From contig QWPT01000017.1 in the NCBI GenBank assembly GCA_003671075.1, positions 1 through 58,613 on the forward strand: a stretch of 58,613 nucleotides of DNA, written 5' to 3'. Below the pieces are notes generated by a model. The model was not told the DNA's origin. It saw only the letters and a program-made list of their open reading frames with translations, and searched no databases. Both the position numbers and the translations under genes were made by a program. Positions within the stretch are counted from its first letter, which is position 1, and the number at the start of each line of letters is the position of its first letter. Shown here piece after piece: positions 1 to 58,613 of this stretch. This DNA is from Planctomycetota bacterium. Lineage in GTDB: Bacteria > Planctomycetota > Phycisphaerae > Phycisphaerales > SM1A02.

Positions 1-743
1 AAGCGGATGTTCTCGAAGCTCTGGCCGTTGTAGACGGTGGGCGTGTTGTATTGCAGCACGCCGTTGACACTGTCGCGGACGGGCGCGGTGAAGCATTCGC
101 CGTCGGGGATGTTCTTCTCGCCGCAGCAGGGAACGACGCCGATGTTCTTGATGGAAAATGTCAGATCAGTTTCGCTTGGTCCCTTGATGTGCACTTTGTC
201 GGTCTTGCGCATGCGGTCCGCGAGTGGCGCGCAGGCAGCGTCCATTTTCGCGTAGTCAACGCAGCAAACCTTGAAGTAGAAGTCTTCGAACTCCTCGGTC
301 GGCTTGCCTGCCAACTGCGCCATCGACGCGCTCGGCCAACGCAGGACGCACCACTTGGTGTGGTTGACACGCTGTTCGAAATGCACGGGCTTTGAGTAGA
401 GGCGCGCGGCACGCTTCATCTGTTCACCGGGAACGATCGATTGCTCGCTCACATTGTGGCCGCCGCGGAGGCCGATGTAGGCCTGCATTTGCTTCATGCG
501 ATGAAGGTCGTTGTCGGCCCAAGTGGTCAGGCCCTTCTCCTCGTTGCGATAAAGCTCGGAGAGGATGCGCGCGGAACGCTCGGCGACATGCGCGTGCGCA
601 CCGACTGCGCGGACGGCGCGTATGAGCGCCACCGTCATCTCAACGGGAATGTCGAAGGCCTCGATGAGGACATGCTCGTCCTTCTGCAACTTGGTTGAGT
701 GGCGGACGAGGAGGTCGGCGAGCTTCGTGTAGCGCGTGTCCAT
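1..743 (-). CDS. M29-family aminopeptidase, N-terminal part (cut by window edge)
   Basis: The minus strand reads open from an ATG at 743 to the window edge, giving about 247 residues of a protein beginning MDTRYTKLADLLVRHS. This start, the following LQKDEHVLIEAFDIP segment and the later GPSETDLTFSIKNIGVVPCCGEKNIPDGE region (read in pieces) match the thermophilic-type aminopeptidases of family M29 (AmpS/PepS). These are cytoplasmic, metal-dependent exopeptidases that release N-terminal amino acids. Much of the metal-binding C-terminal half lies beyond the window, so activity cannot be judged. The gene lies 12 bases downstream of the HAD phosphatase gene on the same strand and may share its transcript. 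The family call rests on remembered sequence character, not on an alignment. Confidence 0.8.
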   Translation of the reverse strand, partial: MDTRYTKLADLLVRHSTKLQKDEHVLIEAFDIPVEMTVALIRAVRAVGAHAHVAERSARILSELYRNEEKGLTTWADNDLHRMKQMQAYIGLRGGHNVSEQSIVPGEQMKRAARLYSKPVHFEQRVNHTKWCVLRWPSASMAQLAGKPTEEFEDFYFKVCCVDYAKMDAACAPLADRMRKTDKVHIKGPSETDLTFSIKNIGVVPCCGEKNIPDGECFTAPVRDSVNGVLQYNTPTVYNGQSFENIR

Positions 744-755
744 AGATCGGCGAGT

Positions 756-1418
756 TTAATGGAGAAGCCGCTGAACCGCAGCCACCGAGACATCGCGAAC
801 TGTCGGAAAAATCAGGTCGGCGTCGCTCTGGCGTTCAGCGGTGTGCCCCTTGGAGGTGATGGCGATGCAGCGCATTCCGGCAGCCTTCGCGGCGGTGATG
901 CCCGCGGGCGCATCCTCGAAGACGACGCAGCGCGATGGGTCGACGCCGACCTTCGATGCCGCGAGGAGGAAGCACTCGGGGTCGGGCTTGCACCGCTTGA
1001 CATCGCGACCAGTGACGATGGCATCGAACGCACCGACGAGTTCGAGGCCGTCGATCGCGCGCTGCACATTGAGCGGCGGGCCCGAGCTGCCGACGGCGGT
1101 TTTGAAGCCGATGCCGCGCAGCGCCTGCACGAGTTCGCGTGCGCCTTCCATGATCGGAAATCGCGCGCCGACAATCGCGCGGTAGGTGGCCTCTTTCTCA
1201 TGATCGAGTTCTTCGATCTGATCGTGAGTGAGCGCGCCGCGACCAGCGCGAAGCCAACATTCGCGCAGCAAATCCTCGTTTCGTCGGCCGAAATGCGAGT
1301 AGTAGTCGTGGACGGTGACCTCGACGCCATGGCTCGCGCTGATGCGCCGCCAAGCTTCGAAGTGGGCGTCATAGCTGTCGATGAGAGTGCCGTCGAGGTC
1401 GAAGATTGCTGCGTACAT
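756..1418 (-). CDS. HAD-superfamily phosphatase, beta-phosphoglucomutase-like
   Basis: This 220-residue protein starts MYAAIFDLDGTLIDS, which is HAD motif I with the nucleophile Asp in DLDGT. It has the helical cap typical of subfamily IA, motif II in AVGSSG, the conserved Lys in RCKPDPECF, and motif III/IV acidic residues in VVFEDAPAGITAAKAAGM. Length and motifs fit the beta-phosphoglucomutase / sugar-phosphate phosphatase group, cytoplasmic enzymes acting on small phosphorylated substrates. The exact substrate cannot be read from the sequence. It sits between threonine aldolase (18 bases upstream) and the M29 peptidase (12 bases downstream), all on the minus strand, so the three probably form one operon with no obvious shared pathway. 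Confidence 0.9.
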   Translation of the reverse strand: MYAAIFDLDGTLIDSYDAHFEAWRRISASHGVEVTVHDYYSHFGRRNEDLLRECWLRAGRGALTHDQIEELDHEKEATYRAIVGARFPIMEGARELVQALRGIGFKTAVGSSGPPLNVQRAIDGLELVGAFDAIVTGRDVKRCKPDPECFLLAASKVGVDPSRCVVFEDAPAGITAAKAAGMRCIAITSKGHTAERQSDADLIFPTVRDVSVAAVQRLLH

Positions 1419-1436
1419 AAGTGAATCAATAAAGTG

Positions 1437-2471
1437 TTAGTTTGCGGCTGCTGCGGCGATGGCGTCGGCGGCGCGGTCGATGTCGCTGCTTGTGACATCA
1501 AGATGAGTCACCATGCGCACCCGATGAGGACCCATGCCGATTGCGGCGACGCCGTGTTGCGCGAGGCGCGCGCAGAAATCCTGCGCGGTACCGAGGCGTG
1601 CGTCGATGGCGAAGAAGACCATGTTGGTGGGAACGGTTTCGGGCGAGCCTTCGAGGGCGAGACCGCTTATTTTTGCGATGATTCCTGCAAGTCGCCGTGC
1701 ATTGGCGTGATCGTCGGCGAGGCGCGCGACATGGTGGTCGAGCGCGTGGATCGCGGCAGCTGCGAGCAGACCCGACTGACGCATTGCACCGCCGAACATC
1801 TTGCGGAAGCGTCGCGCGCGGGCGATGAGCTTTGCACTACCAGCAAGAGCGCTGCCAACCGGCGCGCCGAGGCCTTTTGAGAAGCAGATGGAAACGCTGT
1901 CGACGCGCGCAGTGAAGGCCGTTGGCGCGACGCCGAGCGCGACGCATGCGTTCATCAGGCGCGCGCCGTCGATGTGCACATGAAGCCCACACTCGCGGCC
2001 AGTGCTGGCGACGGCTTCGAACTGCGCGATCGGCCAGATGGTGCCGCCGCCCTTGTTGTGGGTGTTCTCGATGACGAGCATGCGCGAGATCGGGTTGTGC
2101 TGGTCGCGGTTGCGAATCGCGGCGCGGACCTGCGCGGCATCGAAGAGCCCGCGCGGACCGTCCAGTGGCGAGATCATGCAGCCTGAGAGCGCGGCGGGGG
2201 CGCCGGTCTCGTAGTGAATGATGTGACTGTCCTTGTGGGCGATGATCTCGTCGCCATGCTCGCAAACCGATCGGATCGCCAGCTGATTCGCCATGGTTCC
2301 CGAGGGGACATAGAGCGCGGCTTCGTGGCCGAGCAGCGCGGCGACCTTGGCCTCGAGCGCCTGAACGGTGGGTTCGTCGCCGAGGACATCGTCTCCAAGC
2401 GGCGCCGCCATCATGGCTTCGCGCATGGCGGGGGTCGGACGGGTCACGGTGTCGCTGCGAAAGTCGATCAT
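1437..2471 (-). CDS. ltaE: Low-specificity L-threonine aldolase
   Basis: The protein of 344 residues begins MIDFRSDTVTRPTPAMR, the classic N-terminus of bacterial threonine aldolases. It continues with GDDVLGDEPTVQALE, a glycine-rich PLP phosphate-binding region (VPSGTMANQLA), the HIDGARL motif with the PLP-contacting Asp, and the Schiff-base Lys in SICFSKGLGAPVGS. The enzyme splits L-threonine or L-allo-threonine into glycine and acetaldehyde using PLP. Length matches the family. The reading frame is open much further upstream, but the family start at 2471 is clear and the upstream part reads as a shadow of the opposite-strand gene beginning at 2577. The two genes are divergent, about 105 bases apart. 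Confidence 0.93.
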   Translation of the reverse strand: MIDFRSDTVTRPTPAMREAMMAAPLGDDVLGDEPTVQALEAKVAALLGHEAALYVPSGTMANQLAIRSVCEHGDEIIAHKDSHIIHYETGAPAALSGCMISPLDGPRGLFDAAQVRAAIRNRDQHNPISRMLVIENTHNKGGGTIWPIAQFEAVASTGRECGLHVHIDGARLMNACVALGVAPTAFTARVDSVSICFSKGLGAPVGSALAGSAKLIARARRFRKMFGGAMRQSGLLAAAAIHALDHHVARLADDHANARRLAGIIAKISGLALEGSPETVPTNMVFFAIDARLGTAQDFCARLAQHGVAAIGMGPHRVRMVTHLDVTSSDIDRAADAIAAAAAN

Positions 2472-2576
2472 GGGCGCGCGATGGTACGGCCCGCGAAAGG
2501 GGAGCGGCGCCCGACCGCTTCTCGTGGGAGCAGCTGGCCGTTGCAGCGCGTGTCCGAGAATGCCGATGTACCACCC

Positions 2577-5246
2577 GTGACGCTCGTACTCGCCCACACC
2601 CTTGTTGCACTCGCGCTCGCTCAGGACACAGGTCTTACGCCGCGGCGGCTGGTGGCGCATTTTAACTTCGAGGAGAGCGCCGAATTCAATCCCGGAGTTC
2701 CGACCAACTGGAACCGCGAGAAACTCGGCTACCCGCAGTTCGGGCAGGTCGAGACTGCGGAGGGCATCGGCCGTGCCGGCAACGGGAAGGGCTACGCGGT
2801 CCGATTTCAACTGGATGGCGCTTCGATGGCGTTTACCCGCGATGTGCCCTTGGATCTTGAGCACGGCGCAGTCGCGCCTGGTTCCCATCTGATGCTTCGC
2901 GCTTGGACGCACACCGAAGGGCTGCGCCACGCGGCGGTGCGGCTGAGTGCGCGATTTCTCGATGCAAATGGCGATTCGATCGCGGGTGTCTATCCGTCGG
3001 AGTTGCTGCGCGCGGAGACGCAGTGGCGGATGCTTGAGGTCTACGCGCCGCCCACGCCTGCCAACGCGAAAGTGTTGCAAATCTGGCTCGAGGCAGTACA
3101 GCCCGAGGCACCTGCGGAGGTCGGCGGAGCGCTGAATGAAGCGCCTTTCACCGTTCCTTCGAAGGATATCCATGGTCGCGCCTACTTCGACGACATCGAG
3201 GTTTGGCAGATGCCATCGGTGAAGTTCGAGCCAGAGTCCCTCGGCATGGTGGCGGCGGGGGCGCGCGCGAAACTGCAGTTGCGTTGCGACGATCCCATGG
3301 TGCGCGAGTCGACGGTGGATGTTCGGGTGCGCGACGCGGGCAACGCCATCGTGTTTCAGAAGAAGCTCGTGCTGCCTGCCGACCGCGAAATCACGCTCGA
3401 AGTGCCTGGATTAGCGACGGGCTGGTACGAGGCCGAGGCAAACTTCACCAACGGAAAAAACACGATTGCTCGGCGATTTGCTCGGATGGCGGTACTGACC
3501 GACGATCCGTTCGAACCTGAGCAGCCGCCGCGCTTCGGCGCATCGTTGGTCCAACTCAACATGTCGATCGAGCCGGCGATCAGCCTTGCCCGCAGCGCGT
3601 TCGTCGTGCTGCCCGTGTGGAGCGAGTCGACGGAATTGCGCGATCCGAGCGCTGAAATCGAGTTTTTGCGTCCACTCGTCGGGCGATTGCTCGACATGCG
3701 CGTGGAGCCGATGTTCCGCCTGCGTGCTGTTCCCGCGCGCCTTGCCAGTGCTGAACGCATCGATGGTTCCGACACCCTCGGGCTCTTCGGGCTAGACGAA
3801 ACGCGCTGGCGACCAGCGCTCGAGCCTTGGCTATTGGCGTTTGGCCAGCGGGTGGATCAGTGGTTCATCGGCACGGATCCGGTGGACGCCGACCGCTCCG
3901 ATCTTGCCACGCGCATGAGCGACATCGCGCGAACCATGGGCAGTGCCATCGCTGGCCCAGTCGTCACTTTGCCTTGGGCGCCCGAGGAATTGGTGCCTTC
4001 CACCTTGGAGAGCACCATCGAGACTGGTCACCATGCGTTGGAGATCGTGGCCGACGCCGCGTGGCGCGAGAGTGGCGGTGAGGCGTTCGACGGATTCGCC
4101 AAGGGCGAGCGCGGCATGGTGCGGATCGTGCCGCTTCCCGTGGGTTCGGTCAGCGAGCGCGACCGAGCGATTGATCTGGCGCTGCGGGCGATTGACGCGT
4201 GGCGCGCGGGATTTGACACTATTTCCATCGAGGTTCGCCAAGACGAAGCACCGCATGTGCCTGGCCCCGCGCTCGAACTTGCGGCGTGGCGGCAGATTTC
4301 AACTCGTTTGTGCGGACGGCGTTTTGTCGCGGAAATTCCGATCGCCGAAGGCGTGCGCGCCTTGCTTGCCAATGGCGCGCGCGGACCGGCTCTGCTGTTG
4401 TGGAACGAGGCGGGAGTTGAGGAAGTCGCGGTGGATGTTGATCTCGGCGCGCAGACCGTGCACACGACCGATCTCTGGGGTCGCTTCCGCGATGTGCCGC
4501 CGACAACGGGTGGACATGCGCTGCGCATTGGGCGAGAGCCGATGTTCATCGAGGGGCTCAGTGCAGAAATGTGCTTGCTTCGCAAGGGTTTTCGCGTCGA
4601 TCCGATGTTTGCCGAAAGTCGCCGAGCGCCGCAGGAAGGCGTGCTAGTGCTGGCTAATCCATGGGACAAGCCGCTGAGTGGCACGCTGACAGTGCTCGGT
4701 CCCGATGCGTTGGGCATCACGCCCAAGACACATCGATTCAACATTCCCGCAGGCGAAGAGGCGCGCATGACCGTGAATTTCAGCGTGCCGCGCATCACCG
4801 AAGCTGGTCCGATTCCGGTGCGCGTCGAGGTAAGTGCAACGGCGGAAGCGCCATTTCGCGCGACGATGGCGAGCACGCTTGAGATTGGATATCGCAAAGC
4901 GGTCGTCGAACCGTCCTGGCGACTTGCGCGCTCGATGACCAGTGGGCAGATTGATCTCGTGCTCACGCTGAGGGTGACGAATGTGAGCGATGCGCCGATC
5001 GATGTCGAAGCGTTCGCTGGCGCCGAGGGATATTCGCGTGATCGCAAGCTGGTCAGCGCTCTTGCGCCCGGTGCAACGGCGGTCCGCGCATTTCACTTTG
5101 CCGATGGCGCGCGCAAATTGTCGGGACGAGACATCCGCACTGGCGTGCACGATGCGGAAGCCGACACTTATCTTCTGAAACGAGTTTCGATTCCCGCGCT
5201 CATGCCGCCGACGCAATCAGTGGCGGGCGCCGATTCATCGCGTTGA
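2577..5246 (+). CDS. Large exported protein of unknown function
   Basis: A GTG at 2577 gives an 889-residue protein with a good signal peptide (MTLVLAHTLVALALAQ). I do not recognise a named family. The first 200 residues (HFNFEESAEFNPGVPTNW ... YFDDIEVWQM) look like a galactose-binding or CBM-like beta-sandwich: an opening 'fill the region with N' type motif and a closing D-D-I-E-V strand, as in many carbohydrate-binding modules. The middle (about 330-560) has the feel of a TIM-barrel-like region, with WFIGTDPVDADRSD. The C-terminal third has two Ig-like or NEW3-like beta domains. A role outside the cytoplasm, perhaps on cell-surface sugars, is inference. No alternative ATG lies in frame near the start. 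It is convergent with the next gene, nine bases apart. Confidence 0.7.
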   Translation: MTLVLAHTLVALALAQDTGLTPRRLVAHFNFEESAEFNPGVPTNWNREKLGYPQFGQVETAEGIGRAGNGKGYAVRFQLDGASMAFTRDVPLDLEHGAVAPGSHLMLRAWTHTEGLRHAAVRLSARFLDANGDSIAGVYPSELLRAETQWRMLEVYAPPTPANAKVLQIWLEAVQPEAPAEVGGALNEAPFTVPSKDIHGRAYFDDIEVWQMPSVKFEPESLGMVAAGARAKLQLRCDDPMVRESTVDVRVRDAGNAIVFQKKLVLPADREITLEVPGLATGWYEAEANFTNGKNTIARRFARMAVLTDDPFEPEQPPRFGASLVQLNMSIEPAISLARSAFVVLPVWSESTELRDPSAEIEFLRPLVGRLLDMRVEPMFRLRAVPARLASAERIDGSDTLGLFGLDETRWRPALEPWLLAFGQRVDQWFIGTDPVDADRSDLATRMSDIARTMGSAIAGPVVTLPWAPEELVPSTLESTIETGHHALEIVADAAWRESGGEAFDGFAKGERGMVRIVPLPVGSVSERDRAIDLALRAIDAWRAGFDTISIEVRQDEAPHVPGPALELAAWRQISTRLCGRRFVAEIPIAEGVRALLANGARGPALLLWNEAGVEEVAVDVDLGAQTVHTTDLWGRFRDVPPTTGGHALRIGREPMFIEGLSAEMCLLRKGFRVDPMFAESRRAPQEGVLVLANPWDKPLSGTLTVLGPDALGITPKTHRFNIPAGEEARMTVNFSVPRITEAGPIPVRVEVSATAEAPFRATMASTLEIGYRKAVVEPSWRLARSMTSGQIDLVLTLRVTNVSDAPIDVEAFAGAEGYSRDRKLVSALAPGATAVRAFHFADGARKLSGRDIRTGVHDAEADTYLLKRVSIPALMPPTQSVAGADSSR

Positions 5247-5255
5247 GCCTGGTTT

Positions 5256-5828
5256 TCACCAAATCGTCGGCATCGGCGGCTTGCCGTAGGCGCTCTCAAA
5301 GGTGAGGCGATCGATCTTCCAGCCGTCCGCCGTGTTGCGAACGCGAATGATCCAACTCGTCGGCACGGCGCCGATTGAACGCGCGGTACTGGTTGAGCAG
5401 GAGAGTTCAACCTCGCCAGTTTTGTCGTCAATCGTGCGGAAGACGAGGCGGGTGATGCGGTTTGAGTCGATGCGGTTTTTGGCAGCCAGCGATGCGAGCG
5501 CTGACCGAATCGCTTCGATGGCGACGCCTGAGTTCTCACGGCGCCCGTAGTTCAGCACAGCGCTCGGCGTGAAGAGCTCGGCCGCCCGAAGGGTTTCCGC
5601 CTCCTCGGCCAGGATCACGAGCTCCTCGACGACGGCGCTCGCTTCCTCGCCGGCCGTGACGACGGCTCGACCGACAGCAAGGGCGGAAATCCCTAGTAAC
5701 GCAGCGATTCCAGCGATAATCAGTTCACGACCGCTGCCGCTCGAGCGCCCGCGCCAGGCGAAAAAACACGCGATTGCAACCAAGGCTACCGCGAGCGGGA
5801 TGGGGTTCTCAAAAAGCCAGACAGTCAT
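5256..5828 (-). CDS. Small membrane-anchored protein with NTF2/SnoaL-like domain
   Basis: The 190-residue protein begins with two hydrophobic segments (residues about 8-24 and 36-55) separated by a short charged loop, RGRSSGSGRE. A soluble domain follows, containing a helix rich in Glu and Ala, then strands ending SWIIRVRNTADGWKIDRLTFE. The latter pattern, W-x-I-x-V ... G-W-K-I, is typical of the last two strands of NTF2/SnoaL/DUF4440-like folds. Function is unknown. Such anchored domains are often placed at the inner membrane as binding or scaffold modules, but nothing here shows a ligand. Its start region faces the MAF gene across a divergent gap of 181 bases. Confidence 0.7.
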   Translation of the reverse strand: MTVWLFENPIPLAVALVAIACFFAWRGRSSGSGRELIIAGIAALLGISALAVGRAVVTAGEEASAVVEELVILAEEAETLRAAELFTPSAVLNYGRRENSGVAIEAIRSALASLAAKNRIDSNRITRLVFRTIDDKTGEVELSCSTSTARSIGAVPTSWIIRVRNTADGWKIDRLTFESAYGKPPMPTIW

Positions 5829-6009
5829 GGTCGTTGGATTCTCGCAGGAATTCCTGACTCAGCCTGAATGGGGTGGACGGGATCGCGCATTTTCTGCATG
5901 CGCTGCGAGGAGTCGGCCGATGCAAACCGTTGCGGCGGAGCCGCGTCCAACGGCCAGCCTGGGTCGGCTTCGTGCGGGCGCGCTTGCGCGTTTCGTGGTG
6001 CTTTGCACG

Positions 6010-9000
6010 ATGGCTTCGATTCCGATCACACATCCATCCCTCAGCGCTTCCTCGGTGGGCGTGGGCGCGAACGCGAGTTCCGACGCGAGCTCGATCAGCC
6101 CCGACGACTCAACCTCAGTTCTGCTCGAGCGCAATCTCGCAGCGCTTTCGGCTCGCAATACCGACATCGTTGAGGCAATTCGTGCGGCGAAGGCGCTACC
6201 AATCGCGTCGGCGCTCGAGTGGGGTAGTGCAACCGATGGTTCGAGCGTGGCGAACTATGGCGGTCGCGCATTGGCGTCGCGTCATGCGCCGCGCGAGGAG
6301 GCGACTAACTTTGCGGACGCCGTTGATCTGCGCGAGAAGGCGGTCGTCGCGGTCCTCGGCTTTGGACTCGGCTACCACATTGCCCAACTCGGAGACCTGA
6401 TCTGTCGCACGGGGTTGCTCGTGGTGCTTGAGCCGGACATCGCACTGCTGCGCGCGGTGCTGTCCAAGGTCGATTGGAGCGAGGCATTTCAGCGCACCAA
6501 CATCCTGTTCTTCACAGGTGAAGAGCCGCTCGGCCGCTATTCGGAACGATTTGCTGGCTCAGACGGGATTCTGATTCAAGGCGTGCAGATCGTCGAGCAT
6601 CCCGCCAGCCGCGCCCGCGTGGCCTCGGTTGCAAAAGATTTCGCAAAGAACCTCACGGAAACAGTGCGCGCTGCCCGCGTGACTGCCGCGACGGCATTGG
6701 CGCGCAGCGCGCAAACCATTCGCTCGATTCTCCGCAACGCACCGCTCTATGTCGGCGGCGAAGGTCTCGCTCCGCTCGCTGGAATCGCCAAGAATCGTCT
6801 GGGCATTGTGGTGAGCGCGGGTCCGAGTCTGCGGCGAAACTTGCATCTCCTTGCCAAGCCCGGCGTGCGCGACAATTGCGTGATCATCGCAACGCAGACG
6901 GTGTTGAAGCCGCTGCTCGCCGAGGGAATTCGACCGCACTTCGTTGCTGCGCTCGACTGGCACCAGATATCTCGGCGTTTTTACGAGGGCCTTCGCGAGC
7001 AGGATGTGGCGCAAACCACGCTCATTCTTGATCCGCAGGCCAATCCCGTCATCGCAGAGAGCTATCCCGGTCCAGTACGCACAATTGCAGCGCCGCATCT
7101 CGACGCGCTGCTCGGGCCGCTCGCGCGCGAGAAGGCTGGTGACAAGGGACGCTTGCCGTCGGGCGCGACCGTCGCCCATCTTTGCTACCAAATTGCACGC
7201 TTTCTCGGCTGCAATCCTGTTGCGCTCATCGGTCAGGATCTCGGATTCACCGACGGCGTCTACTACGCGCGCGGTACGGCGATCGACGATGTGTGGGCTC
7301 CGGAACTCAACCCGTTCAACACTATCGAAAATCTCGAATGGACGCGGATCGTGCGTCACCGATCGCATCTGGTGAAGCGGCAGGATGTTCACGGAAAGTC
7401 GATTTTCAGCGACGCGCAAATGGAGACTTATCTCCAGCGTTTCGAGTACTTCTTCTTGCAGGATGAACGAAGAGGTCTCATCACCATCGACGCCACTGAG
7501 GGCGGCGTGCGTAAGGCGGGCACGGAAGTGCAGACGCTGGCGCAGGCGCTTTCAACCTACGCCACCGAGCCCATCGCCGAAATTCCGCTGGCGTCACGGG
7601 CGCGCGATGTTGAACGCATTGCGCGCGCGGCGAAGCGGCTAGGGGAGGTGCTGACCGATGTGCGGACGATCGGAACGGCTTCGAGGCGCACCGGTGACGC
7701 GATCGCGCAACTGGTCGGAGCCACAGCAAAATCGCAGCGCGACGACAAACTTTGGAAGACGGTCGAGACCGAGCGAACAAAGGTTGCCGAACGCCTCGAC
7801 ACGCTCCGACTCCTCGATGAATTCAGTCAGGTCGGTGTGCTGAAGCGCGCAAAGGCCGATCGGCGAATTGAGCACACTCGCGGCATTTCACCTGAGGAAA
7901 AGCAGGTTTTGCAGTTCGATCGCGATCTGGCCAATGTGCGTTGGTTGGAAGAGAGTTCGACCGAGTACGCCACGGTTCTCGAAGCCACGATTCGTCGCCT
8001 CAATGGAAGCGAAGTGGTGGAAGAGCCGGATGAAGCGGCGATTGCTGCCCGCGCCGACGGTGCGCTTGGTCGTGCGCTCGGCGAAGCGAGTGTCACGCGC
8101 GAGGTGCGCGCGGCATTCCTCGTGCCCGTTGATCCGTGGCATGGCGGCCTCGGCACGCCGCGAAGTCTTGGCGAATGTCTCGCAGGAAAGACAGTTATTC
8201 AATGGACACTCGAGCGACTCGGGCGGTCGCGTGAAGCAGCGTCGATCGTGTTGTTGGTGCCCGATGGGTTCGACATCGACTCGCTCATCGATCGCAGCGC
8301 GATTGGTTTGCCCATCGAAATTCATCGTTCGCAGGGAACGCCGTTTGGCCCGGAGCGCGCGGCGATTGCGGCGGCGCGTTTGTGGAGCGACAGTTCGTGG
8401 CGTGGCGGAATCGCAGGAACCACGGTGTATGACGAGGTTTTGGCACCTCGGGTGATGTACGAGGCGATGACGCGCTTGGGCGTGACCGCCGCTGTGGTGG
8501 TCGGACCAGACTGGCCGTTGGTTTGCGTGGTCGAGGATGATGGATGCGATGGGCTGATTCGCCGGCATCGCACGCAGCCTGAACTCATGCGCATCGTGTT
8601 TAACCAGTCGCCGCCCGGGCTCTGTGGATTGCTTGTCGATCGCTCGCTTATGTCGGAGCTCGCGCAAGGTGGTCGTCGTTCCTCGGTCGGATGGCTGCTC
8701 GCCTATGAGCCCACGCGTCCGCAGCAGGACCCGATCTCGAAGGACATCTGTGTTCAGATTGACCATGTTGTGCGGCAATCGCTGGTGCGCGCGGTGTTCG
8801 ATACGCCGCGCAACATGATCCGCATGCGTCGAGCGATCGAGCCCGGGCTGAGCGAGCGCGGTGGCGGCGTTGCTGGAATCGAGCCGCGTGCGGCCATTGA
8901 TTTGCTTGAGCACCAGCTGTTCGACACCGTTCCCTACTTTACGCCGCAGCATCTGATGATTGAGCTCAACACGGGACGACAGGGCTCGGGCGCTTCGAGT

Positions 9001-9786
9001 CCGCATCGCATGGGATCGGTCCAACGAGCGATGATGACGGAGCGGCGTTTCGCGCGTCTGGTTGAACAGGTCGGCGATAGCCGCGATTGCGTGATGACTT
9101 TCTGCGGCGCGGGCGATCCGCTCTTGCATCCCGATGTCGCGCGATTCGTGCGGATGGCCAAGGACGGCGGTGTTCGCGGCGTACATCTGCGCACGGAACT
9201 GCTGGCGGAACCTGCGCTGATTGAGCAGGTCATCGAAGCGGGCGCGGATGTGTTCAGCGTTGAAATCGATGCGGACTGCGGCGATACCTATCGGCGCATG
9301 CACGGAATTGATCGATACCGCGATGTGATCGCCAACATGGAACGCGTGCTCGGAATGCGACGCCATCTGTCGGGCGTGGGCGGTGCAGGCGTGTACGCGA
9401 CTCCGTGGATTGTTCCGCGACTCCAGCGACGAGTGGAGAGCTACGAGGACATCGATGGCTTCTTCGACCGATGGCAACATCTGCTCGGGACGCCAGTGAT
9501 TGAAGGGGCCGCGCCCTTCGATGCCTCACCAGAGAATCCGCCTGATCCGCTTTCGAGCGCGCGCGCGCCGACGCGTTCGATGTGGCGTGAAATGTTGCGA
9601 CGGATGCTAGTGCTTTCGGACGGAACCGTTCCAATCTCTGAGCTCGATCTGCGTGGCGACCGCATCTTCACTCATGTCGATCGTGGACCGCTGCTGCAGG
9701 CGTGGCGCGATCTTGTCGCGCGCCGCAAGCAGATTCGCCGCGAGTTCGGCGAGGCCCATCAAGATCTCAGGACACGCATCCCATGA
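6010..9786 (+). CDS. MAF (DUF115) glycosyltransferase fused to NTP-transferase-like and cysteine-less radical-SAM-like domains
   Basis: With the ATG at 6010 the protein has 1258 residues. The first 500 residues match motility-associated-factor / DUF115 proteins: a helix LERNLAALSARNTDI, a Rossmann-like LGFGLGYHIAQL, and the core GIVVSAGPSLRRNLHLL with GQDLGFTDGVYYARG. MAF proteins transfer nonulosonic acids to flagellin, so the following neuA/B/C genes fit as the donor pathway. A helical linker is followed at about residue 700 by an SpsF-like nucleotidyltransferase fold (FLVPVDPWHGGLG). From about 975 there is a radical-SAM/SPASM-like region (CGAGDPLLHPDVARFV at about 1033, LSDGTVPISELDLRGD at about 1200), but no CxxxCxxC cluster motif and no SPASM cysteines are visible. 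The stop overlaps the neuA start by four bases. An earlier in-frame ATG at 5920 cannot be excluded. Confidence 0.85.
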   Translation: MASIPITHPSLSASSVGVGANASSDASSISPDDSTSVLLERNLAALSARNTDIVEAIRAAKALPIASALEWGSATDGSSVANYGGRALASRHAPREEATNFADAVDLREKAVVAVLGFGLGYHIAQLGDLICRTGLLVVLEPDIALLRAVLSKVDWSEAFQRTNILFFTGEEPLGRYSERFAGSDGILIQGVQIVEHPASRARVASVAKDFAKNLTETVRAARVTAATALARSAQTIRSILRNAPLYVGGEGLAPLAGIAKNRLGIVVSAGPSLRRNLHLLAKPGVRDNCVIIATQTVLKPLLAEGIRPHFVAALDWHQISRRFYEGLREQDVAQTTLILDPQANPVIAESYPGPVRTIAAPHLDALLGPLAREKAGDKGRLPSGATVAHLCYQIARFLGCNPVALIGQDLGFTDGVYYARGTAIDDVWAPELNPFNTIENLEWTRIVRHRSHLVKRQDVHGKSIFSDAQMETYLQRFEYFFLQDERRGLITIDATEGGVRKAGTEVQTLAQALSTYATEPIAEIPLASRARDVERIARAAKRLGEVLTDVRTIGTASRRTGDAIAQLVGATAKSQRDDKLWKTVETERTKVAERLDTLRLLDEFSQVGVLKRAKADRRIEHTRGISPEEKQVLQFDRDLANVRWLEESSTEYATVLEATIRRLNGSEVVEEPDEAAIAARADGALGRALGEASVTREVRAAFLVPVDPWHGGLGTPRSLGECLAGKTVIQWTLERLGRSREAASIVLLVPDGFDIDSLIDRSAIGLPIEIHRSQGTPFGPERAAIAAARLWSDSSWRGGIAGTTVYDEVLAPRVMYEAMTRLGVTAAVVVGPDWPLVCVVEDDGCDGLIRRHRTQPELMRIVFNQSPPGLCGLLVDRSLMSELAQGGRRSSVGWLLAYEPTRPQQDPISKDICVQIDHVVRQSLVRAVFDTPRNMIRMRRAIEPGLSERGGGVAGIEPRAAIDLLEHQLFDTVPYFTPQHLMIELNTGRQGSGASSPHRMGSVQRAMMTERRFARLVEQVGDSRDCVMTFCGAGDPLLHPDVARFVRMAKDGGVRGVHLRTELLAEPALIEQVIEAGADVFSVEIDADCGDTYRRMHGIDRYRDVIANMERVLGMRRHLSGVGGAGVYATPWIVPRLQRRVESYEDIDGFFDRWQHLLGTPVIEGAAPFDASPENPPDPLSSARAPTRSMWREMLRRMLVLSDGTVPISELDLRGDRIFTHVDRGPLLQAWRDLVARRKQIRREFGEAHQDLRTRIP

Positions 9787-10514
9787 CCGCGCCGAACAAC
9801 GCCAAGACCAACGACCACGTGCTCGCCGTCGTGATTGGTCGCGCAGGAAGCAAGGGACTTCCGCGCAAAAATGCGCTTGACATTGCTGGCGTGCCAATGA
9901 TCGCGCACACGATTCGTTTCGCGCGGGCGTCCCGTCGTATCGAACGCGTGATTGTTTCGACCGATGGCGATGAGATCGCACGCATCGCACGCTCAGAAGG
10001 CGTGGATGTTCATATGCGTCCAGAACAGTTGTCCAACGACAGTGCCACCGTCGACAGTGCAGTGCGCCATGCGGTCGACGCGAGCGCGTCGCCGGCGGGA
10101 ATCATCGTGATTCTTTATGGCAATGTGCCGGTGCGCCCCGCGGACCTTGCCGATCGCGCCATCGCGCGCCTCGTTGAAACGGGCGCTGACAGCGTGCAAA
10201 GTTACTACCGAGTGGGGAAGACCCATCCGTTCTGGATGTCCCGTCTTGACGAGTCGGGAAAGGTGACGCAGTTTGTTGAGAACCGCATCTACCGCAGGCA
10301 AGAACTTCCGCCCCTCTTCATGCCCGATGGTGGCGTAATCGCCGTTCGTCGCGCAAGTTTGTTCGATGTGTGCGAAGGCGAGCCGCATAAATTTTTTGGC
10401 AGCGATCGACGCGGAATTGAAACACGCGAGGGTGATGTGATCGACATCGATACCGCGTTGGACATGGCGGTTGCCGAGGCGATTCTTCTTGCACGCACGG
10501 AGGTACACGCATGA
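9783..10514 (+). CDS. neuA: CMP-nonulosonic acid (N-acylneuraminate) cytidylyltransferase
   Basis: The 243-residue protein shows the hallmarks of CMP-sialic acid synthetases: the nucleotide-binding start VIGRAGSKGLPRKNALDIAG, STDGDEIARIA, the acceptor-sugar region RIYRRQELPPLFMPDGGVIA, and the late acidic IDIDTALD motif that binds magnesium. It would activate the nonulosonic acid with CTP to the CMP-sugar used by the glycosyltransferase. The start ATG overlaps the MAF stop (ATGA) and its own stop overlaps the neuB start, which indicates translational coupling. Whether the substrate is Neu5Ac, legionaminate or pseudaminate cannot be decided from sequence alone, so the symbol is used in the general sense. 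Confidence 0.88.
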   Translation: MTAPNNAKTNDHVLAVVIGRAGSKGLPRKNALDIAGVPMIAHTIRFARASRRIERVIVSTDGDEIARIARSEGVDVHMRPEQLSNDSATVDSAVRHAVDASASPAGIIVILYGNVPVRPADLADRAIARLVETGADSVQSYYRVGKTHPFWMSRLDESGKVTQFVENRIYRRQELPPLFMPDGGVIAVRRASLFDVCEGEPHKFFGSDRRGIETREGDVIDIDTALDMAVAEAILLARTEVHA

Positions 10515-11584
10515 GCCAGTCGTCGATCAGGCTTGGTGGAAGAGTCGTTGCAGCGGGCGCGGATCCGTTCGTCATCGCCGAAATTGGCGTGAATCACGAT
10601 GGAAGCATTGATCGTGCGCGCGAGCTTGTGCTCGCGGCGAAGGCGGCAGGAGCGGACGCTGCCAAGTTTCAGATGTTTGACGCGCAGATGCTGATGTCGC
10701 GTGACGCCGTGTTGGCCGTGTACCAGCGCGAGCAAGGCGCGCGCGATCCACGCGAACTATTGAAGGGGCTGCAGTTGTCACCGGGGCAACTCGGCGAACT
10801 CGCCGAGTTGTGCATCTCGATTGGCATCGCGCCGATGGTGACGGTGTTCTCGCTGCCGCTGTTTGAATTTGCGCGGACGCAGCGTTGGAGCGCGTTTAAG
10901 ACCGCATCGCCCGACATCGTGAATTTGCCGCTGTTGCGCATGGCGGGCTCGATTGGAAAGCCGCTGGTTGTTTCGACGGGCGCAGCCAACCGGAGCGAGG
11001 TCGCGCAGGCGGCTCGTTGGCTTGCGCACCTCGGCGACCTTGCGTTCCTCCAGTGCACCAGCAGCTATCCAACGGCGGACGATTGCGCTGCGATCGGTGG
11101 TATGCACGAGATTCACGCGATCAGCGGGCGAGCCGTCGGCTACAGCGATCACACTGCGGCCACCGATACCGGAGCAATCGCCGTTGCCGCGGGCGCGTGC
11201 ATCCTCGAAAAGCACCTGACCTACGACCGCACGGCCAACGGCCCCGATCACGCCGCCAGCCTCGATTGCGTGCAGTTCGCCGAGTATGTGCGCCTCGCGC
11301 GCCGCGCTGGACGCATGGTGGGCACGAGCCGCAAGGAGTTGCAGGATGTGGAGCGCGATGTGCGGATGGTCAGCCGCCAATCGCTGGTGGCGGCGCGCGA
11401 TATCGCGGCAGGGGCGTTCATTGGCCCTGCCGATCTCGCGATTAAGCGACCGGGAACAGGCATCTGCGCGAGTCGTTTCGATGAAATCGTCGGGCGCCGT
11501 GCGACGCGAGCGATCGAGGCGGATCGCGTGCTGCATGATTCCGATGTGCTGTTGCGCGAAGGCGCTCGCGAGGTCGTTCGGTGA
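10511..11584 (+). CDS. neuB: N-acetylneuraminate (or legionaminate) synthase
   Basis: This 357-residue protein carries the NeuB TIM barrel: FVIAEIGVNHDGS near the N-terminus, AAKFQMF, the ECTSSYPT-type element (here QCTSSYPT), GYSDHT, and EKHLTYDRTANGPDH with the conserved acidic and His residues. A C-terminal SAF (antifreeze-like) domain follows, from about residue 295 (SLVAARDIAAGAFI). The enzyme condenses phosphoenolpyruvate with ManNAc or a diamino analogue to make a nine-carbon acid in the cytoplasm. Length is normal. It overlaps its upstream neighbour by four bases and its downstream neighbour by four bases, so the three synthesis genes are expressed as one coupled unit with the MAF gene. 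Confidence 0.92.
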   Translation: MSQSSIRLGGRVVAAGADPFVIAEIGVNHDGSIDRARELVLAAKAAGADAAKFQMFDAQMLMSRDAVLAVYQREQGARDPRELLKGLQLSPGQLGELAELCISIGIAPMVTVFSLPLFEFARTQRWSAFKTASPDIVNLPLLRMAGSIGKPLVVSTGAANRSEVAQAARWLAHLGDLAFLQCTSSYPTADDCAAIGGMHEIHAISGRAVGYSDHTAATDTGAIAVAAGACILEKHLTYDRTANGPDHAASLDCVQFAEYVRLARRAGRMVGTSRKELQDVERDVRMVSRQSLVAARDIAAGAFIGPADLAIKRPGTGICASRFDEIVGRRATRAIEADRVLHDSDVLLREGAREVVR

Positions 11585-12693
11585 GGCGCATCGCAGTCGT
11601 CACTGGAACGCGGGCGGAGTGGGGGCTGCTTCGTCCAGTTTGTGAGGCGATTGGTGCAGAGCGCGCGCTTTCATTGCATGTTGTTGCTGGCGGTGCGCAC
11701 ATGCTCGCGCCAGCGCGGACCATCGACGAGGTTCGCGCGTTCGCGCCTGGACTCAGCGAATTTTCGATGCAGGTTGCCGGCGAGTTTGGCCGCAGCGCCG
11801 ATGCGCGGGCGCTCGGACGGGGAATCGTCGCGCTGTCGGACATCTTTTCAACGCTCGCACCGGATGTCGTTGTCGTGCTCGGTGATCGCATCGAAGCGTT
11901 TGCGGCGGCGAGCGCAGCGGCGGTCGGCGGAATGCGCGTGGCGCACATTCATGGCGGCGATCGCGCGGAAGGCGTGGCTGACGAGTCGATGCGTCATGCG
12001 ATCACCAAGCTTGCGCACATCCACTTTCCCGCTTCGGCCGAGAGCGCGCAACGCATCCTCGCACTCGGAGAACAGGCTGCCACTGTGCATTTCGTTGGTT
12101 CGCCTTCCATCGATGGTCTCGACGCGATCAGTCCCATCGACGACGAGCGCTACCGCGACCTTGGCTCACCAGAGTTTGTGTTTCTGATGCATCCGTGCGC
12201 GCGCGGCGACGAGATTGAGCACTCCGACGCCGCGGCGATTCTTGACGCAGCGACTGCGCGCGGTCGCGTGCTGGCGTTATCGCCGAACAGTGACCCTGGT
12301 CGGGTGGGAATTGTCCGCGCCATTGCCGAGCGTTGCGATCGCCTGCGCATTGCCGAGCATCTTCCCCGTGCGCAATTCGTGGCGTTACTCAAGCGTCCGG
12401 AGATTCGCGCGTTGGTTGGGAATTCAAGCGCGGGCATCATCGAAGCTTCGGCGCTGGGAACGCGCGTGATCGACATCGGTCGGCGTCAGCGTGGACGCGA
12501 GCGCGCAACGGCGGTGGTCGGATGCGCCGTCGCCGAACCAACTGCACTTGACGAGGCTTTCTCGGCACTTGATTTCGTCCCCGATCATGCGACCCACCCG
12601 TATGGTGATGGCGGCGCCAGTGCGCGCATTGCCCGACAACTCGCCGAATTCGACGAGTCGCGACATCCGTTGGCAAAGCTCAACGCCTTCTGA
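11581..12693 (+). CDS. neuC: UDP-GlcNAc (or UDP-diNAcBac) 2-epimerase, hydrolysing
   Basis: A GTG start overlapping the neuB stop (GTGA) gives 370 residues. The protein begins RRIAVVTGTRAEWGLLRPV, the NeuC-type N-terminus, and contains VVVLGDRIEAFAAA, HIHGGDRAEG followed by ADESMRHAITKLAH, PNSDPG and GNSSAGIIEAS. These are the UDP-sugar-binding elements of hydrolysing 2-epimerases (GT-B fold). It would release UDP and a ManNAc-type sugar, the substrate for NeuB. Together NeuC, NeuB and NeuA would form a complete route from UDP-HexNAc to a CMP-nonulosonic acid. The homologous LegG enzyme uses UDP-N,N'-diacetylbacillosamine, and the sequence cannot separate the two. No genes for making diacetylbacillosamine are seen in this window. 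Confidence 0.9.
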   Translation: MRRIAVVTGTRAEWGLLRPVCEAIGAERALSLHVVAGGAHMLAPARTIDEVRAFAPGLSEFSMQVAGEFGRSADARALGRGIVALSDIFSTLAPDVVVVLGDRIEAFAAASAAAVGGMRVAHIHGGDRAEGVADESMRHAITKLAHIHFPASAESAQRILALGEQAATVHFVGSPSIDGLDAISPIDDERYRDLGSPEFVFLMHPCARGDEIEHSDAAAILDAATARGRVLALSPNSDPGRVGIVRAIAERCDRLRIAEHLPRAQFVALLKRPEIRALVGNSSAGIIEASALGTRVIDIGRRQRGRERATAVVGCAVAEPTALDEAFSALDFVPDHATHPYGDGGASARIARQLAEFDESRHPLAKLNAF

Positions 12694-12886
12694 TCACCGC
12701 CGTCGGCACGGTTTCATCTGTGCAGGCAGGTCCAGATATTGCAGAGGTGATGACCGTGGAATTGCGCTGCCTTGCGCCTTCTGTGGGCGCCGCGTCAATC
12801 ACGCCCACGATTTGTCCGATCAAACCCTCGGCTTTCCACCTTGCGGCAAGGATCGGAAGAGCACTTTCGCAGGAAGGAACTCGCAG

Positions 12887-13783
12887 GTGACCATGATGCA
12901 AGCTCAGTCATATGACGCACACATGCTGGTAGCGCATGCGGCCGTGAAACAGCTCAGCCACATTGCCACTTTGCCCGAGGTCACTCTGGGCATCATCGAG
13001 CTCGTGGAGAATCCGAACTCGAGCGCGCACGATCTGAATCAGCTGATTGGCCGGGATCCCGCGCTTTCGGCGCGCATTCTCAAGGTCGTGAACAGCGCGT
13101 TCTACGGTCTTCCACGACAAATCGGATCGATCAATCGCGCGATCTCGATGCTGGGCCTCAACGCCGTCAAGAACATTGCGATCGCCGCCAGTCTCGCCAA
13201 ACTGTTTCGTGGCGGCGCGCTTTGCGACCGTTTCGATGCCAAGGAACTTTGGGATCACTCGATTGCCGTGGCAACCGCGGCGCGCTTGCTCGCCAAAGAA
13301 GCCCGCATGAGTTCGGGCGATGAAGCGTTTCTCGGTGGGCTTATGCATGACATCGGCATCATGGTTGCGCTGCAGTCCGACCGCGCCAAGTTGGTGCAGG
13401 TGTTCAGCGACATGCAGTTTGATGGCAACGGTAAACCGCTGATCGACTTTCGCATGGCGGAGCGCGCGGTTTACGGCGCCGACCACTGCCACTTCGGCGA
13501 GGCGCTTTGTGAGCAGTGGAAATTCCCGCGTTCGCTGGCACTCTCCTGTGGTCATCACCACGATCCGCTCTGTGCACCCGCTGAATCGCGGCAGATCCCC
13601 TGGCTTATCTTCGTCGCCGAGCGTCTGGCGACCGAGGGCGGTGGTTTCGCCATCGACATTCTTGACCGATCGATTCCGCGCGAAGCCCTTGAATCACTGG
13701 GAATCGGCGCTCCGCAACTCGATGCGGTGCGCTCGCAACTGGCTGAAAAGCTCGCCGAGGCTCAGGCCACTCTTTCGGTGTAA
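12887..13783 (+). CDS. HDOD-domain protein
   Basis: The protein of 298 residues consists mainly of an HDOD domain: SHIATLPEVTLGIIELVENPNSS, LIGRDPALSARILKVVNSAFYG, INRAISMLGLNAVKNI and the later GLMHDIGIM. HDOD proteins are non-enzymatic relatives of HD phosphohydrolases, used in signalling that often involves cyclic di-GMP or motility. The GTG at 12887 is preceded by AGGAAGG at a nine-base gap; an ATG two codons later is the alternative. It stands alone after neuC with 193 bases between them that hold no recognisable gene. A link with the surface glycosylation or motility cassette next door is only suggested by position. Confidence 0.85.
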   Translation: MTMMQAQSYDAHMLVAHAAVKQLSHIATLPEVTLGIIELVENPNSSAHDLNQLIGRDPALSARILKVVNSAFYGLPRQIGSINRAISMLGLNAVKNIAIAASLAKLFRGGALCDRFDAKELWDHSIAVATAARLLAKEARMSSGDEAFLGGLMHDIGIMVALQSDRAKLVQVFSDMQFDGNGKPLIDFRMAERAVYGADHCHFGEALCEQWKFPRSLALSCGHHHDPLCAPAESRQIPWLIFVAERLATEGGGFAIDILDRSIPREALESLGIGAPQLDAVRSQLAEKLAEAQATLSV

Positions 13784-13843
13784 ACGCTCGAGCTCCCGGC
13801 GCGCGCTCTGGCAAGACGTGCCTTGCCCGCGTAGGATCGCAAT

Positions 13844-14566
13844 ATGGCCTCGTCGGTCCAAATCGATTTTTCCCGCCCGATCGCGCTCTTTCCGTTGCCG
13901 TCGGTGGTGGTCTATCCACACACCGCCGAGTGGATCGTTGCGTTTGAGCCGCGTTACCGCCAATTGGTCGAGGACTGCCTGCGTGCGCACGGCGATGGAC
14001 CGCTGCTCGATGCAGCACCAATCGCGATGGCGACCTACGCGGGACGCGCATGGAGCGGCGAGCGCATTGGCGAGCCGCCGCTGCGCACGGCGGTGTGCGT
14101 GGCAAAGATCGTCGACCAGCGTTCTCTCCCCGATGGACGCCATCAGCTTCTCTTGCACGGATTTAGCCGCGCGCGCATCGATGTCATTGCGGAACCCGAG
14201 GGGCGTCGGCTCTATCGGCTTGCACGACTTTCGCCGGTCGATCGCAAGAACGGTGCGCCACGGTGGATGCCCGGTCTCGAGGCCGAGATCGCGACGCTTG
14301 TTTCGCGGGGAAATCTGCTTCGCATGCAGCAACTCGATCCGGTGCGTGATTGGATTCGCAGGGGAAATGTTCCTACCGAGTTCATTGTCGAACAGTTGCT
14401 CATGATGCTTTCGCGCGGGGATGATGCGCGCTACCAGCTTCTTGCCGAGCCGAGCGGCCGAACCCGTGCGCGATTCGCGCTGAGTGAGTTGACGTATCTC
14501 GCGAACCTGCTCGATCGTGCGGCGGAGCGCGCGGCTCCCGCGGGTCGCGGGATTTCAGCGAACTGA
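13844..14566 (+). CDS. LON substrate-binding-domain protein
   Basis: The 240-residue protein lacks the ATPase and peptidase parts of Lon and consists of the N-terminal LON/PUA-like domain. It shows FPLPSVVVYPHTAEWIVAFEPRYRQLVEDCL, then VCVAKIVDQRSLPDGRHQLLLHGFSRARI, a pattern close to F-P-L-x-x-x-V-x-P-x-x-x-x-x-L-x-I-F-E-x-R-Y-x-x-M. A helical bundle forms the C-terminal half. Stand-alone proteins of this type are common in bacteria, and their biochemical role is not established. A possible -10-like TAGGAT lies 5 bases upstream of the ATG. The 3' end overlaps the 3' end of the convergent cyclophilin-like gene by 12 bases. Confidence 0.85.
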   Translation: MASSVQIDFSRPIALFPLPSVVVYPHTAEWIVAFEPRYRQLVEDCLRAHGDGPLLDAAPIAMATYAGRAWSGERIGEPPLRTAVCVAKIVDQRSLPDGRHQLLLHGFSRARIDVIAEPEGRRLYRLARLSPVDRKNGAPRWMPGLEAEIATLVSRGNLLRMQQLDPVRDWIRRGNVPTEFIVEQLLMMLSRGDDARYQLLAEPSGRTRARFALSELTYLANLLDRAAERAAPAGRGISAN

Positions 14567-15178
14567 GCCTACGTTCGCCGCATCAATGGCGGCGTCCCAA
14601 TCGACTAACTCCTTGGCGAACCTCTTGCGTAACGCGCTGGAATCGCCCTCGATCCGAATGTCGGTGACCGTTTCACCTTCGCTCAAGTTGCGCATGACCT
14701 CAAGCCCTTCCACAACCACACCGAACACGCAGTACACGAGATTCCATCGATCCTGCTCTTTAACGGTTATGAAAATACGGTTCGGCTTGGCGCGGCCATT
14801 CTTGTCCTCAGTGGTGTTGGACGCGCAGAGTCGGCCGCCTACATCAAACATGAGCTTGGGCGAGTATTCGTGGGGCACGGAGAAAAGCGGAATGCTGTCA
14901 CCGAGTTGACGCACGACGGGTGAGAAGTCCGTCCATGGGCGGCCGTTGAAGTAGCCACGCTCGACGAGATTGATGAAACTCATCGAGAGCCGCGGCGCTT
15001 CCTTGGTCGCGAGCCGAATGCGTACGACGCCTGAGGGCTGGTTGATCACCGCGAAAACTTCGGTCGCCACTGCGGGAACCGCCGCGGGTGTTTCTTTCGA
15101 ATCGGCGCAAGCAGAGCCGACCAAGGCGACGACGGAGAGAAGCAGCGCAAGCGCCACGGCACGGAGGAGCGAATTCAT
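14555..15178 (-). CDS. Cyclophilin-like lipoprotein with altered active site
   Basis: The 207-residue protein begins with a lipoprotein signal (AVALALLLSVVALVGSAC, Cys of the lipobox at about residue 24). The rest resembles a cyclophilin-type peptidyl-prolyl isomerase: VVRIRLATKEAPRLSMSFINLVERGYFNGRPW, later LVYCVFGVVVEGLEVM (the usual F-G-x-V-x-x-G-x-x-V). The canonical F-H-R-V-I ... F-M-x-Q-G-G-D-P stretch is replaced by WTDFSPVVRQLGDS, so the catalytic Arg and the FMxQGG motif are not preserved. It may therefore be a binding protein rather than an isomerase. A TTG at 15184 is an alternative start; the ATG at 15178 lies two bases after the stop of the gene upstream, so the two are co-transcribed. 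Confidence 0.75.
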   Translation of the reverse strand: MNSLLRAVALALLLSVVALVGSACADSKETPAAVPAVATEVFAVINQPSGVVRIRLATKEAPRLSMSFINLVERGYFNGRPWTDFSPVVRQLGDSIPLFSVPHEYSPKLMFDVGGRLCASNTTEDKNGRAKPNRIFITVKEQDRWNLVYCVFGVVVEGLEVMRNLSEGETVTDIRIEGDSSALRKRFAKELVDWDAAIDAANVGSVR

Positions 15179-15180
15179 GT

Positions 15181-16851
15181 TCAATTGCCTGTGTTACGCC
15201 GTGTTCCGCGTGAGCCGCGACTTGTGCGCGCGGGTTGCTCGGAGGCCGGTGATTCAGTCGCATCAGCGGGAGGTTGCCCAGCCGGCGCGGGTTTGGCATC
15301 CGCGCCGCCAATGGGTGTGGGCGCGGACGGTGCGGTGGTGGGCGGTTGGGAAAACAGGTTGTTTTGAGCGTTGGTTCCTGGTCCGTCCGCAAGCGATTCA
15401 ATCCGTGCGACCAGTGATTTTCGGTCGAAGACATCGGCGCGTTCAAGCGAATCCGTCGTGTAGAGCGCGTCGTTCAGCCTTGCGGCGGTCGCGGGCTCGA
15501 GATCACCGATCATCGCGCGCAGCCGTTGCAGCGCGTCTTTCACAACGAGTCGACGCTTGTGTTGAGCATCGATGGTGGCAATGCGCGCGTCGATTTCCGC
15601 GGTCATTGCGTCCTTGCTTCGGATCGCCAATCTCGGCAGAACGAGATCGGCGGCTTCGCATGACTCTCGCGAAAGCGGCTCAAGACGCTGGTAGGAGGTC
15701 TCAAGCGCATCGAGCAGCGCGGTGTCGTGTTCGTCGCTGAAACTGGGGAGTGCGAGAGTCTCCTCGACCATACGCGAGAGCAAGCGCTCGTCTTCGAACA
15801 ACTCGGGATGGAGCGTGCGCTGCCAGAACTCGACGAGTCGGCGCCCATCGCGCGGCTGCAGGCGGGCGCGGATGCGGGCGAGTGTGTCGAATTGAATCGT
15901 GCGTATCGCGAGCTCGCTGGCAAAGTCGGCGTCGTCGAGCGTGGCGAGTTGGATCTCGACACCTTCGGTGATTTCCACGGGCGCATAGCGCCAAAGTGTG
16001 CCCGCGGTGGTCTCGATGATCGCGCGGGAACTATCTGCCTCGCGCAGGATCCGCGTGCGTTGGGCGAAGGCGTTCGCAAGCGCACTGGCGTATGCGCCAA
16101 GAATCGGTTCAAGCGCCGTTTGAGTTTCGGAATCGAGTTTGGTCTGCGCGAGCAGTTCCAGAAGGGTCACGCGCGTCGAAGGAAGCAGGGCGTCCTTGGG
16201 AAGCTGCTCGAGCCGCCAGGCCAACATCGACTTGGAGTAATTTGTCTTCTGCTCCGCGGAAATCGCGCCTTCCACCAGATCGAGGAGCTTTCGTTCGGCG
16301 GTGTTGGCGTTGCGTGCGGAGAGGTCGCGCAAGGCCATGAGCGCTACGAGCTCGGGTGTGGAGCGCGTGATGAACACCTCGCGCGCGGCGTCGAAGTTGA
16401 ACGCGGCGGGAAGTAGCCGCAGGATTTGGCGGGCGGCCGTCTCGTTCTGCTTCTCGAGCGAAGTCGCGTAGAGCGTGTGGGCGTCGAGAAGTTGGGCGTT
16501 GGCGGCGAGCGGCGCGTCGATCGATCCCAGAAATGTGACGAAACGCGGGCGCTCCATCGGCCGCGGGATCAGCGACTTCCGAAGTGCATCCTCGGCGTTC
16601 GTGCGTGCGCGATCACGACGGTCCGCAGTGGATTCTTTGGCGGCGGGAACAGCCGATGCACCTTGCGGCGTGGATGTTGAGGTGGACGGCGCGCCGCCGG
16701 TCCCAGAGGGAAGCGCGGGCGCAGGGCGTGGATTTGCCGTTGAAGCGGCCGAATCTTGTGCGTTTAGGAACGCAGGCGACGCGGTCATGGTCGCCGCAAG
16801 GGCCGCAACGAGCGCGGCGGCGGGAAGGCTTTGGATCGTGCCTCTCATCAT
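15181..16851 (-). CDS. Exported protein of unknown function
   Basis: From the ATG at 16851 the protein has 556 residues. It begins with a signal peptide (hydrophobic stretch AALVAALAATMTASPAFLNAQ), then a Pro/Ser/Thr/Ala-rich low-complexity linker (about residues 30-75), and a long mostly alpha-helical body with many Ala, Leu, Glu and Arg residues. The C-terminus is again rich in Pro and Ala and ends with RTSRGSRGTRRNTGN, a basic tail. I recognise no domain. The helical body resembles repeat-type solenoids but no clear period was found by eye. It is placed two bases upstream of the cyclophilin-like lipoprotein, so both may act in the periplasm. The EVE gene diverges from it across 39 bases. 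Confidence 0.7.
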   Translation of the reverse strand: MMRGTIQSLPAAALVAALAATMTASPAFLNAQDSAASTANPRPAPALPSGTGGAPSTSTSTPQGASAVPAAKESTADRRDRARTNAEDALRKSLIPRPMERPRFVTFLGSIDAPLAANAQLLDAHTLYATSLEKQNETAARQILRLLPAAFNFDAAREVFITRSTPELVALMALRDLSARNANTAERKLLDLVEGAISAEQKTNYSKSMLAWRLEQLPKDALLPSTRVTLLELLAQTKLDSETQTALEPILGAYASALANAFAQRTRILREADSSRAIIETTAGTLWRYAPVEITEGVEIQLATLDDADFASELAIRTIQFDTLARIRARLQPRDGRRLVEFWQRTLHPELFEDERLLSRMVEETLALPSFSDEHDTALLDALETSYQRLEPLSRESCEAADLVLPRLAIRSKDAMTAEIDARIATIDAQHKRRLVVKDALQRLRAMIGDLEPATAARLNDALYTTDSLERADVFDRKSLVARIESLADGPGTNAQNNLFSQPPTTAPSAPTPIGGADAKPAPAGQPPADATESPASEQPARTSRGSRGTRRNTGN

Positions 16852-16890
16852 CACAGTGTAAATCGACCGATTCACCGCTACGCTTCGGAA

Positions 16891-17358
16891 ATGCCCAGTT
16901 TCTGGCTTCTCAAATGCGAGTCCGATGTCTACTCGATCCACGACCTTGCCCGCGATGGGCGGACGGGGTGGGATGGCGTCCGCAACTACCAGGTGCGAAA
17001 CTTCATGCGTGACGCAATGAAGCCTGGGGATTTCGGCATTTTCTATCGATCCAACGCCGAGCCGCCAGGAGCGGTGGGGGTGCTGAAGGTCGTGCGTGCT
17101 GGGGTCGCGGACCCCACGCAGTTCGACCCGAACAGCGATTACCACGACCCGAAGTCGGATCCGAAGGCGCCGACCTGGTTGATGTGCGAAGTGGAGTTCG
17201 TAGAGGCATTTCCCGAGGTTCTCCCGTTGGAGCGGATGCGCGGTGACCCCGGGCTTTCCGAAATGCTCATTCTTAAGCGCGGAAATCGGCTGTCGATCAC
17301 GCCGCTGACGGAATCGGAGTTTTCTCGGATCAGCGAGCTAGGCCGGGGCCAGGTCTAG
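16891..17358 (+). CDS. EVE-domain protein
   Basis: The protein of 155 residues is a complete EVE (PUA-like) domain: FWLLKCESDVYSIHDL at the N-terminus, then GVRNYQVRNFMRDAMKPGDFGIFYRSN, GAVGVLKVVRAGVADPTQFDP, and LSEMLILKRGNRLSITPL. This matches the family that includes human THYN1. EVE domains have an aromatic cage and are thought to bind modified bases in nucleic acids; in bacteria they are often found near restriction or other defence genes. Here it sits next to housekeeping genes, divergent from an exported protein, and no modified-DNA system is adjacent. The restriction-modification locus with two m5C methyltransferases is 37 kb away. Confidence 0.92.
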   Translation: MPSFWLLKCESDVYSIHDLARDGRTGWDGVRNYQVRNFMRDAMKPGDFGIFYRSNAEPPGAVGVLKVVRAGVADPTQFDPNSDYHDPKSDPKAPTWLMCEVEFVEAFPEVLPLERMRGDPGLSEMLILKRGNRLSITPLTESEFSRISELGRGQV

Positions 17359-17539
17359 CCGCGTCAGGTCCAGCCGCGCACGCCCACCGCCATCGCGTCC
17401 AAGCCGAAGCGTTAGAATGAATCGCGCTTTGAAACCCGCACAGACATGCGCCTAAGCAGGCCGCTCGGCGGCGGGCGGACCCTGAACAGGAAACGCGGGC
17501 GTTTGCGACGGCTCAAAATCAAAGGAAAGACGAATCATC

Positions 17540-18121
17540 ATGGGTGCAGGTCCTTTAGTCATTCTGATCGGTGCATGTGGTGGGCTCCTTCTTCTTGGTG
17601 TCATCGTCGCTTTGTGGGCGGTGGGGATCTACAACTCGCTCGCACGTGGGCGCGTCGGCGTGCGGGGTGCTTGGAGCGACATTGATGTGCAGCTCAAGCG
17701 CCGCCACGACCTGATTCCAAATCTCGTGGAGACCGTCAAGGGCTACGCGAAGCACGAACGCGAGACGCTCGAAGCGGTGATCGCTGCGCGCGCGCGTGCG
17801 GTGAGCGCGGGCTCGATCAGCGAGAAAGTTGCTGCGGAAGGCGGATTGACCCAGGCGCTCGGCAGGCTCATGGCCATTGCGGAGGCGTATCCCGACCTGA
17901 AGGCCAACACCAACTTCATGCAGTTGCAGGGAGAATTGGCTACGACAGAGAACATCATCAGCAACGCGCGCGGGGGATACAACGGCGCGGCTGGCGGCTA
18001 CAACCAGACGCTGGTGGTGTTTCCCACCAACATCGTCGCGGGCATGTTCGGCTTTAAGCAGGAGCCGTTCTTTGAGCTTGATAGCCCCGCGGAGCGGGTT
18101 GCGCCGCAGGTGAAGTTCTAG
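17540..18121 (+). CDS. LemA-family protein (first copy)
   Basis: The 193-residue protein has one N-terminal membrane segment (about residues 6-30), then the LemA signature YNSLARGRVGVRGAWSDIDVQLKRRHDLIPNLVETVKGYAKHE and the late YNQTLVVFPTNIVAGMFGFKQEPFFE. The family is a membrane-anchored helical bundle facing the outside of the inner membrane; its molecular role is not known. A good ribosome-binding site (AAAGGAAAG) lies 12 bases before the ATG. It is the first gene of a three-gene operon: a DUF3137-like protein starts 2 bases after its stop, and a second LemA gene follows. The two LemA proteins share the core but clearly differ, so the duplication is not recent. Confidence 0.93.
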   Translation: MGAGPLVILIGACGGLLLLGVIVALWAVGIYNSLARGRVGVRGAWSDIDVQLKRRHDLIPNLVETVKGYAKHERETLEAVIAARARAVSAGSISEKVAAEGGLTQALGRLMAIAEAYPDLKANTNFMQLQGELATTENIISNARGGYNGAAGGYNQTLVVFPTNIVAGMFGFKQEPFFELDSPAERVAPQVKF

Positions 18122-18123
18122 CG

Positions 18124-18900
18124 GTGACCACGGAGTTCAGTGGCATAACGGCGGTGCTCGCGCTGATCGGCGTGATCGCGTTCGTGATCCTCGTGGTCGT
18201 GGCAGTCGCGATCGGCGCACGCAAAGAGCGGGAGCGAACGGCGGCGTTGCGTGCGCGCGCGGCGGAGCTCGGTCTGCGATTCGTCGAACTTGACCCCGGG
18301 CTTGCTAAGAAAATGGCTCGATTTCCGCCGTTTTGCGTCGGTCATTCTCGACGGGGCATGAATCTCATCGAGGGGCAATTCGTCGCGGGTGGTCTTCGGA
18401 TGTCGTTAATTTTTGGCGACTACCAATACAAGGTGACCACTTCAAACGGGAAGTCGACGACGACAGCGACCTTCAACATGTCGTTCATATCCGTCGTTCC
18501 CGTGCTCGCCATCAACGAGGAACTGACGGTGCGCGAGGAAGGGTTCTTCGACAAGATCGGCCAGTTCATCGGTTTCGACGACATCGATTTCGAGTCGAGT
18601 GATTTTTCAAAACGGTTTCATGTGAAGTGTTCCGATCGGCGCTTTGCCTTCGATCTTTTCGATCCACGCATGATCGAATACTTCCTTGCCGCGCAGCCTC
18701 CGCGCATCCACGCCCGCGATGGGCGTTTGCTGTTTGATCGCGGAGTGCAACGATGGAAAATCGAGGAATTCACGGCGAACCTCGCGTGGATGGATGGTTT
18801 TTTCGCCCGAGTGCCGCGCCATGTACGCGCGGCCAGGCTTGCGCAGTCGGACCACGCGGCGGACCCAGTCCTTCATCCAACCAGCGGAGATTTGCAGTGA
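18124..18900 (+). CDS. DUF3137-like membrane protein
   Basis: A GTG at 18124 gives a 258-residue protein with one strong N-terminal membrane segment (ALIGVIAFVILVVVAVAIGA). The soluble part contains GLRFVELDPGLAKKM, a region with many strands, and DFESSDFSKRFHVKCSDRRFAFDLFDPRMIEYFL. The last block is the typical E-S-x-x-F-x-x-x-F-x-V-x-x-x-D pattern of DUF3137 and related LemA-neighbour proteins. Its function is unknown; families of this type are repeatedly found beside LemA. It ends by overlapping the start of the second LemA gene (GTGA), so it is translated together with it. Membership in DUF3137 proper was not checked. Confidence 0.75.
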   Translation: MTTEFSGITAVLALIGVIAFVILVVVAVAIGARKERERTAALRARAAELGLRFVELDPGLAKKMARFPPFCVGHSRRGMNLIEGQFVAGGLRMSLIFGDYQYKVTTSNGKSTTTATFNMSFISVVPVLAINEELTVREEGFFDKIGQFIGFDDIDFESSDFSKRFHVKCSDRRFAFDLFDPRMIEYFLAAQPPRIHARDGRLLFDRGVQRWKIEEFTANLAWMDGFFARVPRHVRAARLAQSDHAADPVLHPTSGDLQ

Positions 18901-19481
18901 ATGAGGCCATCCAAGGCGGCGCCGGTGTGGCTTGTTGCGTGATTGCCGTCATGGCGGCAATTCCGCTTCTCTGGCTCATCGCGACCTACAACCGCTTTGC
19001 GCGGCTCGGTCAGTTGGTCAAGGAGTCGTGGTCTGGTGTGGATGTCGAGTTGAAGCGCCGCCATTCGCTCGTGCCGAATCTCGTTGAAACGGTGAAGGGA
19101 TACGCCCAGCATGAGCGCGAGGCGCTTGAGATGGTCATCACGGCGCGCGCGAAGGCCATGGATGCGGGCGACATATTGCGCGAGCGCGTTGACGGCGAGG
19201 CAGATCTTGGACGGTCGCTCGGGCGATTGATCGCGGTTGCGGAGCGATATCCTCAGTTGAAGGCAGACCGCGGATTTCTCGAGTTGCAGCGCGAACTCTC
19301 GCTCACCGAGGATCGCATCGCCGCAAGTCGGCGCTTCTACAACGCGAATGTCCGCGAAGTCAACGCGTTGCGCATCGAGTTCCCATCGAACCTCGTCGCA
19401 GGTGTATTCGGCTTTGGTGAGGAACGCTTCTTCGAGCTCGAAGATGCGTCGGAGCGCGCTGCGCCGCAGGTGAAGATCTAG
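18897..19481 (+). CDS. LemA-family protein (second copy)
   Basis: A GTG overlapping the previous stop gives 194 residues. There is an N-terminal membrane segment (about 8-28), followed by YNRFARLGQLVKESWSGVDVELKRRHSLVPNLVETVKGYAQHE and EFPSNLVAGVFGFGEERFFELEDASERAAPQVKI. The last part is nearly the same as the end of the first copy (ERVAPQVKF). The upstream frame is open to 18753 but that stretch overlaps the DUF3137-like gene and is not coding. The three-gene arrangement LemA / DUF3137-like / LemA, with all genes touching, suggests a hetero-oligomeric membrane assembly. RuvB follows 15 bases downstream and may be in the same transcript. Confidence 0.92.
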   Translation: MNEAIQGGAGVACCVIAVMAAIPLLWLIATYNRFARLGQLVKESWSGVDVELKRRHSLVPNLVETVKGYAQHEREALEMVITARAKAMDAGDILRERVDGEADLGRSLGRLIAVAERYPQLKADRGFLELQRELSLTEDRIAASRRFYNANVREVNALRIEFPSNLVAGVFGFGEERFFELEDASERAAPQVKI

Positions 19482-19496
19482 CGCTATCCTGCGAGC

Positions 19497-20534
19497 ATGG
19501 CGAAGGAACGCATCGTGACGGCTGCTGCGCAGGAGCGCGAACGCGAGACGGATGTTGATCCGCAGACGGTCGAGATTCGTCCGCGGACGCTGCGCGAGTA
19601 TGTTGGGCAGCGTGACCTCGTCGAGCGGCTCTCCATCGCACTTGACGCCGCGAAGCTTCGCAAAGATCCGATGGAGCATGTCCTTCTGCACGGGCCGCCC
19701 GGGCTAGGGAAGACCACGATTGCCCATGTAATCGCCACGGAAATGGGTACGCGCGCGCATGTGACCAGTGGTCCCGCGCTGACCAAGGCCGGCGACCTCG
19801 TTGGCACGCTCACGAAACTCGAGGAGGGCGATGTCCTGTTTATCGATGAGATTCACCGATTGCCCGCCGCAGTCGAGGAGTTCATCTATCCCGCGATGGA
19901 GGATCGCCGCATCGACTTCACGCTTGATAGCGGGATGCATGCGCGTGTGGTGACGATTCAGTTGAAGCCGTTCACTCTCATCGGCGCGACGACGCGTGCG
20001 GGCATGCTCACGCAGGCGTTGCGTAGTCGCTTTGGAATCACGCATCATTTGGAGTTCTACGGCCACGAGGACCTCGTACGGATTTTGGTTCGCGCCGCGG
20101 GGATTCTCGGTGTTCGCGACATCGATGCGGAAGCGTTTGACGCAATTGCCTCGCGCAGCCGAGGGACGCCGCGCATTGCGTTGCGGCTGCTGCGGCGCGT
20201 GCGCGATTTCGCGGAGGTGAGGGCTGGCGGTCGCGCCGATCGTGCCGCGGTCGATGGCGCATTGCGCCTCGAGGGTGTGGACGACCGCGGACTTGATGAA
20301 CTTGACCGCAAGTACATGCGCGCGATCGCATCGGTTTACGGCGGCGGTCCGGTCGGCCTTGAGGCGATCGCCGCGACCATTGGCGAGGATTCCGAGACGC
20401 TTGAGGACCTTTGCGAGCCGTTCCTGTTGCAGATCGGCTTCCTGGCGCGCACGCGTCAGGGTCGGCGGCTGACGAAGCTCGGAGCGGACGCGATCGGATT
20501 TGCGTTGCCGGCGGCGGGCCAGTTGTTCGAGTGA
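19497..20534 (+). CDS. ruvB: Holliday junction branch-migration helicase RuvB
   Basis: The protein of 345 residues has all RuvB features: the N-terminal LREYVGQRDLVERLSIAL, Walker A GPPGLGKTTIAHVIA at about residue 65, Walker B in DVLFIDEIHRLP, sensor 1 IGATTRAGMLTQALRSRFGI, and the C-terminal winged-helix domain with RKYMRAIASVYGGGPVGLEAIAATIGED and GFLARTRQGR. RuvB hexamers drive branch migration with RuvA and RuvC in recombination repair. Length is normal. Neither ruvA nor ruvC is nearby, which is usual in many phyla. It lies 15 bases after the LemA operon and converges with the Alg13-like gene, 14 bases apart. Confidence 0.97.
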   Translation: MAKERIVTAAAQERERETDVDPQTVEIRPRTLREYVGQRDLVERLSIALDAAKLRKDPMEHVLLHGPPGLGKTTIAHVIATEMGTRAHVTSGPALTKAGDLVGTLTKLEEGDVLFIDEIHRLPAAVEEFIYPAMEDRRIDFTLDSGMHARVVTIQLKPFTLIGATTRAGMLTQALRSRFGITHHLEFYGHEDLVRILVRAAGILGVRDIDAEAFDAIASRSRGTPRIALRLLRRVRDFAEVRAGGRADRAAVDGALRLEGVDDRGLDELDRKYMRAIASVYGGGPVGLEAIAATIGEDSETLEDLCEPFLLQIGFLARTRQGRRLTKLGADAIGFALPAAGQLFE

Positions 20535-20548
20535 CTTGCGGGCGACGC

Positions 20549-21031
20549 TTACGCCGTTTCAGTTACGAACCCGCGAAGCGCGGCCAGAAGTGTCGCGTCG
20601 GCGTGTGCGGCGATGGCTTCGCCGCCAGCGAGAGCATCTGCTGCGTCGAGGAGCGCGGGTAGCTCCTTTTCATCCCATGCGACGAAGACACCAGCGCGGT
20701 GCTGAAAGCGGCGGGCGGTGGCGAACTGATGATCGTTGCGCGTTTCGTGCAGTTTGGAGCTGCGGGGGACGACGATGATGGGCTTTCCGCGGAGCAGGCA
20801 CTCGATAATCGTGCCTGTCCCAACATGCGCGACGACGAGGGACGCTCGGTCAAACTGCCCGCGGATCTCGGTGCCAGAAAGGACAGGCATGTTTGCGAAG
20901 CCCGCAAGATCGAGTTTGGTGGCACCGGTCTGGAAAAACAAATCCGTCCGACCGCGCGCGTGCGCCCATTCGGCCACGGCCGCCGTCATGCGGTCGAACG
21001 GAAGCTGCGATCCAACGGTGACGAAGATCAA
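20549..21031 (-). CDS. Alg13/PssE-type glycosyltransferase subunit (UDP-sugar binding half)
   Basis: The 160-residue protein begins MIFVTVGSQLPFDRMTAAVAEWA, the hallmark of GT28 C-terminal domain proteins such as Alg13, PssE and EpsF. It then has VAHVGTGTIIECLLRGKPIIVVPR, the nucleotide-sugar-binding G-x-G-T-I-x-E loop and P-x-I-V-V-P-R strand. In the bipartite enzymes this subunit carries the sugar-nucleotide site and is recruited to the membrane by an Alg14-like partner. The partner gene is immediately upstream and overlaps by four bases. The reaction would add a sugar to a lipid-linked precursor during envelope polysaccharide synthesis. The acceptor and sugar are unknown. Confidence 0.88.
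   Translation of the reverse strand: MIFVTVGSQLPFDRMTAAVAEWAHARGRTDLFFQTGATKLDLAGFANMPVLSGTEIRGQFDRASLVVAHVGTGTIIECLLRGKPIIVVPRSSKLHETRNDHQFATARRFQHRAGVFVAWDEKELPALLDAADALAGGEAIAAHADATLLAALRGFVTETA
20811..20892. repeat. GGACAGGCATG motif inside the alg13-like gene, with a near-match inverted partner
   Basis: The exact motif GGACAGGCATGT lies at 20881-20892. A near match in the opposite direction, GTGCCTGTCC, lies at 20811-20820, so the two face each other about 60 bases apart. Both are inside coding sequence, where the first reads as Asn-Met-Pro-Val-Leu-Ser on the minus strand. Confidence 0.5.
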
Positions 21032-21516
21032 ACGACGCTTCCTGTGTAGTAAACGGCGCCAGACTTGCGCTGCGCTGGCGTGGCTGGAAGTGGCTCGCCC
21101 AACTCAGGCCATTGCGTGAGAGTCAAGGTGGCGAGGCGTGAAGCTTTTTGGCCAGACAACGACAATTCCTCGGCGTTGGCCACGGAATCGAGCCACACAG
21201 TGCGCGCGCCCACAAAGCGTGCCAGCGAAATCGCGAAGAATCCAGGGGCCGCGCCGGTGGAAACGACGACATCCGGCCGCACTCGAACAAGGACCATCGC
21301 CACGCGCAGCGCGCTCCAGAGCAGACGCAGCCTGTCCCAACGGCTCGCGTCGGGAACGAGTTCAAAGCGGTCGGGCTTCACTTCGGAGCGCATCTCGGGC
21401 AGAACGGAGCACCAAACTCGCTCGAACGGTTCGAACGCTGGGGCGAGTCTGCGTAGTTCTGTCCAGTGTCCGCCAGACGAGCTCACGAGAAGCACGCGTT
21501 TCCTACGCGCGCTCAC
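21028..21516 (-). CDS. Alg14/PssD-type glycosyltransferase subunit (membrane-anchor half)
   Basis: The 162-residue protein begins RKRVLLVSSSGGHWTELRRLAPAF, the Alg14/PssD N-terminal motif (S-S-G-G-H). It has a hydrophobic stretch LLWSALRVAMVLVRVRPDVVVSTGAAPGFFAISLA, and late LDSVANAEELSLSGQKASRLATLTLTQWPEL, all as in the membrane-associated acceptor-binding half of bipartite glycosyltransferases. It overlaps the LptD-like gene upstream by four bases and its Alg13-like partner downstream by four bases. This coupling of the two halves to an outer-membrane transport gene implies a shared role in making or placing an outer-leaflet glycolipid. Confidence 0.88.
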   Translation of the reverse strand: MSARRKRVLLVSSSGGHWTELRRLAPAFEPFERVWCSVLPEMRSEVKPDRFELVPDASRWDRLRLLWSALRVAMVLVRVRPDVVVSTGAAPGFFAISLARFVGARTVWLDSVANAEELSLSGQKASRLATLTLTQWPELGEPLPATPAQRKSGAVYYTGSVV

Positions 21517-24500
21517 CGAGTGCTCCCGCCTGATGGGTTGTACGCGCCGAACGCGCCCGCGCCGCTGCGCGAACCGGCGGGAATCGACAACGAGAGTCCG
21601 AGCACAGTCTCTTCTTTAATAAGGTCGTATCTTGCATCGGCGTTGAAATCAAAGTCGGGAAATCCGCGCGTGACCGAGCCTGATACTGCGCGGAATTCGC
21701 CTGCCTCAAGGTCATACTGTGGGCTGAGGGCCAACAAATAGCGCTTGCCGATGCGATAGAGAACGCCTGCTTGAAGCAGTTCGGAAGTGGTGGGGGCGAT
21801 GTAGCGGTACTCGAGGTATGTGCTGACGACCGGACTGTGGCGCATCTCCACGCCGAGCGATCCGCGCGCGAGATTCTTGAAGACCCCGTCGCCATTGGTC
21901 ACAAAATCGCGGTCTTCAAAGAGGTAATTCATCGTTCCGCCAAGCGTGAGCGAGTCGGAGATTTGCCAACTCGACGAACCGTAGGCGTGACTGCCCCACT
22001 GCGAAAGCTCGGGGCGGAAGGAGTAGAACGCGGGGATCGGCGACTGGGCCCATCTCAGGCTTGCGAACGGATTCAGCGGATCCACCGCCGTCGGCGTGAA
22101 GTCGGAACTTCCGTCGTTCAACACCAGGCCGATGTCGAGTTTGAGCCAGTCAACCGATTGCCACGAACCAGCACCGCCGCGCTGGGTCTGCAATGTTTGG
22201 CGCACGCCGAAATTCGCGGCAGATCCCGCGGAAGTGCCTTCGATTTCCTGGTCGTACACAGGCAGCGCACCAGCATCGTTTGAATCCCAGCCGCTCCAAA
22301 GGGTTCCGTATGGCTCGACGATGTGGCGCATGCGGCTGATGTCCAACAACCGGCTCTGCACCGTGTCGTCGACATGGACGAATCGCATCGAGCCACGCAC
22401 GCCACCACCAGCCTGCAGTCGCAGCGTTTCGACATCGGTGGTGTAGGCCGTGAGTTCGTCGCTGAGATAGCCGGTCGCCTCGCCGTTGACGAAGGGTGTC
22501 ACCGTCACCCAGTCGTTTGCCAATGGAACGCTGAGTTCGTGGCGCGTATCGAGTCGGCCGATGGTTCCTTCGGTGTATCCCGCGGATTCGTAGGCGGAAC
22601 TGATCGAATCATTGCTGGCGATTGCGCCGCCCCAAGCGCCTGTGGGAACTCCGAGCGAAGCAGGCGTACCGGAGGTGGGCTTCAGTGCCATCGCAGTAGC
22701 CGACCACTGTTGCGTCCAAGTCACGCCTTCGAGTGGCTCGTCGCCGTAGCGGTGGTAGGAAAATTCTGGAAGCTTGTCGACGGTGTAACTGCGGCTTGCC
22801 AGGAGATACGAGTTCGAGATGAAGTCGTTGAGGTCGTGCTTCATCAGCAGCGAGAGCGATGTGTTGTCGCTGGTGCGATTGAGTTCGGTACTCGTCTCGT
22901 ACTCGCGACGCGTGTCGAAGTCGTTTTCGCGCCAAGCCGAGACAAAGGTCTCGTCGGAGATGTAAGAGAATTGCGAGCGCAGCATGAGTGTTGGGTCGAG
23001 CGCGGTCTGCCATGCCGCGTCGATGATTCCTCGTGCGCCAGCGTCGATGGGCACGAGTTGGCCTGCACTGGTGCGGTCGTTTCCGCCGGTGTCGTAGAGC
23101 CCGTAGAGGTCGATGGCGCCCTTGCCAAACTCGCTTGAAAGGCTGAATTTTGTGCCGACGGCGGCACCACGCTCGCTAAATCCGTCGACGCGCAACTCGC
23201 TGTCGACGCCGGGTGTTGGTGCCTGTCCCAGAAGAGCCGCGAGATCCCAGGTGCTACTGAATTCGACGCCGCGGTCTTCCTCGTATCCCATCTCGATGGA
23301 ACGCATGGGGATGCGGTCGACATTGCCCTCGTATCCCGGCAGCGGCAAGATGCGCACTCCGCCAGCCTCGATCCCGGCGCCACGCGCGTCAACCACAATC
23401 TCGCCACCGACTTCGGGTGGTTCGCGCGAAATCGTGACGCGATCGACGCCGATGGCGAGGTGGGGCGTGAAGAACTCGCTCGTCGAAACGGTCGCGCGCT
23501 CGGCGGTCCACTGCTCAGCGGCGACTTGGCGCATTTCCGCGGCACGCATGTAGATCGGAAGATCGCGGTGCTTTCGGTCGTAGGTGCGCAAGACGGCGTC
23601 GACGATCGCGGCGCGATTGGCCTTGAGGTCGTAGTAGATTTGCGCACCGCGAAGCGCGTACTGACCATCACTCGCCTGCACAGCGCCTTCGAGGTAGAGG
23701 CCTTCGATAGTAGAGGCATCGAGCGACTTTCCGCCTTCGCGCAAGGCAGTGAGTGCGCCGGGCAGGAGAAAGATCACACCGCGTTCGGCCGAGAGTTGCA
23801 GCGAGCGTTCTTGGATGGTCTCGATGGAGCGGTACTCGATTTGCACCATGCCTTGAACGGAGATGCGATTTGATTTTTCGTCGATCAGAATGTTGTCGGC
23901 GGAGAATGAGACGGTGCCGTGCGGCTCGAAAATGGGCAGTGACTTTGCGGTTGCGACACCGATTTCAGTCGGAAGCTGTGGCGGTTTTTCCGCGAAGATT
24001 GCAGCCACGCTGCCGCCAGGAAGCAGCGGTGGTTCGGCGGCGGTGGTCGGCGATTGAAGGATCGGTGCGGTTGAGATTCGCTGCGTTCCCGCGAGGATGC
24101 GCGCGGTCAGTCCGCGAAGGTAGCGGGCGAGCGCGGCCTCGCCCTCGCGAAGAAGTTCGCGGCGCGATTTTGCTGCGGTGGCCTCGTCTCCCGCGCGACG
24201 GCGGTCGACCGAGGTCCGCGCTTCGTCGGGCGTGCCGTCTTCGGTGATGACGAGAGAGAGCTCGGTCGCACCCATCGTGGTCGCGGTAACGAGCAGTTCT
24301 TTGCCACTGGCGCCTAAGCCGGCACGACGCGTCGGCTCATCGGCGTGGTCGAACCAGATGGCGATCTGCGTGGCCGCTTCGCCGCCGAGCGGAAGGCGGT
24401 TGACCCAAACGATCGCGCGCTTGGCGCTGAAGGTGTAGCCGCCGACGGTGGCGCGCACATCTCCCTCGAGGAAAAGCCGCTGCGTGTCATCGGTCTTCCA

Positions 24501-24683
24501 GGTCCAGCCTCGGGTGGCGGAGAATTTGCAGGTTCCGGCGATCGGCTGGGTCGGTAGGACGAATCCGCCCAGAGAGGCGCCGTCGATCGGTTTCATTTTG
24601 GTTGCGACTTGCCCGAGTGCGGTTGGCGCGGCGGCAATTACTGACACCATCGAAACCGCGGCGAGGGAACTCAGGCGGCGCAT
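21513..24683 (-). CDS. LptD/OstA-like outer-membrane protein
   Basis: Starting at the ATG at 24683 (a GTG at 24701 is an alternative) the protein has 1056 residues and a signal peptide (SSLAAVSMVSVIAAAPTALGQ). The N-terminal half has two OstA/LptA-like strand segments, TQRLFLEGDVRATVGGYTFSAKRA and IEGLYLEGAVQASDGQYALRGAQIYYD, as in the periplasmic jellyroll of LptD. The C-terminal half is rich in alternating aromatic and polar residues typical of a beta barrel, with RMRHIVEPYGTLWSGWD, a common LptD element. LptD places lipopolysaccharide in the outer leaflet. The presence of such a gene supports a true outer membrane. The conserved disulphide cysteines of enterobacterial LptD are not present (only one Cys, in the N-terminal part, was noticed). 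The protein is longer than the usual 780-850 residues. Confidence 0.8.
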   Translation of the reverse strand: MRRLSSLAAVSMVSVIAAAPTALGQVATKMKPIDGASLGGFVLPTQPIAGTCKFSATRGWTWKTDDTQRLFLEGDVRATVGGYTFSAKRAIVWVNRLPLGGEAATQIAIWFDHADEPTRRAGLGASGKELLVTATTMGATELSLVITEDGTPDEARTSVDRRRAGDEATAAKSRRELLREGEAALARYLRGLTARILAGTQRISTAPILQSPTTAAEPPLLPGGSVAAIFAEKPPQLPTEIGVATAKSLPIFEPHGTVSFSADNILIDEKSNRISVQGMVQIEYRSIETIQERSLQLSAERGVIFLLPGALTALREGGKSLDASTIEGLYLEGAVQASDGQYALRGAQIYYDLKANRAAIVDAVLRTYDRKHRDLPIYMRAAEMRQVAAEQWTAERATVSTSEFFTPHLAIGVDRVTISREPPEVGGEIVVDARGAGIEAGGVRILPLPGYEGNVDRIPMRSIEMGYEEDRGVEFSSTWDLAALLGQAPTPGVDSELRVDGFSERGAAVGTKFSLSSEFGKGAIDLYGLYDTGGNDRTSAGQLVPIDAGARGIIDAAWQTALDPTLMLRSQFSYISDETFVSAWRENDFDTRREYETSTELNRTSDNTSLSLLMKHDLNDFISNSYLLASRSYTVDKLPEFSYHRYGDEPLEGVTWTQQWSATAMALKPTSGTPASLGVPTGAWGGAIASNDSISSAYESAGYTEGTIGRLDTRHELSVPLANDWVTVTPFVNGEATGYLSDELTAYTTDVETLRLQAGGGVRGSMRFVHVDDTVQSRLLDISRMRHIVEPYGTLWSGWDSNDAGALPVYDQEIEGTSAGSAANFGVRQTLQTQRGGAGSWQSVDWLKLDIGLVLNDGSSDFTPTAVDPLNPFASLRWAQSPIPAFYSFRPELSQWGSHAYGSSSWQISDSLTLGGTMNYLFEDRDFVTNGDGVFKNLARGSLGVEMRHSPVVSTYLEYRYIAPTTSELLQAGVLYRIGKRYLLALSPQYDLEAGEFRAVSGSVTRGFPDFDFNADARYDLIKEETVLGLSLSIPAGSRSGAGAFGAYNPSGGSTR

Positions 24684-24737
24684 GAATCTTGGGTCGGGCA
24701 CGGGCGCAGAATAGCGGCGCGGGTGCGGAGCGGGCGA

Positions 24738-25709
24738 TCAGGACCGCCAGGAGACCGGCTCGGCGATTTGCGGGCCAGCCTCGCGGATGAGGGCGACTGC
24801 CGCGAAGATCACGACCGCGATCGATCCGATCCACGCAGCCTCGACGGTCATTCCTGCGGCTAGAAGCCAGGCGGCGGCGACTAGGCTCTTCCAGAGACTT
24901 CCGTAGCGAAGAATCTTCTCGCCTGCGCGCGGGCCGCGAATGGCGCGGAGTTTCCACGCGCCGACCGCAGCGCCTACGACCACGGTGGAGGCGGGAAGCA
25001 GCAGGAGAAGCGGGTTGGGCCAGTTGGTGAGGAGGGAGCCTTGGTTGCGTTGGTGTTCCAAGGTCCACAACATGCCTGTCCAGAACAGCCAGCCCGCGGC
25101 TCCGATGACCACGGAGCGCCGGGTGAGCTTCGGGCGTTTTTCACCAAAGACATACGCGAGCGCTCCAAGGCCCATCGTTTGGCTCATCGCCAGCCAGATC
25201 GGAAGGAGCGATGTTGCCTCGGTGCATGGGACAGCCATGGAAAGCGCCGTTGCGAGGCCAGCGAGGACCAGCCCGAAGGCCGGGACATGCTTTGCGAAGG
25301 CGTCGTAGATCAAAATGGCCACGACGAGTGCCAAGGCCGCGAGCATGGCGGGCGTGCCGAAGCCGATTGCGCCAAGCATTCCCGCGCACAGTGATCCAAT
25401 CGCAAGCTGCACCGCGCGCCGTGGCTGAAGATTTCCAGCCGGGAGAGGGCGGTCGGGCGCAAACGCGCGGTCGTGCTTTGCGTCAAGAAAGTCGTTCAGC
25501 GCGGCTCCGAAGGCGAGAAACCCGATGGCGACGAGCGCGCCCGCCCCTAGCGCCAGCCCAAGTGGCTGCGTTGCGACGGGGAGTTCGGCGAGGCGCGGGT
25601 CGGCACGCGCGAGAAGAATCATGAGCCAGACATTCGCAACTGCTCCGAACGCGACGGAAAGGCGCGAGATTTCGATTGCGGCCAGGGTTTTGCGGACGAT
25701 GCGGCGCAT
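24738..25709 (-). CDS. UbiA-family prenyltransferase
   Basis: The 323-residue protein begins MRRIVRKTLAAIEISRLSVAFGAVANVWLM and has about eight or nine hydrophobic membrane segments. The first Asp-rich motif, NDFLDAKHDRAFAPDRPLPAG, is a good match for the N-D-x-x-D-x-x-x-D prenyl-diphosphate site. The second motif region reads IYDAFAKHVPAFG, with only one Asp, which is a common variation. The family moves prenyl groups to aromatic or other acceptors (quinones, chlorophylls, hemes, sugars). Which acceptor is used here is unknown. It is 55 bases upstream of the LptD-like gene on the same strand; decaprenyl-phosphate-ribose type UbiA enzymes would fit an envelope role, but that is inference. It diverges from ribH. 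Confidence 0.85.
   Translation of the reverse strand: MRRIVRKTLAAIEISRLSVAFGAVANVWLMILLARADPRLAELPVATQPLGLALGAGALVAIGFLAFGAALNDFLDAKHDRAFAPDRPLPAGNLQPRRAVQLAIGSLCAGMLGAIGFGTPAMLAALALVVAILIYDAFAKHVPAFGLVLAGLATALSMAVPCTEATSLLPIWLAMSQTMGLGALAYVFGEKRPKLTRRSVVIGAAGWLFWTGMLWTLEHQRNQGSLLTNWPNPLLLLLPASTVVVGAAVGAWKLRAIRGPRAGEKILRYGSLWKSLVAAAWLLAAGMTVEAAWIGSIAVVIFAAVALIREAGPQIAEPVSWRS
25071..25081 (-). repeat. GGACAGGCATG motif inside the ubiA-like gene
   Basis: An exact copy of the motif is on the minus strand and reads Trp-Thr-Gly-Met-Leu in the prenyltransferase frame. It is one of 11 exact copies in the window; see the RAYT entry. Confidence 0.5.
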
Positions 25710-25793
25710 GGGCGGATGGTAAGGATCCGGCAGAGCGCGCGATGCGGGGGGGCGGCGAGTTCTTCTCACTCCTTAGCGCACGCTCCCCACTAC

Positions 25794-25804
25794 CATGCCT
25801 GTCC
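25794..25804 (-). repeat. GGACAGGCATG motif just before ribH
   Basis: The exact motif lies on the minus strand in the ubiA-ribH divergent gap and ends one base before the ribH ATG. It could form part of the leader or ribosome-binding region of ribH, which has no clear Shine-Dalgarno sequence. Confidence 0.55.
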
Positions 25805-25805
25805 T

Positions 25806-26297
25806 ATGCACACGATTGTTCCATTGGCCGCGAACGCCCGCGGATTGCGGGTCGGCATCGTGACGAGCCGCTACCACGAAGGCATCACCGGGCGGCTGCG
25901 CGACGGGGCCCTTGACGCCTTTCGAGCTGCCGAGGGTGATGAATCGGACCTGGTGCTTGTCGACGCTCCAGGCTCTTTTGAGTTGGTCGCGCTTGCGCAC
26001 GCGCTCACATCTCGTGCGGACATTGACGCGGTCGTGTGCCTTGGCTGCGTGCTGACTGGCGAGACGACCCATGATCAATACATCTGCCAAGCCGTCGCGG
26101 CAGGCCTTGCGGAGATCACCGCGCGCAACGGGAAACCCATCGCGTTTGGTGTACTTACATGCCAATCGATTGAGCAGGCGCGCGCGCGTGCTGGTGGCGA
26201 GAAGGGCAACAAGGGCGAGGAAGCAATGAATGCGGCGATCATCGCTGCGCAAGCGGTCGGCCGCGTGCAAAAACTTCCGCCAGGGAGGCCAGCATGA
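25806..26297 (+). CDS. ribH: 6,7-dimethyl-8-ribityllumazine synthase
   Basis: The protein of 163 residues matches lumazine synthase: RVGIVTSRYHEGITGRLRDGAL with the substrate-binding start, VDAPGSFELVALAHAL, VVCLGCVLTGETTHDQYICQAVAAGLAEIT (G-C-V-I-x-G-E-T-x-H-x-x-x-I), PIAFGVLTCQSIEQARAR, and GNKGEEAMNAAI. It makes lumazine from the ribityl-uracil amine and dihydroxybutanone phosphate, the next-to-last step of riboflavin synthesis. Its ATG overlaps no gene. Its stop overlaps the nusB start (ATGA), the widespread ribH-nusB order. Confidence 0.97.
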   Translation: MHTIVPLAANARGLRVGIVTSRYHEGITGRLRDGALDAFRAAEGDESDLVLVDAPGSFELVALAHALTSRADIDAVVCLGCVLTGETTHDQYICQAVAAGLAEITARNGKPIAFGVLTCQSIEQARARAGGEKGNKGEEAMNAAIIAAQAVGRVQKLPPGRPA

Positions 26298-26800
26298 GCG
26301 GCCGCAAGGGGCGCGTGCGTGCCGAGAGGCGCTTTGCGCTGCAGGCGCTCTATCAGTTCGATTCTGGGCTCGCAGGCGAACTCGATGCGGTGCGCGACGC
26401 GTTGGAAAGCGCTGCGGAAATTGACGAATTTGGCGAGTCGCCCGACACTTCTTCTGCGGAGGTTCGCATGGCGGTTCGCGATCCTGATGCCGCGATTGAC
26501 CGTGCTAAAAACATCGAGGACGGTCTCGGTTTCGCCGCGCTTGTTTGGGAGCACCGCAACGAAGCTGACGCCGCCATGAAGCCGTACACCGCCGAGTGGC
26601 CTGTCCACCGGCAGCCCGTCATCGACCGCAATGCGCTGCGGCTCGGCTGGTACGCGTTTACTCACGGCGGCGATCCGATTGCCGTTGCGATTGACGAGAC
26701 GGTTGAGCTCGTGAAGACATTTTCCACCGAGAAATCTGGTGCCTTTGTGAACGCGGTGCTCGACCGCGTCGCCAAAGCGGGTGCGGCGGGTTCGCACTGA
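26294..26800 (+). CDS. nusB: Transcription antitermination factor NusB
   Basis: This 168-residue protein is recognisable as NusB: GRVRAERRFALQALYQFDSG (the R-x-x-A-x-x-A-L-Y motif), the later VIDRNALRLGWYAFTH, and VAIDETVELVKTFSTEKSGAFVNAVLDRVAK (the I-N-E-x-V-E-L-A-K-x-F-x-x-x-x-S-x-x-F-V-N-x-x-L). It binds boxA RNA with NusE and helps antitermination at rRNA operons. The central region carries an extra acidic stretch (about residues 45-75) compared with short NusB proteins. It is coupled to ribH upstream (ATGA) and ftsY downstream (TGATG). Confidence 0.95.
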   Translation: MSGRKGRVRAERRFALQALYQFDSGLAGELDAVRDALESAAEIDEFGESPDTSSAEVRMAVRDPDAAIDRAKNIEDGLGFAALVWEHRNEADAAMKPYTAEWPVHRQPVIDRNALRLGWYAFTHGGDPIAVAIDETVELVKTFSTEKSGAFVNAVLDRVAKAGAAGSH

Positions 26801-27723
26801 TGGGACTTTTTCGCTCCGCGCTCGACGCGATCAAGAAGGGCTTGCACAAGACCGCGGAGGCGATCGGCGGACAGTTGCGTTCGCTCCTGCTCGGTCGCAC
26901 GCTCAGCGAGGAACTGATTGACGAAATCGAATCGCGGCTGATCGCCGCAGATGTCGGAGTCAAGGCTGCGCGCGAACTTGTCGAGGGACTTCGTAAGGAG
27001 TTCCGATCGGGAACGCTGTCCCGTGGCGAAGATGCTTTGGAATACCTCAAGAAGAGCTTGAAGTCGCGTTGGCCCGCCGAGGCGCGCGCCATCGTGGTGG
27101 CTGAGCGAAAGCCGACCGTGGTGCTGGTTGTTGGCGTGAACGGCGTCGGTAAGACGACGAGCGTCGCCAAGATCGCGCGTAGCCTGAAGGACGAGGGGCG
27201 AACCGTGCTTTTGGCCGCCGCCGACACTTTTCGAGCCGGCGCCGTCGCTCAACTCACGGTGTGGAGTGAGCGGCTCGGGATCGAGATTGTGAAAGGCAAG
27301 GCAGGGGCTGACCCAGCAGCGGTTGCGTTTGACGCGGCTGATGCAGCGATCGCGCGCGGCGTCGATGTTTTGCTCGTCGACACCGCTGGGCGACTGCATA
27401 CGCAGGACAACCTCATGCGCGAACTCAGCAAGATTCGCAATGTGCTTGCTAAGAAGATCCCGGGCGCGCCGCACGAGGTGTTGCTCGTGCTCGATGCCAC
27501 CAGTGGCCAGAACGCGGTGCAACAGGCACGCCTTTTCGGCGCTGCGGCGGGCGTGACGGGGATATTCCTCGCGAAACTCGATGGGACTGCACGGGGCGGA
27601 ATAGTCGTCGCGATCCGCGAGGAACTCGATGTGCCGGTCAAGCTCATTGGCGTGGGGGAGCGGCCCGAGGATGTGCAACCGTTTGACCCTGACCGCTTCG
27701 TTGAAGCGATGTTTGCGGGTTGA
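26800..27723 (+). CDS. ftsY: Signal recognition particle receptor FtsY
   Basis: The 307-residue protein has an amphipathic N-terminal start (MGLFRSALDAIKKGLHKTAEAI) and the full NG domain: GVNGVGKTTSVAKIARSLK (G1, about residue 113), LAAADTFRAGAVAQL (G2), LLVDTAGRLHTQDNLMREL (G3), FLAKLDGTARGGIVV (G4 with TKLDGTAKGG) and KLIGVGERPEDVQPFDPDRFVEAMF. FtsY is the membrane receptor that docks ribosome-SRP complexes to the translocon. The acidic A domain is missing, as in many short FtsY proteins. It shares one base with nusB and ends the ribH-nusB-ftsY operon. Confidence 0.97.
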   Translation: MGLFRSALDAIKKGLHKTAEAIGGQLRSLLLGRTLSEELIDEIESRLIAADVGVKAARELVEGLRKEFRSGTLSRGEDALEYLKKSLKSRWPAEARAIVVAERKPTVVLVVGVNGVGKTTSVAKIARSLKDEGRTVLLAAADTFRAGAVAQLTVWSERLGIEIVKGKAGADPAAVAFDAADAAIARGVDVLLVDTAGRLHTQDNLMRELSKIRNVLAKKIPGAPHEVLLVLDATSGQNAVQQARLFGAAAGVTGIFLAKLDGTARGGIVVAIREELDVPVKLIGVGERPEDVQPFDPDRFVEAMFAG

Positions 27724-27801
27724 CGCCTAGGAATCGGAGTTGCGAGGCGGGGTGCGATCCGGCGTGCGGGGTGGGAATCCCCAAATTCGTCGGTGGAATG
27801 A

Positions 27802-27832
27802 GTTTGGACAGGCATGTGAGCCAAACTAGAAT
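27802..27832 (+). promoter_or_regulatory. Possible sigma-70 promoter with a GGACAGGCATG motif, giving a nearly leaderless transcript
   Basis: TTGGAC (27804-27809) and TAGAAT (27827-27832) are separated by 17 bases, an almost ideal sigma-70 spacing. The pseudopilin ATG lies seven bases beyond the -10 box, so transcription would start at or near the start codon. The exact motif GGACAGGCATGT (27806-27817) overlaps the -35 box and the spacer, and GTTTGG/CCAAAC (27802-27807 and 27821-27826) frame it as an inverted repeat. Function is inferred from pattern alone. Confidence 0.4.
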
Positions 27833-27838
27833 GCGCGG

Positions 27839-28489
27839 ATGACCTCCGCTCGGCACCTTCGCTCAAACGCATTCACCATCGTCGAAATGCTGGTAGTGGT
27901 ATTTATCTTCGGGGTATTGCTGTCGATCATCCTGCCTTCGATGGCGAACGTGAGGCGCGAGTCGCTTTCTGTGTCGTGTCAGGCGAATCTCAGGCAACTT
28001 TACGCCGCGGTCGATGCATATCGATCAACGATCAATGGATCCCTTCCGATGTGCGACTTCCTTCCCGCGTCGACCCCTGATGGTCCAGTCGGAGGGCTCG
28101 TGGATGTGCTCGAGAAGACTGTCGGGATTGACTGTAAGTGCTGGTATTGCGCGGCAGACGATGACCTCGAGGGGTCGATCGCGACGGGCACGAGTTACAT
28201 CTACCTGCCAGGTTTGCTTCGCTACACGCCGCAGGTTCAGATTCAGGTCGCTGGGCTTCTCTTTGCGTCCCAGGGCGATTCGCTGACCGAGAGGCAGAGA
28301 GAGCGGCGGCGGCGCGATGCGGAGGCGAAGCTTGTAGGCACGCTCTATCAGCAGAGTCCTTTGCAGTTCGCCATACTTATGGATAGCCAGGATCGTCACA
28401 AGATCGGAAGCCGCAATCCGCGTAACGCTGTGTACATCGATGGAAGTGCTGGCATTTTGCGGGATGCCGATGAGGCAGAGGCGCCTTGA
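27839..28489 (+). CDS. Type IV pilin-like / type II secretion pseudopilin-like protein
   Basis: The 216-residue protein has a short basic leader, then the prepilin motif NAFTIVEMLVVVFIFGVLLSIILPSM, where cleavage before the Phe-Thr-Ile-Val-Glu core and the Glu at +5 are typical. The rest is a globular domain with four Cys residues, two in the segment GIDCKCWYCAADDD, which suggests a disulphide. The C-terminal NAVYIDGSAGILRD resembles the D-G-H-V-type ending seen in many planctomycete prepilin-like proteins. The other secretion or pilus genes are not in this window. The ATG is 6 bases downstream of a possible -10 box. The next gene begins 17 bases after the stop. Confidence 0.85.
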   Translation: MTSARHLRSNAFTIVEMLVVVFIFGVLLSIILPSMANVRRESLSVSCQANLRQLYAAVDAYRSTINGSLPMCDFLPASTPDGPVGGLVDVLEKTVGIDCKCWYCAADDDLEGSIATGTSYIYLPGLLRYTPQVQIQVAGLLFASQGDSLTERQRERRRRDAEAKLVGTLYQQSPLQFAILMDSQDRHKIGSRNPRNAVYIDGSAGILRDADEAEAP

Positions 28490-28506
28490 AAACACGAGAG
28501 CAAAGC

Positions 28507-29253
28507 ATGAATTTTATAGAGTGGACTACCGACCTACGCGACCGTCTTGATGAATCGATCGCCGATGCGTGGGCAAACAAACGCCGCGAGATCGGTCTCG
28601 TGCTCGCAGGTATGTCGGTTGCCGGGCTGCTCGGCTTTGGGGTCTATTGGTGGATGGAGATTCGCTTTCGCTCTCCACCGTCGATTTTCGACGCGCCTGT
28701 TGATGATGTGCTTGGATATTTCGCGCTTGATGACTTTTCGAAGCTGCCGATTGACGAGCGTATTCGCTTCCTACTAGGGCTTTCCGATCGATTTCGAGGT
28801 ATGGGACAGGCAGAAAGCGCGACGATGGCAGCGTTTCTCGCTGGACTTTCTGGTCCGGCACGCGAGCAAGCCACCCAGAACGCGCGTGTGCTTGCAAAGG
28901 ACATCCTCGTTCAAGGCGCCGAGAACTATTTCAAGACCACCGAGAAGGATCGCGGAAAATACATCGATGACTGGATGGTGAAGTGGATGAGGACTGGTGA
29001 GCGCATTGCAACGGGCAAAGAAGGTGACAAGCCCGATGACCAGCGACTCGCGGATGTGAATGGGCGAGGTGCGCGGGAGCGCGAACGCGCAGGATCACGC
29101 TCTGCAAACGAGATGCCGAGCTTGACCGATGATGGAGCGATAAGGTTTCTCGGTTTCTGGGAAAGCGATGTGGAACAAGCGTCGACTCCAAAGGAGCAGG
29201 GGCAGATCGTTCGATTTTTGGGTGATGTGCGGAAGCACTTCGGCGGTGGATGA
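28507..29253 (+). CDS. Membrane-anchored protein of unknown function
   Basis: The 248-residue protein has one transmembrane segment (about residues 32-50, EIGLVLAGMSVAGLLGFGVYWW) after a charged amphipathic N-terminus, then a mainly helical domain. The middle (ARVLAKDILVQGAENYFKTTEKDRGKYIDDWMVKWMR) and the charged linker with GRGARERERAGSR are highly polar. I recognise no family. A TTG at 28486, overlapping the pseudopilin stop, would add seven residues; the ATG at 28507 is preferred. Being next to a pseudopilin, it may be an accessory factor of the same secretion or pilus apparatus, but that is only positional inference. Confidence 0.6.
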   Translation: MNFIEWTTDLRDRLDESIADAWANKRREIGLVLAGMSVAGLLGFGVYWWMEIRFRSPPSIFDAPVDDVLGYFALDDFSKLPIDERIRFLLGLSDRFRGMGQAESATMAAFLAGLSGPAREQATQNARVLAKDILVQGAENYFKTTEKDRGKYIDDWMVKWMRTGERIATGKEGDKPDDQRLADVNGRGARERERAGSRSANEMPSLTDDGAIRFLGFWESDVEQASTPKEQGQIVRFLGDVRKHFGGG

Positions 29254-29274
29254 TGTCTTCTAAGGGCCCTTAAC

Positions 29275-29328
29275 GGACAGGCATGTTTTCGTAGGCCGCG
29301 AGCCAACACGCGAGCCCTAACGCGAGCC
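29275..29328 (+). repeat. REP-like motif GGACAGGCATGT plus three CGCGAGCC repeats, downstream of the RAYT
   Basis: GGACAGGCATGT occurs at 29275-29286 in the 290-base gap between the membrane protein and the transposase. It is followed by three short direct repeats with the core CGCGAGCC spaced 12-13 bases (about 29297-29328). The rest of the gap up to 29543 holds no convincing gene; a weak 7-bp stem GAAAACC/GGTTTTC is the only other structure seen. Confidence 0.6.
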
Positions 29329-29543
29329 TGAACAAGGCTGTCAGGCACGCGTCCACATTAAGTTGCCTAAATCCGGTTGCCCAAGCCTCGATTCCGACAG
29401 GAAAACCCTAGGTGGCTTCTGGTTTTCGACGGCTTTTGATTTCGAGGAGGGGCGCTCGGTCGCAGGTCGCGATGAGTCAGCTCACGGACCTAGCGATAGG
29501 ACTTCCGGTCGGCTGCCGTCGGTTTGGATTATGCATTGCGGAG

Positions 29544-30707
29544 CTAGGCGCTGCTGAGTAAGGCGATGGCCTGAACCCGCCGAGAGCCGCGGCGAGCTGC
29601 TTCCTGAAGTAGTGAATCGCCGTCTCCGTAGCAGCTCCCGCGGCCGCGGATAGCAAATGACAGGGTGCCGAGCGTTTCGAATTCAAAGCGCTGCTGCGCG
29701 CGTTGGTCGATCCACTCCTCCATCCGAGCCGCGGCAAGCCGCTCGGCCGCGCGCACTGAAAGCGGCGCGCCAAATCGCAGCGACTCGAGTGCCTTTGCGA
29801 TCGCCATCGCGACGGGGCGAGGTTGGGTGGGTCCAATGAATCCCGCTTTGTCGGTCCTTGTGCGCCTCCCCGCGCTGTCGACCGCCTCTAGATACTCCAC
29901 CAAGGGGATCATTTCAGGCTGCGCAGCTTCGTGCAGTTGCGATGTCGCAGGCGGCATATCGCAATTGATGGCGCCGACTTTGCACGGGAAAACGGGTTGC
30001 CATGTCGCGCCGCGGAGGACTGTTGCGGCATCGACGCCTTCGCAAGATTCGCTGTCGCAGGCGTGTCGTACTTCTGCGCACAGTCGCTGCCATTGCCGCC
30101 GTGCGGATGTCCAGAAACTTGACTGAATTGAACCCGCCTTACAGGCGTGAACTTCGTTGAGTTCGATGTAGGCAGACACAAGCAACAGCGCACGCTGGTT
30201 GAGTATTCGCGGCGACTTAAATCGGCCTTCCCAAAAATGCCCAGTCACGCCATCTTCGTGGTTCCAGCGGCGAGCGCATGGTTCTTTGAGCAGTCGATGA
30301 AAGAAGCCGAGGTTGCACACGTCGCGTCGCGCCTTCGCGATTCGCGCAGGGCAATTCAGGATCGAGGCAAGTTCCTCAGCGGTTGCGGCGGTGCCCGGCG
30401 CAGCGCCGAGAAGTCTTCGAAGGCGTTGGTCAGGCAGTAATGACGCGCGTCGGCGCGCGACTTCTTGATCCGACCAGGCGTGGACAATGTCAGGGCGAAT
30501 TCGCAGCAGAATGTGAAGATGATTATCCATGACGGCAAAGGAAATCACATCAATTGCAGCAAACTCAGCGAGGAATTCGAGCCGTGTAACGATCCAGGCT
30601 CGGCGCGAAGGATCCGCCAGTAGCGACTCTCTGCGTACACAGCGCGAGATGCAGTGATAGACACCGGGATTCTCAGCATCGACTATGTCGGATCGTCTCG
30701 TGGCCAC
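29544..30707 (-). CDS. REP-associated tyrosine transposase (RAYT), HUH/Y1 family
   Basis: A GTG at 30707 gives 387 residues. The N-terminal part has the HUH nuclease motif in VMDNHLHILLRI (His63-x-His65), preceded by NPGVYHCISRCVRRESLL, the usual G-x-Y-H-V-x-x-R start. GHFWEGRFKSPRI follows at about 157, and SAYIELNEVHAC at about 178 carries Tyr180 in the position of the catalytic Y in the Y-x-x-L-N-P-V-R-A element. RAYTs are single-copy, domesticated relatives of the IS200/IS605 transposases that mobilise REP sequences. Copies of GGACAGGCATG lie on both sides: one downstream (29275) and an inverted pair upstream (30795-30848). No terminal inverted repeats typical of a DDE insertion sequence are seen. 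The C-terminal third, rich in Arg and Ala, is not recognised. Confidence 0.88.
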   Translation of the reverse strand: MATRRSDIVDAENPGVYHCISRCVRRESLLADPSRRAWIVTRLEFLAEFAAIDVISFAVMDNHLHILLRIRPDIVHAWSDQEVARRRASLLPDQRLRRLLGAAPGTAATAEELASILNCPARIAKARRDVCNLGFFHRLLKEPCARRWNHEDGVTGHFWEGRFKSPRILNQRALLLVSAYIELNEVHACKAGSIQSSFWTSARRQWQRLCAEVRHACDSESCEGVDAATVLRGATWQPVFPCKVGAINCDMPPATSQLHEAAQPEMIPLVEYLEAVDSAGRRTRTDKAGFIGPTQPRPVAMAIAKALESLRFGAPLSVRAAERLAAARMEEWIDQRAQQRFEFETLGTLSFAIRGRGSCYGDGDSLLQEAARRGSRRVQAIALLSSA

Positions 30708-30794
30708 CCGACGACGCTAAGCGGTAAATCTGCGTTTTTTAGACGCACGTCAGACTTACACGGGATTTCTGGGTCGGCGGAAGTTTGTCATAGC

Positions 30795-30886
30795 GGACAG
30801 GCATGTCCTGCCCCGTTCTCTAACTGAACGCGATCAACATGCCTGTCCGAAGTTGTGAGCATCCCTGAGGTGTCGCGTGCCTGTCC
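30795..30886. repeat. Inverted pair of REP-like motifs (REPIN-like) upstream of the RAYT
   Basis: GGACAGGCATGT at 30795-30806 faces its exact complement ACATGCCTGTCC at 30837-30848, a perfect 12-bp inverted repeat with a 30-base spacer. The first copy continues to GGACAGGCATGTCC, which can itself fold as GGACA/TGTCC around a GGCA loop. A third, imperfect copy (CGTGCCTGTCC) is at 30876-30886. The block lies in the 188-base gap between the RAYT start and the hrpB stop. Confidence 0.7.
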
Positions 30887-30895
30887 AAAGTCCCC

Positions 30896-33412
30896 TCACC
30901 GCCACTCCTGCCGCGGATACCGCCTCTTCAATCCATTTCGCATCTCGGGATAAAGCACGCGCCAGAAGTTGGCCAAGTCCTGCGTCACCTGAAGCGGGCG
31001 ATAGTTCGGACCCAGGATCTCGACGACCATCGCCACTCTTCCGCCAGCAACCTTTGGTGTTTCTTCGAGTCCATAGAAATCTTGAATCTTCGCGCGACCT
31101 CGCGGCGGGGCGCCGACCTCGTACTCAATCTTCATCTTGAATCCGCGCGGCATCGAGATCGCCACTGGTGCCATCTTCTCGACAAACTGAATGTCGTCCC
31201 ACGAAAGCGCGCTACGCACAGCATCAATCGCCTGCTTCGTTTCGACCTCGCGCGCGCGTACGCAGCCGGACACCAACTCGGTTCGAATGACATCGAGGTC
31301 CTCCTCGGAGTACGCGATCAATCCTCGCTCGGGAAACCACTGCGCAACGCACCGCACTCGCGCGATCCACGCGTCGCAATGCTCCTCCCAGCCATCAAGT
31401 TTGATCTCTCCAGACTGGATGCGCGCGACGAGCTCACGCTCTACTTCCGGCGATGGCTTTGCGGGGCGGGCCTTGCGAGTGACCACTGCCTCGAGAAACA
31501 GTTCCTCTTCGGCGATCTCTACAGCACGGGTCTCCTTGTTCCAGCCGGCTGAAAATCTTCTTGAAAACGCGTGTGGGAGCGCTGCCTCCACGATCTCGCG
31601 CGGCACTGGGTGCGCGACGGGAATCGAAACTAATCGATCGTGATCGGGTCCCGACTCTCGCACTTCGAGCGCGATGATGAATCCTGGCTCGTACACCAGC
31701 GACTCTTTTGCGAGCTCAACTTTGCGGCGCCCCGCGAGCGCGCAGTGCGGGCGTTCTCGTTCGAGCTTGAACGCGATACGGTCGATGAACCCTGCGACGA
31801 GCGCGCAATCAAGCGCGGCGTTTGAAGAGTCCGCGCCGATGTCCTTCGCGCTGCGCGCGAGTTGTTCGGTCACAAGCACAGCCTCTCGAATGGCAAGGCG
31901 ATCGGCCTCGCGCGGCAAAGCGCGCGTTTCCGCGGCCTCGATAAGCCGTTCGCGAACAAGGGCGTCGCTGCGCGGGTCGTCCTTGGCAAGCAATGTCAAC
32001 AGCGCCTGTGGCGCAATGCCGTCGGTTGGGTCGCGGTCGGAAATCGATGCTGCGATTCGCGCCACTCGTCGCGCGCAGCCCAGCCGTGCGCCCTCGACCA
32101 GCGCGCGTGCGAGTCGCGGGTGCGCGGGCACGCGCGCCATCGCGCGCCCAACCGCCGTCAATCCATGCGCATCGAGCGCGCCAAGTGTGGAGAGCGTCTT
32201 CGCGGCCTCATCGGTGCGCGCGGCGTCCGGTGCGTCGAGCCATGGAAACCGATTGAAATCGGCGACACCAAGCGACATGGTCTCGAGCATCGCACTCGCG
32301 AGGTCAATACGGGCGACCTCAGCCATCGTGTGCGCCTCACGCCGCTCATGCTCTGCGATCGTCCACAGCCGAATCGCGCGACCGGGAGCGGTGCGGCCCG
32401 CACGACCCGCGCGCTGTTCGGCGCTCGCCTTCGAGATCGGCTCGACGCGCAGCGTGTCGAGTCCACGCAGCGGGTCGTACCGGTGGATGCGCGCCAGTCC
32501 GCAATCGATCACCGTTCTCACGCCATCGATGGTGAGGCTGGTCTCCGCAACATTCGTCGACACGATGATCCGCCGCTTCTTCACAGGATCCACCGCCGAG
32601 ACAGCGCGATCCTGTTCGTCGGGGGGCAATCCGCCGTGTAGCGGCAGAACCTCAGCGGCGATGCCCGTGCGCGAAAGCGCGATGCGCGCTTTTTCGCAAG
32701 TCTTCATGATCTCGTAGCCGCCGGGCATGAACACAAGGATGTGGCCAGGATCGTCGGCGCGGCCCTGCGCGAACGCATCCAGCACGCGCTCAATTGCGGC
32801 GCCTGCGAGATCCCACGGTGTCTCGCGCGACGGCTTTCCCATGTATTCGATCGAGACTGGATACGAACGCCCTTCGGCGAGCACGGTTTTGCATCCGAGA
32901 AACGATTCAAGCCGAGTGGCCTCGAGTGTGGCGCTCGTCACGATGAGCTTGAGATCGGCGCGTCGCGATTCCTGCGCCAACTTCAAAAGTCCGAGTGCGA
33001 CATCGATCGCGACCGAGCGTTCGTGGAACTCGTCGAGAATCACCGCGCCGACGCGGGCGAGCGCTGGATCGCTCTGCATTTGCCGCACAAAGAGGCCGTC
33101 GGTCACAAAGCGAATGCGTGTTCGCGTCGACAATTTGCGGTCGTGACGGGTTTCAAATCCCACGATTCCGCCACATTCGTCGCCGAGTTCGTGTGCGACC
33201 CGCATCGCAAGCGTGCGAGCGGCAAGCCGTCGCGGCTCAAGTACAACGATGTCGCCCTTCACGCCTTCGAGATCGAGCAGCATCTTCGGAAGTTGCGTGC
33301 TCTTTCCCGAGCCGGTCGGCGCCACCACGACGAGTCTGTTCGCATTGCGCACTGCGTTGCGAATCTCATCACGAGCGCGCTGTATGGGCAACTCCTCGGG
33401 CGTTCGTGCCAT
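30896..33412 (-). CDS. hrpB: ATP-dependent RNA helicase HrpB
   Basis: The protein of 838 residues belongs to the DEAH-type helicases: Walker A VVVAPTGSGKSTQLPK, EPRRLAARTLAMRVA, DEFHER box (ILDEFHERSVAIDV, the H-variant that marks HrpB), SATLEATRLESFLG, and RIIVSTNVAETSLTIDGVRTVIDCG with QRAGRAGRTAPGRAIRLW. The HrpB C-terminal domain follows, ending RPLQVTQDLANFWRVLYPEMR. It is a cytoplasmic RNA helicase of uncertain physiological target. The frame is open far upstream, but the ATG at 33412 overlaps the LOG-family stop (TGATG), a clear coupling, and the family start MARTPEELPIQRARDEI fits. Length is normal. Confidence 0.93.
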   Translation of the reverse strand: MARTPEELPIQRARDEIRNAVRNANRLVVVAPTGSGKSTQLPKMLLDLEGVKGDIVVLEPRRLAARTLAMRVAHELGDECGGIVGFETRHDRKLSTRTRIRFVTDGLFVRQMQSDPALARVGAVILDEFHERSVAIDVALGLLKLAQESRRADLKLIVTSATLEATRLESFLGCKTVLAEGRSYPVSIEYMGKPSRETPWDLAGAAIERVLDAFAQGRADDPGHILVFMPGGYEIMKTCEKARIALSRTGIAAEVLPLHGGLPPDEQDRAVSAVDPVKKRRIIVSTNVAETSLTIDGVRTVIDCGLARIHRYDPLRGLDTLRVEPISKASAEQRAGRAGRTAPGRAIRLWTIAEHERREAHTMAEVARIDLASAMLETMSLGVADFNRFPWLDAPDAARTDEAAKTLSTLGALDAHGLTAVGRAMARVPAHPRLARALVEGARLGCARRVARIAASISDRDPTDGIAPQALLTLLAKDDPRSDALVRERLIEAAETRALPREADRLAIREAVLVTEQLARSAKDIGADSSNAALDCALVAGFIDRIAFKLERERPHCALAGRRKVELAKESLVYEPGFIIALEVRESGPDHDRLVSIPVAHPVPREIVEAALPHAFSRRFSAGWNKETRAVEIAEEELFLEAVVTRKARPAKPSPEVERELVARIQSGEIKLDGWEEHCDAWIARVRCVAQWFPERGLIAYSEEDLDVIRTELVSGCVRAREVETKQAIDAVRSALSWDDIQFVEKMAPVAISMPRGFKMKIEYEVGAPPRGRAKIQDFYGLEETPKVAGGRVAMVVEILGPNYRPLQVTQDLANFWRVLYPEMRNGLKRRYPRQEWR

Positions 33413-34236
33413 CAGATCGCGCTCTCGTGCCACGAATCGCCGCCGCGCCTGCGGTGACGCGGGCCGCCGCGGGTTCCGTCGCCAGACACGCGCTCCTCTT
33501 CGTCCGCTGCGAATCGCGGAAGTTCCGGAGCAACCACGCGCTGACCGATGTGGGACTCCCACACGATTTGCACGGCTTCCTCGACGCTATCGGTGATCGA
33601 GAAAATTTCAAAATCTCCAGGGCTCACCGTGGCGTATTCGTCGCGCAGCGTGGTCTTCATCCAATCGACGAGTGGCGCCCAGAACTTCGCGCCGACGAGA
33701 ACGATGGGAAACGGAACAATTTTCAGTGTCTGGATGAGTGTGAGTGCCTCGAACAACTCGTCCATCGTTCCGAAGCCGCCAGGGAAAATGATGAAGCCCC
33801 GCGCGTACTTCACGAACATGACCTTGCGAACGAAGAAGTAGCGGAACTCGATGTCGACGGTCTGGAACGGATTCGGCTGCTGCTCCATCGGCAACACGAT
33901 GTTGAGGCCGACGCTCGTTCCGCCCGCCTCCTTCGCGCCTTTGTTGGCAGCCTCCATCACGCCCGGTCCGCCGCCAGTGATGACGGTGAAGCCCTTCTCA
34001 ACAAGAAGGCGACCGCACTTCTCCGCTTGCTGGTACGAAGGATGCTCGGGTTTGAGGCGCGCAGATCCGAAGACCGCGACACCGGGTGCGCATCGTGACA
34101 TCGTCTCGACGCCGTCAACGAACTCGCTGAGAATCCGAAGCGCGCGCCAACTTTCGAGGGCGAGGGCTTGCTTGCGTTCCATCTGGTCCATTTTGAAAGA
34201 GTACACGGGCGCCGAGCGAACTGCGAGAGTCTTCAT
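33412..34236 (-). CDS. LOG-family (TIGR00730) nucleoside-monophosphate phosphoribohydrolase-like protein
   Basis: The 274-residue protein has the Rossmann-like LOG fold: GVAVFGSARLKPEHPSY, VITGGGPGVMEAANKGAKEAGG, and the hallmark PGGFGTMDELFEALTLIQ (P-G-G-x-G-T-x-x-E). Related proteins release cytokinin-type bases or act on nucleoside monophosphates; earlier annotations call them lysine decarboxylases without support. The last 45 residues (EEERVSGDGTRGGPRHRRRGGDS) form a charged, probably disordered tail. It is coupled to hrpB downstream. The start at 34236 is the first of a few possible starts; the internal Met in MDQMERKQALALESW could also serve. Confidence 0.88.
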   Translation of the reverse strand: MKTLAVRSAPVYSFKMDQMERKQALALESWRALRILSEFVDGVETMSRCAPGVAVFGSARLKPEHPSYQQAEKCGRLLVEKGFTVITGGGPGVMEAANKGAKEAGGTSVGLNIVLPMEQQPNPFQTVDIEFRYFFVRKVMFVKYARGFIIFPGGFGTMDELFEALTLIQTLKIVPFPIVLVGAKFWAPLVDWMKTTLRDEYATVSPGDFEIFSITDSVEEAVQIVWESHIGQRVVAPELPRFAADEEERVSGDGTRGGPRHRRRGGDSWHESAI

Positions 34237-34285
34237 GCGCTGTTTGATGTAACTACCTTCTTGAACTATACTTAGACATTAGCAT

Positions 34286-34314
34286 TTGATCCGGGCCGCG
34301 GTTTTCGCTAGACT
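34286..34314 (+). promoter_or_regulatory. Possible sigma-70 promoter for folC
   Basis: TTGATC (34286-34291) and TAGACT (34309-34314) are 17 bases apart in the divergent gap between the LOG-family gene and folC. The folC ATG at 34325 is ten bases beyond the -10 box, so the leader would be only a few bases long and no Shine-Dalgarno sequence is present. Inferred by pattern only. Confidence 0.35.
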
Positions 34315-34324
34315 CTGCAAATCT

Positions 34325-36289
34325 ATGGCAAAGGACACTACTTCGCGCGACCTCGGTCGCAGCGTTTCCAACTCGGGTTCGAAGTCGAAGCGGTCAGAGG
34401 GCACGGCGAAGCCGGTGGCGAAGGCCGCCGTCGGGTCCGTTTCATCGGCGCGCACGCCTATTCGGTTGCCGAAAGTTCCCCTGAAGCAGGACGCGAAGGC
34501 CACGCCGCCTGCGGCGAAGGTTGTGGTCAAGGCCGGCCTCAAGGTTGACCTCAAGCTTGACCCCAAGCTTGACCCCAAGGCTGACCTCAAGGCTGACCTC
34601 AAGGCTGACCTCAAGGCCAAAATCGAAACCAAGCCCGCGCCTTCAAGCAAGCCAGCGACGAAGGCTTCGTCGAAACGTGGCTCCAAGGCCGCTGTCGAAG
34701 CGATTTACGCTCCGAGGTCTGCACCAGCGCCGAGATCGGAGGCGACCCTCAAGGCTATCGCTGCCGCCACTCCGCGACAGAACACTCCGCAGCCGCCCGC
34801 GCGCCAACTCGGACTTCGTGCAACCCGCCCTGAGGAAGTGGCGAACGTTCGCCCGCTTGAAATGCGCACTGGCCGCTCGACCGAAGGCAAGGCTCCCAAG
34901 GGTTCCGCGGACATCAACGGCTACAGCGCTGCGGTTCGCTACCTCATGGAGCGCGCGGATTTCGAGCGTTCGCGCACGGTGAAGTACAACGAGACGACAT
35001 TCCGTCTCGACCGCATGCAGCAATTGCTGGCGAAGCTCGGCAATCCACACGAGCACATTCGAACCGTGCATGTTGCGGGCACCAACGGCAAGGGCTCGAC
35101 GGTCCACATGATCGCGTCCATGCTGCAGGCCTGCGGTTACACGGTCGGCGTCTACACCAGTCCGCATCTGATTGATCTGCGCGACCGCATCGTCATCAAT
35201 GGGCAGTCGATCGACAAGGCAATCTTCGCCGACACGATGAAGCAAGTGGCGAAAGCTGCGGAAAAAGCGGGCGTGGAGCCTACTTTCTTCGAAGTGATTA
35301 CCGCGGTGTGCTTCAAGCATTTCGCCGAACAGGCTGTGGACATCGCCATCGTCGAGGTCGGACTCGGTGGGCGACTCGACTCGACCAATGTCATCCGCCC
35401 CGAGGCGTGCGTCATTACCTCGATTGACTTCGACCACACCAAACTCCTGGGCAACACGCTCGAGGAGATCGCGCGAGAGAAGGCGGGCATCTTCAAGAAG
35501 GATGTTCCTGCGTTCATCTTCGAGAGCGAGCCATCGGTGCAGCAGGCGATCGTCGAAGTTGCCGAGAAGTCGGGCGCGCTGTTGCGCATTGTGAACAAGG
35601 ACATCGATTACTCGGCGCGCTTCTGCGTGACTGATGAACTCGGGCCGCACACGCGCGTTTGCCTCTACACCAAGAATTCGCGCCTCGAGCACTTGCCTGT
35701 GCCGTTGCCTGGAGAGCATCAGGCTTCGAACTGCGGTCTCGCGCTCGCGGTCGTTGATCACCTCAAGACAGTCGGATTTGACTGCCCAGAGGACAAGATC
35801 ACTGCGGGTCTCGCCGCGACCAAGATCCCCGGACGCATGCAGCTTGTTTGGGATCGTCCACGCGTGCTCGTCGACGGTGCGCACAATCCAGCGGCGGTCG
35901 GCGCGCTTATGCGCTGCGTTGGCGCGCATGTGCCCTACGACTCGATGATCTGCGTCTTCGGCTGCTGCAGCGATAAGGATTTGCCTGGGCTCGTCGACAA
36001 GGTGAATCTCGGTGCCGACAAGGTCATCTTCACGCGGGCCGTCAGCAATCCGCGTTCAGCTGATCCTGAGGATCTGCAGAAGCTGTTCCATGAGCGCAGT
36101 GGCAAGATGAGTCAGGTGGCGAGGTCGCTTCCTGAAGCGCTCGAGATGGCCACCCGCGCGGTCAGCCGAGAGGACCTTGTCTGCGTGACTGGCTCGTTCT
36201 ACCTCGTTGGCGAGACGCTGAAGCACCTTCAGCACTTTGATCGCTCGACGGGCGGAAAGATCCCGGCTGCGATCCCCGACCGAGATTGA
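34325..36289 (+). CDS. folC: Folylpolyglutamate/dihydrofolate synthase with a 200-residue basic N-terminal tail
   Basis: The ATG at 34325 gives 654 residues, against about 430 for normal FolC. Residues from about 198 onwards form a standard enzyme: RTVHVAGTNGKGSTVHMIASML (P-loop at about 251), GVYTSPHLIDLRDRI, EVGLGGRLDSTNVI, ITSIDFDHTKLLGNTLEEIAREKAGIFK, PGRMQ and VLVDGAHNPAA. FolC adds glutamate to dihydropteroate and folates. The first about 200 residues are unlike FolC: very rich in Lys, Ala, Pro and Ser, with eight KADL-type tetrapeptides (about residues 69-100). The tail has no predicted signal or membrane segment and reads in the same frame without interruption. Its function is unknown. 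A hairpin terminator separates the gene from leuS. Confidence 0.93.
   Translation: MAKDTTSRDLGRSVSNSGSKSKRSEGTAKPVAKAAVGSVSSARTPIRLPKVPLKQDAKATPPAAKVVVKAGLKVDLKLDPKLDPKADLKADLKADLKAKIETKPAPSSKPATKASSKRGSKAAVEAIYAPRSAPAPRSEATLKAIAAATPRQNTPQPPARQLGLRATRPEEVANVRPLEMRTGRSTEGKAPKGSADINGYSAAVRYLMERADFERSRTVKYNETTFRLDRMQQLLAKLGNPHEHIRTVHVAGTNGKGSTVHMIASMLQACGYTVGVYTSPHLIDLRDRIVINGQSIDKAIFADTMKQVAKAAEKAGVEPTFFEVITAVCFKHFAEQAVDIAIVEVGLGGRLDSTNVIRPEACVITSIDFDHTKLLGNTLEEIAREKAGIFKKDVPAFIFESEPSVQQAIVEVAEKSGALLRIVNKDIDYSARFCVTDELGPHTRVCLYTKNSRLEHLPVPLPGEHQASNCGLALAVVDHLKTVGFDCPEDKITAGLAATKIPGRMQLVWDRPRVLVDGAHNPAAVGALMRCVGAHVPYDSMICVFGCCSDKDLPGLVDKVNLGADKVIFTRAVSNPRSADPEDLQKLFHERSGKMSQVARSLPEALEMATRAVSREDLVCVTGSFYLVGETLKHLQHFDRSTGGKIPAAIPDRD
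34529..34624 (+). repeat. 12-bp tandem repeat in folC encoding K-x-D/G-L/P units
   Basis: Eight successive 12-base units read KAGL, KVDL, KLDP, KLDP, KADL, KADL, KADL and KAKI. The three central units are identical at DNA level (AAGGCTGACCTC), which suggests recent growth or shrinkage by slippage. Copy number may vary between strains. Confidence 0.9.
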
Positions 36290-36313
36290 TCGTCTGCGAC
36301 AACTCAAAGCAAC

Positions 36314-36340
36314 AGCGCCGCGGCCACCCCGCGGCGCTTT
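36314..36340 (+). terminator. Hairpin between folC and leuS
   Basis: AGCGCCGCGG (36314-36323) and CCGCGGCGCT (36329-36338) form a perfect 10-bp stem with a five-base loop, followed by only three T residues. It would act as a weak intrinsic terminator after folC or as an attenuating hairpin just 16 bases before the leuS start. Confidence 0.6.
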
Positions 36341-36354
36341 ACAATCGCCCACCT

Positions 36355-39270
36355 ATGTCCGCATCGCCGATCGTCGAAACCAACGAAATCCCGCACCGCT
36401 ATACGGCCGCGTACGCCAACGCCGTCGAGGCGAAGTGGCAGGATTCGCTGTGTTGGCCTGACGGCAAGGGCTACGGATTTCGACAGCCCAATCCGGGCGA
36501 GGCGGGGTTCGACGCGTCGAAGCCGAAGTTCTACTGCCTCGACATGTTCCCGTATCCATCGGGCGCGGGCCTGCATGTCGGACATCCCGAGGGCTACACC
36601 GCCACCGACATCATTTGCCGATACAAGAAGCTCAAGGGCTTCAATGTGCTTCATCCGATGGGCTGGGACGCATTCGGGCTTCCCGCCGAGCAATACGCGA
36701 TCCAAACTGGTGTGCATCCCGAGGTCACCACCAAGAAGGCGATCGACAACTTCCGCCGACAGTTGAAACGCTTCGGATTTATGTACGACTGGTCGCGCGA
36801 ATTCGCGACGATCGATCCCGACTATTACAAGTGGACGCAGTGGATCTGGTTGCAGGCCTACGAGTCGTGGTTCGATCCAAGCGTGGCGAAGGCTCGGCCG
36901 ATCATGGAGCTGAGCGCGCGTTTCGCCCATGAAAACACGGTGATTTCGATTGGTGACGGCCAGACCAAGCGGTGGTCGGACTGCACGCGTCGTGAGCAAC
37001 AGGCGCATCTCGACACCTTCCGCCTCGCCTACATCGGAGAGCAGACCGTCAACTGGTGCCCGAAGCTCGGCACGGTGCTTGCCAACGAAGAGATCATCGA
37101 CGGACGCAGCGAGCGCGGCGGACATCCCGTCAAGCGCATGCCGCTTCGACAGTGGATGTTCCGCATCACGGCGTACGCGGACCGATTGCTCGCGGATCTT
37201 GCGCTGGTCGATTGGCCGGAATCGACGCGTACGCTGCAATCTGAATGGATCGGTCGCAGTGAGGGCGCGGAGATTCGCTTTGCGATCGTCGATCCCAGCG
37301 GAGACTGCTCTGAATCGCTTTCGGTGTTCACCACGCGGCCTGACACGCTGTTCGGCGCGACATACATGGTCCTGGCGCCCGAGCATCCGCTGGTCGCCCA
37401 TGCGATCGCGCGCAATGGCGATGCGAAGCTCGCCCAGTACATCGCCTGGGCGCGCAACCGCTCCGATATCGACCGTCAGCAGTCGAAGGAAAAGACGGGC
37501 TGCGCAACCGGTCTGTTCGTGGTGAATCCCGCGACGGGCGCGCGTATTCCTGTGTGGACGGCTGAGTATGTACTCATGGGTTATGGCACTGGCGCAATCA
37601 TGGCGGTGCCAGCCCACGACGAACGCGACTTCGATTTTGCCCGCGCTTTCTCGCTGCCCATCGTGCAAGTGGTGGAGATCGCTGGCGTTTCTTACACCGG
37701 CGACGCGGCGACGAGTGGTGAGGGTTGTGCGGTAAACAGTGCGAATGCTGCGACGATTTCGCTCGACGGGCTCGCAACTCTCGAGGCGAAGCGCGTCGTG
37801 ATTTCGTGGCTTGAGCAGATGGGGATCGGCGCGATGCGGGTGAACTACCGTTTGCGTGATTGGCTGTTCTCGCGTCAGCGCTATTGGGGCGAGCCATTTC
37901 CGATCGTGTTCGATGCGGATGGCAACCACTATCCCGTTTCGGTTTCGAGTTTGCCGCTGGTGCTTCCGCCGCTGGCCGACTATTCGCCGATTGAAAGTGA
38001 TGTACCGCAGCCGCCGTTGGCGAAGGCGCGTGAGTGGACGCACACGACCGCAGGTGCTGCGGGCGTTGATCCCGCGTTGCTGGCCGCGAACACGGCGGTC
38101 GTGCGCGAGACCAACACGATGCCTGGATGGGCGGGCAGTTGTTGGTACTACTTGCGCTATTGCTCTCCGAAGGATTCGCAGCATTTCGTATCGCCCGAGG
38201 CCGAGCGCTATTGGATGCTCTCGAATCGGGCGGGAAGCGAAACGACGGGCGCGCCCGCGCAGTACGACCCCGCGACTTGTCATGCCGGCGGCGTCGACCT
38301 CTATGTCGGCGGAAGCGAGCACGCGGTGTTGCACCTGCTTTATGCGCGTTTCTGGCACAAGATGCTGTTTGATCTTGGGCAGGTGTCGACGCCAGAACCA
38401 ATGGGCAAGCTCTTCCATCAGGGCTTAATTACAAGCCACGCATTTCAGCGCGCCGACAAGACGCTGGTTCCCGTCGACGAGGTCGAGGAGCGGGGCGAAG
38501 GCGGATTTGTCGAGGCGAAGACCGGAGAGAAGGTCGTGCAGATCGTGGCGAAGATGTCGAAATCGCTGCGAAATGTGGTGAATCCCGACGACATCATTGC
38601 GGAGTACGGCGCGGATACCTTTCGTCTCTACGAAATGTACATGGGTCCGCTCGAAGCGTCGAAGCCGTGGAACACCCGCGATATCGTCGGCGTTTTCCGG
38701 TTTTTGCAGCGGGCCTGGCGGCTTGCCGTCGACGAGCGGACGGGCGAGCCGCTGTGCGCCGCGCAGCCGGACGCGAAGATCGAGAAGCTGTTGCATCGAA
38801 CGATTCACAAGGTCGCTGAGGACATCGAGCGGCTTTCGCTGAACACGGCGATCGCGGCGATGATCGAGTTGATCAACGCGGCGACGCGCCCAACCGGAAT
38901 GGCCGATCCATCGCAGGGCGGAATGACGCGCGATCAGTTGGGGCGTTTCGCTCGGATTCTCTGGCCCTTTGCGCCGCATTTCGCGGATGAGCTCGGGGTA
39001 AAGCTTGGCTTGCACCCGCAAGGAGCGGGCGGCTTTTACGCGTCGAGTTGGCCGAGCCATGATGCCGCGATGCTGGTCGACGACGAGATCGAGTTGCCAG
39101 TGCAGATTCAAGGCAAGGTCAAGGCGAGACTGATGGTGTCGGCCAAGGCGGACATCGCGGCGATCGAGGAAATTGCCTTGTCGAACGCTGAGGTCGTGGC
39201 GGCGCTCGCCGGTCGGCCGGTGAAAAAGGTCGTCGTGGTCGCGGGCCGCATGGTGAATATCGTCGTCTGA
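36355..39270 (+). CDS. leuS: Leucyl-tRNA synthetase
   Basis: The 971-residue protein is a class I synthetase with YPSGAGLHVGHPEGYTATDI (HIGH-type motif at about residue 65), LHPMGWDAFGLPAEQYAI, the editing domain (FTTRPDTLFGATYMVLAPEH and the T-G-A-I-M-A-V-P-A-H-D-x-R-D-x-x-F-A element), and KMSKSLRNVVNPDDII (KMSKS at about residue 733). A C-terminal anticodon-binding and appended domain follows. It charges tRNA-Leu and edits mischarged products. The length is somewhat longer than the E. coli enzyme (860), mainly from insertions before and after the editing domain. The ATG at 36355 follows the terminator-like hairpin. Confidence 0.97.
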   Translation: MSASPIVETNEIPHRYTAAYANAVEAKWQDSLCWPDGKGYGFRQPNPGEAGFDASKPKFYCLDMFPYPSGAGLHVGHPEGYTATDIICRYKKLKGFNVLHPMGWDAFGLPAEQYAIQTGVHPEVTTKKAIDNFRRQLKRFGFMYDWSREFATIDPDYYKWTQWIWLQAYESWFDPSVAKARPIMELSARFAHENTVISIGDGQTKRWSDCTRREQQAHLDTFRLAYIGEQTVNWCPKLGTVLANEEIIDGRSERGGHPVKRMPLRQWMFRITAYADRLLADLALVDWPESTRTLQSEWIGRSEGAEIRFAIVDPSGDCSESLSVFTTRPDTLFGATYMVLAPEHPLVAHAIARNGDAKLAQYIAWARNRSDIDRQQSKEKTGCATGLFVVNPATGARIPVWTAEYVLMGYGTGAIMAVPAHDERDFDFARAFSLPIVQVVEIAGVSYTGDAATSGEGCAVNSANAATISLDGLATLEAKRVVISWLEQMGIGAMRVNYRLRDWLFSRQRYWGEPFPIVFDADGNHYPVSVSSLPLVLPPLADYSPIESDVPQPPLAKAREWTHTTAGAAGVDPALLAANTAVVRETNTMPGWAGSCWYYLRYCSPKDSQHFVSPEAERYWMLSNRAGSETTGAPAQYDPATCHAGGVDLYVGGSEHAVLHLLYARFWHKMLFDLGQVSTPEPMGKLFHQGLITSHAFQRADKTLVPVDEVEERGEGGFVEAKTGEKVVQIVAKMSKSLRNVVNPDDIIAEYGADTFRLYEMYMGPLEASKPWNTRDIVGVFRFLQRAWRLAVDERTGEPLCAAQPDAKIEKLLHRTIHKVAEDIERLSLNTAIAAMIELINAATRPTGMADPSQGGMTRDQLGRFARILWPFAPHFADELGVKLGLHPQGAGGFYASSWPSHDAAMLVDDEIELPVQIQGKVKARLMVSAKADIAAIEEIALSNAEVVAALAGRPVKKVVVVAGRMVNIVV

Positions 39271-39295
39271 GCGGTACGCTGTGAGCCTCGTGTGC

Positions 39296-41767
39296 ATGCG
39301 TCGAGCCGCCTTGATTTTACGAGTGATCCTCGGCATCTTTGCCGCGGTAATCATCGCGTCCTGCGGTCCGACCGCCAGCACGCTCGACCGCGTCGCGCCT
39401 CCGGTGCGGTTCGGTGATCTGCGCGAAACTGCGTCGTGGTGCCCAGGATTTCGCAACGATTGGTGGCAGACGATCGACAGGCTCTACGCGGAATATGACC
39501 GCGATCTCGATGCGCTCGTCGCGTCGCGATGGGATGCGCTCGCTGTTGATGTCTCGATCGCACGCACGGAAGGGCGGCTTCCGACGGCGAAGCAGGCGCG
39601 CGCGCAGTGGGCGCAGTATCAGCAGGTAGTTCGAGAACTTGGCGACCGTGAGCTCGCGTTGATCTCCGCAATCGACCATGAGCTGCCGATCGAGGCCGAT
39701 GTGTTTATCGCGCTGCTGCGTGCACGCGTCGAGTTTCGCCGTGCCTGCGGAATGCTTTGCGAGCCAGGCGAACAACTGCCCGGCCCGCTCGAGGTTCTTG
39801 CGCTCGATGGACGCGGTGAGCCTAATCGCGACATTGCCGTGGCCGCGACGGCGGCGTACACGCTGCTTTGCAACGATGCGCGCGAGGCGGCTCGGACGCG
39901 GGTCGACTGTTTCATCGAGTATTGCAAGGAAAAGCCGCTCGCACAGCAGGTAGGGCGCGAGGCGGCTGCTGGCGTGGATGCGGTGGCCGAAGTGGACGCG
40001 GCGCGGCGCGCGGAGGTTGCTGTCGACGACGCGCTCACGTCCGGGTATGAGCGCGCCTTCGAGCGCTTTCGCGTTTCGATGCTGCATCAACAGACTGAGT
40101 TTGCGCAAGCGATAGCCGACGATGCCAAGCGCGAGGACTATCTCTCGCGCGTCGACGCGTTCTTGTACGAGGGCGTGCGCAGCGTGCCGGCGATGCGTTC
40201 GATCTGGCAGGTCGGTCGTCGGCTGCTTGAACGCAGCAAGGATGCGACGCCAGACAAGCTCGCGCGCTTCGACGAGATCTATCAACGCGCGCTGGCGCGG
40301 CAGGCGGCGCTGCGCCCGAATCTCCGCTCGAACTCGAAGGAGGCGCGCGCGGAGGCTTATGCCGCGCTGGTCGATGTGGTCACGCCGCTGCGAAAATTTC
40401 TTGACGCAGAGGTCGGCCCGTCTGGGCTCGCCGACAAGATCGAGCTGCAGTCGCTGGCGGTGGCAGCTGGAAAGCGCACGGCGGAACAGGCAGTCGACGC
40501 GCTGCAGTCCACCGATGAAGTTGCGGCCGACGCGCGCCCCGTTGAGCCTGCGCTCTTTCCTGGGCGCGACCGCGGCATGCAGTTGCTGCTCGGAGCGCCC
40601 TTGCGCGAAAGCGTTCTGCTTTCGCTTGCTGCGCGATTGCGGCTTTCGCCCGAGGTGGTGCGCGGGCTGGTCGTTGTTTGGGAGGAAGCGCGCGATGCGC
40701 TGCGCGTTGCGACCGAACCGTTGACGAAGGAGATCGGTGAGGAACTGCGCGCGCTCGGCGACGCAAGATCGACTGAGTCGGAATCTGCGCTGCTGCGGCG
40801 GTTCATGTCGTCGTTGCGCGCGAAGACCGAGCGTGTTCGCGCGCTCGACCGCGCTGCGAATGAGCGGATGTTGACGGAGATCGCGCGGGTGGCGGGGGTT
40901 CCTTCCGATGACGAGCGCATCGCGATTGCGCGCGTCGAGCTTTCGCTCCTGTGCGAAATCGGCGCCGATCGCGGCATGCCGGAGGCGGAAGGCGTCGGCG
41001 GCCTGACCGCGGTCGCGTTGGTGAATCCGTTTGAAGTGGTACGCAGCATGGGCGCCGATGAGGGTCAACGCGCGACTTCCGAGTCGATCGTGCATGCGCG
41101 AGCGGATGAACTTTTGGCGGCTCATCGCGAAGCACGCGCAGTCTTCGAGCTGAACATACGCGCGCTGCTTGGACTGTTGCTTCACGGTGAATTCGCCCGT
41201 AAGCGAGGAGAGATTGTCGAGCGCGAACCGTGGCGGCCGCGCCTTGCGGGGATGGCTGCTGCGCAACTGCGCTTTCGGATCGCCGATGACCTGCGCGCCG
41301 CGCAGGGCGATATGGTCGCGCGTGCATACCTGACGCGTCTGCGCGAGCTTGCCGAGCCGACCATTGAGCCGCAGCGTTCGCCGGCCTTCGGTCGACTTGA
41401 TCGATTTGGCGCAGGAATCGGCATGAATGCTGCGCAACGCGCCGCGAGCGACGACTTGCGCGCGGTCGTCGCCGAGCTGCTTGATCAAGCCGACGAGCGG
41501 CGTGAGTCGGCGTTGCACGCGCTGCTTCGTTGGCGTTCGCAATGGATCGCGGTCGGAGGCGTCGATTCGCGCGAGAGATGGCGCGAGCTGGCGCGGGTTG
41601 GACCGACGGGTTGGCTGCTGCGATCCCGCGTCGACGACGCCGACGAGCGCGCGATCGCCCAGTGCGCGGCGTTGATCGAGCTCGACGATCTGCGTGCTTC
41701 TGACGATTCTCCTGCGAATGATTTTCCGCTGAACTTGCCCGCGCGGCTGCGTCCATACTTCAAGTGA
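39296..41767 (+). CDS. Large lipoprotein of unknown function
   Basis: From the ATG at 39296 (a GTG at 39281 is possible) the protein has 823 residues. It begins RRAALILRVILGIFAAVIIASCG, a membrane anchor with a plausible lipobox ending in Cys, so it is probably a lipoprotein. The rest is almost entirely alpha-helical, rich in Arg, Ala, Glu and Leu, without visible catalytic motifs. I do not recognise a family. It starts 25 bases after leuS on the same strand. The helical content and size suggest a structural or scaffold protein of the periplasm. High GC gives strong shadow frames in this region, but codon use and the anchor support the plus-strand reading. Confidence 0.65.
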   Translation: MRRAALILRVILGIFAAVIIASCGPTASTLDRVAPPVRFGDLRETASWCPGFRNDWWQTIDRLYAEYDRDLDALVASRWDALAVDVSIARTEGRLPTAKQARAQWAQYQQVVRELGDRELALISAIDHELPIEADVFIALLRARVEFRRACGMLCEPGEQLPGPLEVLALDGRGEPNRDIAVAATAAYTLLCNDAREAARTRVDCFIEYCKEKPLAQQVGREAAAGVDAVAEVDAARRAEVAVDDALTSGYERAFERFRVSMLHQQTEFAQAIADDAKREDYLSRVDAFLYEGVRSVPAMRSIWQVGRRLLERSKDATPDKLARFDEIYQRALARQAALRPNLRSNSKEARAEAYAALVDVVTPLRKFLDAEVGPSGLADKIELQSLAVAAGKRTAEQAVDALQSTDEVAADARPVEPALFPGRDRGMQLLLGAPLRESVLLSLAARLRLSPEVVRGLVVVWEEARDALRVATEPLTKEIGEELRALGDARSTESESALLRRFMSSLRAKTERVRALDRAANERMLTEIARVAGVPSDDERIAIARVELSLLCEIGADRGMPEAEGVGGLTAVALVNPFEVVRSMGADEGQRATSESIVHARADELLAAHREARAVFELNIRALLGLLLHGEFARKRGEIVEREPWRPRLAGMAAAQLRFRIADDLRAAQGDMVARAYLTRLRELAEPTIEPQRSPAFGRLDRFGAGIGMNAAQRAASDDLRAVVAELLDQADERRESALHALLRWRSQWIAVGGVDSRERWRELARVGPTGWLLRSRVDDADERAIAQCAALIELDDLRASDDSPANDFPLNLPARLRPYFK

Positions 41768-41803
41768 CGGGCTTCAAGTAGGATCAGCGGCCGAGGAACC
41801 TCC

Positions 41804-43072
41804 ATGGCCCGCGATCACATGCCCATTCAGATTGGACTTCCGCCTGAGACGGCTTGGGAGATCGCGCAACCCGCGCCGATTTCCTACATCGCATTCATTG
41901 TCGGCGACGAGATGCCTGATCCCGGCGCCGCGTTTATCGCCGCGGGCGAATCGTTCGGCGTGGCTCCGCAAGACGCCGAGCCGCTGCCGATTGAGGATGA
42001 TCGCGTGGCCTGGGCGTTCGCTTTCAGCCTGCCCATGCGCAGTGCGCGCGTGATGATGTGGTGCGAGCAAGCGGTCGATGGAGCCTCGCCCGATGGTCAG
42101 GCCAGTGACGCAAAATGGGTGATTTTTATCGAGACATTGCTGGCTGCGGAGCGGCCGGTCGACGACGCAGTTGCATTGGCGGCAACGGTTGCGCGCTCGG
42201 GTGGCGGACGCACCAAGCTTGTGTTTGATCCTGGTCTGGGCGTTGCATGGGCGCGTGCAGATATCGACGCGCTCTTTCTCGGCGAAAGCATGTATGGGCG
42301 GGGCGCACTCGTGGACGAGCGTCATCTGTATCGCATCGAACTGGTGGCGCGCGATCGTGCGCGCGGGCCGTACTGGATTGCGACCATCGGTCTGGCGCGC
42401 GTGGGCAAGCCCGAGATTGAGATGCTTGAGGTTCCCATCGACCAGGTGCGGGCGGCGTTGGAACTCGTCGACGCGTTGGCGGCACGGTTCGTAACCGAGC
42501 CGATGCCCTATGCAGGCGTTCCATTCGAGGCTGGTCCGGATGTGCGACTCGCGCTCGTTCCAGTCGGCGAGGCGATCGAGACGCTTGGATTGAATTGCGC
42601 GGGCGACGCCAATGATCGGCGTGGTCTTGCGCCCGGTCCGCGCGCGGCGATCTGCGCTGCAGGGAAACGCGGCTCTTTTCGACAAATCTGGGTGACGCCG
42701 ACCGATGAACTCGCGCGGCTGGTTCGCAATGAAACGGGACTGTTCCTTGCGCCTCGTGTGACCGAGGCGCGCGAACGGATCGCACGCCGGGGCTGGAGCG
42801 CGTTCATGCGCGCGCACGCGGAGCACGGGGCGAATCCGACCGCGGCGTTCCTGGTCAAGATCGCGCGAGGCGAAGGCGATGGCGCGCGCGAGCATCTGTG
42901 GATTTCCGTCGAGACCGCCACGGGTGCGGGCGGGCGCGGGCATCTATCCATCGCGGGTGAGCCGCCGGCGCGCATCGAGTTCGCCATCGGCGACATCGGC
43001 GACTGGCGCATCGTCGGTCTGCGCGCCGACCTTCCCGAGGTTGGTCCCGAAAGCGTCGGACTTCTCACCTGA
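41804..43072 (+). CDS. DUF2314/DUF4026-like protein of unknown function
   Basis: The 422-residue protein has no signal peptide. Its N-terminal half has alternating strands and helices without known motifs. The C-terminal part contains AFLVKIARGEGDGAREHLWISVETA and IEFAIGDIGDWRIVG, which looks like the DUF2314 fold (F-x-V-K ... E-H-x-W ... G-D ... D-W) often found at the end of DUF4026 proteins. Nothing is known about the function. The family call is tentative and would need a profile search. It lies 36 bases downstream of the lipoprotein gene and 28 bases upstream of the DUF58 gene on the same strand. Confidence 0.6.
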   Translation: MARDHMPIQIGLPPETAWEIAQPAPISYIAFIVGDEMPDPGAAFIAAGESFGVAPQDAEPLPIEDDRVAWAFAFSLPMRSARVMMWCEQAVDGASPDGQASDAKWVIFIETLLAAERPVDDAVALAATVARSGGGRTKLVFDPGLGVAWARADIDALFLGESMYGRGALVDERHLYRIELVARDRARGPYWIATIGLARVGKPEIEMLEVPIDQVRAALELVDALAARFVTEPMPYAGVPFEAGPDVRLALVPVGEAIETLGLNCAGDANDRRGLAPGPRAAICAAGKRGSFRQIWVTPTDELARLVRNETGLFLAPRVTEARERIARRGWSAFMRAHAEHGANPTAAFLVKIARGEGDGAREHLWISVETATGAGGRGHLSIAGEPPARIEFAIGDIGDWRIVGLRADLPEVGPESVGLLT

Positions 43073-43100
43073 ATCGCGCGCGCCTTGCCACAATGGACGC

Positions 43101-44303
43101 GTGATCGGAGCCTTCACGAAACCAAAGCGCCGCACTCGCCTCGTCTGGGCGGGAGTGATTTACATTCTGGTGATTCTTGCGGTGGGACTTGCCGCGGGCA
43201 GTCGGCCGAACAATTTACTGGTGTGGGTATTCAGCTTCTTGCTTGCAGCGATGGTGGTCTCGGGCTTCGTTTCTGGCTTCATGATGATGTCCATTCGAGC
43301 GATCCGCATCGAGCCGCGGCGCGGGCGCGTGGGCGAGCCTCTGCTGGTGCGCTATGAGATCGCCAACATGTCGCGATTCATTCCCGCTTACGACTTGCGT
43401 GTCGATGAGTGGACGAAAGCGTCGCGCCGCGGGTGGTCGATGCGCGGGCGTGCGCGGACCTCTGCCGTACAAACCCCATCGCTCGAGGTCGCCGGACCTG
43501 CGTGGGTGTTACACATCGGTCCACGAGAGCGACTCCACGGCGAAGCGGTGTTTCGTCCGAAGCGCCGTGGACTCGTGCGCCTCGGTGAATTTGAGGTATC
43601 GACGAAATTTCCATTCGGACTGATGCGCAAGGTGCTCAGATTTCATCAGGTGGGAGAGGTGCTCATTCATCCCGAGATTGTCGCGCTGCGCACGGAGCTT
43701 CTAGCAAAGGTGACTTCGGGAGGTTTTGGCGGACATCGGCTGTCGAGCGAGGCGGGTGGTTTCGACGACTTTTTTGGTGTGCGTGAGTACCGTCCGGGCG
43801 ACAGCATTCGCAGCATCGCGTGGAAGCGTCTTGCGGGAACAGGGAAGCTGGCGACGATCGAACGCAGTCGCTCGGTTCCGCCGCGGCTGCGCGTACTGGT
43901 GGATCTCCGTGTGGCGACGGCGAACTTGAGAACCGTCGACGCAGAGGACGCGCGTGAGCTTGAGGAACGCGCGATCGTGCTGGCCGCGAGTTTCATCGCG
44001 CTGGCCGATCGACTTGGCTACGAGTACGCGCTCAGCATCGCGGGCTTCGATGTTGCGCCGGTGTCCTTGCGAAAGGGTCATTTTCATCGCGAAAAACTGA
44101 TGTCCGCGCTGGCGGCGCTCGATCTCGACGCGCCACGAACCAAGGGAAATGGGTTTGCTGCGAGTGATGAGCGCGCAACGGTGGTGGTCGTTCATCCCGA
44201 CCGCGCTGAGCTCGCGGTTGCGTCTGTGGATGCATGGCATTTCACCGCTCGACAGCTTGACTCACTGCGCGAAGGCGCGCCTTTGACCGAGGTGCGTGCG
44301 TGA
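43101..44303 (+). CDS. DUF58-domain membrane protein
   Basis: A GTG at 43101 gives 400 residues. Two hydrophobic segments near the N-terminus (about 15-32 and 38-58) are followed by RIEPRRGRVGEPLLVRYEIAN and an Ig-like region. The DUF58 hallmark FFGVREYRPGDSIRSIAWKRLAGTGKLATIE comes next, and a von Willebrand-A-like region lies at the end. DUF58 proteins usually accompany MoxR ATPases and transglutaminase-like proteins in membrane complexes thought to act on cell-surface or envelope processes. MoxR is not found in this window. The stop overlaps the start of the transglutaminase-like gene (GTGA), so the pair is co-translated. Confidence 0.9.
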   Translation: MIGAFTKPKRRTRLVWAGVIYILVILAVGLAAGSRPNNLLVWVFSFLLAAMVVSGFVSGFMMMSIRAIRIEPRRGRVGEPLLVRYEIANMSRFIPAYDLRVDEWTKASRRGWSMRGRARTSAVQTPSLEVAGPAWVLHIGPRERLHGEAVFRPKRRGLVRLGEFEVSTKFPFGLMRKVLRFHQVGEVLIHPEIVALRTELLAKVTSGGFGGHRLSSEAGGFDDFFGVREYRPGDSIRSIAWKRLAGTGKLATIERSRSVPPRLRVLVDLRVATANLRTVDAEDARELEERAIVLAASFIALADRLGYEYALSIAGFDVAPVSLRKGHFHREKLMSALAALDLDAPRTKGNGFAASDERATVVVVHPDRAELAVASVDAWHFTARQLDSLREGAPLTEVRA

Positions 44304-46591
44304 TTTTACTGAGGCAGTACCGCGTCGCGAGCTTTCTTCTCGTGCTATTGGCGATCGCCGCGTTCGCGATCGCTGAGCTCGATTTCACCACGCTGTTTCT
44401 CGGCGTTGCTCTAGCGATGCTGAGTTGGTACACGACCGAGGGGCCGCGCGGGCGTTCTTTGGCGACTTGGGTGTCGAACGCGCTCACGATCGCTCTGGCC
44501 GGTTACTGCGGGATTGACTTCGCTATGCGCGGAACAATCGAGGACGCGATGGGCTCGCTCGGGCGCTTCCTGTTGTGGCTGCTGGTGATCAAGATCTTCT
44601 CACGACGGAGTGAGAACGATGATCGTCAGCGATTTACGCTGGCGACGATGCTTGTGCTGACGGGATGCCTCGAAAGCGTGGACCTTTCGTTCGGTGCGAT
44701 TGTGCTGGTTTTTGCGGGACTTGCGGCGTGGACAGCGATGTTGTGGCGATTGGCGCATGGTGCGGAATCCGCGCGCTCTGTTCGTGCTGCGCAGAATGGC
44801 TTTGCGCCGCCGTTGGAAATCACCTTTGGCCGACGCGCATTGCCGCAATTTCGCTGGATGGCCGTGGTTTCGCTGGTGATGATCTTCGCGTGCAGCGTGA
44901 TCGGATTCTTTCTCTTTCCGCGCTTCGCCGAGGTCAGAATCGGCGAGGTGGGCCGTGGAAGTGTGACTGGTTTCAACGACGAGATCGACCTGCGCGGCGG
45001 CGATCGAATCACCGAGAGCAGGCGTGAGCTTTTCACACTGCAATGGATCGATGGCGCGGGCGAGGCGGTGCAGGCATCGCGTTCGTTGTTGCTGCGCGGC
45101 GCAGTGCTTGATTCATACGACATCGCGGGGCAGCGCTGGTATGCGCGGCGGGGCGGACAGCCGCTCGGCACGCTGCGGACGATGACGGACGGTCGACTGA
45201 CCGATCTCACGCGCGGCGTCGCCAAAGATGCGCGGGCGCGATTTCGTGCGCGTTTTGAGATGCGCTCGTTGTCGAGTGATGTGTTGTTCTCGGTGTACGC
45301 GCCAGTGGGGATTGCGACGAGCGAGTCACGCACAGTGTCGATCGATCCGAGCACTCTGCTGCTGCGCGATGTTTCAGAGGATCGAGGTGTAGGACTTTGG
45401 TACTACGAGTTGCTTACGCAGCCGCAGCCTGACGCGGTCACAATGGAGGCAATTTCTTTGGGTGCGCGTGTTCGTCCAGCGAGCGAGCGCGTGAGTTTTC
45501 CTGTGGCGGAACTCGAGCCGATCGCGCGCCAGATTCTCGAGGATGTTTCGCGCACTGCAAACATTCCGCCTGAGCCTTCCGCCGACGCCGATCTGGCGGA
45601 GCGATGGACGCGCAATCGCGAGGTTGCGCGCGCGATCGCGAGTTGGATGAAGTCGAACTTCACTTACACCACGGATTTATCAGGATTCGGCCGCATTCCT
45701 GGCGAAGATCCGATCGTTAGTTTTCTCACCCGTTACCGAAGTGGTCATTGCGAGTATTTCGCCAGCGCGTTGTGCGCGGTGCTGCGGAGCCTCGCGATCG
45801 AGTCGCGCATTGTGACGGGATTCATCGCGCTTGAGTATGACGAGCGTGGTCAGTTCTACATCGTTCGCGAGTCAAACGCGCACGCGTGGGTCGAGGTGCG
45901 CACTGGGGAGTTCGGTTGGACCGCGGTTGACGCGACACCGGAAGACAGCTTGTATGCGATTCAGGAGCGCAATCGTTCCTTCGCGGATCAGTTTCGCTGG
46001 ATCTACAGCCGGCTCGAGTTTCTTTGGAACTCGGGCGTTGTGTCCTATGACGCGTCGTCGCAGCAGAACATCGCCGAGCGCGTGCAATCGGGTTGGCGCG
46101 AGGCGATGAGTTCGCGGATGGACGCGGTGGCGAGTCGGATGCGCGCGGTCGCGATGAGTCTGAGCCTTGGACGCGCAGGCGATGTGTGGTTTGCAGTGAT
46201 CGGGGTTGGCATCTGCACGGCCGGTTTGGCGTGGCTGATCGTGGTGGTTCGGCGGAGGCGGTTGCGGGCGGCGCTGCAGATTGGGCAGCTGTCGCCGCGT
46301 GAGCAGGCGCGGCTGCAGCGTGACGCGGCTTTTTACATCGAGGCGCTGCGTGCATTGGCGGCGGCGGGGGCGGAGAAGCCCGCGCATATGTCGGCGCGCG
46401 CGTTTGGCGAGGCGCTGCTGAGGCGCAATGCGGCGGTGGGGGCCGCCTTCCAACCGATCGCGGAGGAGTTCTACAAGGTCCGATACGGTGGAATGGGTGT
46501 CGGCAAGGTTGAGGCAAATTCCCATGTTTCGCATGTTCTCGCGCTGCGCAAGGCGCTCCGTCACAACTCGGGCAAGCTTCGAGTCGATTGA
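44300..46591 (+). CDS. TgpA-like transglutaminase-domain membrane protein (DUF3488)
   Basis: The 763-residue protein has a block of hydrophobic segments in the first 200 residues, a periplasmic transglutaminase-like domain, and another membrane segment near residue 640, the layout of TgpA/DUF3488 proteins. The catalytic triad is visible: Cys in RYRSGHCEYFASALCAVLRSL (about residue 483), His in ESNAHAWVEVRTG (about 526), and Asp in WTAVDATPED (about 544). The enzyme would cross-link or hydrolyse amide bonds in the cell envelope. Its frame overlaps DUF58 by four bases. A short cytoplasmic tail follows the last membrane helix. Downstream is a tandem repeat region. Confidence 0.9.
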   Translation: MILLRQYRVASFLLVLLAIAAFAIAELDFTTLFLGVALAMLSWYTTEGPRGRSLATWVSNALTIALAGYCGIDFAMRGTIEDAMGSLGRFLLWLLVIKIFSRRSENDDRQRFTLATMLVLTGCLESVDLSFGAIVLVFAGLAAWTAMLWRLAHGAESARSVRAAQNGFAPPLEITFGRRALPQFRWMAVVSLVMIFACSVIGFFLFPRFAEVRIGEVGRGSVTGFNDEIDLRGGDRITESRRELFTLQWIDGAGEAVQASRSLLLRGAVLDSYDIAGQRWYARRGGQPLGTLRTMTDGRLTDLTRGVAKDARARFRARFEMRSLSSDVLFSVYAPVGIATSESRTVSIDPSTLLLRDVSEDRGVGLWYYELLTQPQPDAVTMEAISLGARVRPASERVSFPVAELEPIARQILEDVSRTANIPPEPSADADLAERWTRNREVARAIASWMKSNFTYTTDLSGFGRIPGEDPIVSFLTRYRSGHCEYFASALCAVLRSLAIESRIVTGFIALEYDERGQFYIVRESNAHAWVEVRTGEFGWTAVDATPEDSLYAIQERNRSFADQFRWIYSRLEFLWNSGVVSYDASSQQNIAERVQSGWREAMSSRMDAVASRMRAVAMSLSLGRAGDVWFAVIGVGICTAGLAWLIVVVRRRRLRAALQIGQLSPREQARLQRDAAFYIEALRALAAAGAEKPAHMSARAFGEALLRRNAAVGAAFQPIAEEFYKVRYGGMGVGKVEANSHVSHVLALRKALRHNSGKLRVD

Positions 46592-46602
46592 TGAGTGGAG
46601 GA

Positions 46603-46735
46603 GTGGACAGGCATGCAAACGCACGCCTGGCTCCTCACGCGGTTGGGCGCAAGAGTGGACAGGCATGCACACGCATGTCCGGGTCCTCACGCGGTTGGGC
46701 GCAAAGAGTGGACAGGCATGCACACGCAGCCGGAG
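46603..46735 (+). repeat. Tandem repeat of about 52-53 bases carrying GGACAGGCATGC, two and a half copies
   Basis: Three copies of GGACAGGCATGC begin at 46605, 46657 and 46710, so the period is 52 and then 53 bases. Between them the units share TCCTCACGCGGTTGGGCGCAA. Internal differences include CGCCTGG in unit 1 and the TGTCC arm in unit 2, where GGACAGGCATGC/GCATGTCC could form a hairpin. The frame is open through it on both sides, but this reads as non-coding leader before the PilZ-like gene; the repeat ends about 7 bases before the chosen ATG. Confidence 0.85.
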
Positions 46736-46741
46736 CTTCCT

Positions 46742-47602
46742 ATGCCAGCATCCCGATCACGAACCACAGAATGGCGCCGTTCCCTCGAGCAGCTTCGCGC
46801 ACGCGAGGGCGCAATCGAGATTGCCGTCGCGCACGACCATCCCGGCGGCGACGAGGCGATTCTGAACGCCAACGATCTCGTGTGGCGCGTGCGCGTTCTC
46901 GATCTCAGCGAGTCGGAAATGGCGGTCGACCTGCCGTTTGCGCTTGGTCGCGCCATCGAACTTCCCATCGGCACAGAGATCGTTGCGGCGATTTCAATCG
47001 GCCAGAACCGCTGGATGTTTCGCGCCAAGGTGACCGGTCCATGGACGCCGCGCGCGCCATTTGCACGAACACACCGTGGGATTCGCGTGTCGCTGCCCGA
47101 TCATGTCGAGCGGTGCCTGCGTCGCGGAACCCGCGTTGATGTGGCGCAGATCAATACGCCCAAAGTCGAGATGTGGCCGCTACTTGAGCCGCGCTCCGCG
47201 ATGCCGGCCGAGCGGGCGAGCGAGCTTGCATTTCGCGCCTCGCTCACCGGCGAGCAGCCCGCAGCAATGAGCGAGGAGCTCCTGCCAACCGTCGGACCAG
47301 GCTTCGCCGCATCGTTGGTGAATCTCGGCGGCGGCGGACTCGGCGTACTCGTCGAAGCTACCGACTCAGCGGCACTCTCGCGGCACCGCATCTTCTGGAT
47401 CCGGTTCACGCTGGGCGGAATCATGCCTGTCCCAATTTGCGCCACCGCGCGCGTCGTGCACACCCACATGGACAGCTCGCACCGCATCTACGCCGGTATC
47501 TCCTTCGACTTCGACTTCAATCCCGCGCATCAGCGTGTGGTGGGCGAGCAGATCGTGCAGGCGATTGCGCGGCTAACAGGCGCGCAGCGCAAGGCCGCGT
47601 AG
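46742..47602 (+). CDS. PilZ/YcgR-like protein
   Basis: With the ATG at 46742 the protein has 286 residues. It has an N-terminal half rich in beta strands (IEIAVAHDHPGGDEAILNANDLVWRVRVLDLSESEMAVDLPFALGR), like the YcgR N-terminal domain, and a PilZ-like C-terminal half. The canonical R-x-x-x-R is only hinted at by CLRRGTRVDV, and the D/N-x-S-x-x-G motif is replaced by NLGGGGLGVLVE. The last strands (RVVHTHMDSSHRIYAGISFDFDFN) match the usual ending. PilZ proteins bind cyclic di-GMP and slow flagella or modulate envelope proteins. Loss of key residues makes c-di-GMP binding uncertain. The open frame continues upstream to 46595 through the tandem repeats, but that stretch is judged non-coding. 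Confidence 0.7.
   Translation: MPASRSRTTEWRRSLEQLRAREGAIEIAVAHDHPGGDEAILNANDLVWRVRVLDLSESEMAVDLPFALGRAIELPIGTEIVAAISIGQNRWMFRAKVTGPWTPRAPFARTHRGIRVSLPDHVERCLRRGTRVDVAQINTPKVEMWPLLEPRSAMPAERASELAFRASLTGEQPAAMSEELLPTVGPGFAASLVNLGGGGLGVLVEATDSAALSRHRIFWIRFTLGGIMPVPICATARVVHTHMDSSHRIYAGISFDFDFNPAHQRVVGEQIVQAIARLTGAQRKAA
47422..47432 (-). repeat. GGACAGGCATG motif inside the PilZ-like gene
   Basis: An exact complementary copy lies in the coding strand and reads Ile-Met-Pro-Val-Pro. It is the last of the 11 exact copies seen. Confidence 0.45.
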
Positions 47603-47620
47603 GTCGCGCCTCATCTCAAG

Positions 47621-47668
47621 AAAACGACACACGGGGCACCTTTCCGCAGGCGCCCCGTGTGTCGTTTT
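47621..47668. terminator. Bidirectional intrinsic terminator
   Basis: AAAACGACACACGGGGC (47621-47637) and GCCCCGTGTGTCGTTTT (47652-47668) form a perfect 17-bp stem with a 14-base loop. T runs flank the GC-rich part on both strands, so it would stop transcription of the PilZ-like gene from the left and of the PEP-CTERM gene from the right. Confidence 0.9.
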
Positions 47669-47722
47669 GTGTTGAGTTGTGCACATCGAACGATGCACGG
47701 CCGAAAGCCGCGAGCGCTCAGG

Positions 47723-48385
47723 TCACGAGCGACGACGGCGACCCGCGAGTCCCGCGAGTCCGAGCAGCGCGATCGCGCCAGGAGCCGGCACCGTGGTGTA
47801 GCCGAGGAAAGTGCCCGAAGTCGAGGGCGAGCCCCAACCCGAGGTCGCGATGTCGCTGCGCGACAGGTGATCGACGCCAGGGTCATTGCCGCCGCCCGAA
47901 GTGGCGACATCGAAGTAGAACGTCTGGCCAGCGCCGAGCCCAAGCGAGGCGAGCGAAAAGGACCAAGTGACAGTGTTTGCGCTGACCGAGTTCGAAAGTG
48001 TCGACTCGCTACCCCAGTTCCACGCAGAGCCAGTCCACGAGACAAACTGCGAATTGCTCGTGGGCGCGTCAACCCACGAACCAACGAAGTAATCGATGTT
48101 GCTGGTCAGGGTCACCGGGCGCGACCATGCGTTGGTGCTGGTTCCAGAGCCAGAGGTGTCGAAGAACATCATGTACTTCGTCCACGTCTGGAAACCGCGG
48201 GTAGTGATGGCGATCGACAGGTTTGTTCCATCGTCCGAGATATCGACGCCGGAGATATCGAGGTTGTCGAGGCCGTTGTCGAAGAGGTCGAAGGTGCTAT
48301 CGGTGTAGGTCGTGGCGGTAGCGTTCAAACCGATCGACGCAGCAAGGGCGGTCGCGACAACAGTCGCGATCATTGAGATCTTCAT
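47723..48385 (-). CDS. Secreted PEP-CTERM sorting-domain protein
   Basis: The 220-residue protein starts with a signal peptide (ISMIATVVATALAASIGLNATA). Its body is low in charge and rich in Ser, Thr, Gly and Asn with many beta-type residues. It ends with the anchor region VPAPGAIALLGLAGLAGRRRRS: a P-A-P-G motif, a hydrophobic helix and an Arg cluster, the PEP-CTERM type used by Planctomycetota. Such proteins are exported and processed by an exosortase, then placed at the surface or released. The exosortase gene is not in this window. A strong ribosome-binding site (TAGGAG) lies about eight bases before the ATG. The gene ends toward the bidirectional terminator. Confidence 0.88.
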   Translation of the reverse strand: MKISMIATVVATALAASIGLNATATTYTDSTFDLFDNGLDNLDISGVDISDDGTNLSIAITTRGFQTWTKYMMFFDTSGSGTSTNAWSRPVTLTSNIDYFVGSWVDAPTSNSQFVSWTGSAWNWGSESTLSNSVSANTVTWSFSLASLGLGAGQTFYFDVATSGGGNDPGVDHLSRSDIATSGWGSPSTSGTFLGYTTVPAPGAIALLGLAGLAGRRRRS

Positions 48386-48607
48386 CTATCGCTCCTAGGG
48401 AAGTTGGGCCGCGCTATGGGAATAGGCGCGAGCTTTGAGGGACACAGAAAGGGACAGGCACTTTGGGACAGGGCGGCGAAGAGGGAATTCGCCGCGGCAA
48501 GAGTATGCCAACTCGAACTCGTCGAATCAATCCTCACCCCGCGAGAAAGTGAGCAATCTGCAGCATTTTGGCAGGGATCAGCGGGTCTGCCATCGATTTG
48601 ACGGCAC
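48386..48607. other. 222-base intergenic region between PEP-CTERM gene and pabB
   Basis: Both neighbours are on the minus strand. I see the ribosome-binding site TAGGAG of the PEP-CTERM gene (near 48392-48397) and several GGGACA elements between 48440 and 48472, including GGGACAGGCAC, a near match to the dispersed motif. No clear promoter or gene was found. Confidence 0.5.
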
Positions 48608-49963
48608 TTACGCGCTGATGAGTTGTGCGATCGCGCGCGCCTTTGCGTGGGTTTCCGCCACTTCCGACGCCGGTTCGCTTTCCGCCACGATCCCGCATCC
48701 TGCGTGGTAGCACACAGGCCGCGACCCACTCGTGGAAGCCGCGCCGATTTGCGCGGTACGGATGGCGACATTGAGCGCCGCGTGTCCGGAGCGCGCGATG
48801 AAGCCGATCGCGCCGCAATAGAAGCCGCGCGTGTGCGGCTCGAGTTCATCGATGATCTGCATCGCGCGGATCTTTGGAGCGCCCGTCACTGAGCCAGGCG
48901 GAAATGTCGCGGCGAGCAATTGCGTCCACGAAACATCGGGGCGCAGGCGTGCGGAAATTTCAGCAACGCCGTGGTGAACCGTGCGATGGGTCTCGAGCAG
49001 CCGCGCCTCGGCGACGCGGATCGAGCCAATCTCGGCAACGCGGCCGAGGTCGTTGCGCATGAGGTCGACGATCATCGCGAGCTCAGCCGCATCCTTGCCG
49101 CTCTCCACCAACTCGCGCGCATCGACTGAAGCGGGGCGTGTTCCCTTGATCGGCCGCGTGACGATGGATCCATCGGGACGCACGCGGAGAAAGAGTTCAG
49201 GGCTCATGGAGACGAGGTGCTCGCCGCCGCGACCTCCGTGGTTGGGCAAATCGATCGATGCGCCGAACCACGCGCGGTTCTCCGTAATGGCCGCGTGGGC
49301 AAAACCGCGAAGATCGCCCGAGATTTCCCCTGAAAATCGTCGCGAAATGTTCGCCTGGAACGCATCGCCCGCTCGGATGTACTCGACGACGCGCGCAACG
49401 CCTGCGCCGTAGTGGGAGTCGCTGGTGTCGGGATCGACCGAGGAAAGGCGCCACGGGCTCGGGACGCGTTCGTCGGCGAGCGCGGGCGGCGTACCCACCG
49501 CATGCAGCGATCCATCGGAGTGGTCGAAGCACCAAGCGTCCTCGCACCAGAGGAGCACCGCGTGCGGTGCGGGAGTCTTACGCGAGCCAACGCGCTTTTC
49601 GAAGCAGGCGCCGAGCCCGTAGCCCAGCGCCACGATCCAACCGCCGTCGAAAGGAGGAGTCCGCGCATCGCCCGTGTCTGCACCGGCTTTCGCACCAGCG
49701 CCCGCAGCAGCGCCCGCAGCAGCACCAATGATGCGCGGCGTGCGCGCCAACGCGGCCTCGAGCGCCGCCACCGCATCGCGCGCGCTGAGCGTGCCGTCGA
49801 TCACCACGGACTCGCGCGGCGCCGCGAAGATCGACCAAGAATTCTGCGCGCGGACATCGCCGCCCGACACCAATGCAGCCAGCGGCGCCGCGCGCGGCCA
49901 GCGGAGCAGGATGTCGGCGGCCTGCAGAGCCGTCGGCTTGGAGATGTGCGCCGTGACGGACAT
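48608..49963 (-). CDS. pabB: Para-aminobenzoate synthase component I (chorismate-binding enzyme)
   Basis: The protein of 451 residues is a chorismate-utilising enzyme: YIRAGDAFQANISRRFSGEI, SMSPELFLRVRPDGSIVTRPIKGTRPAS (the P-I-K-G-T-x-x-R block), ELAMIVDLMRNDLGRVAEIGSI, and VSWTQLLAATFPPGSVTGAPKIRAMQIIDELE (the F-P-x-G-S-V-T-G-A-P-K). These match PabB/TrpE. The A-I-K-G-T version with Lys, as here in PIKGT, is typical of PabB rather than TrpE (which has A-G-T). It would turn chorismate into aminodeoxychorismate with ammonia from PabA, for folate. PabA is not in the window. An Ala/Gly-rich insertion (about residues 82-100) is unusual. FolC is 12 kb away. Confidence 0.88.
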   Translation of the reverse strand: MSVTAHISKPTALQAADILLRWPRAAPLAALVSGGDVRAQNSWSIFAAPRESVVIDGTLSARDAVAALEAALARTPRIIGAAAGAAAGAGAKAGADTGDARTPPFDGGWIVALGYGLGACFEKRVGSRKTPAPHAVLLWCEDAWCFDHSDGSLHAVGTPPALADERVPSPWRLSSVDPDTSDSHYGAGVARVVEYIRAGDAFQANISRRFSGEISGDLRGFAHAAITENRAWFGASIDLPNHGGRGGEHLVSMSPELFLRVRPDGSIVTRPIKGTRPASVDARELVESGKDAAELAMIVDLMRNDLGRVAEIGSIRVAEARLLETHRTVHHGVAEISARLRPDVSWTQLLAATFPPGSVTGAPKIRAMQIIDELEPHTRGFYCGAIGFIARSGHAALNVAIRTAQIGAASTSGSRPVCYHAGCGIVAESEPASEVAETHAKARAIAQLISA

Positions 49964-50110
49964 GGGTCGCGATGGTACGGGGGCTTGCCGAGCGATTGCT
50001 CGCAATCCCTTGCTTTCAACCGCTTTCGAACTGTCGCGCAACTTGTACACTTCTCGATTCACCGCGGCCGGAAGAAGCCGTGTACGCAAACATCGAGAAA
50101 GCACTCCCCA

Positions 50111-52966
<2,856 letters not shown>

Positions 52967-52987
52967 GAGCGCAAGCAATGATGTGAA

Positions 52988-53026
52988 CCAACGCCCGCGG
53001 TGCAAGCTGCGGGCGTTGGTGTTTTT
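52988..53026 (+). terminator. Intrinsic terminator of ppdK
   Basis: CCAACGCCCGC (52988-52998) and GCGGGCGTTGG (53009-53019) form a perfect 11-bp GC-rich stem with a ten-base loop, followed by TGTTTTT. This is a textbook Rho-independent terminator 21 bases after the ppdK stop. Confidence 0.93.
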
Positions 53027-53041
53027 GGGGTGGGGGGCGAA

Positions 53042-53239
53042 TCAGGCGGCGTCAGAACCAGGGTCAGTCAGCCGCCGCGGAGGCAATTTGACGACCGGCC
53101 GATGCTCCGCGCGCTCCAGCTCCTTCAGTGCCTCGCAGAGCGCGTCGATAGAACCGCCAGCCTCGCGGAGCAACTGCTCGCGATTGCGGCGCACCTCTTC
53201 GATGATCTGGTCTGCGGGTCGCGGATCGGTCACGATCAT
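53042..53239 (-). CDS. Small protein, probable partner of the adjacent PIN-type gene (antitoxin-like)
   Basis: A 65-residue protein: charged N-terminus (IVTDPRPADQIIEEVRRNREQLLREAGG), helix SIDALCEALKELERAEHRPVV, and a Pro/Arg-rich end (KLPPRRLTDPGSDAA). Small proteins with E-x-V-R-R-x-R-E-x-L ... L-P-P-R-R endings are often found directly after a stand-alone PIN-domain gene with a conserved C-terminus. The role is likely that of an antitoxin or regulator, but this is inference from gene order. Its ATG overlaps the stop of the broken PIN gene (ATGA), so they were once a translationally coupled pair. Confidence 0.6.
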   Translation of the reverse strand: MIVTDPRPADQIIEEVRRNREQLLREAGGSIDALCEALKELERAEHRPVVKLPPRRLTDPGSDAA

Positions 53240-53536
53240 GGCTCCATGAGCTCCTCGGGTGTGCAGAGGACAGGCGGATCGTACCCACGGGATCGGAGGC
53301 AATGCTCGATCAAGTTGCGGGTTTTGGCATTGGCGATGTGCTTGCAGTTCCAGGTCAGCAGGTAGTCGATGCCGTTGTCAGCGGCACTCCCTCGATGGCC
53401 GCGAGGCGAAGCCTGGACGGATGTGATTCCACCAATCAAGCGTGAGCTGCTGATGGGCGGCCGTGACAACGTCGCGGCTCGGCCGTGAGGTGAGGTAGCT
53501 CACGATAGAGGTCTCGATGTACACAGAGGGCGTCAT
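53236..53536 (-). pseudogene. PIN-domain toxin gene, broken by internal deletion and frameshift
   Basis: The start (ATG at 53536) reads TPSVYIETSIVSYLTSRPSRD, then HQQLTLDWWNHIRPGFASR, the N-terminus of stand-alone PIN proteins (Asp/Glu near the start and Y-L-T-S/A-R-P-S-R). It reaches a stop after about 48 codons. A different frame then supplies the C-terminus, GIDYLLTWNCKHIANAKTR ... GYDPPVLCTPEELMEP, which is nearly identical to the conserved end of the same family. About 60-70 residues normally in between, including central acidic residues, are missing. The two halves are joined by a short junction around 53391. The product would be non-functional. The small partner gene downstream remains intact. 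Confidence 0.75.
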
Positions 53537-53803
53537 AGTTCCACTGTAGCGAGCGCCTTTGTTGCGGCGGACGATCGGTCATCCTTCCGCGCGCACCACG
53601 CGCGGTAGCGAACTTGCGTGGGGTGGAGCGGCTGGTGCGGCCTCGCACTTTCGACAGATTTCCGAAGCCACCCCCGCGAGCGTGATAGGTTTGCGCGCAA
53701 CACAATCTCCGAGACTTTGGTCACCATCGCCGCGGCGCCTCGACATCTCTCGGCACCTTCGCCTACCGCCAATAGACGTCGATAGATCTATAAGGTCGCC
53801 TAA

Positions 53804-54223
53804 GTCTCATCAATTCGGCTTGAGCAAGACCAAAAATCGTTCCGGCCACCCTCGCGTGGCAAGCACGCTTGGAACGTCGCGACGGAGACGGTGATTCACG
53901 AAGCCGATGTGGAGGCCGCCAGCGCGGCGGCAGAGCGGGCGCTTGCCAAGAGTTTCTTCAAGGTGCGCTTCGATCGTATGACCCCACTGGAACAGAGCTA
54001 CCTGCGCGCGATGGCGTTCCTCGGGTCAGGGCCGCATCGGTCAGGCGACATCGCAAGGAGGCTGGGTCGCAAGGTCGAGAGCCTCGGTCCGACCCGAAAC
54101 TCGTTGATTCAGAAAGGCATGGTCTGGAGCCCGTCGCATGGCGAAACGGCGTTCACAGTGCCCCTCTTCGATGAATTCATGAAGCGCGCGATGCCCGAGT
54201 GGGCGCCCGCGGGTGATCACTGA
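53804..54223 (+). pseudogene. C-terminal fragment of an AAA-type ATPase
   Basis: The open frame starts after an in-frame stop at 53801 and ends at the stop at 54223. It has no sensible start (a GTG at 53891 could give 110 residues). The recognisable part, from about 53861, reads KHAWNVATETVIHEADVEAAS then FFKVRFDRMTPLEQSYLRAM, GPHRSGDIARRLGRKVES and GMVWSPSHGETAFTVPLFDEFMKR. This matches the last 120 residues (winged helix) of a family of P-loop ATPases in bacteria and archaea. The P-loop and other ATPase motifs are absent upstream. It looks like a remnant of a larger gene, not a functional protein. Confidence 0.6.
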
Positions 54224-54224
54224 A

Positions 54225-54528
54225 GGGGATGCTCGAGAAGGATCCGTTCCAGTCGATCGACACGACTGGCGTTGGTTCGCTCGTGGGCTTTGCTTGCGAG
54301 ATGGGCTGCGAGATGGGAATCGAGATCGCCCTCGAGCAGGAGAAGGCGTTCAAGCTCGGCGTATGCGGCGAGCACGGCGGAAACCCGGCGTCGATCGGTT
54401 TCTTGCACGCGTGCGGGCGTGGCCGCGTGAGTTGCTCGCCGTTGTGCGGGCCGGTGGTGAAGGCTGGCGGCGGCGCTGCTGCACATAAGTGTTCGAGCTG
54501 CAAATGGCGTCTTGCGAAAATGAAATAA
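54225..54528 (+). pseudogene. ppdK: Decayed duplicate of the 3' end of ppdK
   Basis: The DNA from 54226 onwards (AAGGGGATGCTCGAGAAGG) repeats ppdK from 52706. The protein reads MLEKDPFQSIDTTGVGSLVG and follows the real gene for about 85 codons. There is a 12-base insertion (CEMGCEMGIEIA instead of CEMGREIA), several substitutions (GGNPASIGFLHACG for GGDPASIGFFHACG), and after GRGRVSCSPLC the match fades. The copy has no nucleotide-binding, phospho-histidine or most of the PEP domain. It is separated from ppdK by 1.26 kb that hold the broken toxin pair and ATPase fragment. It may be a trace of insertion at the ppdK 3' end, or of a local duplication. Confidence 0.85.
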
Positions 54529-54529
54529 C

Positions 54530-54558
54530 TTGGGTCTTGGTTACGCGCGCGGTACATT
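54530..54558 (+). promoter_or_regulatory. Possible sigma-70 promoter of the restriction genes
   Basis: TTGGGT (54530-54535) and TACATT (54553-54558) are 17 bases apart. The first gene of the restriction pair starts at 54653 with GGGAG a few bases before its ATG, so the leader would be about 88 bases. Pattern match only. Confidence 0.35.
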
Positions 54559-54652
54559 CTGGGGGCAGCATGAGAACAAGGCGCGAGCAGGGTTAGTCCA
54601 GAGATGGGGATCACGTAGTGAGGATTTACGTCCACATGATTGGGAGACAAAG

Positions 54653-55435
54653 ATGAATCAGGGCGAACGTGACGAGCTACTCGCAACCATGACCATGCTC
54701 TATCTGCAGAGCAAGGGGCAGGGGTTTGCTGGTGTGGTGTGCATCAGGCGCGTGGGCAACCGCACCCAGGTCTATCGAGACTGGGATCCCAGGCTCGGCA
54801 GTCCACAGCAGTTGCGTGGATTGTCCGACGAGAATTTGATGGCGGCAGCGCGAGCGCTTGGCATTTCAAAGGCGGGTGCTGCGCAGAAGGCTGATGTCTT
54901 GATCAACGACGTGGGCTACTCGTTGAAGTCCCATCGAAGTGCACCGCCCGCGATCGTCAATCACACTCCGCGGCCAGGATGGGAGTTCGCGTGTTCCCAC
55001 GCACAAACATCCATTGCTGGGCTTGATATGGCAGTGGAGTCATACTGGACGCTCCGTCAGCAAGCCACCATCAAGGAGGATGTCGGCAATGACGATCCGA
55101 ACTCACCGTTCGCGCCGCTCATGACGGAGCTCACCCCTATCTTGACGTACTTTCTATTTCGAGGAACTGGGACGAGGCTCTCTAGCCCACCGGCGTCAAA
55201 GGTGCTTGATGTTGAGGATCCCATTGACCCGCGATCATGGGAGGTGCTTTCTCCTGAGTCGATCGTCCCGAAGATATGGCACCGCCTCGTGTTCAGCATG
55301 CGAAGCAAGAAGGGCATGCCAACCGACTATCCCAACATGCGCGCGCGCGACGCCGCGAAGAAGGACTCCGTTGCGCGTTGGACTCGCTACTGGCAGAACG
55401 AGTACCGTGGTGCTTTGCATGTGAGGGTTCGCTGA
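54653..55435 (+). CDS. Candidate type II restriction endonuclease subunit (PD-(D/E)XK-like)
   Basis: The 260-residue protein has no name I can be sure of. At about residue 79 it carries KADVLINDVGYSLKSHRSAPPAIVNHT, the K-x-D-V/I-x-I ... S-L-K pattern of PD-(D/E)XK restriction enzymes with Asp81 and Lys92 as possible catalytic residues. The context supports this: it starts a locus with another unknown gene and two m5C methyltransferases. Its stop overlaps the next ATG (TGATG). The end of the protein is basic (ARWTRYWQNEYRGALHVRVR). A clear Shine-Dalgarno-like GGGAG precedes the ATG. The alternative is an unrelated nucleic-acid-binding protein of the same locus. Confidence 0.6.
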   Translation: MNQGERDELLATMTMLYLQSKGQGFAGVVCIRRVGNRTQVYRDWDPRLGSPQQLRGLSDENLMAAARALGISKAGAAQKADVLINDVGYSLKSHRSAPPAIVNHTPRPGWEFACSHAQTSIAGLDMAVESYWTLRQQATIKEDVGNDDPNSPFAPLMTELTPILTYFLFRGTGTRLSSPPASKVLDVEDPIDPRSWEVLSPESIVPKIWHRLVFSMRSKKGMPTDYPNMRARDAAKKDSVARWTRYWQNEYRGALHVRVR

Positions 55436-56439
55436 TGGCTATCGAACGAGACTGCAGATGTCTGTCGGATGATTGGGCAACGAAGACCTTCTCTGCCGCT
55501 GCGCAATTGCACTTCCCCCGATATGCGGCCGAATCGGTGCGGCTGTTCGAGAGCCTGCTTGCGGAAACCGAACTCAAGGCTATCGCTACCGAAGCAATGG
55601 TGGGGACGAGTATCCAGTCGCTGCCGCGAGGGCAGGAGGGGTTGACTTTCAAGGTTCGGTTCACGGAGGCGTTCCACAACGTCGTCAGCGTAGACCGCTT
55701 CGATCCAGCGCTCTACATGCTTGAACTCGTCGACATGGTCCGCAAGCAGTACGACGAACCAATTCGGCTACCGAAGCTCGAGGGCTTCATCGCGCGGGCA
55801 CTCAGGTCGTTCGCCTCCCTGATGCGCGAGTCTACTTTCGCCTATCAGCTCAGGCCAATGCTGCATGGCGCGGATGCCGATGTCGAGTTCCGAAGCGATC
55901 CCGACCAGGACTCGAAGGAACACACCGACATCCTTGTCGTGTTTCGGCGCAGCACCTATCGAATCTGGATCTACCAGTTCTCCGATAATGGATTGCCGCA
56001 TGACATGGAGCGCCTGGCTGGGCTCAGAGGTGCTTTGCCCGCGGGTACGCATATTCTCTGTCCGCTGAAGTCCGAACCTGCGCGAACCAAGGCGGAGGTG
56101 CTCGGACTCATCGAGCGCGCGGAAGCACAGGTTTCAGGCTGGCGTACTGAGCTCAACGCTAGGCCATCCGCTGCTCGTGCCCCCAAGCTCGCCGACCAGA
56201 TCACGCGCGGAGAAGAGCGGCTCAAAAAACTCCGTGAACGGCTCGCGGCCGCGGAGCGCGAGATTGACGGCAGCATCGACGAGCGCAACGGCTTCTATTT
56301 CTACTCGACAGCTTTCGTCGGATCCGTGGCTGCCAAGATCATCGCTGGCGCCGCACCGCAGCCCTACGACGCGGTTTGCCGCATGATGCTTGCGCCCCGT
56401 GAGTATCTCGGCGGAGTGAACGCCTTCGAAGTCAAGTGA
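55435..56439 (+). CDS. Unknown protein of the restriction-modification locus (possible second restriction subunit)
   Basis: The 334-residue protein is translated together with the gene before it (one-base overlap). I recognise no family. Noteworthy is KEHTDILVVFRRSTYRIWIYQ (about residues 161-181), an acidic residue followed by a hydrophobic strand and a Y-x-I-W-I-Y-Q strand, which could be a divergent nuclease core. A charged coiled-coil lies at about 250-280 (GEERLKKLRERLAAAEREIDG). The C-terminus reads RNGFYFYSTAFVGSVAAKII. With a separate candidate endonuclease upstream and two methyltransferases downstream, it could be the second half of a heterodimeric restriction enzyme, an accessory, or a nuclease in its own right. 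Confidence 0.6.
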   Translation: MAIERDCRCLSDDWATKTFSAAAQLHFPRYAAESVRLFESLLAETELKAIATEAMVGTSIQSLPRGQEGLTFKVRFTEAFHNVVSVDRFDPALYMLELVDMVRKQYDEPIRLPKLEGFIARALRSFASLMRESTFAYQLRPMLHGADADVEFRSDPDQDSKEHTDILVVFRRSTYRIWIYQFSDNGLPHDMERLAGLRGALPAGTHILCPLKSEPARTKAEVLGLIERAEAQVSGWRTELNARPSAARAPKLADQITRGEERLKKLRERLAAAEREIDGSIDERNGFYFYSTAFVGSVAAKIIAGAAPQPYDAVCRMMLAPREYLGGVNAFEVK

Positions 56440-56448
56440 AGCACGAGC

Positions 56449-57504
56449 TCAGGCGAGCTGAAACAGGTTTGGATTCCGTTCGACAAATGGCAACGGGTTC
56501 TTGAGTTCTTTCATGACCGCACTCGCGACGGCGTTCACCACTGGAACAGTGACGGAGTTTCCAAGCAGGCGATACCTGTGCGTATCAGCAACGCCAGCCG
56601 TCCAGCCGTCGGGGAATCCCTGCAGTCTCTCCCACTCGATCGGTGTCATGCGCCGAACGTTCTCGGCGTTGATCGGCGAGCGAATGTGGGTCTGCGGCGT
56701 TCGATCTTCGAGCCGCGCATCGATCAAGAGGTTTCGCTCGCGGCCCATTCCGCCGCACACGATCGCGGCGGCATAGTCGTTCCATCCACGGATCTCGTAG
56801 CCGAATCCGTTGCCTTTCGCCTCGTGACGCGCACGGTGTGCACGCGCAGCCGCGAGATATCCCTCCGACAGGTAGTACTTCGCAGCGACCGGTTTCTGCT
56901 CAACGATGTGCTCGATTCGTTTCGTCGAGTCGGATGGCTTCGGAAACTTGAACCCGCCACCACCCTCCTTGAAGCCGACGATGTACACGCGCTCGCGGTG
57001 CTGAGGGACGCCGAAGTCAAGCGAGTTCAGGATTTGGAATCGCGTCGACAGGTAACCGAGGTCGTGCGTGAGGATGTCGATGATCCGCTTCAGCGTTCGG
57101 CCGCTGCGGTGCATGACGAGGCCCTTGACATTCTCAAGGATGAACGCCTTCGGCTTGCGGTCCTCAATGATCCGGGCGACATCGAAGAAGAGTGTTCCGC
57201 GGGTTTCTTCAAATCCACGCTTTGAGCCAGCTATGGAGAACGCCTGGCACGGGAAGCCCGCCAGCACGATGTCCACGCGGCCCATGGCCTTCGTGAGATC
57301 GGTCACCTTGGTCACGTCGCTTTTCGGATCGTGTCCGTCTCCGGCGAAGTTCTTGCGATACATCGCGCACGCATGGTCGTCGATGTCCGCCGAGTAGACG
57401 CACTCGGACTGCATGCGCGCGGCACTGCATGCGCGTTCGAAGCCGAGCCGGATGCCTCCGATGCCGCAGAAAAGATCGATGAAACGCAGCGCGTCTTCAG
57501 CCAT
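56449..57504 (-). CDS. DNA (cytosine-5) methyltransferase, first of two
   Basis: The protein of 351 residues has all m5C motifs in order: I RFIDLFCGIGGIRLGFE, IV GFPCQAFSIAGS (catalytic Cys86), VI AFILENVKGLVMH (Glu124), VIII PQHRERVYIVGF, IX RRMTPIEWERLQGFPDGW, and X YRLLGNSVTVPVVNAVASAV. The target-recognition region between VIII and IX is of ordinary length. It methylates cytosines within a recognition site. Its 3' end is ten bases after the end of the unknown restriction-locus gene (convergent). Its start is divergent from a second methyltransferase, 151 bases apart. The ATG at 57504 is preferred over upstream in-frame starts because motif I then lies at the usual place. Confidence 0.95.
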   Translation of the reverse strand: MAEDALRFIDLFCGIGGIRLGFERACSAARMQSECVYSADIDDHACAMYRKNFAGDGHDPKSDVTKVTDLTKAMGRVDIVLAGFPCQAFSIAGSKRGFEETRGTLFFDVARIIEDRKPKAFILENVKGLVMHRSGRTLKRIIDILTHDLGYLSTRFQILNSLDFGVPQHRERVYIVGFKEGGGGFKFPKPSDSTKRIEHIVEQKPVAAKYYLSEGYLAAARAHRARHEAKGNGFGYEIRGWNDYAAAIVCGGMGRERNLLIDARLEDRTPQTHIRSPINAENVRRMTPIEWERLQGFPDGWTAGVADTHRYRLLGNSVTVPVVNAVASAVMKELKNPLPFVERNPNLFQLA

Positions 57505-57655
57505 GACAGAACCCGTTTTCCTTCCCCATTCGCGGTCCACGTGATGGCGCGGAGAGAGCCGCGCTCGAGCGCGAGAGGATACCGAGAAGCGCTGTGATGG
57601 CAAGGTTTCGCGGGTAAACGCGCTCGTGGTTGCGGGTATTCTCCAAGGCGATCGA

Positions 57656-58613
57656 ATGCCGCGCACCACTCCCAAAGTCCCTCATACTGGATCGAAGTCC
57701 GACCACACAAAGCGTAAGCCTTTGGTGGGGTCACTATTCGCGGGCATCGGCGGTTTCGACAAAGCCTTCGAGGACGCGGGGTTCGAGATTGCGTGGTGCG
57801 TTGAGTGGGATCCGAAGGCGCAGGCGGTTCTGCGTGCGCGATTCCCGAAGGCGGTCATCTACGGCGACATCACGCAAGTCACCGTCAAGGAGCTGAAGAA
57901 GCATGGCAAAGTCGAAGTCATCTGCGGTGGGTTCCCATGCCAAGACCTCTCGGTCGCGGGCAGGCGTGAAGGCCTCAAAGGCGAGCGCTCTGGCCTCTTC
58001 TTCGAAGCGATGCGCATCGTCCGAGGGCTCGAGCCTCAGTTCGCCCTTATCGAGAATGTCCAAGGACTGCTCACAAGCAATCGAGGGCACGATTTCGCAA
58101 CTCTCCTCCGTGAAATGGGCGAAGGGTGGCGTTGTAAGGAGGTCGCGTGGCGACTTCTTGATAGCCGCTACTTCGGTGTTCCCCAACGGCGCGAGCGAGT
58201 CTTCATTGTCGGAAGTGCTCGAGAAGGAAGTGCCGCCGAAATACTGGCTCTCGCAGATCGCAGCGAAGGGAATCCTGTACCGAGCGATGAAGCGCGCAAG
58301 GACGCTGCCCGTGGCCTTCTCGGCTTCACTCCAAGTCAATTCGCGAATTACCGACAAGGAGTCGGAACGCTCCGGGCGAACGGCGGCGATCTAGGCGGGG
58401 GGTCGGAAACGCTCGTCGTAGAGCCGCGGAAAGTAACGCTTCCAACGGGGCGCACGTCGAAGCAGCCCGTTGTTCGGAAGCTGACGCCAGTGGAGTGCGA
58501 GCGGCTGCAGGGGTTTCCAGATGGTTGGACCGCGGTTGATGGCGCGAAGGACGGCGTGCGCTACAAGCAGTTGGGAAACGCGGTCACGGTGAATGTCGCG
58601 CGGTGGATTGCGG
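57656..58613 (+). CDS. DNA (cytosine-5) methyltransferase, second of two (cut by window edge)
   Basis: From the ATG at 57656 the frame stays open for 319 codons to the window end. It contains motif I PLVGSLFAGIGGFDKAFEDAG, IV CGGFPCQDLSVAGRR (Cys95), VI FALIENVQGLLTSN (Glu133), VIII FGVPQRRERVFIVGS, IX VECERLQGFPDGWTAV and X YKQLGNAVTVNVARWIA. All motifs are intact and nearly the whole enzyme is present. It differs clearly from the neighbouring methyltransferase in all regions except the motifs, so they are not recent copies. Its N-terminal 22 residues are basic. Two m5C enzymes side by side usually protect the two strands of an asymmetric target. Confidence 0.93.
   Translation, partial: MPRTTPKVPHTGSKSDHTKRKPLVGSLFAGIGGFDKAFEDAGFEIAWCVEWDPKAQAVLRARFPKAVIYGDITQVTVKELKKHGKVEVICGGFPCQDLSVAGRREGLKGERSGLFFEAMRIVRGLEPQFALIENVQGLLTSNRGHDFATLLREMGEGWRCKEVAWRLLDSRYFGVPQRRERVFIVGSAREGSAAEILALADRSEGNPVPSDEARKDAARGLLGFTPSQFANYRQGVGTLRANGGDLGGGSETLVVEPRKVTLPTGRTSKQPVVRKLTPVECERLQGFPDGWTAVDGAKDGVRYKQLGNAVTVNVARWIA

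Follow-up and report, generated by a model that had tools for sequence, protein, structure and literature searches.

Spiro-SPASM (TIGR04321) is the closest known family to the protein module analysed here, and its profile of 510 positions leaves no room for a MAF transferase, whereas the clade to which our protein belongs is MAF-fused and lacks the SPASM cysteines. None of 392 genomes of the phylum held a protein above the curated cut-off of 250 bits, and all copies of the module scanned lie below it: 41 bits for the protein of the window (the whole stretch of 58,613 nucleotides of Planctomycetota DNA that was analysed) and 95.5-159.2 bits for six copies encoded by separate genes, one of which (L126) aligns to positions 75-506 with 159 bits. 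TIGR04347 (pseudo-SAM/SPASM), which we take, judging by its name alone, to be a radical-SAM-like protein without radical-SAM activity, is a weak profile match (14.1 bits for the window, 29-32 bits for L126) and not close by score. The fold of the window's model is common to BtrN (4m7t) and MoaA (1tv7/2fb2), and a separate copy, L197, matches BtrN with a Z-score of 22.4; unlike BtrN and MoaA, however, the family lacks the ligands of the core cluster, and the window's protein lacks the Twitch ligands as well. On the side of flagellin glycosylation, Caulobacter FlmG is presented as a modular glycosyltransferase of a new class whose N-terminal flagellin-binding domain gives specificity (PMC7591256); as described there, it shares with our protein a modular build with a separate domain. 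In A. caviae, Maf1 binds flagellin directly (PMC4065374), and T. pallidum TPASS_0285 is listed as 'SPASM' in PMC4403809.

In the window, a single open frame on the forward strand (6010-9786, stop included; coding 6010-9783) encodes a protein of 1258 residues, P0001, and the ATG of the next gene, NeuA, overlaps its stop codon (ATGA, 9783-9786). Among the other genomes of the genus, 15 were searched: 11 of them have an open copy of nearly full length, 67-82% identical, three hold the gene in pieces at contig ends and one (G005) gave no match. The fusion gene and its neighbours are made up as follows:

6010..8049, + strand: MAF-type flagellin nonulosonic-acid transferase region, residues 1-680 (PF01973 MptE-like; weak Maf_flag10_N, PseD and 5mu5 matches)
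6730..7254, + strand: MptE-like core of MAF (PF01973)
8113..8904, + strand: SpsF-like nucleotidyltransferase fold, residues 702-965, without the NTP-binding loop (AF2 model, 6oew, loop patterns)
8932..9567, + strand: radical-SAM-fold barrel without cluster ligands, residues 975-1186 (Pfam, AF2, structure matches, list of cysteines)
8977..9000, + strand: former CxxxCxxC site, R990, G994 and S997 at the same spacing (alignments)
9106..9120, + strand: retained G-x-G-D-P motif, residues 1033-1037, the GGE counterpart (family alignment)
9568..9783, + strand: SPASM/Twitch-type tail, residues 1187-1258, its four Cys positions replaced (alignment)
9783..10514, + strand: NeuA-type CMP-sugar cytidylyltransferase (PF02348, 2.5e-22)
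10511..11584, + strand: NeuB-type nonulosonic acid synthase (PF03102, 3.9e-58; PF08666 SAF)
11581..12693, + strand: NeuC-type sugar 2-epimerase (PF02350, 6.7e-57)

The N-terminal region resembles MAF/PseD flagellin glycosyltransferases in its MptE-like domain (PF01973, residues 241-415, 5.4e-33, 114.6 bits against a cut-off of 34.6) and in the adjoining NeuA, NeuB and NeuC genes, and differs from them by a tail of 557 residues. The Maf N-terminal domain PF20157 (Maf_flag10_N) scored 20.9 bits, under its cut-off of 23.5, so the label 'MAF-type' is used here on the strength of the MptE-like domain and the neighbouring genes. The PseD profile covers residues 136-590 with 45 bits, far below its cut-off of 670, and 5mu5 is a weak match (E 0.015). 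From the family, the Neu neighbours and the three flagellin matches in the genome of the window, we infer that this region transfers a nonulosonic acid to Ser/Thr of flagellin.

The AlphaFold2 model of the last two domains (pLDDT 93.1, pTM 0.92) was compared with known structures, the lists of matches being evidence of fold alone and limited to the families listed there. The SpsF-like half matches 6oew, a Leptospira SpsF-like cytidylyltransferase (Z 19.5, rmsd 2.8, 216 residues aligned; Z 22.7 for the separate copy L197), which is the best match to this half among those listed for either protein. In the model, the barrel has the partial TIM-barrel fold of MoaA (Z 20.8, rmsd 3.0, 243 aligned) and BtrN (Z 19.0), enzymes of this type matching at Z 19-21, and Pfam PF04055 is found at residues 1008-1113 slightly above its cut-off (1.8e-7, 31.9 against 29.5 bits). 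Pfam, the model, the structural matches and the list of cysteines thus confirm the original prediction of a MAF transferase fused to NTP-transferase-like and cysteine-free radical-SAM/SPASM-like domains, and the structure comparison that it had proposed bears out the radical-SAM fold. The motifs that it quoted are all present in P0001: the loop E985-L-N-T-G-R990-Q-G-S-G994-A-S-S997-P, C-G-A-G-D-P-L-L-H-P from residue 1032, in which the GGE-type motif after strand 2 takes the form G-x-G-D-P, and V-L-S-D-G-T-V-P-I-S-E-L-D-L-R-G-D near residue 1200.

The module is spread over the window's class and also turns up in further classes of the phylum; in many cases a gene of its own, next to MAF, encodes it as a protein of about 550 residues. 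Searches gave 170 matching ORFs, 160 of them spanning the barrel, which reduce to 129 distinct rows, near-copies from one genus still among them; one of these, L149, is an ordinary radical-SAM protein that came in through the TIGR04321 search and served as control, and the remaining 128 (68 fused, 60 separate) constitute the family. A search of plasmids with the L126 protein returned 21 records, none spanning 80% of it.

Cysteines of an iron-sulphur site are indeed missing from the expected place. In a profile alignment of the family with BtrN, the three cysteines of CxxxCxxC face R, G and S, the window reading R-x3-G-x2-S, and a cysteine occurs at any of these three positions in none of the 128 members, the residues most frequent there being R, D, P at the first, G, P, T at the second and S, R, T at the third. 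The loss is therefore shared by the homologues, as the alignment suggested by the original prediction was to decide, and it is old rather than local to the window. The twelve cysteines of P0001 (132, 290, 392, 401, 723, 839, 846, 872, 914, 1027, 1032 and 1090) nowhere form a CxxC, CxxxC or Cx2-4Cx2-3C pattern, so that no shifted cluster has been overlooked in this protein. A shifted cluster was also sought in the homologues: among the 129 aligned loop segments, the sole CxxxCxxC is that of the control. The idea of a dead radical-SAM scaffold joined to an SpsF-like domain and MAF thus holds for the ligand-free fold, and has to be amended in that it is no one-off, given the spread of the family over several classes.

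That the barrel is nonetheless a cryptic radical-SAM enzyme, with a cluster held by non-cysteine or distant ligands, is scarcely credible. In its favour are the G-x-G-D motif and T1062, which the family retains (G1035 in 67 of the 68 fused rows and in each of the 50 separate ones whose locus includes a MAF ORF), and the 17 family rows with at least two cysteines near the loop; these cysteines, however, are out of register, the former ligand positions are variable and P0001 has no three-Cys pattern. Moreover, position 1085, where the control has Ser, is occupied by D/E in 64 of the 68 fused rows, and in separate ones the commonest residue is R (23 of 50). The fused clade also conserves the charged residues R990, R1061, D/E1063 and R1137, which like D/E1085 lie at or near strand ends according to the sequence and the DSSP of the model; for R1061 and R1137, this conservation does not extend to separate copies. 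Neither the cluster loop nor the GxGD motif survives in four rows of the window's order (L042, L044, L045 and L047), so the barrel pocket is not required everywhere.

The history of the tail differs from that of the core. In the window, the residues at the four Twitch positions are W, S, L and R and PF13186 gave no match in the module at E up to 10, whereas PF13186 was above its cut-off in all seven separate copies scanned, and the complete set of four SPASM/Twitch cysteines survives in 46 of 60 separate rows but in 1 of 68 fused ones (45 and 1 by spacing pattern). In separate copies these cysteines face the C-x17-C...CxxC of BtrN and probably serve as ligands to this day, whether of a structural Fe-S cluster or of another metal. 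Among the 14 separate rows without the full set, five keep three cysteines, five others (L025, L039, L054, L203, L218) start right at the edge of a contig and could be truncated fused genes, L032 carries a frameshift and the tail of L116 lies in another ORF; the losses in L046 and L052 look real. A quick tree of 104 rows, its root not inferred, places all 45 fused rows within one clade of 50 (SH-aLRT 99), whose other five rows are four genes truncated by contig ends and the frameshifted L032. This fits a history in which the fusion arose once, in the window's order, and the Twitch cysteines were lost afterwards, the cluster becoming, we would suppose, dispensable after fusion to MAF; one fusion event underlies the association, and the independent-pairs test, with two pairs only, had no power. 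The sole fusion from another class, L145, which a gap filter kept outside the tree, retains all four Twitch cysteines. The tree being unrooted, it is from the spread of the separate form that we infer it to be ancestral.

The original prediction also stated that SpsF-radical-SAM fusions elsewhere keep their cysteines. This found no support in the 128 members without core cysteines or in the spiro-SPASM profile, though fusions that carry the cysteines may occur elsewhere. The profile scored the C-terminal part of L126 at 146.6 bits in its native form, 147.2 when cysteines were placed at the triad, 148.5 when alanines were, and 120.1 without the SPASM cysteines; as judged by this one sequence and its three altered copies, none from a spirochaete, it demands no core cysteines and rewards those of SPASM.

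Could the fusion be decaying, a radical-SAM gene joined to MAF by accident and on its way out? The loss of the core and then the Twitch cysteines, and the greater erosion of some rows, would agree with this, but it is very improbable. Purifying selection acts on the module roughly as strongly as on MAF: dN/dS is 0.08-0.22 for the nucleotidyltransferase and barrel at finite dS, against 0.09-0.26 for MAF, rough figures because dS is mostly above 1 (seven barrel comparisons, L005 being unused for saturated dS). In addition, many genomes encode this cysteine-less barrel by a gene of its own, and MAF and module are both present in 151 of the 159 genomes having either. These come from 298 genomes of the class, among which five have the module only, three MAF (PF01973) only and 139 neither, without correction for shared ancestry; 33 of the 189 matches searched, those with E above 1e-35, were left out of the genome counts.

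Of the 53 separate loci whose upstream flank is long enough (seven rows with less than 650 bases upstream being left aside), 50 have a MAF ORF, in 49 cases upstream on the same strand; it was not found in the fetched flank of L139, L141 and L144, which belong to other classes. The pairing of MAF with the module would also suit an enzyme whose chemistry is unknown. The Neu genes were counted from locus L116 onwards, wherever 3 kb or more of downstream sequence was available: 23 of 26 fused loci have NeuA, NeuB and NeuC together, and 18 of 42 separate loci show none of the three, so that the sugar pathway is not always adjoining.

The NTP-binding loop is required for catalysis in SpsF/CTP_transf_3 cytidylyltransferases; 6oew has it as R-M-G-S-T-R-L-P-G-K, whereas R-x-x-S-x(1-3)-L-P-x-K is matched by none of 120 family rows covering the region (a still looser pattern by four), both 6oew and the window's NeuA matching as controls. 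Pfam CTP_transf_3 gave no match in the window's module at E up to 10. A polar set is nevertheless conserved among the 128 members: R790 (127), R798 (127), D808 (122), E809 (121), D907 (124) and R927 (124). Together with the G-x-G-D and T1062 of the barrel, this set is what speaks for a catalytic enzyme of another kind, which, using no Fe-S chemistry, would modify the nonulosonic acid or attach a second group once MAF has acted. We consider such an enzyme rather unlikely, as no known catalytic motif is complete in either domain and it is the adjoining NeuA gene that has the NTP loop.

We propose instead, with a probability of about one half, that the last 557 residues have been repurposed and now serve the MAF flagellin transferase as a non-redox partner module, handling the donor or the acceptor in O-glycosylation. 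Since the tail occurs almost only with MAF in the sampled genomes of the class, it looks like an enzyme turned standing helper of flagellin glycosylation. The mouth of the barrel's active site, refurnished with charged residues, would bind a ligand without performing chemistry; most likely the SpsF-like half would hold CMP-nonulosonate or its sugar and the barrel a segment of flagellin, and MAF would then transfer the sugar in the cytoplasm. A scaffold fixing acceptor or donor, as first suggested in the original prediction, remains our best guess. By analogy with the N-terminal domain of FlmG (PMC7591256), the whole tail might alternatively do no more than bind flagellin, which was found in 153 of 156 genomes with the module. 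This is less probable again than a catalytic module: much of the conservation falls on former active-site positions of both domains, where a surface-only scaffold would have no use for it, and Maf1 of A. caviae itself binds flagellin (PMC4065374).

Extended to the whole phylum, and more tentative there than the proposal for the window, the partner module would be a radical-SAM barrel converted into a non-redox ligand-binding protein for protein O-glycosylation, which lost its catalytic cluster first and kept the Twitch cluster as a structural relic, shedding it only after fusion to MAF, when the former SAM pocket gained a conserved charged site. To our knowledge, radical-SAM pseudoenzymes are hardly described, and among the open-licence papers listed in our searches no title or abstract opening described one with such a role or this module, nor was any of them on spiro-SPASM or TIGR04321. 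With 128 distinct copies in hand, the order of the cysteine losses can be read from the tree, and within one class the genomic tie to MAF is near one-to-one. If the proposal is true, this is a radical-SAM family whose auxiliary cluster outlasted its catalytic cluster, and an obligate partner of MAF in these bacteria. We know of no such partner for the MAF transferases of other phyla, and the finding raises the question of why MAF needs one here. Spiro-SPASM, whose NCBI name states no function, would thereby gain a testable role in flagellin glycosylation.

The window encodes one 1258-aa protein at 6010-9783 (+), which matches nothing but itself in the 3.35-Mb assembly. Its gene ends in an ATGA overlap with the ATG of a NeuA-type gene, and NeuB and then NeuC follow.

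Domains of the fusion protein and neighbouring genes
Residues 136-590: PseD (NCBIfam, far under the curated cut-off)
Residues 241-415: MptE-like core of MAF transferases (Pfam, 5.4e-33)
Residues 970-1234: spiro-SPASM (NCBIfam, far under the curated cut-off)
Residues 1008-1113: radical SAM domain (Pfam, 1.8e-7)
5256-5828, minus strand: 190-aa ORF upstream of the fusion gene, on the opposite strand; no Pfam match at 0.001
12857-13780, plus strand: HDOD-domain protein directly 3' of the NeuA/B/C genes (PF08668, 1.6e-54)
17540-18121 and 18753-19481, plus strand: a near-tandem pair of alike LemA-like proteins, recognised by eye in the translations

The donor for MAF is a nonulosonic acid, which NeuA, NeuB and NeuC make and activate; with all three following the fusion gene, the neighbourhood serves that purpose.

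The original prediction had read the region behind MAF as an SpsF-like domain followed by a radical-SAM shape, and both hold at the level of the fold. An AlphaFold2 model of these two halves, the module (residues 702-1258, computed with 58 homologues), reached pLDDT 93.1 and pTM 0.92. In VIA-align, its first half matched the Leptospira cytidylyltransferase 6oew (Z 19.5; CMP-KDO synthetases 14.6 and lower) and its second half MoaA (2fb2, Z 20.8), SuiB (20.8), BlsE (20.1) and BtrN (19.0), the peptide-modifying enzymes SuiB, SkfB and ChlB being among the barrel's best matches. A model of L197, a copy encoded as a separate protein, gave 6oew Z 22.7 and BtrN Z 22.4. All these matches are of predicted models, and the fold carries no functional information.

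The core cysteines are indeed missing, as had been claimed: a profile alignment to BtrN places R990, G994 and S997 (R990-QGS-G994-AS-S997-P) opposite its three cysteines, with the next proline retained. The loss is common to the homologues, since none of 128 distinct family rows has a cysteine at any of the three positions; arginine occupies the first in 99 of 129 rows (control included), and CxxxCxxC is present in one row only, L149, an ordinary radical-SAM protein. Several charged residues are kept in the 68 rows where the module is fused to MAF (R990 in 64, R1061 in 67, D/E1063 in 63, D/E1085 in 64 and R1137 in 64); R1061 and R1137 vary in the 50 separate rows compared. According to DSSP on the model (model residue = protein residue minus 701), R990, R1061, D/E1063 and D/E1085 lie at or near C-terminal strand ends and R1137 within a strand, from which we infer that these residues would point to the active-site face. 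Because charged residues are kept at former active-site positions, the pocket of the fused clade looks re-furnished, not eroded. In four fused loci from another family of the order (L042, L044, L045 and L047), the barrel has neither the cluster loop nor GxGDP, the module being reduced further.

The SPASM tail of separate copies reads C-x17-C...CxxC (spacing from the L197 sequence), and the separate copy L137 aligns with BtrN cysteines of equal spacing, the ligands of BtrN's auxiliary cluster. The Pfam SPASM cut-off was reached by 7/7 separate copies scanned; the window module has no match to Pfam SPASM. All four Twitch cysteines are found in 46/60 separate rows (three in five more) and in 1/68 fused rows, the others having two (one row), one (7 rows) or none (59 rows). 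The complete fused row, L145, is a fused gene from a different class, and the row with two, L024, is a low branch in the fused clade. Two separate copies, L046 and L052, have no Twitch cysteines, apparently through independent losses.

In a tree of 104 rows, built by a quick search with the cluster loop and tail left out and the root not inferred, all 45 fused rows fell into a single clade of 50 (SH-aLRT 99), whose other five members are L032 and four rows truncated at contig ends; around this clade lie the separate copies. The label 'fused' requires two changes, one being L032, where MAF and module occupy two overlapping frames (864-4681) and which reads as a fused gene broken by a frameshift, real or from assembly. 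The simplest reading of these sequences is that the core cysteines would have gone before the sampled planctomycete copies diverged, with one fusion within the window's order, Phycisphaerales, and Twitch loss in the fused clade. The C-terminal part of the module copy L126 scored 146.6 bits against the spiro-SPASM profile; changing the core triad to CCC or AAA gave 147.2 and 148.5, and removing the SPASM cysteines gave 120.1. Against the radical-SAM profile TIGR04317, CCC raised the score from 83.6 to 93.8. This probe of profiles with L126 suggests that the loss of the core cysteines may extend to spirochaetes. Records labelled Kuenenia stuttgartiensis (L152), Limnohabitans (L157) and Vicinamibacteraceae (L188) also carry the module; the labels look wrong.

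The partnership of the module with MAF is firm. A MAF ORF is in the locus in 50/60 separate rows, upstream on the same strand in 49; seven of the other ten lie at contig edges, and L139, L141 and L144, from other classes, have no MAF ORF despite at least 2.6 kb upstream. Among 298 genomes of the class (module E below 1e-35, MptE-like domain E at most 1e-10), 156 have the module and 154 the MptE-like domain: 151 both, five the module only (G171, G198, G200, G211, G275), three MAF only (G199, G252, G307) and 139 neither. Fisher values overstate the evidence, because the genomes share ancestry; several assemblies are also incomplete. Flagellin is found in 153/156 module genomes, yet also in 74 module-less ones, so the module, with its near-complete co-occurrence with MAF, tracks MAF rather than flagella as such. 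G148, G171 and G198 have the module and no flagellin match, G171 and G198 also having no MptE-like match. Counted in loci from L116 onward with at least 3 kb downstream, NeuA, NeuB and NeuC are all present in 23/26 fused loci; among the 42 separate loci, all three occur in 7, some in 17 and none in 18.

In the SpsF-like half, R790, W797-R798-G799-G800, D808-E809, P869-G870, D907, R927 and D931 are each identical in at least 119/128 rows. The NTP loop is found in 0/120 covering rows with a pattern that matches both 6oew and the window's NeuA. Among seven congeners, dN/dS is 0.08-0.22 for the two halves where dS is finite and 0.09-0.26 for MAF.

We consider a radical-SAM module without core cysteines, coupled to MAF, a real finding, and the tail, judged from sequences and models, most likely a non-catalytic helper of MAF with no chemistry of its own. 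The MAF part would move nonulosonic acid onto flagellin; a study of Aeromonas reports that its Maf works in the cytoplasm and that it binds directly to flagellin (PMC4065374). The SpsF-like half, a sugar-nucleotide fold without NTP binding, might hold the CMP-activated sugar from NeuA and the barrel a flagellin segment, a division of roles that is a guess. The module is a repurposed radical-SAM module with a putative role in vivo, a variant of the spiro-SPASM kind that is coupled to MAF. Tied to MAF in this way, it is more than a curiosity.
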